A DNA stretch of 43,045 bases from a virus, in IMG/VR virus record IMGVR_UViG_3300049740_001301, positions 1 through 43,045 of that record; one strand, given 5' to 3'. The notes under the pieces are model-generated. The model was given only the letters and a program-made list of their open reading frames with translations, did no database searches and was not told where the DNA came from. Below, one piece after another: positions 1 to 43,045 of the stretch (the stretch's first letter is position 1; each line of letters begins with the position of its first letter). A program made the translations under genes and the position numbers.

Positions 1-22
1 ACCCAACCTTTTCCCAATATCA

Positions 23-29
23 CTAAATA
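23..29 (+). promoter_or_regulatory. Late promoter, CTAAATA
   Basis: CTAAATA matches the core of the T4-type late promoter (TATAAATA). By T4 spacing the start of transcription falls about six bases after the last A, near base 35. The ATG of the SprT-like gene is at 36, so the transcript would be nearly leaderless. No Shine-Dalgarno sequence is visible. The same arrangement recurs at 25989, 28758 and 32602. Confidence 0.6.
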
Positions 30-35
30 GTTGAT

Positions 36-584
36 ATGGCAAAGTGGTATAGAGATAAAGCAATAATCAATGTCAGAGGTGGAGATGCCGAGACTAGAAA
101 ACTTGTTCGCTCTATCGCCCACTGGGTTTCTCGAAAAACTATGGATGTTCGACTCCGAACATCTGTCACTGTAAATATCGTAATACAAAAAAACTTATAT
201 CTTAAGGAAAAAGTCCAAGGATTATCTTGGATTGACGATGAAGCATATCGTCCTAAGAAATTTAAGATACAGGTTGAAAAGGAATCTAGACTAAGACCTT
301 TGCTAGAAACTATTGCCCATGAAATGATACATGTTAAGCAATGGGCATCTGGTGAAATGTATGAATATTCTGATGGCTTTAGGACTCGTTATAGAAAGCA
401 AGGGTTTAACACTAAAAAGTTAGATTATTGGGATGCTCCTTGGGAAGTAGAAGCACATGGTAAAGAGGTTGGTCTATTCGTAAGATGGGCAGAAGAAGAA
501 GGATATAACAAACTTCCTTGGGCACAAATTGACTTCCTAAAACCTGAGTATGCCAAGAAAATTAAAAATCAAATAAAATCGTAA
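36..584 (+). CDS. SprT-like zinc metallopeptidase
   Basis: 182 aa. The zinc-binding helix is clear: HEMIH at residues 95-99, preceded by a hydrophobic helix and followed by VKQW, as in SprT/wss-type (SPRTN-like) metallopeptidases. A downstream WEVEAHG stretch (136-142) could supply the third zinc ligand. Small SprT-like proteins occur in many T4-like marine phages, but their substrate is not known to me. A role in clearing protein from DNA, as for SPRTN, is analogy only. The start is fixed by the late promoter just upstream (predicted +1 about base 35). The gene ends 45 bp before the next, which has its own early promoter. The family call is reasonably firm; the function is not. Confidence 0.75.
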   Translation: MAKWYRDKAIINVRGGDAETRKLVRSIAHWVSRKTMDVRLRTSVTVNIVIQKNLYLKEKVQGLSWIDDEAYRPKKFKIQVEKESRLRPLLETIAHEMIHVKQWASGEMYEYSDGFRTRYRKQGFNTKKLDYWDAPWEVEAHGKEVGLFVRWAEEEGYNKLPWAQIDFLKPEYAKKIKNQIKS

Positions 585-591
585 AAAGTCC

Positions 592-619
592 TTTACTTTT
601 GTTCAAATTTAAGTAGAAT
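592..619 (+). promoter_or_regulatory. Early sigma70-like promoter, leaderless
   Basis: -35 TTTACT (592-597), 16-base spacer, -10 TAGAAT (614-619). It resembles four other promoters in the window (1903, 15766, 36017, 36418). The ATG at 630 lies only 10 bases after the -10 box, so the leader would be about four bases. AATAAATA overlaps the -10, so a late promoter could be superimposed. Confidence 0.65.
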
Positions 620-629
620 AAATAGTGTT

Positions 630-1835
630 ATGTCTAAATTTGAAAACGACCTAGATCTTGTAAAAGCCAAACAGAATGCAGTGAGAGCAAAAGCTACACT
701 GGAAAAACGATTTGCTTCAGATCCTAAAATACAACAAATACTTGATAAAATAACACCCAATAAACAAGTTATGTGTTATATCTTTTCTAAGAGTATAGCA
801 TTTCGTGTGGGTCGTGGTAGTATAAAATCTATCGCAGGATTTCCTGCTGGACTTAAAAATAGTTTTACAGGTATTAATACTGCCAAATCAACTTTCAATC
901 CTTTAAAGATACCAGCAGAAACTAAAAGCTATTCTAAATCAGATACTGTTTTATTACTTGCTTTACATTATTTAATTAATTTTTCTGATAGAGTAAAAAG
1001 CGAAACTGATAAAACCGAAGCAGTTGAAAGTGAGCAAGTTATGACAGTACAAGCTGACTTAAAAAAATTAATTAGAGAATATGGTATAGTGAGATTACAA
1101 GTAGGAAAAGAAACTTTTGATGTAGATAATTTTAAACAAGTTCCTGGAAGACCGAAAGCAGATATGGTGTTCGAATATAAAGGCAGACCAAATATTTTTG
1201 TATCACATAAAAAAGGAACTAAACCTGCTGCCTTCCAACAGTATGGTGGTTTTGCTGTTGACCTCCAAGTGAAAGATTTACAATCAGCTAGAGCATATCC
1301 AGAAATAGAACAGTTTTTAAAAGATATAAACGAAACTATGAAAGCTATGGGTGTGAAAAAAGATTCGGCTGGTCGTTATGATTTAAATGATTTACAAAGA
1401 GGAAGTAATATGGCTCGTCTTATTCATGATGAAGATGTTGCTAATACTGTTAAGTTTGGTAAAGATTTTAAAACTAAAAAAATGGGTCTAGACAATTGTT
1501 CTATACTTATAGATGGTGACATCGTATTTAAACCAATGACTGGAAATATATTTGAATTATGTGGAAGTTTTCATACAGATATAAATCCTGAATTACAAAA
1601 AAAGAAAAAAAGATTTATATCAGATAAAAATGATGTGTACTCTCCTGCTATGTTTATTTTAAAGTCAGAACAGCAAGGTCTAAATCAAGCAGGGTTGGCT
1701 AATGCTAGAGCAGTTATTTGGCCAAATAACCAGATTATTCAAGGATATACAGCACAGTTTGAAAGGATGTTTAGAGGAGTAAAAACTAAGAACAGCAATA
1801 CCATAGAAGGATTGAAGAAAGAATTTAAAAAATAG
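630..1835 (+). CDS. Large phage protein of unknown function (possible nuclease fold)
   Basis: 401 aa, mostly soluble and lysine-rich, with no signal peptide or membrane segment. I do not recognise the family with certainty. Residues 172-195 hold a pattern of Asp (D178), a short beta-hairpin and then an FVSHKK strand. This is loosely like the core of a PD-(D/E)xK nuclease, but the middle acidic residue is not in its usual place, so I treat it as a hint only. The gene stands alone between two early promoters and has a nearly leaderless start (TAGAAT box 614-619, ATG at 630). It is therefore probably expressed early. Reading frame and start are convincing; function is open. Confidence 0.8.
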   Translation: MSKFENDLDLVKAKQNAVRAKATLEKRFASDPKIQQILDKITPNKQVMCYIFSKSIAFRVGRGSIKSIAGFPAGLKNSFTGINTAKSTFNPLKIPAETKSYSKSDTVLLLALHYLINFSDRVKSETDKTEAVESEQVMTVQADLKKLIREYGIVRLQVGKETFDVDNFKQVPGRPKADMVFEYKGRPNIFVSHKKGTKPAAFQQYGGFAVDLQVKDLQSARAYPEIEQFLKDINETMKAMGVKKDSAGRYDLNDLQRGSNMARLIHDEDVANTVKFGKDFKTKKMGLDNCSILIDGDIVFKPMTGNIFELCGSFHTDINPELQKKKKRFISDKNDVYSPAMFILKSEQQGLNQAGLANARAVIWPNNQIIQGYTAQFERMFRGVKTKNSNTIEGLKKEFKK

Positions 1836-1837
1836 GT

Positions 1838-1859
1838 TATAAGTACCTGTTTTTATATA
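1838..1859 (+). terminator. Weak hairpin after the 401-aa gene
   Basis: AGGT (about 1834) pairs with ACCT (about 1845) across a 7-base loop and is followed by GTTTTTATAT. The four-base stem is short, but it overlaps the stop codon and has a T-run, so it could be a weak intrinsic terminator before the promoter at 1903. Confidence 0.25.
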
Positions 1860-1902
1860 ATAAAATAGTCTAAAAAAAAGACGATTCGGTCGACGATTTT
1901 AC

Positions 1903-1931
1903 TTGACATTTGTCTAAAAATGGAGTAGAAT
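1903..1931 (+). promoter_or_regulatory. Early sigma70 promoter, TTGACA-17-TAGAAT
   Basis: A near-consensus promoter: TTGACA (1903-1908), 17-base spacer, TAGAAT (1926-1931). The 13 bases GACGATTTTACTT just upstream are repeated exactly upstream of the promoter at 36017. Unlike several others in the window it leaves a leader of about 25 bases containing AGAGGT, a Shine-Dalgarno site for the ATG at 1963. Confidence 0.85.
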
Positions 1932-1962
1932 TACTGTATAAATTGATAAAAAAGAGGTAAAT

Positions 1963-2352
1963 ATGACTATGACAATTTTAAAAATGACTGAGGAAAAAGG
2001 TTCTTATCAAAGAACTGTACATTCTCTTGAGAACCAATTAGTTGGTGTTGATGAAATCAGAATCGCTGGTAGAGATTATACAAGGCAATCTGACTTTTTT
2101 GATAACCAGTGGTCGACTACTTCAAACTCTGTAGAGTTTGCTAAGAATAGTGGTGGTTTCTATGTTGATGATGAGAGTATCGTTAGATGGCATTCAAATA
2201 ACCAAGAGCCATTCGGTGATATGCTTCTTGACTTACATGAAGCTGGTCATATTACTTTAGACCAAGTTGACAGAACTTGTATGTCTAAAGAAATTAAAAC
2301 TGAACAGTTCTGGAAAGAACAGTTCGAAAATATTAATATGGAGGATAAATAA
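1963..2352 (+). CDS. Small early phage protein, function unknown
   Basis: 129 aa, acidic, soluble, not recognised. It begins after AGAGGTAAAT and under the strongest early promoter in the window, so it is the first gene of an early operon running to about 4116 through overlapping starts. LHEAGHIT near residue 91 fits the HExxH zinc motif. The protein is otherwise unlike a metallopeptidase, has no obvious third ligand and lacks the usual hydrophobic helix, so I regard the match as probably fortuitous. The last codon overlaps the next start (TAATG). Confidence 0.75.
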   Translation: MTMTILKMTEEKGSYQRTVHSLENQLVGVDEIRIAGRDYTRQSDFFDNQWSTTSNSVEFAKNSGGFYVDDESIVRWHSNNQEPFGDMLLDLHEAGHITLDQVDRTCMSKEIKTEQFWKEQFENINMEDK

Positions 2353-2534
2353 TGTCACACTGGAGTACCGATGCAATTATCGATAAAATTAATGATGAGA
2401 TCGATGGTATGTCTGCTCATGAGAAACACATATACCTTTTCAAGAATAAGCTACAAACTGCTTATAGAGAAGATTGGAATGATGTGATTGCTCAGGACAT
2501 GTTCGATAAAAAAATGGAAGAGAGTCCTTACTAA
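2352..2534 (+). CDS. 60-aa phage protein, function unknown
   Basis: 60 aa, acidic and predicted mostly helical, with no membrane segment or recognisable motif. It starts on the last A of the preceding stop codon (TAATG), has GGAG at 2341-2344 as a ribosome site, and ends the same way into the next gene. Translational coupling through three genes (1963-2875) argues that it is real despite its size. Confidence 0.7.
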   Translation: MSHWSTDAIIDKINDEIDGMSAHEKHIYLFKNKLQTAYREDWNDVIAQDMFDKKMEESPY

Positions 2535-2875
2535 TGGCACAAGTACACGAAATGTTATACATGAAAATGGATAATGGTGATTATATCTATGGTACTAATT
2601 TAGATATTGGTAAATACTCAGTAAAGTTTGACCCACCACTTGAATGTAAATATGAGTTTGACCATGTACCACCTATGAAACTAGAAGGACAAGGTGGCTA
2701 CTCGGAAGGATCTAAAGCATTCAAGTATGTTGGTACTGACCACGATCCTATGACAGTTTCTCATCCACCTAGCCAAGAGATGATGAGAGTGACTGCTCGA
2801 GGTGATAAAGAATTCTATAAAACTAATGGCTGGGATTATGAAACAGGGGAGTTAATATACAACGAAAAATGGTAA
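2534..2875 (+). CDS. 113-aa phage protein, function unknown
   Basis: 113 aa, beta-rich in appearance (alternating polar and aromatic residues), with no known motif that I can see. It is coupled upstream by a TAATG overlap, and its end overlaps the next gene by seven bases. The operon context (early promoter at 1903) suggests early expression. Nothing in the sequence indicates its role. Confidence 0.75.
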   Translation: MAQVHEMLYMKMDNGDYIYGTNLDIGKYSVKFDPPLECKYEFDHVPPMKLEGQGGYSEGSKAFKYVGTDHDPMTVSHPPSQEMMRVTARGDKEFYKTNGWDYETGELIYNEKW

Positions 2876-4116
2876 AATCATTTAAGACATTAATTACTGA
2901 GCAAAAAAATGTTCATATGGAACATATTGAAGACATCCTCTTTGACGAGGGTGTCGCTGGTGCTAGACGAGCAATTAATTTCATGCAAGGTATGCGTGAT
3001 ATGTTGGCTGGTAAATCATCAAACAAAGTAAATGCTACAGTAAAATGGGATGGTGCCCCAGCAATCTTTGCTGGTACAGATCCTAGAAATGGAAAAAAGT
3101 TTGTTGCTAAAAAAGGTATCTTCAATAAAGATCCTAAAGTTTATTATACACCTGCCGATGTTAAGAAAGATACATCTGGGGACTTACAAGCAAAGCTATT
3201 AATTTGCTTGAAATATTTACCCAAGATTCTACCAGATCGTGGTATCTTTCAAGGAGACTTAATGTGGGCAGGTCGTAATGACTTAAAATTAAAAGATATA
3301 GATGGTCAGTCTATGGTGACTTTTCAACCTAATACTATCGTCTATGCTGTTCCTGCTATATCAGGATTATCAAATGTTATTCGTCGTGCTCATATGGGTA
3401 TCGTCTGGCATACTGAATATACTGGAAATACATTCGATACTCTTAGAGCATCGTTTGGTAAAAACATTGCTAAGAAAATGAAACAACCTGGAATACTAGG
3501 TGGCGATGTTTGGTTTGATGATGCTACTTATAAAGATGTATCAGGTCAAGCATCTATGACTGCTAAAGAAACAGCTGAGTTTACTAAGCAACTATCTGCT
3601 ATCGGTACTCAGTTTAGAAAAGTAAATGCTAATATATTGAACAGTATTAATGCTAATAAAGATTTGCTTATCAATATCAAGGCATTTAACAATACTAAGA
3701 TAAAAGCAGGGAAAAGGATTACCAACCCAAGCCAGCATGTGACGCAAATGTTTCATTATATTGCTAACAAGTATAAGAAAGAAATAGATAGCAAGAAAAC
3801 TGAAGCTGGTAAGAATACTTGGAAAGCTAAAAAGAATGATGTACTGTCATTTTTTATAAATGACAAACAAAAAATCGTTGAGATATTTAAGCTGATGAAT
3901 ATGATGGTGGATGCAAAGCAAACACTAATCAATAAAATGAACCAAATTGGATCTATGAAAACTTTTGTAAGGACTCGCAATGGGTTTAAAGTGACAGGAG
4001 TTGAGGGTTATGTGGCTATTGACAAGATGTCAGGGAAAGCTGTAAAACTGGTAGATAGACTTGAGTTCTCTCGCCTGAATTTTTCTCCTGAAATATTGAA
4101 AGGTTGGAATAAATAA
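2869..4116 (+). CDS. Ligase-fold nucleotidyltransferase-like protein with capsid-targeting-like N-terminus
   Basis: 415 aa. Three motifs of the covalent nucleotidyltransferase (ATP-dependent DNA/RNA ligase, capping enzyme) superfamily are visible in order: KWDG at 59-62 (motif I, with K59 the candidate adenylylated lysine), FQGDLMW at 127-133 (motif III-like) and EGYV at 379-382 followed by VKLVD at 392-396 (motifs IV/V). The spacing from motif III to IV is long, and no C-terminal OB domain is evident. It could therefore be a divergent RNA ligase or a degenerate member. The N-terminus MVKSFKTLITEQ resembles the T4 capsid-targeting sequence (MKTYQEFIAEA), and ITE fits the (I/L)xE cleavage rule of the T4 prohead protease gp21. 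If so, the protein would be packaged in the head and injected. I infer this from the sequence; it is not shown. Confidence 0.6.
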   Translation: MVKSFKTLITEQKNVHMEHIEDILFDEGVAGARRAINFMQGMRDMLAGKSSNKVNATVKWDGAPAIFAGTDPRNGKKFVAKKGIFNKDPKVYYTPADVKKDTSGDLQAKLLICLKYLPKILPDRGIFQGDLMWAGRNDLKLKDIDGQSMVTFQPNTIVYAVPAISGLSNVIRRAHMGIVWHTEYTGNTFDTLRASFGKNIAKKMKQPGILGGDVWFDDATYKDVSGQASMTAKETAEFTKQLSAIGTQFRKVNANILNSINANKDLLINIKAFNNTKIKAGKRITNPSQHVTQMFHYIANKYKKEIDSKKTEAGKNTWKAKKNDVLSFFINDKQKIVEIFKLMNMMVDAKQTLINKMNQIGSMKTFVRTRNGFKVTGVEGYVAIDKMSGKAVKLVDRLEFSRLNFSPEILKGWNK

Positions 4117-4120
4117 ATAC

Positions 4121-4127
4121 CTAAATA
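4121..4127 (+). promoter_or_regulatory. Late promoter, CTAAATA
   Basis: CTAAATA follows the stop of the ligase-like gene. The predicted +1 is near 4133, giving a 24-base leader before ATG 4157 with a GGGA ribosome site at 4145-4148. It would drive the 1326-aa virion-type gene and the genes behind it. Confidence 0.55.
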
Positions 4128-4156
4128 TAGGTATATTTAATCGATGGGACAAATAA

Positions 4157-7100
4157 ATGAAAGACTTTAAAACACTTCTTAATGAAGTGCCTGCTAAAAA
4201 AATGGTCATAGGGTTTGGAAGATTTAATCCTCCAACCACTGGTCACGAATTACTTATCAATAAGGTGACCCAGTATGCTCGTTCAAAAGGCAGTCCCTCC
4301 AAAATATATGTCACAGCTACTGAAGACAAAAAGAAAAACCCACTAAAACAAGAACGCAAAATCTATTACATGAAAAGGATGTTCGGTGTGAACGCTCCTT
4401 TCGTGCCAACGAAGTCGCCTAATCAAAGAACAATTATAGAAGTAGCAAAGTATCTCAATACAAAAGAAAAGATTACTGAACTAACACTTATTGCTGGTAG
4501 TGATAGGATTGCTGAATACAAGAGATTACTCAACCAATATAATGGTAAAGATTACAACTTTGATAAGATAACTGTATTATCTTCTGGTCGTAGAGACCCT
4601 GACTCAGATATGGCTGAGGGAATGTCAGCTACTAAAATGAGAACTGCTGCCAGTTCTGGTAAATTTACTGACTTCAAACGAGGTATCCCTCGTAGAATGA
4701 CTATGGCTGATAGTAAAAGATTATTTAACGAAGTACGCAAAGGCATGGGTCTGCCACCAATTAGAGAAGAAGTAATTCTACCAACATCTCAACTAAGAGA
4801 AGATTATGTAGCGAAGAAGATATTTAATGTCGGAGCAGTAGTTGAAGACGCTGATGGTGTATATGAAGTTATGGATCGTGGGGCAAATTATATTAGTGTA
4901 TCTGACGAAGATGGCAATGTATCCAAAAAATGGCTACACGAAGTTCGTCAGATCGCCGAAACTAATACTGTAAATGACTATCATTATAATGATGAATTGG
5001 TATTTAAAGGGTTTACTACAGAACACTTCCATAATTACTACGAAATAAAAGATAAGTTTCTAGATTTATTTGAAAGTGATAAAGATCCTGTTGCTGTGCT
5101 TACATGCTTAAAACTTGTCGACCAGTCATTAAAGATATTAGAGGAAGCTAAGTCTAGAGGATACGCACTAATGGAAGAAGTTGGTGCTGATTCTATCATA
5201 AAAATGAAATTGTCAGACTCCCTAAATAATATAGGAGAGTTAGAAAGACATGACTACTTAGACCAAATAAATGCCGACTTGGCTGACTTACTCTCTAAGG
5301 AACCAAATATGAGAAAAGATTTAGAAGAACAAAAGAACTTAAAAATTGACCCACAGAATAAATTTAGATTTACTTCTGCTGATAGGATTAAGGTCGCTAG
5401 AATTATTGCTGGTTCAATGGGTGTTGATAACCCTGAGAAAATGTCAAACCCAACTCAACTTATAAACTTTGGTCTTAGAAAACTAAGAACAAAAAGAGTC
5501 ACTCCTGAGTTTGCTGAAATCGTAAAGAAAATGCTACAGACTGCTAAAACTGCAGGAATAGATTACGATCGTCAATATTTACCAGCTATTATGAGACAAG
5601 GGAAGTTCGCAGTAGAAAACAAATCATTTAAAGATTTTATGAGCGAAGTATCTGGCTCAGGTGTAGATCCTATCGTATTACAACTTAGAAAAAATATTAA
5701 TCTAAAAGGTAATTATACATTCGAATTTAATGATGGCTCAAAAGGTAAAATGTCTCCTGGAGCATCTGAAGGAATCTTAAACAAATACGATTCGCTAAGA
5801 AGACCTGCTCAAAAATTAAATGTGTCAAGAGGTATGGGTAAATCCATGAAATCTCTAAAAGATACATTATCAAACTGGGATTCTGTTGCTAATAAAGAAG
5901 ATCCTAAAGCTAAGAAGTCTGGTAGAGATGAACCACTTCGTGGTGTAAAGAATCCTATGGATGAAGCTGACCAATATTATAAAGGTGTATCTTCTAAAGA
6001 TAAAAAAGCAAGGAAGGCAGAGTTTGAAAAAGATTCTAAAAAAGATGATAGCGATCCTACCAAGTACGATCCTGCTGCTGGAGATCTAGATAAAAAAGGC
6101 GATTTTAAGAAAACAAAAAAATCTAAACATACACTTAAATACCATAAAAAGTATGGCGACCCAGAAGAACAAAACGAAGCATGGTTAAAAACTATTGAAG
6201 ATTTAACAGCTTTCTGGGATGAAGATGTAAAAGCCACAAAAGAAAGAATTAAAAAAGAAAAAGAAGCAGATAAAATGAAGCATGATAAAATGATGGATCG
6301 TGCTAGAACTCAAGATGCTCAGAAGAAAAACAGGGAAACAAAACCTGGAGTGAAGAAAGAAGAGTCTGAAGGCAAAGATGGTATCATGGGTGTAGGTAAA
6401 AATGTCACTCGTAAAGTTAGGCAAGGTCTAAGAGCAGAACTTATGATGCGTATGGCTATGACTAAAAAGAAAATGGCGAAAGCTGATAAAGGGTCAAAAG
6501 AGTTTGATGAACTTTATGCTGAATATAAAAAGTGTAAAGATAGAATGAAAAATCTTCCTGGAGTAGAGGGTGCTAATGAGCAGAAAATATGGGAAGTAAA
6601 ACGACCAAGTGTAGATGAAGTAGATCCTTCTAGTAATTTTAATATTGCTAAGTCTATTATGTCTTACCAAGATTACAAAAAGATGTTAAAACTAGCTGGT
6701 GGTATTGAAAAGAGAAAAGTAGATGGCACTATGGAAGTTGACAGTAAAGCTACTCGCGATGAAAAGATAATGAAACAAGTTATCGATGAAGATTGGTTAG
6801 AAGAAAACACAGCTGTAGCAAAGAAAGCTAAGAAGTCTGGTATTCCTAAAGGTATATTAATGCAGGTTTACAAAAGAGGAATGGCTGCATATGGTACAGG
6901 GCATCGTCCAGGAGCATCTCAACAACAATGGGCACTCGCTCGTGTAAATAGTTTCATTGGTAAAGGTAAAGGAACTTGGGGCAAAGCTGATAAAGATCTT
7001 GCAGATAAAGCGAGGTCAGCAATGAGTGATGAAGTAGAGCCAAATAAGAAAAAGAAAAAAGGCGATGTTGAATTAAAAGAACAAAAAAAGAACTGTGGGT

Positions 7101-8137
7101 GTGGCAAAGACCCATGTGAAACTTATGGCGATATACCAGAAGAAAAGGAAATGACTGATGCCCAAATGAAAAAACGAGAAGATATCGTTAAGGGCATGAA
7201 AGATAAAACTGCTGATTTTAAAAAGCGATATGGTAAAGATTATAAAGATGTAATGTATGCTACAGCTACTAAGATGGCTATGAAAGAAGAAGCTGATGGC
7301 GAACCGATGACTAAAATAGAAATCGATAAGCCAGTAGAAACTGAAGATAAACCAAAAGCTGATAAGATTAAAAAAAAATCAGGAACACCTAAGTCTGACG
7401 ACCCATATGATTTAGAAGTATTTGTAGCTGACCCAAAAGCTGACGCAATGCTTGACGATCTTAACGATGATGAAATCGAAAATGTGGTCAATATGTTTGA
7501 CCCTGAGCAAGATCCAATAAATGGTAAACTAGATATCTTTGACTTATATGATGATGAAGAACTAGCATTAGAAGTTGAAGATGAAGAAGGCGAAGTCACT
7601 CAAGAAAACTTTGAATATCTTGAGGGTGATTTAGAACAACAGCTGAACGAAGTACTAAGTAGAACTGAAAGAATTAAAAACCGAGTAAGAGTTAGAAGAA
7701 CTAAGGCAAGGAGAGCAAGAAGTTTACGAATCGCTCTTAGACGACACTCTTCTACACAGGTTATAAATAGTAGAGCAAGAAGATTAGCAGTAAAATTACT
7801 GAAAAGAAGATTCTTTAAAAAGGCACCTAATCAACTATCTGTAGGTGAAAGGGAAAGAGCCGAAGCAAGAATCGCTAAAATGCGTCATGTAGTAAAAAGG
7901 ATTGCCCTAAAACTAGCACCTCGTGTTAGGCAGATGGAAAAGAAAAGACTACATGGTAGAAAATCTGTAAAACCTGCTCAAAAATTTAAATCGGCACTGG
8001 CTGGTGGTAGAATTAGAACTGCCAAAAAACAAACAGGTCGTAAAACTGTAGGCAACTATGTTGGTCAAAGATCTAAAAGTAAAAAAGGTTATGGTGGGGC
8101 AACTGGTAAAGCATATGGTGGAGTTAGGAAAAAATAA
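4157..8137 (+). CDS. 1326-aa virion-type multidomain protein: NMNAT-like domain, DUF5824-like domain, basic tail
   Basis: Residues 15-190 form a nucleotidyltransferase domain of the HIGH family: GFGRFNPPTTGH (19-30) holds the TxGH site and SATKMR (157-162) the ISSTKIR-like motif, closest to NMN/nicotinate adenylyltransferases. The middle is lysine/glutamate-rich. Residues 890-955 (GIPKGILMQV, RGMAAYGTGHRPGASQQQWA) match the DUF5824-like domain of T4-like marine phages. Residues 1020-1045 hold FKKRYGKDYKDVMYATATK. An acidic stretch (1080-1160) is followed by an extremely basic tail (1167-1326) fit to bind DNA. The N-terminus MKDFKTLLNEV looks like a T4 capsid-targeting sequence with an LxE cleavage site. 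A second copy, SFKDFMSEV, lies at 490-498, and QLNEV (1162-1166) falls exactly before the basic tail. I infer prohead packaging and multiple gp21-type cleavages. The next gene overlaps by one base. Confidence 0.75.
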   Translation: MKDFKTLLNEVPAKKMVIGFGRFNPPTTGHELLINKVTQYARSKGSPSKIYVTATEDKKKNPLKQERKIYYMKRMFGVNAPFVPTKSPNQRTIIEVAKYLNTKEKITELTLIAGSDRIAEYKRLLNQYNGKDYNFDKITVLSSGRRDPDSDMAEGMSATKMRTAASSGKFTDFKRGIPRRMTMADSKRLFNEVRKGMGLPPIREEVILPTSQLREDYVAKKIFNVGAVVEDADGVYEVMDRGANYISVSDEDGNVSKKWLHEVRQIAETNTVNDYHYNDELVFKGFTTEHFHNYYEIKDKFLDLFESDKDPVAVLTCLKLVDQSLKILEEAKSRGYALMEEVGADSIIKMKLSDSLNNIGELERHDYLDQINADLADLLSKEPNMRKDLEEQKNLKIDPQNKFRFTSADRIKVARIIAGSMGVDNPEKMSNPTQLINFGLRKLRTKRVTPEFAEIVKKMLQTAKTAGIDYDRQYLPAIMRQGKFAVENKSFKDFMSEVSGSGVDPIVLQLRKNINLKGNYTFEFNDGSKGKMSPGASEGILNKYDSLRRPAQKLNVSRGMGKSMKSLKDTLSNWDSVANKEDPKAKKSGRDEPLRGVKNPMDEADQYYKGVSSKDKKARKAEFEKDSKKDDSDPTKYDPAAGDLDKKGDFKKTKKSKHTLKYHKKYGDPEEQNEAWLKTIEDLTAFWDEDVKATKERIKKEKEADKMKHDKMMDRARTQDAQKKNRETKPGVKKEESEGKDGIMGVGKNVTRKVRQGLRAELMMRMAMTKKKMAKADKGSKEFDELYAEYKKCKDRMKNLPGVEGANEQKIWEVKRPSVDEVDPSSNFNIAKSIMSYQDYKKMLKLAGGIEKRKVDGTMEVDSKATRDEKIMKQVIDEDWLEENTAVAKKAKKSGIPKGILMQVYKRGMAAYGTGHRPGASQQQWALARVNSFIGKGKGTWGKADKDLADKARSAMSDEVEPNKKKKKGDVELKEQKKNCGCGKDPCETYGDIPEEKEMTDAQMKKREDIVKGMKDKTADFKKRYGKDYKDVMYATATKMAMKEEADGEPMTKIEIDKPVETEDKPKADKIKKKSGTPKSDDPYDLEVFVADPKADAMLDDLNDDEIENVVNMFDPEQDPINGKLDIFDLYDDEELALEVEDEEGEVTQENFEYLEGDLEQQLNEVLSRTERIKNRVRVRRTKARRARSLRIALRRHSSTQVINSRARRLAVKLLKRRFFKKAPNQLSVGERERAEARIAKMRHVVKRIALKLAPRVRQMEKKRLHGRKSVKPAQKFKSALAGGRIRTAKKQTGRKTVGNYVGQRSKSKKGYGGATGKAYGGVRKK

Positions 8138-8484
8138 TGAAAACTTTTAAGGAACATAGAGAAGATAACATAGACGCAGTATGCGAAGCTATGGAACTTC
8201 CTACATTAGAAGAAGCTAAGTATCAAGGCAAAACTGTCACACTTAACGATCCTATTCGTACTTCTGAAAATCCTAACAAAAAATTTAAGGTATATGTAAA
8301 AGGTCCAAAAGGTAATGTCGTTGTTGTACGATTCGGAGATCCGAACCTAAGTATTAAAAGGGACGATCCTAAAAGGAGAAAAAGTTTCAGAGCAAGACAT
8401 GGGTGTGATAATCCAGGTCCAAAATGGAAAGCGAAATATTGGTCATGCTATCAGTGGAGAGCAGGTGCCAAAGTAAATAGTTAA
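8137..8484 (+). CDS. 115-aa head-associated-like phage protein
   Basis: 115 aa. The C-terminal half is very basic and ends in a pattern common in phage head clusters: RARHGCDNPGPKWKAKYW, then SCYQW. The conserved Cys, Pro and Trp residues suggest a small folded domain whose function is unknown to me. The N-terminus MKTFKEH resembles the T4 capsid-targeting peptide, and TLEEA (23-27) gives an LxE site for the prohead protease. The gene overlaps the 1326-aa gene by one base (TAATG) and precedes the ACP-domain gene, so it is probably a virion or prohead component. Confidence 0.7.
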   Translation: MKTFKEHREDNIDAVCEAMELPTLEEAKYQGKTVTLNDPIRTSENPNKKFKVYVKGPKGNVVVVRFGDPNLSIKRDDPKRRKSFRARHGCDNPGPKWKAKYWSCYQWRAGAKVNS

Positions 8485-8508
8485 TTACATTAACAAAGTG
8501 GAGATAAT

Positions 8509-9474
8509 ATGAGTAGTGAAAAGAATGGTCCAGTGGACATCCCAGAAACTGACGAACAATGGGATGAACTTATAAACGAAGCAGATGTAGAAGAACATCT
8601 GGCACAACAAAAACAACTAGAGGAAGAAATGAAAAGTGGGTTGACAAAACCTACAGAATCAAACCCTAGTGTAAATCCTTACAGTACAGATCCTAATGCA
8701 CCTCTTCCTGAGGGTGTGCTTAAAAGAGTTATGGGTATGGCTATTCCTACTAGAGAAAAACAACTAGAGGATTATGAGAAATATAAGGAAGCAACTGCTA
8801 AAACAACTGACAAATCCAAAGTAGATTGGGCGATTGAACAGATTGGCGATAATAATTTAGAAGGTGCTCAAGAATGGCTAAAAGAAAATAAACAAGAGAT
8901 TGATGAAAATAAAAGGTTGACAATTACCGAAGGACAAGCTGTTCAAGTACACTATGTTAAATTCTTATCAGAAGAAGAGTTTGAGAAAAAAATTATTGAA
9001 GGTTTGGCTGAGATTAAACAGCTAGAAGTATCTGAGATTATGGAAGCTGGTGGTATGGATGCTCACCTCGTAAGGGATTTAGATATTGATTCGCTTGATG
9101 CTATCGAACTAATTATGGATGCTGAGGATATGCTTGGTGCCCAAATCGAAAATACTGAGATTATGTGGGTCAAAACCCTTAGAGATATCTTTGAAGTTAT
9201 TAAGTATAAGATCGAAAATGATAATATGCCTTATCCTATACCTGAATTCGACGAAGAAGATATTATCTTTAGACCAACTACAGATACAGTAGATGGTAAA
9301 GAAGTACATTCAGGCAACTCTGCTTATAAACAATTCATGGCAGGGACTGATGAAAAGCATCGTATGGAAACTGATATAGACAAATATCTCGAAGAAGAAG
9401 AGGAAAGAGAGAAAAAATTGCGTGACCTTTTAGACGATGATGACGATGATTTATCAGTTGGACACAACAAATAA
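8509..9474 (+). CDS. Protein with an internal acyl carrier protein domain
   Basis: 321 aa. Residues about 155-236 form an ACP domain: a helix, then LVRDLDIDSLDAIELIMDAE (187-206), which aligns with the [20 protein letters not shown] region of bacterial ACP. Ser195 in DSL is the expected 4'-phosphopantetheine site. It is flanked by an acidic N-terminal region (1-150) and a C-terminal acidic tail of Glu/Asp runs (294-315). A holo-ACP synthase that could load it is encoded at 40067. FabI, a MaoC-fold dehydratase and a desaturase are also in the window. The location among head-type genes is odd for a metabolic carrier. It may be a virion protein carrying an acyl arm, or simply co-transcribed. GGAGATAAT supplies the ribosome site. 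Confidence 0.8.
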   Translation: MSSEKNGPVDIPETDEQWDELINEADVEEHLAQQKQLEEEMKSGLTKPTESNPSVNPYSTDPNAPLPEGVLKRVMGMAIPTREKQLEDYEKYKEATAKTTDKSKVDWAIEQIGDNNLEGAQEWLKENKQEIDENKRLTITEGQAVQVHYVKFLSEEEFEKKIIEGLAEIKQLEVSEIMEAGGMDAHLVRDLDIDSLDAIELIMDAEDMLGAQIENTEIMWVKTLRDIFEVIKYKIENDNMPYPIPEFDEEDIIFRPTTDTVDGKEVHSGNSAYKQFMAGTDEKHRMETDIDKYLEEEEEREKKLRDLLDDDDDDLSVGHNK

Positions 9475-9605
9475 TGGATTATCTTGCATTATATGAGTCC
9501 GAAAGGCAAAAAGTACTAGAACTTGAAGGTAAAATTCGAGAACTAGAAAGTAAAATAGAACTAAATAATAGTAAATTCAACAATGAAGGAGAACGAAATG
9601 ATTAA
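9474..9605 (+). CDS. 43-aa coiled-coil peptide
   Basis: A short open frame of 43 codons starting on the last A of the ACP gene's stop codon (TAATG) and overlapping the next gene's start by eight bases. The product is a single charged amphipathic helix with a leucine/isoleucine heptad spacing (VLELEGKIRELESKIE), typical of a small coiled coil. No function is recognised. The overlaps at both ends are the main reason to believe it is translated. Confidence 0.6.
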   Translation: MDYLALYESERQKVLELEGKIRELESKIELNNSKFNNEGERND

Positions 9606-9840
9606 TGAAGATGAGAAAGTGGCTGTAGAGAATGAAACTCCAGAAGCTACTCAGGAAACTGAAGCACCTGTAGAAACTCCAGCAGAAGAGCCAAAAGCTG
9701 AAACTCCAGCTGAAGCACCTGCTGAAGAACCAAAAGCTGAGGAAACTCCTGCTGAAGAAAAACCAGCAGAGCAACCAAAAACTTATGGTGATAGACTACA
9801 AGCTGCAGCAGTGAGAGAGCTAGACAATTTAATTAAGTAA
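9598..9840 (+). CDS. Acidic Pro/Ala/Glu-repeat protein (prohead-core-like)
   Basis: 80 aa. I start it at 9598 because GAAGGAG lies at 9585-9591 with normal spacing; an upstream ATG at 9583 overlaps that site. Residues 15-60 are a low-complexity run of ETPAEEPKAE-type repeats, and the C-terminus is a short helix (RLQAAAVRELDNLIK). Size, acidity and position between head-type genes recall T4 gp67, an 80-aa acidic prohead core protein. There is no sequence similarity that I can show, so gp67 equivalence is inference. Confidence 0.65.
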   Translation: MINEDEKVAVENETPEATQETEAPVETPAEEPKAETPAEAPAEEPKAEETPAEEKPAEQPKTYGDRLQAAAVRELDNLIK

Positions 9841-9851
9841 AGGGTACTAAT

Positions 9852-11480
9852 ATGTCAGAAGTTTTAGGATATCAAGAGTTTATGGAAGCATTGGATTCAG
9901 TGAATTCAAAAGCTGTAAAGAAAAAATTTAAAGATAGAAAAGACAAGGATATCGACAACGATGGCGATGTCGATGCTTCTGACAAATATCTTCACAAAAG
10001 ACGCAAAGCTGTTTCTAAGGCTGTCAAAAACGAAGACATGATGAAACCTATGACCTCTGCTGAAAGAGCAAAGGAAATGCAAAAGAAAGCTAACAAAGTA
10101 AAAAGGGATGCGGAAGCAAAACTTAAGAAAGCAAAAGGCATAACCATGGGAGAAAAACTTGACAATAAAGATAAGAAAGTTGTCAAAGATGTAGTAAAAG
10201 CATTAAAAGGTGCAACTAAAGCACATTCAGGTCAAGCTAAAGAATTAGAAAAAGCTATGAAAACTGAAGGCAAGTATGCAAAATATTCAGACCTACTTCT
10301 AAAGAAGCAACGCATGAGAAAAATGGGTCAAAACACTATGGTGGTTGATAAAGAAATAGAAGCTGAAAAGAAAAAAATTCAAGCAGGTGGTATGAAAAAA
10401 GAATCGCTTGATGAAACAATCAGAAACTATGGTGACTTGAGAAAAATGCTGGACCAAAAAGCTAGAATGAAAGCTATGGGACAGAATATTGATTCTATTA
10501 GTGACAAAATTAAAAAAGCCAGAATAGAATATGGCAAAATGCTCAACAAAGAATCACTTGATGAAGAAATGCCAGCAGCATTTAAAGCCATGCTTATCCA
10601 AAGAGATAAAATGAGAAAAGCAGGAAAGAATATTGATGCCATTAGTGACAAAATTAAAAAAGCAAGGCATGAATATATGAGAATGGCTCCCAATGCATTC
10701 AAGAAAGAAGAAGCAATAGACGAGAAAGGTCCTGGTCTGTATCATAATATAAATATGAAAAGAAAACGAGGAGAAAAAATGCGTAAAAAAGGTGAGAAGG
10801 GTGCACCTACAGAAAAAGATTTCGCTAGTGCTGCAAAAACTGCTAACGAAGAAAGAGAAAACTGTCATTCAAAAGACCATGACTGTGCTACTGTCGTAGA
10901 ACATATTGTATGGGGATTCGGAAAGCCAGTTTATGAAAGTCACGCAGTACCAACTGACGATGGCTATGTTTCTTGGTATGATGTAGAATTCGAACATGGT
11001 GTTGAAAAAGAAGTACCAACTGAGGATTTAAAAATTTATACTACAGAAGACCATTCTAAGTATATGAAACCGAAATCTAAAAAATCAGTAAACGCACAAA
11101 AGAAAAAAGATAAAGACGAAATGATTGATGAAGGAGAATTCTCCGATGCAGAAATCGCTAAAGCTGTCGACATCGCTAAGAAGATGGCTGGACATAACTA
11201 CACTGGTGCTACAAATGCAATTAATAAAATGAAAAAAGGATTAGCATCTAATGGAAAAGTTAAGTATGCTTTGAAAAAAGCAGCAGAAAGTTTTGAGACC
11301 TTTAATGGTCTAACTATATCAGAAGTTGAAGAGATCGTTTCAGATCTTACCGACTCTGCCCATGACTACATTAAGTTGGTGGAAGATGGAGACTTAGAGT
11401 CCGTCAACGAGCCAAAAGTTGAGCCAGTCAAAGGGATGCCCTTATCATATAAACAATTTCAATCTAAAATAGGAGACTAA
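9852..11480 (+). CDS. Core/scaffold-like virion protein with EF-hand-like loop and three cleavable-looking repeats
   Basis: 542 aa. The N-terminus VLGYQEFMEALDS closely resembles the T4 capsid-targeting peptide (TYQEFIAEA). Residues 32-45 (KDIDNDGDVDASDKY) form an EF-hand/dockerin-like calcium loop. Residues 143-291 are three diverged repeats of about 48 aa, each of the form (K/R)MRK(M/A)G(Q/K)N followed by a charged helix, and each closing with LDE, LDE or IDE (186-188, 236-238, 289-291). A fourth IDE is at 425-427. LxE/IxE is the T4 gp21 prohead protease signature, so the protein may be cut into peptides. Residues 346-395 form a compact domain (KPVYESHAVP, GYVSWYDVEFEHG) and 425-485 another helical one. 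An internal or core protein of the head is my best guess. Confidence 0.65.
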   Translation: MSEVLGYQEFMEALDSVNSKAVKKKFKDRKDKDIDNDGDVDASDKYLHKRRKAVSKAVKNEDMMKPMTSAERAKEMQKKANKVKRDAEAKLKKAKGITMGEKLDNKDKKVVKDVVKALKGATKAHSGQAKELEKAMKTEGKYAKYSDLLLKKQRMRKMGQNTMVVDKEIEAEKKKIQAGGMKKESLDETIRNYGDLRKMLDQKARMKAMGQNIDSISDKIKKARIEYGKMLNKESLDEEMPAAFKAMLIQRDKMRKAGKNIDAISDKIKKARHEYMRMAPNAFKKEEAIDEKGPGLYHNINMKRKRGEKMRKKGEKGAPTEKDFASAAKTANEERENCHSKDHDCATVVEHIVWGFGKPVYESHAVPTDDGYVSWYDVEFEHGVEKEVPTEDLKIYTTEDHSKYMKPKSKKSVNAQKKKDKDEMIDEGEFSDAEIAKAVDIAKKMAGHNYTGATNAINKMKKGLASNGKVKYALKKAAESFETFNGLTISEVEEIVSDLTDSAHDYIKLVEDGDLESVNEPKVEPVKGMPLSYKQFQSKIGD

Positions 11481-11481
11481 T

Positions 11482-12597
11482 ATGGCAATGTGGGGAGACT
11501 CTGATTCGCATGTGAATCGACCAAACTGGCTAGAAGTTGGGCAAATTAAAAAATTAAATGTGACTACTTTAGGAAGTGGATATGGTTCCGCTCCTTCAGT
11601 CGCAATTGCTGCCCCAGCATCTGGCACTCAAGCAACTGGAACTGGAGTATTATCTGGTTCTACTCTTGCTTCAATTACAATTACAGATCCAGGAGACGGA
11701 TATGTAGCAGGTGATGCTGCTGGTGTGACAATTGCTGCACCAACATCTAATACTGTTGCTACTTCTGCTGTCACTACTGCATCTGATACAATCACAACTG
11801 GAACGCATAACTTAAATACAGGTGATGCTGTTATATATGCTAATGGTGGTGGTACTGATATCACTGGATTAACTGGTGGTACAACTTACTTCGTAATTAA
11901 AGTTGACGCAACTAATATTAAAGTTGCTACTAACAAAACTAATGCCGAAGCTGGAACTGCAATCGCAATTTCTGGTACAGGTAATAACGCACAAACTTTC
12001 GCTGGTGTACAAGCTGTCGCAAGTGTCGTAAAAGCAGGAAACAAATATGCTGCTGCGGACATTATGTTCGTTGATACTGACGAAGCACAACTTGCTCAAA
12101 ACAAAGCAAGAGGTATTACTGGTGCTGGTTGGTGGACAATTAAATCTGGCAAACAAGACTCAGATGGTAATACAAGATACCAAGCTGAATGTATAGTTGC
12201 TATGGCTCGTACTGCTGCTCAAGCAGGTGACGATGCTGCTGATGATGCTTCTGTATCTGATGCTGCTAACTCATTCGCTATAACAGTACAACCTGCTGCA
12301 ATGACTACATCAAGTGGAAATGCAACAATTACTCTAACTACTGGATCAGTCGTAGGTACGATTGGTGCACTCAACTACAAGTGGCAAAGACAAACAGCTA
12401 CTGGAACTCGTTGGGTTGACATCGCTGCTGGTACTGATGGTGGAATCTACGCAGACTTCGCTACTGCTACATTAGCAGTATCTGGTGTGACTGATACTAC
12501 TCACAATGGTAAGAAGTACAGAGTAAAAGTGAACAGTGCTAATGGTGCACCAGAGCAAGTCTCTAATGGTGTAGCTACACTTACTTTCGGATCTTAA
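11482..12597 (+). CDS. Virion decoration-like protein with C-terminal Ig-like domain
   Basis: 371 aa, Gly/Ala/Thr-rich and lacking the lysine bias of its neighbours, as expected for an exposed beta-structured virion protein. Residues 26-90 contain two GSGYGSAP / GDGYVAGD type beta-hairpin repeats. The C-terminal ~100 residues (from about 272) form an Ig-like domain: a Trp (YKWQRQ) in the C strand and the YRVKVNS pattern in the F strand. Hoc-like head decoration proteins and tail proteins of T4-like phages carry such domains. AGGAG at 11470 supports the start. Two stop codons and a strong terminator follow, closing the head block. Confidence 0.65.
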   Translation: MAMWGDSDSHVNRPNWLEVGQIKKLNVTTLGSGYGSAPSVAIAAPASGTQATGTGVLSGSTLASITITDPGDGYVAGDAAGVTIAAPTSNTVATSAVTTASDTITTGTHNLNTGDAVIYANGGGTDITGLTGGTTYFVIKVDATNIKVATNKTNAEAGTAIAISGTGNNAQTFAGVQAVASVVKAGNKYAAADIMFVDTDEAQLAQNKARGITGAGWWTIKSGKQDSDGNTRYQAECIVAMARTAAQAGDDAADDASVSDAANSFAITVQPAAMTTSSGNATITLTTGSVVGTIGALNYKWQRQTATGTRWVDIAAGTDGGIYADFATATLAVSGVTDTTHNGKKYRVKVNSANGAPEQVSNGVATLTFGS

Positions 12598-12625
12598 TAA
12601 CCGAATAACATAAACCTAGAACTGT

Positions 12626-12650
12626 GGGAGGGTTGTAAAAAACCCTCCCT
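12626..12650 (+). terminator. Strong hairpin terminator after the Ig-like virion gene
   Basis: GGGAGGGTT (12626-12634) pairs perfectly with AACCCTCCC (12641-12649) over a GTAAAA loop. The stem is nine base pairs and GC-rich in AT-rich surroundings. It is followed by TATTCT rather than a pure T-run. It may terminate or stabilise the 3' end of the structural transcript. Confidence 0.8.
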
Positions 12651-12680
12651 ATTCTGCAAATATAAAATAGGAGTAAAATT

Positions 12681-13277
12681 ATGGCAGACCAAAAAATTTC
12701 AGAACTAGTCGCAGCAACCTCTGCTGCAGGTGCCGATCTCTTGAATATCGTTCAAGGTGGCTCTAATAAAAAACTAACAGTCGCAAATCTATTCGCAAAC
12801 TTAGACACCCCAGTTATTATTAACGAATCTGGTGGTGACCAAGACACTCGTGTCGAAGGATTAAACGACAACAATCTATTATATGTAGATGCTTCAACTG
12901 ACCGAGTTGGTGTAGGAGTAGCAACTCCAACACAGAAACTTGATGTAAATGGGGATGTAGCAATCAGTGGTGGTAGTTTATACCTATCGCAAACTGCTCA
13001 GTCTTCAACAGGAACATCTACTGCCGACTTAACTAAAGCTGTGACCGAACTTACTTTGTCATCTGGTTCAGATGCTGCGTCACTTGCTAATGGTACAGTT
13101 GGGCAAGTTAAAATTTTTGTAGTAGTTGGTGGTTCAGGATCTTGTGTCCTTACACCTACAACATTAAATGGTGGTACTACTATAACATTCAATGCAGTTG
13201 GTGACGCAGTCACTTTACTGTATGTTGCTACTGTAGGGTGGAGTGTTATTGGCTCTAACTCTGTAGTTGTAAACTAA
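12681..13277 (+). CDS. Fibre-like virion protein
   Basis: 198 aa. The first 40 residues (KISELVAATSAAGADLLNIV, then SNKKLTVANLF) match the N-terminal module common to phage tail/head fibre proteins, and ATPTQKLDVNGDVAISGG (about residues 74-92) is a typical phage tail-fibre repeat. The rest is Ser/Thr/Gly-rich and beta-like. It could be a short fibre or whisker on head or tail. AGGAG at 12670 sets the start, and the terminator at 12626 separates it from the preceding virion gene. Confidence 0.65.
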   Translation: MADQKISELVAATSAAGADLLNIVQGGSNKKLTVANLFANLDTPVIINESGGDQDTRVEGLNDNNLLYVDASTDRVGVGVATPTQKLDVNGDVAISGGSLYLSQTAQSSTGTSTADLTKAVTELTLSSGSDAASLANGTVGQVKIFVVVGGSGSCVLTPTTLNGGTTITFNAVGDAVTLLYVATVGWSVIGSNSVVVN

Positions 13278-13300
13278 TATATTATTTTTAGGAGATAATT

Positions 13301-13513
13301 ATGGCAGATTATGATGTTAATGCGAAACTTGATGGATACAGAGATTCTCTAAAGAAAAAAGAAGAGATCCTTATTCAACTTAATCAAGGTGTGGTTAATA
13401 CTCAAGCTGAGATGAACATGTTGACTGGTGCGATTCAAGCATTAGAAGATATTGTAAAATTTCAAACTGAAGAACCAAAGAAGAGCAATGATAAAAAAAC
13501 TGACAGAAAATAA
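13301..13513 (+). CDS. 70-aa coiled-coil protein
   Basis: 70 aa, mostly one long amphipathic helix (residues 5-55) with a lysine-rich end, no membrane segment, not recognised. It has TAGGAGATAATT before the ATG, a textbook ribosome site. The end overlaps the next gene by 26 bases. Such short coiled-coil proteins follow structural genes in many T4-like marine phages, but I cannot assign a function. Confidence 0.7.
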   Translation: MADYDVNAKLDGYRDSLKKKEEILIQLNQGVVNTQAEMNMLTGAIQALEDIVKFQTEEPKKSNDKKTDRK

Positions 13514-13865
13514 CTTTCTTCAGTTTGCTCTAAATAATTACGATAACCCTTCTTGTGCGACACTTGAAGAGTTTGAAAATGATTTAAAGAAGTTTTTATA
13601 TCTTAACAAATTATTTCAAAGATATAAAAAGAACAAAGATCTAAGAGAAAGATTAATTTTAAATCATATAATCGTAATTTATAATTTATGGGGAGAAGCT
13701 GCAACTGATATGCTATTCTTCAAAGTGGATGAAGAAAGCTGGAATGCACTTATTGTATTCCTAACATATCTAGGCAGACTTCCCGAATATATTCCAGGAA
13801 CATCCACTCGTTCCACAAGTTTAAATCACGATGAAAGCATCGTAGATATACTAAGAGAGATATGA
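13488..13865 (+). CDS. 125-aa helical phage protein, function unknown
   Basis: 125 aa, predicted all-helical, with aromatic-rich segments (FLYLNKLFQRYKK and IIVIYNLWGEAA). It looks like the small conserved helical proteins of T4-like cyanophages that lie near tail/head completion genes, but I cannot name it. The start lies inside the upstream gene, and the stop overlaps the next start (ATGA, 13862). The coupling suggests a stoichiometric relation with the following 291-aa protein. Confidence 0.7.
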   Translation: MIKKLTENNFLQFALNNYDNPSCATLEEFENDLKKFLYLNKLFQRYKKNKDLRERLILNHIIVIYNLWGEAATDMLFFKVDEESWNALIVFLTYLGRLPEYIPGTSTRSTSLNHDESIVDILREI

Positions 13866-14737
13866 GTAAAACAGTAGATAATATAATTGCTTATAGAATA
13901 ATTTCTATGTTAGTAAAACCTTTTAAAGACACTGATGCTTTTAAAGAAGGTATTATTGACGAGAGAGGTAAGATCCTTAAGAAAGCTAACAAGCTGACTA
14001 CTACTAAGGAAAAGAACGCATATACCTTTTTACATAGATTAATATTCAAACTAAAGCAGTTCGTAGAAAAAGCTCCTGGTGGTAAAACCAGACTGGGCTC
14101 ACTTGCTGCAGCATATTATCTAATTCGTGAAGCATATGAAGGACAAGAGTCAGTACATATATTGCGTGAAAAATATGAAGACTTAATATCAAAAGATATT
14201 TCTCTATTAGAAGAAGAATTATTAGTCGAAGAAGTTATTGAACATCTATATTGGAATATGTTTAATATCGAAGCAAAGTCGCCTGCACAACAAGCAGCAA
14301 TCGCAATCTCTATGAAAAAAGCTGGTAAAAAACCAAAAGACCAGACTGATGAAGAAGTTGCTGCAAACTCAGTGTCAGGTGGGGGAGTAGATTTATCCCC
14401 AACAGTTAGAATGAAAAAGGGTAGAAAGTTTGCTACATTTCAAGTATCAGGCGATGTCCTTAAAAAGTTTAAATCAGGGAAAAAGAAATATTCTAAATGG
14501 AAAGAGTATCTGAATATGTCAGATGATACACAATCTGCCATATATAATTATGCTCGTAAAAATCCGAAAGGTGTCATAGTCTTACAAACAAAAGAGGGTG
14601 ATACTAAAGCAATAAGATTTAATAGAAATGGTGGAGGAAGTTGGAGACATATCAAAAGACCTGTAGCAAGGTCAGTTGGTAAAAGCACTATGCTTAACCA
14701 ACCAAACGATATCGTAGTATCAACTACAGCATTATAA
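13862..14737 (+). CDS. 291-aa conserved-looking phage protein, function unknown
   Basis: 291 aa. The N-terminal half is helical (IIAYRIISMLVKPFKDTDAF) and ends in an acidic LLEEELLVEE stretch near 120. The C-terminal half (180-285) is basic, with predicted strands (FATFQVSGDVLKKFKSG, KGVIVLQTKEGDTKAIRF). I recall similar proteins in marine T4-like phages as uncharacterised virion or core proteins. That memory is not verifiable here. It overlaps upstream by four bases and downstream by one (TAATG). Confidence 0.7.
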   Translation: MSKTVDNIIAYRIISMLVKPFKDTDAFKEGIIDERGKILKKANKLTTTKEKNAYTFLHRLIFKLKQFVEKAPGGKTRLGSLAAAYYLIREAYEGQESVHILREKYEDLISKDISLLEEELLVEEVIEHLYWNMFNIEAKSPAQQAAIAISMKKAGKKPKDQTDEEVAANSVSGGGVDLSPTVRMKKGRKFATFQVSGDVLKKFKSGKKKYSKWKEYLNMSDDTQSAIYNYARKNPKGVIVLQTKEGDTKAIRFNRNGGGSWRHIKRPVARSVGKSTMLNQPNDIVVSTTAL

Positions 14738-15354
14738 TGTTTTCATTAATTACTATACTTGGGTGGATACCCACTTCAATTTATTTTGGTATTACAGCTG
14801 TTGGCTTAATAGGACTTGTAATAGTTTCTATTTTACCACTTATACCTAAAAGTTGGGGATTAGTTTTTGGATTATTATTTGGCGTCGGATCGTTTCTATT
14901 GGGTGCTGTTTGGACTAGTGGTCCGATTATCGAAGAGCTAAATAACATGAAAGAAGAAATGAAACTTATTGAAGCTGAAGCTGAAAAAGTTTCTAACGAG
15001 TTAGCTCAAGAATATGAAGCAGACAGCAATAGAATAACAAGTAATGGAAATAAAATAAGTGAGAAGGTCAATGAACTACTTAATGAAAACGATGATGCTC
15101 AGTGTAGTATTCCTGACGATGTTAGGTTGCTCCACGACAGTGCCATTAAAAATGAAGTTCCCGACACCACCAGAAGTACTGATGGAGGAGGGGAAGAAAA
15201 TGGAGACGATAGAGGAGAGGAAAAACTCCGACTCTCAGAATTAACAACGATAACTGTAGATAACTACACCTCTTGTAATGAAGTAAGAAGGCAACTTCAA
15301 CAATTACAAAGATGGGTAGGAGAAATGCAAAGGGTACACAACTATGGCGAGTGA
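14737..15354 (+). CDS. Inner-membrane spanin (Rz-like) candidate
   Basis: 205 aa. Two hydrophobic segments at about 12-35 and 38-62 are followed by a charged coiled coil (65-120) and a C-terminal domain ending TSCNEVRRQLQQLQRWV, the Cys..Arg..Leu..Leu-Gln..Trp-Val pattern of many Rz-type i-spanins. The best evidence is the lipoprotein gene embedded in its +1 frame (15071-15244), the classic Rz/Rz1 arrangement. I-spanins normally have one membrane anchor, so the two segments are unusual; one may be a hairpin or signal anchor. It would span the periplasm and pair with the lipoprotein to disrupt the outer membrane at lysis, implying a Gram-negative host. Confidence 0.75.
   Translation: MFSLITILGWIPTSIYFGITAVGLIGLVIVSILPLIPKSWGLVFGLLFGVGSFLLGAVWTSGPIIEELNNMKEEMKLIEAEAEKVSNELAQEYEADSNRITSNGNKISEKVNELLNENDDAQCSIPDDVRLLHDSAIKNEVPDTTRSTDGGGEENGDDRGEEKLRLSELTTITVDNYTSCNEVRRQLQQLQRWVGEMQRVHNYGE
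15071..15244 (+). CDS. Outer-membrane spanin lipoprotein (Rz1-like), embedded
   Basis: 57 aa, read entirely in the +1 frame inside the i-spanin gene. The signal peptide MKTMMLSVVFLTMLGC ends in a lipobox (MLGC), with the lipidated Cys at residue 20 from ATG 15071. The mature part is short and has a proline-containing segment (KFPTPPEVL), as is usual for Rz1. I choose ATG 15071 because AGAAGG lies at 15062-15067; an in-frame GTG at 15059 would overlap that site. The full embedding of o-spanin in i-spanin is known for lambda-type Rz1. Function as the partner of the 205-aa protein is well supported by architecture. Confidence 0.8.
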   Translation: MNYLMKTMMLSVVFLTMLGCSTTVPLKMKFPTPPEVLMEEGKKMETIEERKNSDSQN

Positions 15355-15760
15355 AGTCGAAATAGCAAAGAATCAAGTCGAAATATCTAACCTGAAGAAT
15401 GATATTCAGAAGATCGATGTATCTATTGAGAAGATAGGTGAAGCCACTTCTCAAATATCTAAGCTACTAGCTGTACATGACAGTAGATTAGATTCGGGAG
15501 AAGAAACCGATGAAGAAATTAAGAGAGATATTAAGGTACTGCATCAGCGAATTACCGAAGGTGCGAAAGAAGTCGTCACTGCTATCCATCAGTCAGAAAA
15601 GGCAATTAATGATACTGCTAGTCGACAGCATGCCAAAATGTCTGAAGAAATAACGAATTTAGATAACAAAGTTGTAAAACTGGAGCAATATAAGTGGTAT
15701 GTCATGGGCATAATTGCTAGTATTGCAGGTGGTATGGGACTACTTGGTTATCTTATGTAA
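15344..15760 (+). CDS. Coiled-coil protein with C-terminal membrane anchor (possible holin-related)
   Basis: 138 aa. Residues 5-110 form a long charged coiled coil with heptads, and residues 118-137 (WYVMGIIASIAGGMGLLGYL) are a glycine-rich membrane segment at the extreme C-terminus. The topology resembles XhlA/hemolysin-type or class III holin-associated proteins. The position directly after the spanin pair makes a lysis role attractive, though it could equally be a tail or superinfection protein. It overlaps the i-spanin gene by 11 bases and is followed at once by an early promoter. Confidence 0.55.
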   Translation: MASEVEIAKNQVEISNLKNDIQKIDVSIEKIGEATSQISKLLAVHDSRLDSGEETDEEIKRDIKVLHQRITEGAKEVVTAIHQSEKAINDTASRQHAKMSEEITNLDNKVVKLEQYKWYVMGIIASIAGGMGLLGYLM

Positions 15761-15765
15761 GAAAC

Positions 15766-15794
15766 TTTACTTTTAAGTTTTTTTCAACTAATAT
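15766..15794 (+). promoter_or_regulatory. Early promoter driving primase, leaderless
   Basis: TTTACT (15766-15771), 17-base spacer TTTAAGTTTTTTTCAAC, TAATAT (15789-15794). The 17-base string TTTACTTTTAAGTTTTT is shared with the promoters at 36017 and 36418. The ATG of primase (15802) sits where +1 is expected, about eight bases after the -10, and there is no Shine-Dalgarno sequence. Confidence 0.8.
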
Positions 15795-15801
15795 TATATC
15801 T

Positions 15802-16815
15802 ATGATTTATGTGGACGCAAAATATGCGAGTATGCTTGCACCTCGTGTAAGAAACTTTAAACAACAGAAGGATTATCTATGGAACTTTTCCTGTCCTCTC
15901 TGTGGAGACTCACAAAAAAATCAATCAAAAGCTAGAGGATATATCTATAGAAAAGAGTCCTCGTTATTTTACAAGTGCCATAACTGTCAAGCTGGCAGTA
16001 GTCTAGGCAACTTGCTCAAGCAGGTTGACCAAAGAATCTATAATGAGTACTCCCTTGAAAAATTTGGTAGTACTAATAATAAACATATTACAGATAAACC
16101 TGATTTAGAAATATTCAAAACAGATACGAACTTGGCTTATACCTCGCTAAAACATGCCAACTTAGTATCTACTTTGGATAACTCGCACCCAATCAAGAAG
16201 TTCTTGTTAAGACGACACATAAATCACGATCTTCATCAACACTTCTTTTGGGTGCCCAGATTTAAAGAATGGGTGAATAATAATATAGTCATGAAGTTTC
16301 ATCAGATAGAAAGTGATGAGCCAAGATTAGTTATACCATTTTACAATGAAGAAAAAGAATTAATAGCGATACAAGGCAGATCTTTCGGAAATGAAACACC
16401 TAAGTATTATACAATCAAAACAAATGAAAAAAATCATAAAGTATATGGTCTCGACCGAGTAGATAAAGATAGACATGTTTATGTTGTCGAAGGTCCAATC
16501 GATAGTTTGTTTCTAGATAATTGTATTGCTACAGCTGGTGCTGACTTTAATATACCACAAGTCAGTCAGTTTAAAGATAACTGTACTATCGTATTTGATA
16601 ATGAACCAAGAAACTCTGCCATAGTAAAGCAGATTGAGAAAATGATTAATCATGGGTTTCGTGTTTGTTTATGGAATGATAGTGTGAAAGAAAAAGATAT
16701 TAATGAAATGATTATGGCAGGTAAAACACCTCTAACAATACATGCTCTTATAGAACATAATAGTGTAGAGGGTGTTGATGCTGTGGCTAAATTTAACTTA
16801 TGGAGAAAATGCTAA
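15802..16815 (+). CDS. 61: DNA primase, T4 gp61-like
   Basis: 337 aa, the usual size for T4 gp61. The N-terminal zinc ribbon is C31-P-L-C34 with C59-H-N-C62. Downstream, VYVVEGPIDSLFL begins the TOPRIM fold with its catalytic glutamate, and IVFDNEPRN supplies the second acidic motif. The enzyme makes RNA primers for lagging-strand synthesis with the gp41-type helicase, which is not in this window. The gene begins at the predicted +1 of an early promoter, so it is probably translated from a leaderless message. It ends in TAATG with the MaoC-like gene, so a lipid gene is coupled to a replication gene. Confidence 0.92.
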   Translation: MIYVDAKYASMLAPRVRNFKQQKDYLWNFSCPLCGDSQKNQSKARGYIYRKESSLFYKCHNCQAGSSLGNLLKQVDQRIYNEYSLEKFGSTNNKHITDKPDLEIFKTDTNLAYTSLKHANLVSTLDNSHPIKKFLLRRHINHDLHQHFFWVPRFKEWVNNNIVMKFHQIESDEPRLVIPFYNEEKELIAIQGRSFGNETPKYYTIKTNEKNHKVYGLDRVDKDRHVYVVEGPIDSLFLDNCIATAGADFNIPQVSQFKDNCTIVFDNEPRNSAIVKQIEKMINHGFRVCLWNDSVKEKDINEMIMAGKTPLTIHALIEHNSVEGVDAVAKFNLWRKC

Positions 16816-17315
16816 TGAGCGAAGTTCCTTTTGATAGAGCAGACTTATTAAAAGATTATATTCATGATGTAGAAATTACTGAAGACTTGGTAAGAAACTT
16901 TTGTAAAATTATTCAAGATGATAATCCTTTACACTTTGGTGATGAAGAGGGTAATGTTATGCCAGGAGCATTAATGATATCCTTATTGTATTCTAATCCT
17001 GTTCCTGGATTTTTTATTAGAAATTTTAAAATTAATTTCCTAGCACCAATACACTTTCCTACAACAGTAAAATGTTATCGAAAAGTATGGAAAGCTACAG
17101 ATAGAAAAGCAGGTGAACTTGGTGAAGGTATATTCGCTATAAAAGACATGAGCGATGGCATCATAAAAGCTAAAGGCAGTGGTCAAGTATTTAGACCAAC
17201 CAAAAGATTAATGGAGACATTTGAACAAGGTGTCGATAGAAACTTTTTTAAATCAAGCGACCCAAACTTTGAAAGAAGACATTGGGTCAATCCCGAAGGG
17301 AAGGAGATAAAATGA
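16815..17315 (+). CDS. MaoC/hot-dog-fold acyl dehydratase
   Basis: 166 aa from ATG 16815, chosen for its TAATG overlap with primase and for GGAG at 16802; ATGs at 16800 and 16809 are too close to that site. Near residues 30-55 it carries FCKIIQDDNPLHFGDEEG, matching the D-x-N-P-x-H active-site motif of (R)-specific enoyl hydratases and MaoC-like 3-hydroxyacyl dehydratases, followed by the MPGALMISLL helix of the hot-dog fold. It would interconvert 3-hydroxyacyl and enoyl thioesters. Whether the carrier is ACP or CoA cannot be told. It may act with the ACP domain (8509), FabI (38647) and AcpS (40067) of the same phage. The catalytic Asp and His are present. Confidence 0.75.
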   Translation: MSEVPFDRADLLKDYIHDVEITEDLVRNFCKIIQDDNPLHFGDEEGNVMPGALMISLLYSNPVPGFFIRNFKINFLAPIHFPTTVKCYRKVWKATDRKAGELGEGIFAIKDMSDGIIKAKGSGQVFRPTKRLMETFEQGVDRNFFKSSDPNFERRHWVNPEGKEIK

Positions 17316-17794
17316 CAGACGATAAAGATAATATACAAGATGCTGAAATAGTTGATATCAACGAATATGCTGCGAAAAAATTTGATGCGGATAGGTTGGA
17401 GGAAGTTAGAAAGCAACATGAGTATGAGCAAAACTTTATTCTTACACCACTTTGGGAAGCACTAACAAGTATTAAAACTGGGAAGCAAGCAATAAGTGCA
17501 TCAATGGGTATGTTAATTGCTGCGAAAGATATACTTGTGCTCGAGATGGGTAAAGAGCAAGCAAAGGTTATTATTGGAACCTTAGATTTTGATACCATCG
17601 ATTTAGTTTCTATTGAGAAAAGACCAATGGGAAGTAATGAGGAAGTAAATTATGATATACGAAGTGAAAATGATGAACCTCTTCAGATACCAGATTCGCC
17701 AGCTAATGACAATATAGTTGACATAAATGAGAATACCAATTTAGAATTTACTAAAACTGAACGAGGAGATGATGATGAAGAAAGCACTGATTGA
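17312..17794 (+). CDS. 160-aa acidic phage protein, function unknown
   Basis: 160 aa from ATG 17312, with AAGGAGATAAA just upstream and an ATGA overlap with the dehydratase. Residues 20-110 appear as a helical bundle (FILTPLWEALTSIKTGKQAI, ASMGMLIAAKDILVLEM). The last 50 residues are acidic and disordered-looking. I do not recognise it. Position between primase, dehydratase and nrdA indicates expression in the replication phase. Confidence 0.7.
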   Translation: MTDDKDNIQDAEIVDINEYAAKKFDADRLEEVRKQHEYEQNFILTPLWEALTSIKTGKQAISASMGMLIAAKDILVLEMGKEQAKVIIGTLDFDTIDLVSIEKRPMGSNEEVNYDIRSENDEPLQIPDSPANDNIVDINENTNLEFTKTERGDDDEESTD

Positions 17795-18137
17795 AGAAAA
17801 GTGGGAAGATGAGGATTATATAGAAGAATCCAAACCCAAAAGGGTTGTCACTAATTTTGTTAATGGTGAGTGGATTGATAGGATTTATGGTGGTGGCTAT
17901 GTTGCTGCACAACGCAGATTACTACAAGGTGAGTTCGGTGAAGAATATAAAGGTAAAATAGAAGAAAAAAAGTTTAGACGATATCGTACTGACCATATGA
18001 AAACCACTGGAGTTTATTATCAGAAGTATTTTCATACCTCTGATGGCAGGTGGTTTGATAATAGTGGGATGCCCTGTGAGAGACCCCACCATGAGCCCAA
18101 ACAGGCTGATATAGACGATAACGAGGATGATGAATAG
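17775..18137 (+). CDS. 120-aa phage protein, function unknown
   Basis: 120 aa. Three ATGs lie in tandem at 17769, 17772 and 17775; GGAG at 17765-17768 favours the last. The product has aromatic and glycine-rich motifs (IYGGGYVAAQRRLL, VYYQKYFHTSDGRWFDNSG) and an acidic tail. HTSDGRWFDNSG looks like a surface loop of a small beta domain. No family is recognised. It overlaps the preceding gene by 20 bases. Confidence 0.65.
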   Translation: MKKALIEEKWEDEDYIEESKPKRVVTNFVNGEWIDRIYGGGYVAAQRRLLQGEFGEEYKGKIEEKKFRRYRTDHMKTTGVYYQKYFHTSDGRWFDNSGMPCERPHHEPKQADIDDNEDDE

Positions 18138-18148
18138 GGTAAGTATAT

Positions 18149-18703
18149 ATGGTTGAAGAACGACTCAGAAAGATCGATGGAAAGTCTCTGTGGTATTTTG
18201 ATAATATCTTTACTTTCGAAGAACGAGAAAGACTATATAGTTATTGCTTAAACAAAAAGTATTCGCTAAGTGGCTCTGATGTACAAAGATTGGAGACTAA
18301 AGGCGACTATAACTTATATTGTAATCTCTCTCTCGTTGATGTGGAAAATATGGGGATAGAGGATATAAGCAATTACTCCCACATCAAACACCACTTAGAT
18401 GACTATACAATAACACAAGCTAGGATTAACCTTAGTACAATCCAGGATAAAAATCGTTTTCATTGCGATACTGGTGCTGAGCATAATTTAACCATGCTAT
18501 ATTATCCCAACATGGAATGGGAAAAGTCTTGGGGTGGACAAACACTGTTTACTAACTCAACCAACGATACCCTAGACTGGGCATCGTTCTATATTCCAGG
18601 GAGGATAATTTTATTCGATGGCACAATACCCCACACAATCAACCCACCAACAATCCACAGCCCAACGCACAGATTTTCAATCGTCATTCAGTATGGAAAA
18701 TAA
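18149..18703 (+). CDS. 2OG-Fe(II) oxygenase, prolyl-4-hydroxylase type
   Basis: 184 aa with the full double-stranded beta-helix signature: FHCDTG (H105, D107) as the HxD iron ligands, GGQTLF (129-134), then IPGRIILFDGTIPHTI with H162 as the third ligand, and HRFSIVIQY with R175 to bind the 2-oxoglutarate carboxylate. P4H-like oxygenases are common in marine T4-like phages; substrates proposed include proteins and tail or capsid proline, but none is shown here. It precedes nrdA by one base. It is one of five or six oxygenase-like genes in this window. Confidence 0.85.
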   Translation: MVEERLRKIDGKSLWYFDNIFTFEERERLYSYCLNKKYSLSGSDVQRLETKGDYNLYCNLSLVDVENMGIEDISNYSHIKHHLDDYTITQARINLSTIQDKNRFHCDTGAEHNLTMLYYPNMEWEKSWGGQTLFTNSTNDTLDWASFYIPGRIILFDGTIPHTINPPTIHSPTHRFSIVIQYGK

Positions 18704-18704
18704 A

Positions 18705-20510
18705 ATGGAAGATAAATTAATTTCAGAGATACATGGTATCACAATAGACTATACTAGAGATTCTCTACTAGATGATGCTGGTAAAATACGATTAAGAGAA
18801 TCGTATATGAAAGATGATGAAACTTCTCCGCAAGAAAGATTCGCTTTCGTATCAAAAACTTTTTCATCTAATCCTGAACATGCTCAAAGGTTGTATGATT
18901 ATTCATCTCAACATTGGCTAAGTTATGCCACTCCTATTTTATCTTATGGTAGAAGTAAAAGAGGATTGCCTATTAGTTGTTTCTTAAATTATATTGAAGA
19001 TTCTTCTGAAGGATTAGTACAAAATTTATCAGAAACTAACTGGTTGTCAATGTCAGGTGGTGGTGTAGGCATAGGATTCGGTATTCGTAGTGCCGATGAT
19101 AAATCTACTGGTGTTATGCCACATATGAAAATGTATGACGCATCTTCATTAGCATATCGTCAAGGTCGTACAAGAAGAGGTAGCTATGCTGCGTACTTAA
19201 ATATTGACCATCCTGATATTAAAGAATTTATTGAAATGAGAAAGCCGACTGGCGATCCTAACATGCGAGCATTAAATATGCACCATGGTATTAATATCCC
19301 ACACAGCTTTATGCAGATTATCGAAAACTGTATGAAGAATGAAAACTGTGATGATAAATGGGCACTCAAGGATCCGCATAATGGAAAAGTAAAAGAGTAT
19401 GTATCGGCTAGAGAATTATGGCAAAGTATTTTAGAAACTCGTATGATGACTGGTGAGCCATATCTACACTTCATTGACACTAGCAACGAACAGATGCCAG
19501 AGTTCCTAAAAGAAAAGGGTTTGAAAATTCACCAAAGTAATTTATGTTCAGAGATTATACTTCCTACTAATGAGGAAAGAACTGCTGTATGTTGTTTATC
19601 ATCTTTGAACTTAGAACACTATGATGAGTGGTCAAAAAATAAAACATTCCTGAAAGATGTAGCTGAAATGCTTGATAATGTTTTGCAGTATTTTATTGAT
19701 AATGCTAGACCTGAATTATCTCGTGCCAAGTATTCAGCTGAGCAAGAAAGATCTATCGGGATAGGTGCTTTGGGTTTTCATGCTTACTTACAGAAAAATG
19801 GAATACCTTATGAAAGTGCCATAGCAGGAAATAGAAATGAAAAGATTTTTAAACATATTAGAACTGGACTGGATAAAGCAAACATTGAGATGGGTATTGA
19901 GCGAGGGGAAGCACCTGATGCTACTGGTACTGGTCGGAGGTTTAGCCATATGCTTGCTATTGCTCCTAATGCTAGTAGTAGCATTATCATGGGTAATACT
20001 TCTCCTAGTATCGAGCCTTTTCGAGCTAATGCTTATCGTCAAGATACACTTTCTGGATCTCATACCAATAAGAATAAATTCCTTCAGAAACTACTGGAGA
20101 AAAAAAGTAAAGAGAGCAAGTTAAATCTAGATGATGAATGGTCAAGTATTATAGCAAATGATGGTTCAGTACAGCATCTAAAATACCTAACAGATTTAGA
20201 GAAAGATGTATATAAAACATCTATGGAGATGAACCAACAATGGATTATAAACCATGCCAGTGAAAGACAAAAATATATTGACCAAGCACAGTCAGTTAAT
20301 TTATTCTTTAGACCTGACGCAGATATTAAGTATTTACATGCTGTTCACTTCTTAGCATGGAAGACTGGTCTAAAAACACTGTATTATTGTAGAAGTGAAA
20401 AGATCGGTAAAGCCGATAAAATTAGTCGAAGAATACAAAGGGAGATAATTAAAGAGTTAGACATATCAGCGATAGCCGATGGTGATGTCTGTCTCGCTTG
20501 TGAAGGATAA
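18705..20510 (+). CDS. nrdA: Ribonucleotide reductase class Ia, large subunit
   Basis: About 601 aa from ATG 18705 (GGAAAA nine bases upstream); ATG 18693 in the same frame is possible. Catalytic residues are in place: C92 in PISCFLN and the partner C296 or C297 in AVCCLSSLNL (disulfide pair), SNLCSE (N279, C281, E283) as thiyl-radical site, the TLYYCRSEK tyrosine pair for radical transfer, and the C-terminal CLACEG shuttle cysteines. The protein starts almost directly at the catalytic domain and lacks the N-terminal ATP-cone of the cellular and T4 enzymes (about 750 aa), so dATP feedback at that site is predicted to be absent. It works with NrdB (24040) and glutaredoxin (22750) to make deoxynucleotides for phage replication. 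Confidence 0.95.
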   Translation: MEDKLISEIHGITIDYTRDSLLDDAGKIRLRESYMKDDETSPQERFAFVSKTFSSNPEHAQRLYDYSSQHWLSYATPILSYGRSKRGLPISCFLNYIEDSSEGLVQNLSETNWLSMSGGGVGIGFGIRSADDKSTGVMPHMKMYDASSLAYRQGRTRRGSYAAYLNIDHPDIKEFIEMRKPTGDPNMRALNMHHGINIPHSFMQIIENCMKNENCDDKWALKDPHNGKVKEYVSARELWQSILETRMMTGEPYLHFIDTSNEQMPEFLKEKGLKIHQSNLCSEIILPTNEERTAVCCLSSLNLEHYDEWSKNKTFLKDVAEMLDNVLQYFIDNARPELSRAKYSAEQERSIGIGALGFHAYLQKNGIPYESAIAGNRNEKIFKHIRTGLDKANIEMGIERGEAPDATGTGRRFSHMLAIAPNASSSIIMGNTSPSIEPFRANAYRQDTLSGSHTNKNKFLQKLLEKKSKESKLNLDDEWSSIIANDGSVQHLKYLTDLEKDVYKTSMEMNQQWIINHASERQKYIDQAQSVNLFFRPDADIKYLHAVHFLAWKTGLKTLYYCRSEKIGKADKISRRIQREIIKELDISAIADGDVCLACEG

Positions 20511-20515
20511 AATAC

Positions 20516-21430
20516 ATGATAAACTTGCCAGAACATCTTAGTTATGACAAAGAAGCAATAGCCAAACTAAGAACACAAAAAATATTTCGTTATGGAGATG
20601 TAAAAAGATTTGATGACGAGTTAGATTTCCTTATGGGTTTCGTACCTGATTTAACAAGGGATTTTTTAACAGAATATGAAGATATAGAAGATTGCCTAAA
20701 AAGAGGTACGACTTCTGCATTAGAATCAATATACAGTCAGTTGAAACGATCTCGTGAAGGAAGTCCCGATAAGATTGCTAGAGCAAAGATGCAAGTGGGT
20801 ATGGATGATAATATGCTAAAGGGTCAATCAACTGCAGGTGAATATAATAACGATGCTTGGCGAGTCTTAGTTATGAAATACCATAACCCAAATATTGTTG
20901 GGTCTGGTGCTGATGAAAAGATTCAAAAGCGAATGTTAAACATCAAACAAAAGCAAGACGGATATAATCCTGAAGCATTCCCAACTATGAAAAAAATTGC
21001 TGAGCATTATAAAGAAAGATGCCCTATACTTGAATACAGTATATTACCTGCTCAAAGTATTATTGAAAGACACATAGGTATAGAAAATAAGAAAGGGGAA
21101 AATATTAGAATACATATTCCTCTTATAGTACCTGAGGGAGATTTATTTTTAGAAGCACAGGGCGAGGAAGTTGATTGGCAACACCCATGGGGATTTAATA
21201 ATCAATATATGCATAGTGCTCATAACAATACTGATGAGCATAGATTGATTATGCTGATTGATTTAAAAAGAACTTATGTTGGTATCCCACCAGCAAAACA
21301 TTTTAAGGATATGACTTTAGATGAAATCGGTGATGTCCATTTTAAATACGCAAGAGATAATAAACGAGAGCAACCTGAAATCTCATCATCTCTTTCTAAT
21401 AAATTCAGGAAACAAGAGGATTATATATGA
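20516..21430 (+). CDS. Aspartyl/asparaginyl beta-hydroxylase-like 2OG oxygenase
   Basis: 304 aa. The C-terminal half carries the PF05118-type pattern: ERHIGIENKKG (185-195), IRIHIPL with R198 and H200, WGFNNQYMHSAHNNTDEHR with H236 and R242, then LIMLIDL. In this family two histidines bind iron and an Arg binds 2-oxoglutarate. The N-terminal half (1-150) is helical and not recognised; it may be a substrate or partner domain. It begins five bases after nrdA and overlaps the FkbM methyltransferase by four bases (ATGA). The substrate is unknown; a protein Asp/Asn/Arg side chain is the family expectation. Confidence 0.75.
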   Translation: MINLPEHLSYDKEAIAKLRTQKIFRYGDVKRFDDELDFLMGFVPDLTRDFLTEYEDIEDCLKRGTTSALESIYSQLKRSREGSPDKIARAKMQVGMDDNMLKGQSTAGEYNNDAWRVLVMKYHNPNIVGSGADEKIQKRMLNIKQKQDGYNPEAFPTMKKIAEHYKERCPILEYSILPAQSIIERHIGIENKKGENIRIHIPLIVPEGDLFLEAQGEEVDWQHPWGFNNQYMHSAHNNTDEHRLIMLIDLKRTYVGIPPAKHFKDMTLDEIGDVHFKYARDNKREQPEISSSLSNKFRKQEDYI

Positions 21431-22146
21431 TAAGTACTACAAGTGAAAGAGAACAAGTGGCTGAAATAGTAAAGGATGAAACTTCTGGACTATTTTACAG
21501 ACCAGATTTAGGAGAGTTGTTCGTTATTAAAGAGATGACTCAATATGCTAAATTAGATTTCAATGATAAAGTTGTAATGGATGTAGGTGGGCATATAGGA
21601 TGCTTTACAGACCTAGCACTAAAGAATGGTGCTAAGCATGTATATACTTATGAGCCAACACCTGAGAGTTTCGAAGTTATGGAGAAAAATGTAAGTAATG
21701 AAAAAACTACATTATTCAATACTGCTCTCGTAGGAGATTCTAGAGATTCAGTAGATTTTTACTTATCTAAAAAGTATCCAACTTGTCATACTCATATGCC
21801 TGTTAAGGGAAGAGAGAAACTTACTGTAAACGCAGAAAACTTTTGGACTAAATTAAAAGAACATAAGCCAGAAGTATTAAAGGTAGATGTAGAGGGTGGC
21901 GAGTATGACTTTATATTTCAAGAAGAGATGCCTGACTATGTTGAGCAAGTTGCTATTGAGTTGCATCTGGGTAAAAAAGGTTATAAAGAACTTGGTATCC
22001 AAGCAACTAGATTATTTAATGAGTGGAATTATCATACTAAATTTAGATATAGTTGGCACATAACAACATTAATACTACATAGAACTGCTCCTGGACTGGG
22101 GTTAGTAAAAGATAAATTAGAAGAGTTGGGGGTAGGATGCCAGTAA
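21427..22146 (+). CDS. FkbM-family methyltransferase
   Basis: 239 aa. SAM-binding motif I is MDVGGHIGCFTDLAL (51-65) followed by the acidic E76 in YTYEPTPESF. Downstream, LKVDVEGGEYDFIF is the FkbM hallmark motif. FkbM enzymes O-methylate sugars or other small substrates. In phages they are often thought to modify glycans or virion components, but the sequence does not say which. It is coupled to the oxygenase upstream (ATGA) and overlaps the next small gene by ten bases. Confidence 0.85.
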   Translation: MISTTSEREQVAEIVKDETSGLFYRPDLGELFVIKEMTQYAKLDFNDKVVMDVGGHIGCFTDLALKNGAKHVYTYEPTPESFEVMEKNVSNEKTTLFNTALVGDSRDSVDFYLSKKYPTCHTHMPVKGREKLTVNAENFWTKLKEHKPEVLKVDVEGGEYDFIFQEEMPDYVEQVAIELHLGKKGYKELGIQATRLFNEWNYHTKFRYSWHITTLILHRTAPGLGLVKDKLEELGVGCQ

Positions 22147-22352
22147 AATATAAAAAAGATGAGATAGTCGTCAAAAGAGATAATAATGGAACTCAAACTA
22201 AAAGTCGTAAAAGACATTATATGAAGAATGAAAGTACAGAGTTCTTAATTAATCTTTTAAATGAGGAGAAAACTAAACCAAAGTTGAAAAGTAAAATTAG
22301 AAACTTTCTATACCTTGCTAGAGGTGTTAAACTAGCAAAGAAGGCATCATGA
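22137..22352 (+). CDS. 71-aa basic phage protein, function unknown
   Basis: 71 aa, strongly basic (many Lys/Arg), helical in its second half, without membrane segments. It overlaps the methyltransferase by ten bases and the lipoprotein gene by four (ATGA). Nothing indicates its role. Confidence 0.6.
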   Translation: MPVKYKKDEIVVKRDNNGTQTKSRKRHYMKNESTEFLINLLNEEKTKPKLKSKIRNFLYLARGVKLAKKAS

Positions 22353-22753
22353 GTTGGCTTCGTAATACTGTATATGTTTTAATAGCATTAGTTGCTTTAA
22401 CAGGTTGTGCTAGTTTAAAAGGATTAATTCCTTCTGGCTGGGACAGCAATGAAATGCTATGGATCGCAGAAATGCAGTATGACATTCGTAATATTGAATG
22501 TGAAGGCGATAATAAACTAGCCAGTGTAGAAAAGGTTTGGCGAACAAAAGAAATTTTATGGTGGTATGCTCAAGCTAATAGACATCAAGATGTCATTGAG
22601 TTAATAAGACCATTTAGTGAAAGTATGGAAGGAATATATAGATCTGCTAAAGCAGATAAGTTAAGGAAACCATACTGCGTAAATAAAGTTATCATATTGA
22701 CTATACAGGTTGATGAGATAGCTGAAGCATTAGCATCAAGGAGAAAAAGATGA
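22349..22753 (+). CDS. Small lipoprotein
   Basis: 134 aa. Signal peptide with hydrophobic core (VYVLIALVALTGC) and lipobox LTGC, with the lipidated cysteine at residue 20. The mature part is helical with three further Cys, unlike the o-spanin. Function is unknown. It is coupled by ATGA overlaps on both sides to a basic protein and to glutaredoxin, so it is expressed with the nucleotide genes. It is a second, separate phage-encoded lipoprotein besides the Rz1-like one and CsgG, and could alter the envelope (for example superinfection exclusion). That role is inference. Confidence 0.75.
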   Translation: MSWLRNTVYVLIALVALTGCASLKGLIPSGWDSNEMLWIAEMQYDIRNIECEGDNKLASVEKVWRTKEILWWYAQANRHQDVIELIRPFSESMEGIYRSAKADKLRKPYCVNKVIILTIQVDEIAEALASRRKR

Positions 22754-23004
22754 GATTAACAATTATGGGTAAAAATAATTGCCCTTACTGCGATTTAGCA
22801 AAAAGACATCTAGATGAACATAATATTCCATATGACTATATCAAAGTTGATGAAGATATGGAAGCATATGAAAAATTTAGAGAGCTCGGTGTTCGCTCAG
22901 TCCCACAAATAATGCAAGAAGGAAAGATTGTTATTGAAGGTGGCTGGGAAGGACTAAAGAAAACACCAATCAATCACTTACAACAAATGGTCGGAGGAGA
23001 ATAA
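22750..23004 (+). CDS. nrdC: Glutaredoxin
   Basis: 84 aa, normal glutaredoxin size. The active site is CPYC (11-14), with the cis-proline motif SVPQI (about 51-55) and the GGWEGL glycine turn. It reduces the NrdA disulfide in each catalytic cycle, using host glutathione or NADPH systems. Its place between nrdA and nrdB fits. I use the T4 name nrdC by function rather than from close similarity. It overlaps the lipoprotein gene (ATGA) and the next gene (TAATG). Confidence 0.92.
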   Translation: MRLTIMGKNNCPYCDLAKRHLDEHNIPYDYIKVDEDMEAYEKFRELGVRSVPQIMQEGKIVIEGGWEGLKKTPINHLQQMVGGE

Positions 23005-23228
23005 TGGACGCATTTAAAGATCTTCGTAATGAAGAATGGGCAAACAAAAAAGTAGAACTTGCCGATAAATTTAGTAAACAATTAGAATCTGGTGAACTCA
23101 ACGAGTGGGAATATAAAGACTTAATGCAAGATCTTACTCGTACTGATGAAATAATGGACAAAGCGAACGCAATGAAAATGAAAGCAGCAGTAGAGAAAGC
23201 TATTTCATTGGCATTAAAGTTTGTATAG
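23004..23228 (+). CDS. 74-aa helical phage protein, function unknown
   Basis: 74 aa, all charged amphipathic helix, no motif recognised. It is coupled to glutaredoxin (TAATG) with AGGAG at 22996-23000. Similar small helical proteins between nrd genes are common in T4-like marine phages. Confidence 0.65.
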   Translation: MDAFKDLRNEEWANKKVELADKFSKQLESGELNEWEYKDLMQDLTRTDEIMDKANAMKMKAAVEKAISLALKFV

Positions 23229-23895
23229 ATTTTTATTTAAAGATTCAGAAGAGGTATTCGATCCTATAACTCGTCAAAAAATACTTGAAAAAGTAAACTA
23301 CCACGAGAAATATTGGAAACCACTATCTGACTATTTCAACAGTGCTTTGTTTGTGCAACCTGGAATGGAATATATGTATCTGTTTGGTGACGGATTATAT
23401 GTATTACAGGATAAAAACGACATAGACTGGGAGGTACAGGAACTATTAGATACTGAGTTTTCTGATATTATATATACACCTGTACTCAAAACACTGGAGG
23501 AAATTTTTGGGATTGGAGTAAAAGAAGTTTCTTATTATAAGGACTTGCCACTTCCAGGATTTCATATCTATAAAGGTAATGATATTGGCTTAACTAAGAG
23601 CCGACCTTATCATACCGATGATAATCTAAGATTTTACAAACCTGAACTCAATAGAGAACAAATATACTCTTTTGCGATACCGATTGAACTGCCAAAAGAT
23701 GGGGCATGTTTAGATTGGTTAGGGGATTCTAGCGACTACTTTACTCATAATTATGAACTAGGAAAAATGTCTTTATGGCATGGGATGGTTAAACACCGAT
23801 TGGGTGCCAAACCACCAACTACTGAAAATAGAATAACTTTACAGGGTCATGTTTATGTTGATTATAAAACTGGCATACTTAAAACATATTTTTAG
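23221..23895 (+). CDS. 2OG-Fe(II) oxygenase-like protein, TTG start
   Basis: 224 aa. The beta-helix signature is PYHTDDN (H131, D133) for HxD, then MSLWHGMVKHRLG with H187 or H192 as third ligand, and ENRITLQGHVYVDY with R204 for 2-oxoglutarate. The N-terminal 100 residues are not recognised. The start codon appears to be TTG at 23221, overlapping the previous gene by eight bases; no ATG occurs in frame until residue 49. Substrate unknown. Confidence 0.7.
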   Translation: MYRFLFKDSEEVFDPITRQKILEKVNYHEKYWKPLSDYFNSALFVQPGMEYMYLFGDGLYVLQDKNDIDWEVQELLDTEFSDIIYTPVLKTLEEIFGIGVKEVSYYKDLPLPGFHIYKGNDIGLTKSRPYHTDDNLRFYKPELNREQIYSFAIPIELPKDGACLDWLGDSSDYFTHNYELGKMSLWHGMVKHRLGAKPPTTENRITLQGHVYVDYKTGILKTYF

Positions 23896-23904
23896 GAGGA
23901 TAAA

Positions 23905-24030
23905 ATGGATCTAAGTTTTTTAAATGCAGAACTACTTAATAATGTAAGCTGGGAAGATGGTTTAATTTATATTGGACTCGGACTGGCTGTTTACGCAATA
24001 ATCAGATTAATTAACAAATACACACGATAG
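23905..24030 (+). CDS. 41-aa single-pass membrane protein
   Basis: Short open frame of 41 codons. AGGAGGATAAA directly before ATG 23905 is one of the best ribosome sites in the window, and the gene fills the gap between the oxygenase and nrdB exactly. The product has an acidic N-terminus and one membrane helix (LIYIGLGLAVYAIIRLI), then a basic end. Function unknown; small membrane proteins are frequent in phages. Confidence 0.75.
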   Translation: MDLSFLNAELLNNVSWEDGLIYIGLGLAVYAIIRLINKYTR

Positions 24031-24039
24031 GAAATAACG

Positions 24040-25035
24040 ATGGCGAAAAAGCAACTCAAACTAACTGACGAAAGAACATTCTTCAAACCTTTTAACTACC
24101 CATGGGCATATGAAGCATGGCTCAAGCATGAGCAATCACATTGGCTTCATACTGAAGTGCCTATGATTGAAGATGTTAAAGATTGGAAGACTAAGATTAC
24201 TGCTGAGCAGAAATACTTTTTAACTAATATCTTTAGATTCTTTACTCAGGGAGATATTGATGTTGCTGGTGGTTATGTAAATAACTACTTGCCATATTTT
24301 CCACAACCAGAAATCAGGATGATGTTAAGTGGGTTTGCAGCAAGAGAAGCACTTCATATTGCTGCTTACTCACATCTGATTGAAACTTTGGGTATGCCTG
24401 AAAATACATACCAAGAGTTTGCTGAATATCAAGAGATGTCTGATAAGCACGAATACTTTATTAAACTATCAGAATCTAATGGCAACAAAAGATCGGTTGC
24501 TACTAATATTGCTGCATTCTCAGCTTTCACTGAGGGTATGCAATTATTTTCTTCATTCATTATGCTACTAAATTTCCCAAGACATGGCATGATGAAAGGT
24601 ATGGGTCAAATCGTAACATGGTCTATTGTAGATGAAACTCTACATGCTGAAAACATGATTAAACTTTTTAGAACTTATATTGAAGAAAACAAATCTATCT
24701 GGAATGATAAAACTAAAAGCGATATCTATAAGATCGCTACAAAAATGACTGAACTCGAAGATAAATTTATTGACTTGTCTTTCGCTATGGGCAATATGCC
24801 TGACTTAACAGCTGAAGATGTAAAAAAATACATTAGATATATTTGCGATCGTAGATTAATTAGTCTAGGATTAAAGGGTATCTGGAAAGTCACTAGAAAT
24901 CCACTACCATGGGTTGAGGAGATGATAAATGCTCCTACACATGGGAACTTCTTTGAGAATAGAGTCACTGATTATGCGAAAGGAGCACTCGCTGGGGACT
25001 GGCAAGAAGTTTGGGGTGTCAGTGCTACTGCCTGA
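24040..25035 (+). CDS. nrdB: Ribonucleotide reductase class Ia, small subunit
   Basis: 331 aa. Di-iron and radical residues can be read: D72 or D74 in FTQGDIDVAGGY, E103 and H106 in REALH with the radical tyrosine Y110 at the canonical +4 from that His, E165 in FTEGM, and E199 with H202 in VDETLHAEN. It houses the tyrosyl radical passed to NrdA. The C-terminal tail (EVWGVSATA) lacks an obvious copy of the Escherichia peptide but would be the docking end for NrdA. It lies 3.5 kb from nrdA, with nrdC and six other genes between them, all in one direction. Confidence 0.95.
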   Translation: MAKKQLKLTDERTFFKPFNYPWAYEAWLKHEQSHWLHTEVPMIEDVKDWKTKITAEQKYFLTNIFRFFTQGDIDVAGGYVNNYLPYFPQPEIRMMLSGFAAREALHIAAYSHLIETLGMPENTYQEFAEYQEMSDKHEYFIKLSESNGNKRSVATNIAAFSAFTEGMQLFSSFIMLLNFPRHGMMKGMGQIVTWSIVDETLHAENMIKLFRTYIEENKSIWNDKTKSDIYKIATKMTELEDKFIDLSFAMGNMPDLTAEDVKKYIRYICDRRLISLGLKGIWKVTRNPLPWVEEMINAPTHGNFFENRVTDYAKGALAGDWQEVWGVSATA

Positions 25036-25037
25036 TT

Positions 25038-25208
25038 ATGAAGAAAAAATTTAAATTTGAATGTGAATCTTGTGGTGCTGAATACACCATCTCGTTTGAA
25101 GAAGATGAAGATAATTTCATGGGGCAAGATATAACTTGTTGCCCATTCTGTGGGGATGATTGTGAAAGACCTGAGCAAGAGGAGGATTTAGATAAGGATC
25201 CGATATGA
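25038..25208 (+). CDS. Small zinc-ribbon protein
   Basis: 56 aa from ATG 25038, two bases after the nrdB stop. CESCG near the N-terminus and CPFCG further on give the CxxC...CxxC pattern of a zinc ribbon; an extra CC and a Cys two residues further on are present. The tail is acidic. Such mini zinc ribbons follow nrd genes in several T4-like marine phages, role unknown. The end overlaps the next gene by four bases (ATGA). Confidence 0.7.
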   Translation: MKKKFKFECESCGAEYTISFEEDEDNFMGQDITCCPFCGDDCERPEQEEDLDKDPI

Positions 25209-25987
25209 AAATCTTAGTTGATGTTATTAGTCATGATGCTACTGACCAAGAAGTAAAAGCAGAATTATTAGAAGATTTAAAAGAATATGAAGTTGAAGTC
25301 GTAGAGACTATCAAAGTATTTGAGCCATCATTAACATGGCAAGGAATACAAGAAAATATAGATAGGAACAGATTTCTAACTAATCATAATGAAGACTTCT
25401 ATATAAAACTGCGTGGTGCTTCAAAACTTTCCCGAGACTTTAAAACAGTAATAGAAGCTGTAAGCAATGAAGATATTGATGTATTATTTCATTCTGGTCG
25501 TAGAGAATTATTCGTTGATGATACTTTATATGAAGAAACACAACAATTACTTCGTGCTATCTTAGAAAGATATTGTGATGAAGGTAAGAATGTTATGTTT
25601 AAATATCCTGTAGAATATATCCAAAATATTATGCTATCAGTGTCACCTTTCATACAACAATATGTACCTTATACTAATGAGCAAGGTGCTCATAATGCTA
25701 TTCTAGGATACTCCAGAAAGTTTGCAGAGTCTTTTGTATATAATGAAGGCATAAACCCTAACGAAATTGTCACCTGTCATGACGCACTTATGACAGCATC
25801 ACGCAAGAATCTTATAGTTAAATATCTCAAATCTAATGCTTATGTCCAAGAGTTTATATCTATGGACGAAGTAGTAAATGCTGGAGTATGGGAAAACTAT
25901 AACGACAACTGGAGAAAAGCTATGAAACACGCTATCCCTAAATTCTCTAAAAACATCTTAAATCGTAAGATTAAATTTATCAATTAA
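25205..25987 (+). CDS. 260-aa phage protein, function unknown
   Basis: 260 aa, soluble, mixed alpha/beta, acidic N-terminus (MKILVDVISHDATDQEVK) and a basic C-terminus (KFSKNILNRKIKFIN). No catalytic motif is recognised, and the sequence contains no obvious membrane or zinc-binding pattern. It is coupled to the zinc-ribbon gene (ATGA) and is the last gene before a late promoter and a GIY-YIG endonuclease, so it closes the nrd operon. Confidence 0.7.
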   Translation: MKILVDVISHDATDQEVKAELLEDLKEYEVEVVETIKVFEPSLTWQGIQENIDRNRFLTNHNEDFYIKLRGASKLSRDFKTVIEAVSNEDIDVLFHSGRRELFVDDTLYEETQQLLRAILERYCDEGKNVMFKYPVEYIQNIMLSVSPFIQQYVPYTNEQGAHNAILGYSRKFAESFVYNEGINPNEIVTCHDALMTASRKNLIVKYLKSNAYVQEFISMDEVVNAGVWENYNDNWRKAMKHAIPKFSKNILNRKIKFIN

Positions 25988-25988
25988 C

Positions 25989-25995
25989 CTAAATA
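25989..25995 (+). promoter_or_regulatory. Late promoter, CTAAATA
   Basis: CTAAATA directly after the preceding stop codon. Predicted +1 is near 26001 and ATG is 26003, so the transcript would have a leader of about two bases and there is no Shine-Dalgarno sequence. Confidence 0.55.
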
Positions 25996-26002
25996 TATAG
26001 CA

Positions 26003-26422
26003 ATGACTTGGTTATATGAAGACAGAGTCTTCACTGATTATGAAGATTATTATGGTTTCATCTATGAGATTACCTGTAAAAAAACAGGTCGATCTTACAT
26101 TGGTCGCAAATATTTTACAAAAGCGAAAACTCTACAGCCATTGAAAGGCAGAGTCAACAAAAGACGAAGTAGAGTTGAGAGTGATTGGCAAAATTATTGG
26201 GGATCGTCAACAATCCTACAAGAAGATATAATACGAAAAGGCGAAAGTAATTTCGAGAGAAAGATACTTCGTCTTTGTAAAACTCGTGGGGAGGTTAATT
26301 ACTGGGAAGTTAAATATATGTTTGAATTTGATGTGCTAAACGCAAAACTTCCTAATGGTGAGTACAAATATTATAACGAGAATATTATGATTAAATTTAC
26401 AAGATCTAATATAGGAGGATAA
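26003..26422 (+). CDS. GIY-YIG nuclease
   Basis: 139 aa. The GIY-YIG core is clear: YGFIYEITCKKTGRSYIGRKYF region (17-38) with YGFIY and YIGRKY, followed by a basic segment and WEVKYMFEFDV, whose Glu is a candidate metal ligand. It is short and single-domain, unlike typical homing enzymes with DNA-binding tails. Similar free-standing proteins occur in T4-like marine phages; it may be a homing endonuclease relic or a phage nuclease acting on DNA. It has its own late promoter. Confidence 0.8.
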   Translation: MTWLYEDRVFTDYEDYYGFIYEITCKKTGRSYIGRKYFTKAKTLQPLKGRVNKRRSRVESDWQNYWGSSTILQEDIIRKGESNFERKILRLCKTRGEVNYWEVKYMFEFDVLNAKLPNGEYKYYNENIMIKFTRSNIGG

Positions 26423-26425
26423 TAT

Positions 26426-26572
26426 ATGTGGAATCTTACTGATATAAAAGAATGGATAATTGACACTAAGGACAATATCGTTTGGAAGTGGCAAGATTTA
26501 TCCAAAAAAAATAAAATTGTTGTAGTCGGAATACTGGCTCTAGCAATATGGGTTATATGTACACTAATATAA
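26426..26572 (+). CDS. 48-aa tail-anchored membrane protein
   Basis: Short frame of 48 codons with AGGAGGATAATAT before ATG 26426, beginning three bases after the nuclease. Residues 1-30 are an amphipathic, Trp-rich helix (WIIDTKDNIVWKWQDL) and 31-47 a membrane helix (IVVVGILALAIWVICTL). Function unknown. A strong UUCG terminator follows. Confidence 0.75.
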   Translation: MWNLTDIKEWIIDTKDNIVWKWQDLSKKNKIVVVGILALAIWVICTLI

Positions 26573-26580
26573 CTAATAAT

Positions 26581-26602
26581 ACTGGGTGCTTCGGCACCCA
26601 GT
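26581..26602 (+). terminator. UUCG-tetraloop terminator
   Basis: ACTGGGTGC (26581-26589), TTCG loop (26590-26593), GCACCCAGT (26594-26602): a perfect nine-base-pair stem with the C(UUCG)G tetraloop favoured by T4 terminators. There is no T-run after it, so it may act partly as an RNA stabiliser or processing block. It separates the nrd/nuclease block from the membrane-protein block. Confidence 0.85.
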
Positions 26603-26618
26603 GTAAAGGAGGGCAATT

Positions 26619-27863
26619 ATGTTCATGAAGATATTAATGTTGGGGACTGCCCTAACTATATCTGCCATTGCTGCATATTACTCGATTATCGGATTAGCAA
26701 CTATTTTTGCTGCAGCAGTGATACCAGTTATAGTAATGGGATCCGCAATGGAAGTAGGAAAACTGGTCACAGTAGTTTATTTACATAGATACTGGGACGA
26801 ATGTAAAATACTACTCAAATCATATTTAATGTTCGCTGTGTTTTTCCTAATGTTTATTACCAGTATGGGAATATTTGGTTTTTTATCAAAGGCACATATC
26901 GAGCAAACTGCTCTATCAGATGAGCAGATAGCATTAGCCGAAAGTATTGATGATAAACTTGTTCGTTCACAAGTTAAAATCGACAGGTGGGATGCTGAAA
27001 TCGATAGACTATTACAACCAAATAATGAACGAGTTGATGTACAAATAGGAAACGAACAGGAAAGACTAGATGCATTATACGATAGGATTGCTGAAGAAAA
27101 GAAAGCAGCAAACGATGCGTATAATCAAAAACTAAAAACAATTAATGAAACTGTCACTGGGTTTGGCTCAGGTGCTGCCAAAAGAGAACAAGTAGATGCA
27201 GCAAATGCTGAACTTAAAAAAGAACTTACTGCTATCGACAGAAAATATAATACACAGATAGGAGAACTAGAAGAAGTAATAAAATCTTATCGTATTACTG
27301 CCGAATCTAAAACTGATGATATAGATGGTAAGGTGGCAACACTTGAATCTAATGTAGAAACTGAGCAAGTTATTGTTGATGCACTAATCGAAGAAAAAAT
27401 GGTTTATGAAAAAGAGTTTCGTAAACTTGAAGCTGAGGTTGGACCAGTCAAATATATTGCTGAGTTAGTATATGGGGAAGCCAATAAATCAGTACTCGAG
27501 GATGCTGTAAGATGGGTAATTATTATTCTATGTATTGTATTTGACCCACTTGCTGTGGCTTTACTTATTGCTTGGAATGGTATGATTGCCCAACCAAGAC
27601 GAAAAATTCCTGAAATTCCTGAGAGTATAATGAATGTCAGTGATGATGCAAGATATTACTGGCAAAAAATACAAGAAGATCGTAAGGTAAAGGCACATGT
27701 TGACAATCTACCAGAGAAAAGGGAAGATCGTCCTGGACCAAGTATAGCTGAAAAGCCAAAAGAAGTGGATCCAGACAATGAACCATACAATCCTGAAAGT
27801 TATGAATTAAGATCTGATATTAAGGAAATTATCAAAAAGAAAGATACTGAGAACCCTAAATAG
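26619..27863 (+). CDS. Membrane protein with long periplasmic or cytosolic coiled coil
   Basis: 414 aa. Membrane helices at about 5-25, 28-50 and 70-92, then a long charged coiled coil (100-275) with a short break, a fourth membrane helix at about 300-325 (WVIIILCIVFDPLAVALLIAW), and a Pro-rich hydrophilic tail (335-414). The architecture (membrane pair, coiled coil, membrane helix) resembles DUF4407-type proteins and an uncharacterised family of T4-like marine phages. It could act in infection-induced membrane remodelling, but nothing proves this. GGAGG at 26608 sets the start. Confidence 0.7.
   Translation: MFMKILMLGTALTISAIAAYYSIIGLATIFAAAVIPVIVMGSAMEVGKLVTVVYLHRYWDECKILLKSYLMFAVFFLMFITSMGIFGFLSKAHIEQTALSDEQIALAESIDDKLVRSQVKIDRWDAEIDRLLQPNNERVDVQIGNEQERLDALYDRIAEEKKAANDAYNQKLKTINETVTGFGSGAAKREQVDAANAELKKELTAIDRKYNTQIGELEEVIKSYRITAESKTDDIDGKVATLESNVETEQVIVDALIEEKMVYEKEFRKLEAEVGPVKYIAELVYGEANKSVLEDAVRWVIIILCIVFDPLAVALLIAWNGMIAQPRRKIPEIPESIMNVSDDARYYWQKIQEDRKVKAHVDNLPEKREDRPGPSIAEKPKEVDPDNEPYNPESYELRSDIKEIIKKKDTENPK
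27856..27862 (+). promoter_or_regulatory. Possible late promoter, CTAAATA
   Basis: CTAAATA overlaps the stop codon of the 414-aa gene. Predicted +1 about 27868 leaves a 52-base leader before ATG 27921. That leader holds a small hairpin, TAATGAT (27885-27891) with ATCATTA (27899-27905). Confidence 0.4.
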
Positions 27864-27920
27864 TCGTCTAGAGTGAACTTTTTGTAATGATGTGTTTAAT
27901 CATTAAAGGTGCACTAAAAG

Positions 27921-28214
27921 ATGGCAAAAAAAGATTTTGATTTAGATGGCGATGGAATCACTTCGAAAGAAGAGATCGAAGCAGCCAAATTACTCAAAGA
28001 AGCAGAAGCAGCAGAAGAAAAAGCTGACACGCAGAAAGCTATGGCATGGGTCGCTATGATATCCATGCTTGGCTTTACTCTATTTTTATTCCTACCTTTT
28101 ATGTCCAATGAACGAGTCTCAGCACTCGGAGATCTGCTTGGTCTATTTTATATAGCACAAGCTGGAGTCGTTGGAGCATATATGGGTATGTCTGCTTACA
28201 TGAGTAGAAAATAA
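27921..28214 (+). CDS. EF-hand-like, two-helix membrane protein
   Basis: 97 aa. The N-terminus FDLDGDGITSKEEIE (5-19) fits the canonical EF-hand calcium loop DxDxDGxIxxxE. A helical linker and two membrane segments follow, about 40-58 (MAWVAMISMLGFTLFLFL) and 70-92. The small size with two membrane helices is holin-like. A calcium-gated membrane protein is a conceivable reading, but only the loop is seen. It lies just upstream of two more membrane/coiled-coil genes and the curli cassette. Confidence 0.65.
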   Translation: MAKKDFDLDGDGITSKEEIEAAKLLKEAEAAEEKADTQKAMAWVAMISMLGFTLFLFLPFMSNERVSALGDLLGLFYIAQAGVVGAYMGMSAYMSRK

Positions 28215-28227
28215 CAGACTCGGTTTT

Positions 28228-28509
28228 ATGGATGAGATATTTTTACTAATAGGAGAACTAGGACTGCCCATAGCAGGATGTATTGCTGGTGGGGCATTCA
28301 TATACATTATCCTAAAATACATCCTATCAGGTGTCACTGACCAAGTGAAGACCATGCATGGGATTATATCCATGCTCGACAATCGTATCAAAAATATGAA
28401 TAATGATATGATAAAGCTCGACATACTTATTTCACATTCACTTAATTTAAAACCTGACGAGGAAAGAATTGCTCGTGCCGATGGGAAAGAAGATGCTCGG
28501 CGTGATTGA
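28228..28509 (+). CDS. Single-pass membrane protein with coiled coil (paralogue A)
   Basis: 93 aa. One membrane helix near residues 8-35 (IGELGLPIAGCIAGGAFIYI) and then a coiled coil (40-75: MLDNRIKNMNNDMIKLDI). The order of parts and the DNRI/DRIR..L.ND.I.L pattern match the protein encoded just downstream, so the two are paralogues. They may form a hetero-oligomer. Holin/antiholin pairs or secretion accessory proteins are possible; neither is shown. Confidence 0.65.
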   Translation: MDEIFLLIGELGLPIAGCIAGGAFIYIILKYILSGVTDQVKTMHGIISMLDNRIKNMNNDMIKLDILISHSLNLKPDEERIARADGKEDARRD

Positions 28510-28765
28510 AATAATAAATGAATATGGCTTCCCGATAGTGGCTGTGGTTGGTATGGGCTGGTTTATCTGGTTCATATATAACTACATTACCAACTTAATA
28601 GCTGAAAAGCTAGACCAAGCCAATGTAGTTTTAATAGCATTGATAGATAGGATTCGTATGTTAGATAATGATATTATAAGACTGAAGTCAAAGATTAATA
28701 CAGTAATAGAATTACAAGAATTACAGAAGAAACAGGATGAAAAAAAGGATGAAAAAACTAAATAA
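28469..28765 (+). CDS. Single-pass membrane protein with coiled coil (paralogue B)
   Basis: 98 aa from TTG 28469, which has GAGGAAAGAA at normal spacing; ATG 28481 or 28493 are alternatives. It overlaps paralogue A by 41 bases. One membrane helix (GFPIVAVVGMGWFIWFIYNY) is followed by a coiled coil (VLIALIDRIRMLDNDIIRLK) and a Lys/Glu tail. It is the last gene before csgF; csgF starts four bases after its stop, and a late promoter lies in its final codons. Confidence 0.65.
   Translation: MLVPMGKKMLGVIEIINEYGFPIVAVVGMGWFIWFIYNYITNLIAEKLDQANVVLIALIDRIRMLDNDIIRLKSKINTVIELQELQKKQDEKKDEKTK
28758..28764 (+). promoter_or_regulatory. Late promoter of the curli cassette, CTAAATA
   Basis: CTAAATA within the last codons of the upstream gene. 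Six bases after its last A is 28770, the A of the csgF ATG. No Shine-Dalgarno sequence precedes this ATG. This predicts a leaderless csgF message and late expression of the curli genes. Confidence 0.6.
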
Positions 28766-28769
28766 TAGT

Positions 28770-29231
28770 ATGAAGATTCTAGCATTTTTGCTACTATTAC
28801 CGAGCATAGCATTAGCTGATGCTCTGGTTTTCGAGTTTGGGAACCCAGCTTTTTCTGGTTCAGGATACAGTTCCCATGTATTGAGTGTTGAGCAACTGCA
28901 ATATTCAAGAGGACAAGATGTAAAAGATGCAGCAAAAAGCGATGCTGCTAGATTAACAAGGGAACAAGAGAATACTACAGTTGCTAAGTTTATTAAAAAT
29001 GTTGAATCCAGAATTTATGCTAACTTGTCGAAGCAGTTAGTGGATAATATGTTCGGTACAAGTTGTGACAGTACAACTACGAACTGTCCGACAAGTGGTA
29101 CTTCAGAGGTCGAGGGTGCTACTATCTATTGGGTAAAGGATACTACAACAGAAATTATAACTCTTACCATCACAGATGAAAATGGATCTGTGACAAGCAT
29201 GAGCGTACCTATCGGCGATTTTGTTTTTTAA
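28770..29231 (+). CDS. csgF: Curli assembly factor CsgF
   Basis: 153 aa from ATG 28770; longer in-frame starts at 28737 would bury the signal peptide. Signal peptide MKILAFLLLLPSIALA. The mature N-terminus DALVFEFGNPAFSGSGY matches bacterial CsgF (TMTFQFRNPNFGG), the segment that plugs into the CsgG pore and forms its second constriction. The rest follows the CsgF layout: a helical middle (FIKNVESRIYANLSKQLVDN) and a beta C-terminus (IITLTITDENGSVTSMSVPI). It has an extra disulfide-like pair (SCDSTTTNCPT). CsgF sits at the outer surface and couples CsgG secretion to fibre nucleation. The downstream genes are csgG and two curlin-like proteins, which supports the assignment strongly. Confidence 0.88.
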   Translation: MKILAFLLLLPSIALADALVFEFGNPAFSGSGYSSHVLSVEQLQYSRGQDVKDAAKSDAARLTREQENTTVAKFIKNVESRIYANLSKQLVDNMFGTSCDSTTTNCPTSGTSEVEGATIYWVKDTTTEIITLTITDENGSVTSMSVPIGDFVF

Positions 29232-29244
29232 AGGGAGTTGCTCA

Positions 29245-30078
29245 GTGCACAATTTATATAAAGGCATAGTATTGTTGGGTCTGTTCTTTTTAGCAGGTTG
29301 TGCTACCACACCTGAGAAAATAAATGACTACAAGGAGATGGGTGCTTTCCATCATGCTACTCCTACAAATAAATTACTGATTGATTTACCAGAACTAGAC
29401 CAAGAAATTATGACGATTGCTGTTTATAATTTTAGTGATAAAACTGGACAACGAAAACCAAGTCAAAAGTTTTCACAATTATCAACTGCTGTGACTCAAG
29501 GTCCAGAAGTTTGGGTGATACAAGCACTAAAAGAAGCTGGTAATGGTACATGGTTTAAAGTTGTTGAACGAGGTGGCTTAGATAACCTCGTAAAAGAAAG
29601 ACAATTAATACGATCCACTAGAGAATCGTATGAAGGAAACGAAGCAAATAAAAATAGTTTAAAGCCACTATTATTTGCTGGATTAATATTAGAAGGAGGA
29701 GTTGTTTCCTATGACACTAATATTGATACAGGTGGCTTCGGTGTAAGATATTTTGGTATCGGTGCTCATGAAGAGTATCGAGTTGACCAAGTGACTGTCT
29801 CGATGAGAGTTGTAGCAGTACAAACAGGAGAAGTAATCCTAGCTGTAAATGGTACAAAAACTATCGCATCTCACAAGACAGGAGTTGATGCCTTTAGATT
29901 TATAGATATGGGCACAAGAGCGATAGAGGTTGAGAGTGGGGTAAGTGCAAACGAACCTGTAAATTATGCTATAAGATCTGCAGTAGAATACTGTATTATC
30001 GAAATAATAAAACAGGGCGAGCAAAAGTCACTCTGGAAATTTAAACAGGAGAAAAAAGAAGATGAGGGAATACATTAA
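29245..30078 (+). CDS. csgG: Curli secretion channel CsgG
   Basis: 277 aa from GTG 29245 (AGGGAG seven bases upstream), the same length as Escherichia CsgG. Signal peptide with lipobox LAGC, then motifs aligned with CsgG throughout: IAVYNFSDKTGQRKP, VVERGGLDNLVKERQLIR, GGFGVRYFGIGAHEEYRVDQ, VSMRVVAVQTGEVILAVNGT, FRFID, and SNEPVNYAIRSAVE. CsgG assembles as a nonameric outer-membrane lipoprotein pore for curli subunits (type VIII secretion). All regions needed for the barrel and the periplasmic ring appear present. It is embedded in a gene run with csgF before it and curlin-like genes after it (17-base overlap). CsgE, CsgC and a CsgD regulator are not seen. Confidence 0.95.
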   Translation: MHNLYKGIVLLGLFFLAGCATTPEKINDYKEMGAFHHATPTNKLLIDLPELDQEIMTIAVYNFSDKTGQRKPSQKFSQLSTAVTQGPEVWVIQALKEAGNGTWFKVVERGGLDNLVKERQLIRSTRESYEGNEANKNSLKPLLFAGLILEGGVVSYDTNIDTGGFGVRYFGIGAHEEYRVDQVTVSMRVVAVQTGEVILAVNGTKTIASHKTGVDAFRFIDMGTRAIEVESGVSANEPVNYAIRSAVEYCIIEIIKQGEQKSLWKFKQEKKEDEGIH

Positions 30079-30757
30079 AACAGCTATATTATTTGTCCCT
30101 TTGTTATTTGCTGGTAGTTTTTTGATGGCGAATGATGTCTATGTCACGCAAAGTGGTGATACACTTGACTTAGATATTACTCAAGATGGTCAAAATAACA
30201 CTATTGGTAATTCTACGACTGCTTCCAGTTCGACAGGTGCCACCACTACATTAAACATTGACCAAATAGGAAACTCGAATGTTATTACTTACCAGATTAA
30301 TGGTGCTACTTATAGTGGTGTTATTAATTTAGTTGGTAATTCAAACAATGTTGATTTAAACTGTGATAGCCAAGGAAACAATAGTTCTTGTGGTACTGCT
30401 AATGCAGTAATTAATTTTACAGGTAATTCAAACGACATCGATTTAGATATTGGTCAAACTGCAGCAGCAGGTAATGCTGATGTAGATATAGTTGGTCAGT
30501 CTGGTTCCGACAGTAATGTCGTTGCAGCAACAGTAGATGGTACAAGTGCCATCCTGACAATAACTGTGAATGGTGACACTAACAACTGGTTGATAGACAT
30601 GGATGGCAATGGTGATGTTAATGGACATACTCTGATACATACTCATACTGGCGGAATCGCTGATGTGGATATAGTACAAAGTGGTATTAATGACCAAATG
30701 ATTACACTAACGACTAGTGGTGATAATCATGACATCGATATTAGCCAAACTGATTAA
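30062..30757 (+). CDS. Curlin-repeat secreted protein 1
   Basis: 231 aa. Signal peptide ending near FAGSFLMAND. The mature protein is built of strand-turn-strand repeats rich in Asn, Gln, Gly, Ser and Asp, with the curlin spacing of Gln-x-Gly..Asn (VTQSGDTLDLDITQDGQNN; IDQIGNSNVITYQ; DIVQSGINDQMITL). At least six irregular repeats can be made out. Repeats at both ends end in Q/N pairs that would stack in a cross-beta amyloid. One Cys pair (LNCDSQGNNSSCG) sits in the middle and may form a loop disulfide. It is the likely CsgG substrate, in the CsgA/CsgB role. The start overlaps csgG by 17 bases, with AGGAG 11 bases upstream. Confidence 0.8.
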   Translation: MREYIKTAILFVPLLFAGSFLMANDVYVTQSGDTLDLDITQDGQNNTIGNSTTASSSTGATTTLNIDQIGNSNVITYQINGATYSGVINLVGNSNNVDLNCDSQGNNSSCGTANAVINFTGNSNDIDLDIGQTAAAGNADVDIVGQSGSDSNVVAATVDGTSAILTITVNGDTNNWLIDMDGNGDVNGHTLIHTHTGGIADVDIVQSGINDQMITLTTSGDNHDIDISQTD

Positions 30758-30773
30758 TTCGTAAAGGTTTGTT

Positions 30774-31895
30774 ATGAGTTTGAAACTCGCTATACCAATG
30801 ACGATATTTGGCATGCTTCTACTATGCTCACAAGAAGCTAAAGCCGATATTGGTAAAGTCACTATCCATCAAGGAAGTGGGTTTATTGAAAGAAAAGCTG
30901 ATGGCGAGTCAGTAAACACTACAGAAGATTTAGATGTTTTCAGCTATGACACTGTAAAGACTGGTGATGGTAAAACTTCTATAGACTTCGTAGATGATAC
31001 AAGGGTAGATGTCACAGAACATTCTAAACTAATCATTGATGAATTCGTTTACGATCCTAAAGCTAAGACAGGAAAACTGTCATTGAAAGCAAGTTTAGGA
31101 ACAATCAGATATGCTTCAGGTCAGATAGCAAAGAACTCAAGGCAAGATGTTAATATCACTACACCTACAGCAACTATCGCTGTAAGGGGAACTGACTTTA
31201 GCATGACTGTTGATGAGATTGGTGGTTCTACAATTATATTACTACCAAGTTGCGACTCTACTGGTGCTTGCTTTGTAGGTGAGATATCAGTAGAATCAGA
31301 TATAGGTCAAGTAATACTTAACCAAGCATTTCAAGCAACAGTAGTTAGTACTGTATCATCACAGCCGATGAAACCAGTATTACTAAATTTAGATGAGGAT
31401 ATGATAGGCAATTTACTTATCGTGTCAAAGCCGAAAGAAATAGAAGAAGGTGAAGCGAGAGAAGCAGCATATAATAAAGTAGCATCGGCATTAGATATTG
31501 ACTTCCTACAGTTTGACGATTTAGAGGTAGATTATTTAGAGGAAGAAGAAGACCAGTGGGCAACTGGATTAGATATAGATTTTTTAGAGCAAAACTTTTT
31601 GGTAGATATTTTGGCTCAAATTAATAAAGAACTTGCTAAAGCTATGCGAAGTGAGTTTGATAAACAAAAATCTACAGGCGATATAAGATTAGGTAAAGAT
31701 CCTGAAACTGGCATTATAATTCTAGATGAAGATCCACATTGGGTTTATTCTAGAGAGGGAGCAGGAAACTTTTTTGAACTTAGATTAGATAAAGAATATG
31801 GTTATGTAATTTCATTTACACAAAATGACTTTGCCATATTTGATTACGAACTAGGAGGAAATGACAATGTCATCAATATTTTACAAAATCAGTAG
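30774..31895 (+). CDS. Secreted FecR-domain protein with curlin-like C-terminal end
   Basis: 373 aa. Signal peptide (residues 1-24, ending SQEAKA). A FecR domain spans about 27-170: FIERKADGESV, DTVKTGDGKTSIDFVDDTRV, KASLGTIRYASG, and ITTPTATIAVRGTDFSM. There is a Cys pair at about 160-166. The middle (220-330) is acidic. The last 13 residues (GGNDNVINILQNQ) look like a curlin repeat edge. FecR domains are beta-helical and usually periplasmic. Next to CHASE2 cyclases they are common in bacteria, and here a CHASE2 cyclase follows three genes later. It may bridge the curlin fibre to the cell or sense it. Its end overlaps the second curlin gene. Confidence 0.8.
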   Translation: MSLKLAIPMTIFGMLLLCSQEAKADIGKVTIHQGSGFIERKADGESVNTTEDLDVFSYDTVKTGDGKTSIDFVDDTRVDVTEHSKLIIDEFVYDPKAKTGKLSLKASLGTIRYASGQIAKNSRQDVNITTPTATIAVRGTDFSMTVDEIGGSTIILLPSCDSTGACFVGEISVESDIGQVILNQAFQATVVSTVSSQPMKPVLLNLDEDMIGNLLIVSKPKEIEEGEAREAAYNKVASALDIDFLQFDDLEVDYLEEEEDQWATGLDIDFLEQNFLVDILAQINKELAKAMRSEFDKQKSTGDIRLGKDPETGIIILDEDPHWVYSREGAGNFFELRLDKEYGYVISFTQNDFAIFDYELGGNDNVINILQNQ

Positions 31896-32586
31896 TATTA
31901 TATTTTTTGTTTTATTTGCGACCGAAGCATTCGGTAGCGAACTTTATATAAACCAATCAGGAAATAATTTTAATCTAGAAGTAATTCAAGATGGTACTGG
32001 TAATAATTTAATTAGAGGATATCATAATCAAACTGCTAGTATCGTTGGTAATAATAACTCCCTAAAGATTACACAAAAACAAACTGTTTCAACTTCTACC
32101 TTCTCAACAGCACATGTTGATATTAATGGTCATAGTAATGATATATTCATGGGTATGGGTGTAGGCACTACAAACTTTACAAACTTTACACAAACAGATA
32201 ATCAAGAAGCTGGCAATCACAATCAAAAGTTATATCTACAAGGAGATAATAACGATGTCTATATGGCTCAAAGAAATGGTTCACCAAGTCAAATATATAG
32301 TGCGCATTCAATAGATTTAAAAATATACAGTGATGGTAATAATGTTGGAATAATGCAAGGTCACGATGGGTCAAAAACATTTAACCTAACTATAAATAAT
32401 GATAATAATAATGTAGTTGCTTATCAGATGGGTTATAACTCTGCTCATACTGCTACCATAACTCTAGATGGCAACTATCCGACTAACTTAGATCTCAACC
32501 AGAATAATGGATATAGCAACAGTTCGTACTCGCTTAATCAGTTTTGTAATTCTAGTAATGGGTGTAATGTCACAGTGGCAGATTAA
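31867..32586 (+). CDS. Curlin-repeat secreted protein 2
   Basis: 239 aa from ATG 31867; GGAGG at 31855 is seven bases before it, while ATG 31861 is too close. Signal peptide ends near TEAFGS. The mature start ELYINQSGNNFNLEVIQDG is parallel to that of curlin 1 (DVYVTQSGDTLDLDITQDG), so the two are paralogues. About seven repeats follow with QxG/GNNN(S/D) turns (SIVGNNNSLKITQKQ; VDINGHSNDIFMG; LYLQGDNNDVYMAQRNG). The C-terminus has a Cys pair (QFCNSSNGCNVTVAD). It is Asn-rich and predicted to form a CsgA-type solenoid. As curlin 1 and 2 differ in charge and Cys placement, one may nucleate the other, as CsgB does CsgA. That is inference. Confidence 0.8.
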   Translation: MSSIFYKISSIIFFVLFATEAFGSELYINQSGNNFNLEVIQDGTGNNLIRGYHNQTASIVGNNNSLKITQKQTVSTSTFSTAHVDINGHSNDIFMGMGVGTTNFTNFTQTDNQEAGNHNQKLYLQGDNNDVYMAQRNGSPSQIYSAHSIDLKIYSDGNNVGIMQGHDGSKTFNLTINNDNNNVVAYQMGYNSAHTATITLDGNYPTNLDLNQNNGYSNSSYSLNQFCNSSNGCNVTVAD

Positions 32587-32601
32587 AGAAAAAATAAATA
32601 A

Positions 32602-32608
32602 CTAAATA
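32602..32608 (+). promoter_or_regulatory. Late promoter of iscU, CTAAATA
   Basis: CTAAATA in the 27-base gap after curlin 2. Six bases after its last A is 32614, the first base of the GTG start of iscU. No Shine-Dalgarno sequence is present, so a leaderless transcript is predicted. Confidence 0.6.
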
Positions 32609-32613
32609 ATATT

Positions 32614-33042
32614 GTGGCTTATTCTAAAGAAGTCGTAGAAAGATTTGAAAGTGTTCTACGCAATCCTGAAAAGCATGCGGTTGGTAAATTCAATCCGCAG
32701 GATTCAGATATAGCCACTGGTATGGTTGGTGCCCCATCATGTGGGGATGTCATGAAACTTCAACTAAAACTTGACCAAGCTAACGATCCTGATAAAGCCA
32801 AGATATTAGATGTCAAGTTTAAAACATATGGGTGTGGTTCTGCTATTGCATCCTCTACAATGTTCGTAGATATGTTAAAAGGTAAAACTATTGAACAAGC
32901 TATGGCGATTACAAACGATGAGATAGCTGAAGCATTAGATTTACCACCAATTAAAATTCACTGTTCAGTATTAGCAGAAGAAGGAATAAAGAAAGCGATA
33001 TCAAATTGGTATGATAAAAAAGATTCTAACACACTGGACTAG
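32614..33042 (+). CDS. iscU: Iron-sulfur cluster scaffold IscU
   Basis: 142 aa from GTG 32614. It follows cellular IscU closely: TGMVGAPSCGDVMKLQLKL, FKTYGCGSAIASSTMFVD and LPPIKIHCSVLAEEGIKKAI. The three cluster cysteines are C43, C74 and C117, with the essential Asp in CGD (D45). LPPIK (110-114) is the HscA chaperone recognition motif (LPPVK in Escherichia). It receives sulfur from host IscS and iron, and delivers clusters to apoproteins. No IscS or HscA is seen here, so host partners are needed. Possible clients include phage iron-sulfur proteins. The last 32 bases overlap the cyclase gene. Confidence 0.95.
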   Translation: MAYSKEVVERFESVLRNPEKHAVGKFNPQDSDIATGMVGAPSCGDVMKLQLKLDQANDPDKAKILDVKFKTYGCGSAIASSTMFVDMLKGKTIEQAMAITNDEIAEALDLPPIKIHCSVLAEEGIKKAISNWYDKKDSNTLD

Positions 33043-34852
33043 TGCGTTCATAACACTTGCCATTCTGGCAGGTATCGGATTATACAATCCTGACTTCAAA
33101 GAAATAATTAAATTAAAATCTTTTGATTTTCTATTAGCATCAGAAGAAAAAACTTTTTCTGAAGATATAGTTATAGTCGAAATAGACGAAGCTACATTAG
33201 ATGTCAAAGGTCAATACCCATTCTCTAGAGTACACTACAGTTTCCTCATAGAAAAATTAAGAGAAGCTGGAGCAGGTGTAATAGTATTCCCAATATTATT
33301 CTCAGAAAAAGATAGAGAGGATGGCGACTGGGTGTTTGAATCTACACTAAAAGCAGGAACTGTTATCGCTCAATTAGGAACTAATGATATTAATAAGAAT
33401 GGTGTGCCTAGAGGTGTGGCTAAAATAGGTGACCCATTACCATACTTATTTGAGTGGGGTGGTATGCTTGGTCCAATACCACAACTTGGTCAGGCAGCAA
33501 ATGGTGTAGGTGTTGTAAATACTGCACCTGAAATAGATGGTGTTGTTCGTAGAGTTCCTCTACTTATGAAAATAGATAATGACATATATCCTAGTATAGC
33601 CATAGAAGTTATTAGAGTCGCAGTGGGCGACCCATCCTATCAAGTAAAAGCAGGTGATGGTGGCATACAAGCTATGAGAGTTCCAGGATTCGCTACTATT
33701 GAAACTGATGCGAATGCTAGAATATGGTTAAGGCACGATAAAGAATATCATACTATGTCAATGATGGATGTAGAAAATGGGATAAATGATTTATTATTAT
33801 TTGGTAAAACTATAATCGTATCTCCAACTGCTGCTGGTATATCTAATATAATTGCTACACCAAGAGGTGAACAGTATTCACATTATATAACTGCTTCTAC
33901 ATTACAAACTGTTTTATCAGGCGAACAAATAACTAGAGTAGATTGGTTGCCATTAGCAGAAATAATGCTAATGATGTTTTGGTGTATTATTACTATCTTT
34001 GCTTGTAGGTTTTTACCTTATGCTTGGTTGGCAATTTATCTAGGTGTGGTTGTATCTGCTGCCATCGCGAAAGCATACTTCGCATTTACTTATTATGGTT
34101 GGCTAGTAGATGTATCTTGGTTTGTAATAGCTACATTCCTTGTAGGTTTTCATGCTACCTTTACTAGATTTATCCTAGAGTTTAATTTAAAACAACAAAT
34201 AAGAAAACAGTTTGAAAGATATCTAGATCCAAGACAAGTTGCTATATTACAAAAAGATCCAAGTAAATTAAAACTGGGTGGTGAGAAAAGAGAGATGAGT
34301 TTCTTATTTATGGATATAGTTGGCTTTACTCCTATATCTGAGTATTTTAAAAATAAAGATGACCCAGAAGGATTAGTTGAACTCATTAATGATTACTTAA
34401 ATCGTATGACTAAAATTGTATTGGCTAATGGTGGGTGTGTCGATAAATATATGGGCGACTGTATTATGGCATTCTGGAATGCTCCACTTGATTGTGATAA
34501 TCACGCAGAGTTGGCAGTCAAAACTTCTATAGAGTGTGCTGAAGAAACACAAAAATTAAAGAAAGAATATAAAGAAGCAGGATTACCTGAGATTAATATT
34601 GGCTCAGGTGTAAATACTGGTACATGTATTGTAGGAAATATGGGTAGTGAAATGAGATTTGATTACTCAGTAATCGGTGACGCAGTAAACCTTGCTGCCA
34701 GATTAGAAGCTCAAACTAGAAACTATAAAAACTGTCATACTCTATATTCTCAGTACACCAAAGATGCCCTAAATAGTATTGAATCCAAAGAACTTGATAA
34801 AATCAAGGTGAAGGGAAAAGAAGAACTTATAACAATATACGAACCAAAATGA
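33011..34852 (+). CDS. CHASE2-sensor membrane adenylate cyclase
   Basis: 613 aa. A signal/anchor helix lies at about 8-25. The CHASE2 sensor domain covers about 30-300 (DIVIVEIDEATLDVKGQYPF; IVNTAP-type segment VGVVNTAPEIDGVVRRVP). Three membrane helices follow at about 314-333, 338-355 and 368-385. A class III nucleotide cyclase domain covers about 425-600: FLFMDIVGFT with metal Asp D435, VDKYMGDCIMAFWN with K479 and the second metal Asp D483, and DYSVIGDAVNLAARLEA with S553, N560 and R564. The Lys plus Ser/Thr pair fits an adenylate rather than guanylate cyclase. All catalytic residues are present. The sensor faces the periplasm, like CsgG, CsgF and FecR, which suggests envelope-to-cAMP signalling. 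It overlaps iscU by 32 bases. Confidence 0.9.
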   Translation: MIKKILTHWTSAFITLAILAGIGLYNPDFKEIIKLKSFDFLLASEEKTFSEDIVIVEIDEATLDVKGQYPFSRVHYSFLIEKLREAGAGVIVFPILFSEKDREDGDWVFESTLKAGTVIAQLGTNDINKNGVPRGVAKIGDPLPYLFEWGGMLGPIPQLGQAANGVGVVNTAPEIDGVVRRVPLLMKIDNDIYPSIAIEVIRVAVGDPSYQVKAGDGGIQAMRVPGFATIETDANARIWLRHDKEYHTMSMMDVENGINDLLLFGKTIIVSPTAAGISNIIATPRGEQYSHYITASTLQTVLSGEQITRVDWLPLAEIMLMMFWCIITIFACRFLPYAWLAIYLGVVVSAAIAKAYFAFTYYGWLVDVSWFVIATFLVGFHATFTRFILEFNLKQQIRKQFERYLDPRQVAILQKDPSKLKLGGEKREMSFLFMDIVGFTPISEYFKNKDDPEGLVELINDYLNRMTKIVLANGGCVDKYMGDCIMAFWNAPLDCDNHAELAVKTSIECAEETQKLKKEYKEAGLPEINIGSGVNTGTCIVGNMGSEMRFDYSVIGDAVNLAARLEAQTRNYKNCHTLYSQYTKDALNSIESKELDKIKVKGKEELITIYEPK

Positions 34853-35148
34853 TGCCAGATATTTTCATAGATACTATTTTTTACATAGTGCTTACTGCAT
34901 TTGTAGGCAGTGGAGACACTCTTCATTCCAACTGGACTATACCATTTGAAAATAGAAACGAGTGTGCTTATTTTTTAAAGAATAATATAAAAGAATACCC
35001 ATTACCATTTCAAAAGGATGAGACAGGAAACTACACTATATCTCATGGGGAAACTACTTACTATGTAGAATTTTGGTCACACTCATGTCAGGAATTTTAC
35101 TATGACCAAGAAAGTGGTAAGTGGAAACAAGTCCCTTATTCAATCTAA
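34849..35148 (+). CDS. 99-aa exported-looking protein, function unknown
   Basis: 99 aa. The N-terminus has a hydrophobic helix (IFIDTIFYIVLTAFVG) that may be a signal or anchor. The remainder holds two Cys (NECAYF, HSCQEFYY) and many aromatic residues, consistent with a small periplasmic domain. It overlaps the cyclase by four bases (ATGA), so it may be a partner of the CHASE2 sensor. Not recognised. Confidence 0.6.
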   Translation: MMPDIFIDTIFYIVLTAFVGSGDTLHSNWTIPFENRNECAYFLKNNIKEYPLPFQKDETGNYTISHGETTYYVEFWSHSCQEFYYDQESGKWKQVPYSI

Positions 35149-35848
35149 ATACTTAATCCCATTAAACATCCCTAAAATAGAAAGACCTAATCTTTGGTCA
35201 ACTGATAAGAAAACAATTACAGTTATCAATCTTACAAAGGATGGGGAACAAACTACTGGTCTTCAACATGAAGATATTAATCTATTAGACCAAGAGATGC
35301 ATTTTAATGTTGGTGAATATGCAGATAGTCATGAACATGGTGGTCAATGGAAACAAAACTCTTTTCCTTGGGAACTTCGCCCAGAGGTAATACCTGAAGT
35401 TGTACATAGATATCTTAATTGGATTCCTGGAGGTTGGTATTGTATTGTTCTAACCACACCACCTAATTCTAAGATGGCATTACATTGTCATTCTCGCCAG
35501 CATGGAGACTCGTGGGCGATAAACATGACTTGGGGAGAAGGAGAACATCATACAGACTTCTACTCTCACCCAACATGGGATTTTAATTTCCAAGAATCTA
35601 TTGCTCAAAGAGATAAAGAAAAATTTAAGCATAGGGAAGATATCTATGCTATCTTAACTGAGAAAGAACAGGCAGAATGCACCAGAGTATTCACTCATCA
35701 GAATAATGGAACCTGCCTTATCAACCTATCTACTATTCATGGTGTTAGAAACCATAGTAATAAACCACGCACAACCCTCCAATTTGCCCCATATATACCT
35801 TTAAAGCTAGAAACAGCTCTTAAAAACCTTAAAAACAGGGTAAAATAA
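35102..35848 (+). CDS. Cupin/2OG-oxygenase-like protein
   Basis: 248 aa. MALHCHSRQHGDSWAINM (126-142) and LINLSTIHGVRNHSNKPRTTLQF (205-227) give candidate metal ligands H128, H130 and H213 with a following R223, in the order of a double-stranded beta-helix enzyme. The usual HxD is HxH here, so it may be a cupin or a divergent 2OG oxygenase. It overlaps the previous gene by 47 bases. ATG 35102 has AGGA ten bases upstream; GTG 35114 is another option. A structured 3' region follows. Confidence 0.5.
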   Translation: MTKKVVSGNKSLIQSKYLIPLNIPKIERPNLWSTDKKTITVINLTKDGEQTTGLQHEDINLLDQEMHFNVGEYADSHEHGGQWKQNSFPWELRPEVIPEVVHRYLNWIPGGWYCIVLTTPPNSKMALHCHSRQHGDSWAINMTWGEGEHHTDFYSHPTWDFNFQESIAQRDKEKFKHREDIYAILTEKEQAECTRVFTHQNNGTCLINLSTIHGVRNHSNKPRTTLQFAPYIPLKLETALKNLKNRVK

Positions 35849-35995
35849 GGGCATTTCAAATATAGAGCTTCTCACAGCTCACTGGAAAGCACATCTTTTT
35901 TCCTGGTATAAACCCTTATGCTCATCGACTTTCACCACTCCAGAGCGAAATGGAGAGTCCGTTTTTATCTAATGGGGGCTGAAAACACTGGTTTT
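35845..35995 (+). ncRNA. Candidate structured RNA / 3' UTR with terminator
   Basis: No gene fits this 250-base gap well. Stems: ATAAGGG (35845-35851) with CCCTTAT (35913-35919), enclosing two hairpins GAGCT/AGCTC (35865-35880) and GGAAA/TTTCC (35884-35903), a three-way junction. Then GACT (35927-35930) with AGTC (35956-35959) enclosing CTCCA/TGGAG (35938-35955), followed by CCGTTTTT, which looks like an intrinsic terminator. Last, AAAAC/GTTTT (35982-35995) with an ACTG loop. The outer stem begins at the stop codon of the upstream gene. It may be a terminator region or a processed small RNA. Confidence 0.45.
35927..35966 (+). terminator. Probable intrinsic terminator
   Basis: Paired GACT...AGTC (35927-35930, 35956-35959) with inner CTCCA/TGGAG (35938-35942, 35951-35955), followed by CCG and five Ts (35962-35966). 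It would end the cyclase-oxygenase transcript. Confidence 0.55.
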
Positions 35996-36016
35996 AATAG
36001 TTTTGGACGATTTTAC

Positions 36017-36045
36017 TTTACTTTTAAGTTTTTTTAGAGTAGAAT
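36017..36045 (+). promoter_or_regulatory. Early promoter of the HTH gene
   Basis: TTTACT (36017-36022), 17-base spacer TTTAAGTTTTTTTAGAG, TAGAAT (36040-36045). GACGATTTTACTT just upstream repeats the sequence before the 1903 promoter. The leader is about 50 bases, and GGAGG at 36094-36098 precedes ATG 36103. Confidence 0.85.
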
Positions 36046-36102
36046 GATAATACTGTGTAAAAGCAGATATACAACAATTACCAAACTATCTAAGGAGGAT
36101 AT

Positions 36103-36363
36103 ATGGCTAATGTTAAAATGACGCAAGAAGCAAGGTTGCTTCGTGCTTTACAAAATGGCAGTGAGTTTACTGCTAATCAAATCAGTAGCAGATTTGGGAT
36201 TAAGAATCCATATGCTACTGTGCAAAACTTGAAATTGAAAGGTTTTGCAATCTATCTGAACAATAGAACTAATTCTATGGGTCAGACCTATAAGAAGTAT
36301 CGTATCGGTACACCTACAAGGGCAGTAGTTGCTGCTGGATATAGAGCACTCATTGGTGCGTAA
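36103..36363 (+). CDS. Winged-helix/HTH DNA-binding-like protein
   Basis: 86 aa. EARLLRALQNGSEFTANQIS, then SRFGIKNPYATVQNLKLKGF, gives a helix-turn-helix with a recognition helix (YATVQNLKLKG) and a following beta wing (IYLNNR...YKKYRIG). It is basic overall. Similar small HTH proteins in T4-like cyanophages are abundant early and of unknown target. It has the strongest Shine-Dalgarno in the region (AAGGAGGATAT) and its own early promoter and terminator, so it is a separate, probably highly expressed, early unit. A role in transcription takeover is likely but inferred. Confidence 0.75.
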   Translation: MANVKMTQEARLLRALQNGSEFTANQISSRFGIKNPYATVQNLKLKGFAIYLNNRTNSMGQTYKKYRIGTPTRAVVAAGYRALIGA

Positions 36364-36386
36364 TCACATCGTCCTGATATGATTAT

Positions 36387-36420
36387 AAAGGGGAGTCGGT
36401 CATCAGTATCACTCCCCTTT
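36387..36420 (+). terminator. Intrinsic terminator overlapping the next promoter
   Basis: AAAGGGGAGT (36387-36396) pairs perfectly with ACTCCCCTTT (36411-36420) over a 14-base loop: ten base pairs. The last three Ts of the stem are also the first three bases of the next -35 box (TTTACT, 36418-36423), and the T-rich spacer serves as its T-tract. Confidence 0.85.
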
Positions 36421-36446
36421 ACTTTTAAGTTTTTAAGAACTAGAAT
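36418..36446 (+). promoter_or_regulatory. Early promoter, leaderless, fused to a terminator
   Basis: TTTACT (36418-36423), 17-base spacer TTTAAGTTTTTAAGAAC, TAGAAT (36441-36446). ATG 36453 lies exactly seven bases after the -10, at the expected +1, with no Shine-Dalgarno sequence. The first 17 bases match the promoters at 15766 and 36017. Confidence 0.85.
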
Positions 36447-36452
36447 ATAACT

Positions 36453-36638
36453 ATGGCGATATTTTTGACCCAGTTCGATGTAACACTAAGTGATGGCTCT
36501 CGTAAGACTTATGCTTCTGAAGATATAGAAGCTAATACATTAGAGGAAGCCCAAGAGATTGCTAAGGACATGAGTCCTACATTATATGTGTGCGGAGAAT
36601 GGGTAGATAATGTTATGCCTTATCGATTAACTTTATAA
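36453..36638 (+). CDS. 61-aa early protein, function unknown
   Basis: 61 aa, beta-alpha-beta in appearance: FLTQFDVTLSDGSRKTYASE, then an acidic helix NTLEEAQEIAKDM and LYVCGEWV. No family recognised. It is the first gene of an early operon that leads through RNase H into the lipid genes, and its message is predicted to be leaderless. Confidence 0.7.
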   Translation: MAIFLTQFDVTLSDGSRKTYASEDIEANTLEEAQEIAKDMSPTLYVCGEWVDNVMPYRLTL

Positions 36639-36651
36639 TGGAGATGTTTGT

Positions 36652-36975
36652 ATGACTGATGAATATGATGACCGAAAGTTTGATTTGAATATGAAAACTC
36701 AAATGCGACAACAACTAGGTGAGTCTGTGTGTACTGTTAAATTTAAAAAGGAAGATGGTACTGAAAGGGAAGGAAAGTTTACAACTAATAGTAGATGGAT
36801 CCCTGAAGAAAAAATGCCTAAAAGCGATAAAGCAAATAATAATATGGATTTATTTGTAGTTTTTGACACTGAGATAAATGAATGGCGATCCTTTAAATAT
36901 GATAGGATGATTTCATTTTATTATCCTGGGCATACTGCTACTAACAACCCACCAACGAGAAGAGTTTTTCCATGA
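36652..36975 (+). CDS. SH3-barrel-like small protein (DUF2693-like)
   Basis: 107 aa. GESVCTVKFKKEDGTEREG followed by a basic or loop region and EWRSFKYDRMISFY fits the DUF2693/SH3-barrel-type proteins of T4-like marine phages, in which CTVxFxKKDGTxR and WRSFR are conserved. Function unknown; nucleic-acid binding is a guess. ATG 36652 follows GGAGATGTTTGT. The end overlaps RNase H by four bases (ATGA). Confidence 0.65.
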   Translation: MTDEYDDRKFDLNMKTQMRQQLGESVCTVKFKKEDGTEREGKFTTNSRWIPEEKMPKSDKANNNMDLFVVFDTEINEWRSFKYDRMISFYYPGHTATNNPPTRRVFP

Positions 36976-37862
36976 TATTAATTGATTATAGCCAAGTAGC
37001 AATATCTAACATTATGTCTTTCAGGCAAGACCTGATTGCTGCAGATAATTCAGGTGACGAAAAAGGTGTAGAGAATATTATTCGTCACTGTATTTTATCT
37101 TCGCTTAAAATGTACAAGAAGAGGTACGGAAAAGAATATGGTGATTTAGTTGTTTGTTGCGACAGCTTTAATTATTGGAGAAAAGATTATCATCCTTACT
37201 ATAAATCTAAACGAGCAGGATCTAGGGAACAGGATGACATGCCATGGGATATTTTATTTACCATAATGAGTAAAGTAAGGGATGAGATAGATGAAAACTC
37301 TCCTTACAAAGTTATGCGTATAGAAAGATGTGAAGCTGATGATGTTATTGGTGCTCTCGTAAATCATACCGATACATTCGGTAATAATGAACCAGTAATA
37401 ATCATATCATCGGATAAAGATTTTAAACAGCTTCAAAAATATTCACATGTAAAACAGTTTTCCCCTATGCAGAAAAAGTTTGTCACTCTAGCTAAAGGGG
37501 AAACTATTAAAGAATTTACTACTATGCACATAGTAAAAGGTGACACTGGTGATGGTGTACCAAACATATTTTCGCCTGATGATATCTTTCATCAGGAGGG
37601 TGTCAGGCAGAAACCTGTCACCAAGAAAATCCTAGAGGAGTTCTATGCTTTTGGTAGAGATGCCTGTAGAACTGACGAAGAAAGGGAAAGGTGGGATAGG
37701 AATGAAAGGGTTATATCGCTTGACCATATACCTGAAGAATATTCAAAAGCTATCGTGGACGAGTACCTAAATAATAAAGCGAAGGGAGATAAGATGAAAC
37801 TATACAATTATCTTATGGAAAATCGCTGTAATTTATTATTAGAAGAAATTGAGGACTTTTAA
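36972..37862 (+). CDS. rnh: RNase H / FEN-family 5' nuclease, T4 Rnh-like
   Basis: 296 aa, close to T4 RNase H (about 305). Metal-binding acids in order: D5 in LIDYSQ, D64 in VCCDSF, E121-A-D-D (121-124), S-D-K-D (D148, D150) and KGDTGDGVPNI (D191, D194). The helical arch region and R/K-rich WRKDYHPYYKSKR are present. It removes RNA primers and adjacent DNA 5'-3' during lagging-strand maturation. ATGA overlap with the gene upstream. Confidence 0.92.
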   Translation: MILIDYSQVAISNIMSFRQDLIAADNSGDEKGVENIIRHCILSSLKMYKKRYGKEYGDLVVCCDSFNYWRKDYHPYYKSKRAGSREQDDMPWDILFTIMSKVRDEIDENSPYKVMRIERCEADDVIGALVNHTDTFGNNEPVIIISSDKDFKQLQKYSHVKQFSPMQKKFVTLAKGETIKEFTTMHIVKGDTGDGVPNIFSPDDIFHQEGVRQKPVTKKILEEFYAFGRDACRTDEERERWDRNERVISLDHIPEEYSKAIVDEYLNNKAKGDKMKLYNYLMENRCNLLLEEIEDF

Positions 37863-37864
37863 AT

Positions 37865-38383
37865 ATGGCTGTGAAATATATAGAAAAGATTCTTCAGGAC
37901 ATTAATGACACTGGAGAAGTTGAAAAATACAAGGATGACGCATTAGTAAGAATTATTTTTGAGAATGCATTTAATCCTGCGAATAAATGGATTTTACCAG
38001 AAGGCAACCCACCTTTTAAAGAAGCTGACGAGCCAGATGGTGCAACTCCAACAAATATGTATCTTGAAGCAAGACGCATAGGTTATATCTTTAAACGAGA
38101 AGATCTTTCTCCTGTAAAAAGAGAAGGTTTATTTATTGAGATGCTTGAAAGTGTCCCACCTGCAGAAGCTAAAATACTTCTAGCAATTAAAGACCAAAGG
38201 TTGGATAAGATATACCCTAAAATCACACCAGCTGTAGCAAGTAAAATTGCTGAGATTAATACTAACGAAGCTGATAAAATGATTGCGGAAGCAAAAGATG
38301 CTGAAGAAAAAGCAAAAAAACCACATCAGAGTACCCAACAAAAACGAGGACCTGATGGAAAATTTATCAAGAAGGCAAAGTAA
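37865..38383 (+). CDS. 172-aa phage protein (DUF6433-like)
   Basis: 172 aa. Helical N-terminal half (YIEKILQDINDTGEVEKYKD, NAFNPANKWILPEGNPPFK), then LLAIKDQRLDKIYPKITPAV, and a basic, disordered tail (GPDGKFIKKAK). It fits the uncharacterised family following RNase H in marine T4-like phages. In T4 the genes after rnh are dsbA and 33 (late-transcription coactivator). This protein could fill that slot, but no similarity to either is visible. It begins two bases after rnh. Confidence 0.6.
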   Translation: MAVKYIEKILQDINDTGEVEKYKDDALVRIIFENAFNPANKWILPEGNPPFKEADEPDGATPTNMYLEARRIGYIFKREDLSPVKREGLFIEMLESVPPAEAKILLAIKDQRLDKIYPKITPAVASKIAEINTNEADKMIAEAKDAEEKAKKPHQSTQQKRGPDGKFIKKAK

Positions 38384-38650
38384 ATGGTAAAACCACTAGA
38401 AGAAAGAATCACAACTCTGAAAGATTTAGAGAATGGTATCGAGTATGCTGGTGAAGTTCGTGTATGTACCGAAGATAGATTAGTAGTAGCATATAGAGAA
38501 GGAACTACTGCTGAAAAGAAAGAGGTACAGTTTGATGTTTATGATTCGGCTACAGATAAATGGACAAGAGAAGATTGGGAGTGTACTTATCCTAACATAG
38601 ATAAGTTAAACGCAACTGATATTACTGTTCGTGTAAGCAATCATAGATGA
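38384..38650 (+). CDS. 88-aa phage protein, function unknown
   Basis: 88 aa, compact beta-looking protein (GIEYAGEVRVCTEDRLVVAY; VQFDVYDSATDKW). It starts directly after the preceding stop (TAAATG) and overlaps FabI by four bases (ATGA). No recognised motif. Confidence 0.65.
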   Translation: MVKPLEERITTLKDLENGIEYAGEVRVCTEDRLVVAYREGTTAEKKEVQFDVYDSATDKWTREDWECTYPNIDKLNATDITVRVSNHR

Positions 38651-39408
38651 AAGTAGCTGTTGTTATGGGAGTGGCGAACGATCGCTCCATCGCATGGGGT
38701 ATCGCCAACAAGTTAATAGATGAAGGATATACTTGTGTCTTCACTTATCCAAACGATTCCATAAAGAAAAGAATTACTAGACTATCGCCTATGGCTCATA
38801 CTATTAAGTGCGATGTATCTAATAGTATGGATGTAAGGAATGCTTTTCTTGCTGTCAAACACCATTATCCTAAGATTGATTATGTTGTTCACGCAATGAG
38901 TATGACTGACTTTCGTGAGTTAGATGGTAAGATGATGGATATATCAAAGGAAAACTTCAGTGAGTCGCTACTCGTAGGATGTTATTCGTTGATAGATATA
39001 GTAAGAAACAGTATCGAATTTATGAACACAGGTGGGGCATATCTCACACTTAGTTATGATGGAGCTCGTAGAGTTTACGACAACTATAATGTAATGGGAT
39101 TAGTAAAAGCATCACTTGAGTCAGCAACTAGATACTTAGCGAAAGACTGTGCGGAAAAGGGAGTACGCATAAATTGTATATCGGCAGGTGTAATAAAAAC
39201 ATCATCTGCTATGGCTGTAAAAGGCAGTAAGGGTATGTTGGCTTATGCCGAAGGAGTGAACCCTATGAAACGAAATATCACTCTACAGGATTTAGCAGGA
39301 AGTGCATATTACTTCCTATCTGATTTATCTTCAGGTGTGACAGGTGAAACACATTATGTAGATTGCGGATATAATATTATTGGGGCACCGAGTATAGATG
39401 ACTTATAA
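38647..39408 (+). CDS. fabI: Enoyl-[ACP] reductase FabI
   Basis: 253 aa, standard FabI length. The NAD(H)-binding start GVANDRSIAWGIA (8-20) and the active site LSYDGA (Y137), YNVMGLVKASLESA with Y147 and K154 (Y-x6-K) correspond to Y146, Y156 and K163 of Escherichia FabI. GVRINCISAGVIKT follows. The match is specific to FabI rather than FabG (GxANxxSIAWG, Y-x6-K). It reduces enoyl-ACP in the last step of fatty-acid elongation. It sits in one operon with AcpS and a desaturase. A MaoC-like dehydratase and an ACP domain are elsewhere in the window. Confidence 0.95.
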   Translation: MKVAVVMGVANDRSIAWGIANKLIDEGYTCVFTYPNDSIKKRITRLSPMAHTIKCDVSNSMDVRNAFLAVKHHYPKIDYVVHAMSMTDFRELDGKMMDISKENFSESLLVGCYSLIDIVRNSIEFMNTGGAYLTLSYDGARRVYDNYNVMGLVKASLESATRYLAKDCAEKGVRINCISAGVIKTSSAMAVKGSKGMLAYAEGVNPMKRNITLQDLAGSAYYFLSDLSSGVTGETHYVDCGYNIIGAPSIDDL

Positions 39409-39871
39409 TGTAATTAATCGTAAATGGGCAACCATGAAAGACGAAAAACTAAAGATGCAACTGAATGGTTTTGTAATGAATACTTCGGTTGATAAGATTG
39501 ATGAGTTGTTTGATGAAGGTATTATTCGTTATGTAGTCAATCATCAATTATTTGAACTTGACCATGAGCGACAAATATTTTTTGAAGAAGGTGATAAACG
39601 AGTACCAGTAGCGAAAGCAAATACAGCAACCATAGGCGAACATAAAGTATATTGCGAGATAGTATTAGAGGGAGAAGAGTTTCCTGAATTCTGTCAGAAA
39701 AATGTAAGAGGTACTGCTTGGGATTGGCATCAAAAAGCCAATAAAACTATGGACGAAATTAATGAGCATAAATACTATATAGATCCCGATAAAGGCGAAC
39801 TAACTATATTAGAGGAGAGAAAAAGTGATGAAGAGATTAAGCAGGACAGAGCGAAGTCAACTAATAGTTGA
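39398..39871 (+). CDS. 157-aa phage protein, function unknown
   Basis: 157 aa, acidic, mixed alpha/beta, with no motif recognised. The first residues MTYNVINRKWATM overlap FabI by 11 bases; ATG 39435 is a possible later start. KVYCEIVLEGEEFPEFCQKN and an aromatic WDWHQKANK segment are its most distinctive parts. It lies between FabI and AcpS, so a lipid-related role is possible but has no direct support. Confidence 0.65.
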   Translation: MTYNVINRKWATMKDEKLKMQLNGFVMNTSVDKIDELFDEGIIRYVVNHQLFELDHERQIFFEEGDKRVPVAKANTATIGEHKVYCEIVLEGEEFPEFCQKNVRGTAWDWHQKANKTMDEINEHKYYIDPDKGELTILEERKSDEEIKQDRAKSTNS

Positions 39872-40070
39872 TGCTCTAGTCAAAAAATATGAAGGTGATA
39901 TTGCTGAAGCAAATGCTAATATGCAAGTCTATATATCCAACTCAGTTGGTATAGGTGAGCATTCAGAAGTCATGGTTGAAATAGATAAACAACTAGAAAA
40001 GATTTCTGCTGCTGAAGAAAAACTAGAAACATTGAAGAAGTACACTTCAAGAGAGTACTACCAAACATGA
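39828..40070 (+). CDS. 80-aa coiled-coil protein, function unknown
   Basis: 80 aa from ATG 39828, with AGAGGAGAG nine bases before; an in-frame GTG at 39825 is also open. Mostly helical, with a heptad-like C-terminal half (IDKQLEKISAAEEKLETLKK). It overlaps the upstream gene by 44 bases and AcpS by four (ATGA). Confidence 0.65.
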   Translation: MKRLSRTERSQLIVDALVKKYEGDIAEANANMQVYISNSVGIGEHSEVMVEIDKQLEKISAAEEKLETLKKYTSREYYQT

Positions 40071-40420
40071 TTTTAGGACACGGAATTGATATGGTTCTTG
40101 AGTCTAGATTTGATAGACGCAGGGATAAATGGTCGGAAACTATATTGTCGCCGACTGAAAAAGAAATATATGATGGACTGTTAGATAGGCAGAAATGTAA
40201 TTATCTAGCAAAGGTATGGGTGTTAAAAGAAGCATTTGTGAAAGCAAGACAACACCCAATCGTTGGTATGAAAGAAGCTAAAATGTTTTCCTATATCTCA
40301 CCGAACTTAGTACCGAGTGACGAGATGAGGAAAAAATTAACAGGGGTAAACATACATTGTTCACTATCGGATTTCAAAGGTTGCGTGATTGGCTCAGTAA
40401 TTTTAGAGAGCAACACTTAA
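40067..40420 (+). CDS. acpS: Holo-[acyl-carrier-protein] synthase AcpS
   Basis: 117 aa, close to the bacterial 126. LGHGIDMVLESRF (3-15) holds the magnesium Asp (D8). YLAKVWVLKEAFVKA (46-60) corresponds to FLAKRFAVKEAAAKA with the conserved W/F, K54 and E55. GVNIHCSLSDFKGCVIGSVI corresponds to the C-terminal strand pair. It transfers 4'-phosphopantetheine from CoA to the serine of ACP. The obvious phage target is Ser195 of the ACP-domain protein at 8509. It overlaps the desaturase gene by 64 bases. Confidence 0.92.
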   Translation: MILGHGIDMVLESRFDRRRDKWSETILSPTEKEIYDGLLDRQKCNYLAKVWVLKEAFVKARQHPIVGMKEAKMFSYISPNLVPSDEMRKKLTGVNIHCSLSDFKGCVIGSVILESNT

Positions 40421-41304
40421 CCACATATAAAATTAATTTTCGTATCAGATACTGGTGGTTCACCCAGTTGTGTCTGCTAGGAATCATTGTATTTGGAAGA
40501 TGGGATCTAATACCCTATGTTTTGGCATGGTGGTTTTTCGGAGCAATGGCTATCACAATATATGCGCACAGAAGTTTATCACATAATAGTATTACTGTAA
40601 AATGGAAATGGCTCGAACACTTCTTCTGCTCTCTTTGTATAGTAAGCAACATCGGAAGTCCACTAGCTTGGGCAGTAATACATCGGATGCACCATGTATA
40701 TCTAGACGAGGAAAGGGATCCGCACAGTCCACATCAAATTGGTTTTTTAAGATCTTTAACTCATAGGTGGGATGTACCCTTTGAAAATGTACCACTAAGA
40801 TTTACAAGAGGATTACTGAGAAATAAAACTGCTAGATGGTATCACGATAATAGTTTTAAATCTATGTGTATTACTATATTTGGTGCTTACTTATTAATGT
40901 TGTTATGGGGAATCATTGTAGAAACATATACAAATGGATTAGCAGTTATGCTACCAGAGTTGGGGTATTACTTAACACATTTTTATTGGTACGATGGTCC
41001 ATACTTATACATTCAAGAGTGGGGTATTAATTTTGCATGGGCAGCATTTGCTGGTGCAGGTCTCGGTCAATGGTCTATGGGTATAACTAACGCATGGCAA
41101 CATAGTGACAAACGAGGAAAACAACATATTCGTAATGTCCCATGGTATTTAAGTTTCATAAACTGGGGAGAAGGATCCCACGATTATCATCATTCTTATC
41201 CAAAGGACTTTAGTTTTGGTAAAGGATTAAACGATCCGACACAATATTTTATTCTTTTCTTAGAAAAGATTGGAGCAGTGAATATAAATAAAGTTAGAGG
41301 TTAA
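40357..41304 (+). CDS. Fatty-acid desaturase (Delta9-type, acyl-lipid/acyl-CoA family)
   Basis: 315 aa from TTG 40357 (AGGGG ten bases before); TTG 40381 is a later option. All three histidine boxes are intact: HRSLSH (71-76), HRMHH (109-113) and HDYHH (275-279), in the spacing of the membrane Delta9-desaturase family (des/OLE1-like). Hydrophobic segments at about 35-47, 50-70, 90-108, 170-195 and 222-240. It would introduce a double bond into a saturated acyl chain using di-iron and O2. Electron donor is unknown and no fused cytochrome b5 or ferredoxin domain is present. It belongs to the FabI-AcpS operon. The TATAAATA late promoter lies in its last codons. Confidence 0.92.
   Translation: MFTIGFQRLRDWLSNFREQHLTTYKINFRIRYWWFTQLCLLGIIVFGRWDLIPYVLAWWFFGAMAITIYAHRSLSHNSITVKWKWLEHFFCSLCIVSNIGSPLAWAVIHRMHHVYLDEERDPHSPHQIGFLRSLTHRWDVPFENVPLRFTRGLLRNKTARWYHDNSFKSMCITIFGAYLLMLLWGIIVETYTNGLAVMLPELGYYLTHFYWYDGPYLYIQEWGINFAWAAFAGAGLGQWSMGITNAWQHSDKRGKQHIRNVPWYLSFINWGEGSHDYHHSYPKDFSFGKGLNDPTQYFILFLEKIGAVNINKVRG
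41283..41290 (+). promoter_or_regulatory. Perfect T4 late promoter TATAAATA
   Basis: TATAAATA in the last codons of the desaturase is the exact T4 late consensus. Predicted +1 about 41296, 13 bases before the structured RNA at 41309, so it would transcribe that RNA and the genes after it. Confidence 0.65.
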
Positions 41305-41308
41305 GATT

Positions 41309-41441
41309 CGCATGGTGAAAGCTACACATATTAGAAAATAAAGTAGCCACTTCACTGAGTTGCTTATTTCATAAGTTTAACTCCTCTATCTGAGAGTCAT
41401 GCGTTCGGTTTTGGTAGTTTCCGAATTAACAAAAAACTACC
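41309..41441 (+). ncRNA. Four-way-junction RNA followed by an H-type pseudoknot
   Basis: No gene fits here. Helices: P1 CGCATG (41309-41314) with CATGCG (41398-41403). P2 GTGAA + GCTAC (41315-41325) with GTAGC + TTCAC (41343-41355). P3 GAGTT + CTTAT (41357-41367) with ATAAG + AACTC (41371-41383). P4 CTCT (41384-41387) with AGAG (41393-41396). The junction has only two unpaired bases (T356, T397 of the 41 kb block), so it is very compact. Directly after P1, TTCGG (41404-41408) pairs with CCGAA (41421-41425), which lies in the loop of GGTAGTTT (41413-41420) with AAACTACC (41434-41441): a classical H-type pseudoknot with an A-rich third loop. About 38 base pairs in 133 bases. Function unknown; a riboswitch-like, ribozyme-like or stable small RNA is possible. 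Not a tRNA (no T-loop). Confidence 0.7.
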
Positions 41442-41474
41442 ACTTGACTAACTTCCAATATGAAAGGATACACA

Positions 41475-41774
41475 ATGGAAGAATTGGTTTTTGAAATGGA
41501 AAGTGGCTTGGTTAATTATATCATAATTCTTACTTTTTCACTTTTATTTTTTATACTAGGATGGGCAATGCCAAGAGGTAGTGCCTTAAAAAGACTCCAA
41601 GGTAAAATCTTCAAAAGGTTTTATAATTGGACAGGAGCAGTAATGGTTAAGTTCCATAATTTCTTCGCTGATGAAGAATTTTATTTGGAGCATGTATGGC
41701 AAGATACTAAGGACTATGTGCGTAAAAAATATGGATACGAAAAGAAAAAAACTAAAACTACGAAAAAGAAATAA
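41475..41774 (+). CDS. 99-aa single-pass membrane protein downstream of the structured RNA
   Basis: 99 aa from ATG 41475 (AAAGGA seven bases upstream); the frame also opens at ATG 41460, but that start would lie before this site. An acidic N-terminus (MEELVFEMESGL) is followed by a membrane helix (YIIILTFSLLFFILGWAM), then a basic, Lys-rich tail (KKKTKTTKKK). Not recognised. If the RNA upstream is regulatory, this is the gene it would control. The end overlaps the next start (TAATG). Confidence 0.7.
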   Translation: MEELVFEMESGLVNYIIILTFSLLFFILGWAMPRGSALKRLQGKIFKRFYNWTGAVMVKFHNFFADEEFYLEHVWQDTKDYVRKKYGYEKKKTKTTKKK

Positions 41775-42562
41775 TGTTTAGACCACCATATCATGTAGAG
41801 TTGAAGGATGTTCCATTCCCATTGACTGAAGCAGAACTTGCTAAACAGATAGCAAGGTATGATAAAGAAAGTGGCGACTGGGCAAAACGCAGAGAAGATT
41901 TAATACCTGACCAATGGTACACTGATAAATCTTCATACTCATACGCAGCATATGGTTTCGTAGCAAATCTATGGATTAAACATTTTAACTTCAATCCTGA
42001 GTTTCTAAAATGGTTAGATAGAAATATGATGGCACCTGCTTTGGTGGGTACTATATTTGTATCTCCTCCAGGATATTCACTCAGACCACACATAGATTAT
42101 GTCGATTATAATATCAATTATTATTGGCGATTAAACTTCCCTGTAAATTTAGATGAAAACGCAGATAAAAGTATGGCATTCTGGGATCCTCGTGACTGTA
42201 ATATGGAACGCAGGAATAAAATCAGACACCCAAAGATGCCATATACTGAAATAAATTTAATAGAGTTTGATGACGAAACTAGACCTAAAGTAAAGAAACA
42301 CTTTGATACCCAGATGGGTAAATGCTCACTTATATGTGTGGGTGGACCTGACTGTGCTCATAGTATGATTTATGATGGCGAAAAAGAATCCTATACTATT
42401 TCTATTGACTTTAGAGATAAACGAACTGGTTCAAGGATACATGATTGGAAAGCGATAGAAAAAAGAATGGGACATTTATTTGTAAAAGATGACAAACCAT
42501 CTCCTATCTCAGCATGGGTAAAAGAAGATGGTGAGTTTGGATGGAGTAGAGATATAACATGA
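41774..42562 (+). CDS. 2OG-Fe(II) oxygenase-like protein (tandem copy 1)
   Basis: 262 aa. YSLRPHIDYVDYN gives H106-x-D108. AHSMIYDGEKESYTISIDFR gives H196 and R214, the third iron ligand and the 2OG Arg. FPVNLDENADKSMAFWDP is the beta-strand between. It is coupled to the membrane-protein gene (TAATG) and to the next gene (ATGA). Its beginning (YHVELKDVPFPLTEAEL) matches the start of the next protein (YYMSLKDTLERPITNEDL), so the two are tandem paralogues. Confidence 0.7.
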   Translation: MFRPPYHVELKDVPFPLTEAELAKQIARYDKESGDWAKRREDLIPDQWYTDKSSYSYAAYGFVANLWIKHFNFNPEFLKWLDRNMMAPALVGTIFVSPPGYSLRPHIDYVDYNINYYWRLNFPVNLDENADKSMAFWDPRDCNMERRNKIRHPKMPYTEINLIEFDDETRPKVKKHFDTQMGKCSLICVGGPDCAHSMIYDGEKESYTISIDFRDKRTGSRIHDWKAIEKRMGHLFVKDDKPSPISAWVKEDGEFGWSRDIT

Positions 42563-43045
42563 AACACGAACCTTACTACATGTCGTTGAAGGATACACTT
42601 GAACGACCTATTACTAACGAAGACCTACATCAAATATTAGCACCACTAAGAGAAAATCCAGCACGAGGTAATATATGTGTAAGGAATAGTTGGTTTCGTA
42701 TTGAGATGATGAAACAATGGAGAGACATGATGCTTATGCCATATGGCTGTAGTATATTTCGTGCTCATCCATATTATCGTATGTCTCCCCACTGCGATTC
42801 TCCAGCAAGACCGAACTGGGGAAGAGTGACTTGGGCATTCGAAGAGGTAAGTCCTGGAATATATGAACCATGGCGACCTGATGAAGAAGAAACTTCTATC
42901 ATGACATACTGGGATGCAAGTGAAGCTGAACAGTGGGACTCTGATATGTGTAATGTATCAGGCGATCCTGAAAAAGATTTAACTTATATTATACCAAGAG
43001 AAAGAATACTTCCTGGATATCAAGGCAATCTAAAAGAAGAATTAA
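42559..43045 (+). CDS. 2OG-Fe(II) oxygenase-like protein (tandem copy 2), cut by window end
   Basis: At least 162 aa, running off the end of the window with no stop. MSPHCDSP gives the HxD candidate (H78, D80), and SIMTYWDASEAEQWD follows like the FWDP strand of copy 1. The His and Arg ligands expected later would lie beyond the window. ATGA overlap with copy 1. Paralogy to copy 1 is judged from the N-terminus and the order of motifs. Confidence 0.6.
   Translation, partial: MKHEPYYMSLKDTLERPITNEDLHQILAPLRENPARGNICVRNSWFRIEMMKQWRDMMLMPYGCSIFRAHPYYRMSPHCDSPARPNWGRVTWAFEEVSPGIYEPWRPDEEETSIMTYWDASEAEQWDSDMCNVSGDPEKDLTYIIPRERILPGYQGNLKEEL

Follow-up and report, generated by a model that had tools for sequence, protein, structure and literature searches.

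The window analysed here, a stretch of 43,045 nt from the IMG/VR virus record IMGVR_UViG_3300049740_001301, contains a curli cassette with CsgF, CsgG and two curlin-family proteins (28770–32586) on a contig that belongs to a T4-like phage related to Pelagibacter phage HTVC008M. The sequence makes a strong case for identifying the block as a type VIII secretion (curli) cassette borne by a phage. Curli modules in phages are already published, as PMC7029224, PMC9599517 and PMC9004378 document, and the curli finding itself is not new; the hunch of the initial annotation that curli-type genes occur in SAR11 myophages is thereby correct. What we add is a testable reading of two genes that in earlier work were given the roles of iron regulator and cyclase. 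The FecR protein, with its curlin tail, and the CHASE2 cyclase encoded next to it may form a sensor of amyloid export. Altogether we lean towards a phage curli module with a built-in sensing pair, in which a late surface amyloid or adhesin would be made and its export sensed via FecR and the CHASE2 cyclase (Table 1). Such curli modules occur in phages that infect very abundant bacteria of the ocean.

Table 1. Features of the curli module, with positions counted in the window
Feature	Position	Strand	Evidence
TMc-A, 93 aa, one TM segment then coil	28228..28509	+	phrog_18771 3.2e-31
TMc-B, TM+coil, paralogue of TMc-A	28481..28765	+	phrog_18771 8.3e-31; alignment A5
csgF, signal-like N-terminus then CsgG-binding peptide	28770..29231	+	PF10614 6.7e-14; alignment A6
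csgG, outer-membrane lipoprotein secretion pore	29245..30078	+	PF03783 3.4e-56; E. coli CsgG chains 1.7e-49
curlin 1 (CsgA/B-like), N-terminal hydrophobic segment, predicted beta-solenoid	30062..30757	+	family Curlin_rpt matches, AF2 model
FecR-curlin protein, 373 aa	30774..31895	+	PF04773 2.8e-9; tail motif, model, hydropathy
curlin-like tail of FecR protein (last 32 residues), YGYVISFTQNDFAIFDYELGGNDNVINILQNQ	31797..31892	+	translation
curlin 2, form without N-terminal head	31861..32586	+	N+Q 22%; family Curlin_rpt matches
NifU/IscU-like Fe-S scaffold gene	32614..33042	+	phrog_8429 2.5e-25
CHASE2 sensor + class III nucleotide cyclase (predicted adenylate cyclase)	33011..34852	+	PF05226 2e-38, PF00211 1.1e-19

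The module is larger than the block first delimited and also comprises two small membrane proteins, the FecR-curlin protein and the CHASE2 cyclase, the last of which follows curlin 2 after a NifU-like gene. Its flanks are T4-like, as had been claimed: upstream lie genes for a DNA primase and for subunits of ribonucleotide reductase, and downstream a phage exonuclease. Relatives carry the curli module with the same gene order. The Pfam matches listed in Table 1 bear out the assignments of CsgF and CsgG. The reading frame of CsgF is open from 28737, and its N-terminus FEFGNPAF fits the pattern F-x-F-x-N-P-x-F seen in the E. coli CsgF peptide quoted in PMC6957492; residues F23, P26 and F28 are invariant (alignment A6, 21 sequences). 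CsgG begins with a GTG start codon, carries the lipobox LAGC and aligns over residues 9–270 with E. coli CsgG (E = 1.7e-49). The csgG gene overlaps curlin 1 by 17 nt and the FecR gene overlaps curlin 2 by 35 nt, and scans of Rfam (gathering threshold) and for tRNAs returned no matches. The absence of CsgE that had been noted holds for the record itself (0/1), and no CsgE was found in seven related records (0/7) or in 20 ordinary alphaproteobacterial genomes with csgF (0/20). Because it is missing from the latter as well, CsgE is not defining for curli in Alphaproteobacteria. The idea of FecR as a stand-in for the CsgE cap is unsupported, because these ordinary curli genomes without CsgE have no FecR beside csgF either.

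Two curlin-repeat proteins had been described as directly consecutive. Their membership in the curlin family stands, by way of their family members, while their adjacency does not, because the 373-aa FecR-domain gene separates them. The Curlin_rpt match of curlin 1 itself is below threshold (0.013), but within its family 18 of 22 sequences are matched (E up to 1, best 3.3e-9). Curlin 2 of the window has no Curlin_rpt match of its own; in its family the repeat was detected in 9/14 members at E up to 0.1 and in 38/79 members at E up to 0.01. Asparagine and glutamine together make up 17% of curlin 1 and 22% of curlin 2. The AF2 model of curlin 1 (mean pLDDT 86.2) is a predicted beta-solenoid, for which Foldseek gave the FapC amyloid as top match at 0.067 and none at E 0.001. 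VIA-align returned beta-helices including tailspikes (SufB/D with Z 17.2) and no curli entry among the 50 matches listed, and therefore the fold of curlin 1 cannot separate curli from a phage fibre. We scanned 79 of the 85 second curlins remaining after 90% thinning (five contig-end fragments of 50–82 aa and L340 with 146 aa were left out) and found an N-terminal head on 21 of them, 12 PA14-like and 9 of another kind; the window's own curlin 2 is headless. Since heads occur on many relatives' second curlins, curlin 2 is probably an adhesive subunit, and a role in adhesion or aggregation fits these heads better than a bare pore does. The PA14-like heads speak for adhesion, a point of relevance to the ‘sibling capture’ idea of PMC7029224.

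A late promoter had been thought to precede the cassette, and this we could not uphold, as no TATAAATA is present upstream of the cassette in the window. The T4 late motif TATAAATA occurs four times in the window, which is not above chance (mean 6.75), and one copy (32391) falls inside curlin 2. In relatives the late motif was found 11–20 nt before csgF (often ~15 nt), with 45 occurrences in 136 distinct upstreams. Sigma-70-like sites were uninformative (54 found versus 44.4 expected). The cassette of this contig would presumably be expressed late.

Directly before csgF, TMc-B starts at ATG 28481 with a frame open from TTG 28469 (94–98 aa); the TMc proteins of relatives are mostly 84–115 aa long and occur together with the module. 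PMC9599517 labels the gene or genes before csgF ‘histidine kinase’, and we equate the TMc pair with these HK genes by position; the Pfam matches of 22 members (E up to 1) include no kinase family (HisKA or HATPase_c). One TMc protein has weak holin/spanin matches (0.029 and 0.0081). These small TM+coil proteins, together with the late motif before csgF in relatives, would suit a proposal put forward in PMC9004378, according to which CsgG/F is a gated outer-membrane pore that helps to depolarise the envelope and to time lysis; the TMc proteins would then be holin-like partners. We consider this quite unlikely, as such a pore needs neither two conserved curlins, nor heads on the second curlin, nor a FecR tail, and the csgF-csgG-curlin-FecR-cyclase set is also found on bacterial contigs with ordinary chromosomal neighbours. 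The statement in PMC9004378 that Methylophilales phage Melnitz is without csgA/csgB conflicts with the Melnitz GenBank entry, in which two genes are annotated as ‘curlin associated repeat protein’.

The FecR protein consists of a hydrophobic segment (1–19), a FecR domain (59–153), an acidic linker and a C-terminal curlin-like repeat. The domain PF04773 was found in 23/23 family members, and its model matches the PupR signalling domain with Z 15.1 over 134 residues (2.5 A). In FecR regulators of the FecI type, an anti-sigma region at the cytoplasmic N-terminus precedes a central TM segment. Pfam detected no anti-sigma (DUF4880-type) domain in 23 FecR members, and a scan of ten module proteins returned no FecI. 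By a crude hydropathy scan, 110 of 133 FecR copies have an N-terminal hydrophobic segment and 8 of 133 a TM segment after residue 45; in the window's protein segment 1–19 is the only hydrophobic one. From these sequence features the FecR protein appears to be exported past the inner membrane. Another proposal (PMC9599517 and, for uptake, PMC7029224) is a pore through which large nutrients (iron, cofactors) enter, FecR being an iron regulator; the likeness to PupR agrees with it, but the missing anti-sigma domain and FecI gene, the 125/133 copies without a TM segment after residue 45 and the curlin tail make it very unlikely. In the explanation that we favour, which as a whole we rate slightly better than even, the FecR-domain protein does not act as an anti-sigma regulator of the iron/FecI kind.

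Since Pfam does not report Curlin_rpt in the FecR tails (23 members), we made dedicated motif tests. Q350 and Q371 are invariant in 22 phage sequences. A strict tail motif was present in 54 of 62 phage FecR proteins and in none of the 1095 remaining mechanical ORFs from the phage loci. The relaxed motif was found in 122/133 distinct phage FecR copies compared to 0/82 FecR ORFs of bacterial loci without curli, a control at ORF ends that is less than like for like because 25 of these 82 stop directly after the FecR domain (the frame ends after VRGT). A frameshift in the short bacterial genes was considered; we read each of them instead as a short FecR gene with a distinct gene behind it. The motif is kept in a divergent 785-aa FecR copy with a far longer linker and is missing from the FecR protein of one bacterial homologue (L112). 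Aligned with the last repeat of curlin 1 (hhalign), the tail gave E 0.013 at a probability of only 3.2%, compared to 0.18–0.58 for three controls, and its pLDDT in the predicted model is below 50. Curlin-tailed FecR is not widespread in Alphaproteobacteria: in 385 genomes of the class only the centre genome G001 matched alignment A1 over its full length (E up to 1e-20).

The neighbouring gene is predicted to encode a class III adenylate cyclase with a CHASE2 sensor. Residues D435, K479, D483, D557 and R564 are present in 125/125 distinct phage copies, and N560 and D551 in 100/125, with N560 replaced by Ser in 25/125. We take D435 and D483 to be the metal-binding Asp pair and R564 the catalytic Arg. 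Counting loci of at least 12 kb, not thinned by contig, those found by TMc (n = 26) contain CsgF in 23, CsgG in 23, FecR in 24 and the cyclase in 26 cases, and those found by the cyclase (n = 33) contain TMc in 31, CsgF in 31, CsgG in 32 and FecR in 33 cases. Wherever the full set is present in a locus with distinct CsgG (97 loci), the order is csgF-csgG-curlin-FecR. Outside curli, FecR lies no more than 3 kb from a CHASE2/cyclase-profile ORF in 27/74 loci, and 11 of 17 ORFs neighbouring bacterial FecR are OmpA-like. The FecR-OmpA/LysM plus CHASE2 envelope systems (the Burkholderia BiofilmReg operon with FecR-LysM beside a CHASE2 kinase, PMC5192318, and loci among L120–L186) resemble the phage module in that the FecR protein adjoins a CHASE2 sensor enzyme; they differ in that OmpA or LysM replaces the curlin repeat and the csgF-csgG-curlin set is missing. 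A precedent for such signalling comes from S. meliloti, in which the outer-membrane barrel NsrA signals to CHASE2 cyclases (PMC13001267). The FecR protein could also be a periplasmic fibre anchor or nucleator without signalling, its folded domain blocked by CsgG and its curlin tail joining the fibre. The tail motif agrees with such a role, as does a match of residues 23–119 to the ‘cell surface anchoring domain’ 5ix9 (Z 7.5, 75 residues, 25% identity), which may just reflect a common arrangement. We find this alternative unlikely, because it leaves both the presence of FecR in all 33 cyclase-found loci and the FecR-CHASE2 pairing outside curli unexplained.

Compared to known phages, the genes and their order are alike in the pelagiphage T8SS module (HK-CsgF-CsgG-CsgA/B-FecR-CsgA/B-AC; HTVC008M, KC465899) presented in PMC9599517, and CsgG, cyclase and FecR of HTVC008M are 62–69% identical to those of the window. 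The window differs by a NifU-like gene that separates curlin 2 from the cyclase, by a short, headless curlin 2, by having no TATAAATA before csgF and by its site, which is between nrdB and an exonuclease gene instead of between ssb/2OG-type genes and a tail gene. Melnitz (MZ577097, PMC9004378) likewise has the TMc pair, csgF, csgG, curlin, FecR, curlin and cyclase, but its proteins are only 47–55% identical and its cyclase has Ser at the N560 position. Among bacteria, ordinary alphaproteobacterial csgF-csgG-curlin loci (L221–L240) share CsgF, CsgG, curlins and the absence of CsgE, but FecR and the cyclase are missing from 20/20 of them (stretches of 17–18 kb). The set csgF-csgG-curlin-FecR-CHASE2 cyclase was found in phage order in three alphaproteobacterial MAGs, two of Caulobacteraceae (L110, L111) and Hyphomonas sp. 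TMED17 (L112), with ordinary bacterial chromosomal neighbours in L111 and L112. These three differ from the phages in that no TMc pair was found and no curlin follows FecR (two precede it in L110 and L111).

We calculated a CsgG tree from 81 rows (58 phage, 3 bacterial FecR-type and 20 ordinary alphaproteobacterial; thinned at 75% identity, at least 230 aa) and a cyclase tree from 42 rows (thinned at 62%, at least 590 aa, only strong, full-size matches as outgroups). In the CsgG tree the three bacterial FecR-type rows nest within the phage rows (98/88 and 99/91), and the ordinary alphaproteobacterial CsgG, in their own clade (100/99), are separate. A tree constrained to keep the phages together is worse by 17.4 log units (p-AU 0.035), a test made once the tree had been seen. 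The cyclase tree puts the bacterial FecR-type rows between two clades of phages, a position with weak support (80/70). With bacterial rows inside phage rows, a clean donor-to-phage story is unsupported as such; because the three bacterial operons fall within phage CsgG diversity, the module may have spread by, or been refined in, viruses.

The explanation that we favour melds what is observed from the sequence, namely families, order, conservation, tail motif, cyclase residues and the heads of relatives, into a candidate mechanism. Late in infection, the cell would make CsgG pores with CsgF in the outer membrane, which would export curlin 1 as bulk amyloid and curlin 2, probably as adhesive subunit, and the surface amyloid would stick cells together or to surfaces. 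The FecR protein would pass the inner membrane with its folded FecR domain staying periplasmic, and its curlin-like tail would dock either on the CsgG/F channel or on curlin itself. The state of FecR would be read in the periplasm by the CHASE2 domain of the cyclase encoded next to it, and the cyclase would convert curli export or assembly into an intracellular cAMP signal. Adhesion is the likely purpose; we infer the export of the proteins and amyloid formation, and also the sensing of curli export through a FecR-CHASE2 contact with cAMP as output. Several observations count against this explanation: cultures infected with the module-bearing phage Melnitz are reported not to clump (PMC9004378), curlin 2 of the window is headless and its cassette has no TATAAATA upstream, the FecR tail combines low pLDDT with a weak curlin profile match and no Curlin_rpt in Pfam, and L112 is without the tail motif. 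CsgE is missing, though in ordinary alphaproteobacterial curli genomes too, and one in five cyclase copies has Ser at N560. An amyloid coat by which the infected cell masks its receptors or captures rival phages, as suggested in PMC9599517, would require the same parts. Present data fit adhesion equally, and late expression would be late for such superinfection exclusion, which we hold to be unlikely.

More tentatively, and with clearly less confidence than in the sensing module itself, FecR and CHASE2 enzyme pairs might generally be envelope-structure sensors with exchangeable docking ends, OmpA/LysM for peptidoglycan and a curlin repeat for curli; in phages and a few bacteria the pair would report curli export to cAMP, in a module possibly virus-spread or virus-refined. 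The environmental signals of the CHASE2 sensor domain were called unknown in 2016 (PMC5192318). If true, our reading of the curlin-tailed FecR protein and the cyclase as a sensor would suggest a docking rule for CHASE2 and show how a phage monitors a surface structure built on its host. The NifU-like gene is an insertion into the module in the subclade of this contig; its profile matched 16 ORFs in the first 107 sequences.

We observed that the genes of the curli module in the window, a complete virus record of 43,045 bases, are tightly packed or overlapping and follow the order TMc-A, TMc-B (paralogous transmembrane and coil proteins), csgF, csgG, curlin 1, a FecR-domain gene, curlin 2, a NifU-like gene and a CHASE2-cyclase gene. 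The module is flanked by phage genes, namely DNA primase, NrdA and NrdB upstream and an exonuclease downstream.

Coordinates of the curli module and neighbouring genes in the window
Feature	Position	Strand	Remarks
414-aa protein, several TM segments and coiled coil	26619-27863		precedes module; weak DUF4407 match (3.9e-5)
97-aa TM protein	27921-28214		precedes module; phrog_27150
Curli module	28,228-34,852	+	
Curlin 1	30062-30757		
FecR-domain gene	30774-31895		
Curlin 2	31861-32586		
NifU/IscU-like Fe-S scaffold gene	32614-33042		between curlin 2 and cyclase
CHASE2 cyclase	33011-34852		

The CsgF, CsgG and curlin families named in the initial annotation were borne out by Pfam, and CsgG also by E. 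coli structures. Curlin_rpt matched 18 of the 22 members of the curlin 1 family and 38 of the 79 of the curlin 2 family; the window's own two curlins give a weak Pfam match or none. Curlin 1 is modelled with confidence as a beta-solenoid (mean pLDDT 86.2), a fold that alone cannot tell curli from other beta-helices. The two curlins do not adjoin as first described, since the FecR gene separates them. The suggestion that curli genes had been mentioned for SAR11 myophages proved right: PMC7029224 reports csgF and csgG in pelagimyophages and the idea of ‘sibling capture’. The locus is thus a real phage curli module of a kind already described in PMC7029224, PMC9599517 and PMC9004378, the last of which puts forward a role of the pore in lysis. 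The module is ordinary as a discovery; the interest of the locus lies in the reading of FecR, curlin and CHASE2 together, in the non-kinase TMc pair, in the bacterial counterparts and in the heads of second curlins.

Searching the phage collection with the window DNA gave no near match. At the level of FecR, cyclase and CsgG, the Pelagibacter phage HTVC008M shows 62-69% identity and the Methylophilales phage Melnitz 47-55%; both belong to the Kyanoviridae and both carry the window's module. Two Melnitz genes (6265-6984 and 8043-9059) are entered in GenBank as ‘curlin associated repeat protein’, at odds with the statement of the Melnitz paper that csgA and csgB are lacking. The genes for the 414-aa and 97-aa proteins occur together in close relatives of the window (L004-L014), and the NifU/IscU-like gene is placed before the TMc pair in some other loci (L375, L377, L391).

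Across phages the module behaves as a unit. Loci for this comparison were collected via CsgG (38), FecR (best 80 of 298), TMc (best 80 of at least 587) and cyclase (best 80 of at least 600), with overlaps. Counting best-scoring relatives only, without thinning by contig, the 26 TMc-found loci that were newly fetched and span 12 kb or more contained CsgF in 23, CsgG in 23, curlin in 25, FecR in 24 and cyclase in 26 cases, and 33 such cyclase-found loci contained TMc in 31, CsgF in 31, CsgG in 32, curlin in 33 and FecR in 33. In the exceptions to the full gene set (L305, L320, L321, L355, L400) the fetched stretch either stops close to the absent genes or was traced no further. Each of the 97 loci that combine a distinct CsgG with a complete set shows the order csgF-csgG-curlin-FecR. 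The TMc pair lies on the opposite strand in some loci and therefore accompanies the module without a fixed place in it. Jumbo-phage-sized contigs carry the curli-FecR-cyclase module as well (L097, 337 kb; L306, 317 kb; L307, 344 kb), with CsgG present in both of these that were searched as whole records. A neighbour family, phrog_25854, is common to L097 and L307.

The FecR protein of the module is curlin-tailed and probably exported. Pfam detected the FecR domain in 23 of 23 aligned members and an anti-sigma N-terminus in none of them; a crude hydropathy scan found an N-terminal hydrophobic segment in 110 of 133 copies. In the FecR model, residues 56-212 correspond to the signalling domain of PupR (Z 15.1 over 134 aligned residues, 2.5 A), and the C-terminal end, modelled at low confidence, echoes the curlin pattern G-x-x-N-x-h-x-h-x-Q. 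A strict form of this motif was present in 54 of 62 phage FecR proteins longer than 340 aa, in 70 of 104 curlins longer than 180 aa (positive control), in none of 1095 other mechanical ORFs of at least 80 aa from the phage loci and in about 1.1% of shuffled tails. In the wider set of FecR copies, 115 of 133 had the strict and 122 the relaxed motif; of the remaining 11, one is truncated and the rest mostly show a similar ending with altered spacing. Even in a divergent copy of 785 aa, whose acidic linker is long, the protein terminates in GGTITIIQID. None of the 82 FecR ORFs from bacterial loci that lack a curli set carries the motif; 25 of these ORFs stop directly behind the FecR domain, and L183, one of the loci, gives a weak CsgG-family match. 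Of four profile comparisons with curlin, that of the tail ranked first, yet the match is weak (E 0.013, probability 3.2%). As the FecR sequences are related, conservation of the tail reflects constraint and not many independent events.

FecR and CHASE2 are also paired elsewhere. A CHASE2-cyclase-profile ORF lies within 3 kb of FecR in 27 of 74 bacterial loci that have FecR and no curli set, and 11 of 17 ORFs adjoining FecR in such paired loci have an OmpA domain. FecR-LysM adjoins a CHASE2 kinase in Burkholderia (PMC5192318), CHASE2 cyclases of S. meliloti answer a protein signal via an outer-membrane barrel (PMC13001267), and a FecR-domain protein is among the Clr targets there (PMC5498481). 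By analogy with these pairings, the FecR-CHASE2 pair may act as a curli sensor, with the curlin tail as its docking end. The mostly non-subscription literature searched gave no paper combining FecR, CHASE2 and curli. A recurrent bacterial set (L120, L123, L124, L126, L140, L149, L158, L176, L186 and others) comprises a short FecR gene ending VRGTxxxVxxE, a lipoprotein-like/OmpA gene beginning VLLPDxDGxVGxVxV, a stretch contiguous in phage FecR, and a CHASE2-type enzyme. Among the cyclases, a group including Melnitz (L002), L074, L093 and L106 has GDSVS, GDAVS or GDMVS for the GDAVN motif, and Ser replaces Asn at window cyclase position 560 in 25 of 125 distinct copies. In L404 (8004-9659) the CHASE2 half is strongly diverged and the catalytic half is near the window's, which suggests domain exchange.

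Scanning the FecR alignment against one genome per species gave 212 relatives, and the best 80 of these included six near ones (L107-L112). L107-L109, contigs of 7-12 kb on which TMc genes occur, appear to be phage contigs that binning placed in MAGs. L110 and L111 (Caulobacteraceae MAGs) and L112 (Hyphomonas sp. TMED17) have csgF-csgG-curlin-FecR-CHASE2 cyclase; the tail motif is present in L110 and L111 and absent from L112, and the scanned flanks of L111 and L112 hold ordinary bacterial genes (TonB receptors, FAA hydrolase, amidohydrolase, etc.). A further 32 alphaproteobacterial genomes had csgF above the cut-off, and in all 20 fetched stretches of 17-18 kb we found csgF, csgG and curlin matches and neither FecR nor cyclase. 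The published absence of FecR and adenylate cyclase from bacterial curli operons thus holds for those 20, yet has exceptions in L110-L112. Phages and these three bacterial loci form one clade in the CsgG tree (100/99) and in the cyclase tree (100/100), compatible with transfer in either direction. No paper joining ‘FecR domain’, curli and Alphaproteobacteria was found in the same mostly non-subscription literature.

After thinning at 90% identity 85 second curlins remained, 79 of which were examined; their length is about 80 to 503 aa. The 21 that are longer than 400 aa carry at the N-terminus a stretch nearly devoid of curlin motifs (0.75 vs 24.4 per 1000 aa). They fall into two groups of 12 and 9 sharing a common curlin body, and the group of 12 was recovered again with one head as query. 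Pfam, whose counts were not assigned to individual members, found PA14 in 10 of the 79 and F5/8 type C, GLEYA and ThuA in one each; we accordingly call the head groups PA14-like and ThuA-like as presumptive names. The HTVC008M second curlin belongs to the group of 12; window curlin 2 is headless. Such heads favour a putative role in adhesion. The main text of PMC9599517 contains no PA14, lectin, adhesin or CHASE2, and the sole paper found with ‘PA14 domain’ and curlin together (PMC8398270) concerns yeast-type adhesins.

A late promoter had been proposed before the cassette; we found no TATAAATA, the T4 late promoter motif, upstream of it in the window. The 136 distinct upstream regions of relatives contain 45 occurrences of the motif that begin 11-20 nt ahead of the earliest possible csgF start; its rate in these loci (517 in 2,874 kb) would predict about 0.25. 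From this excess, late expression is likely for modules of this kind and putative for the window contig.
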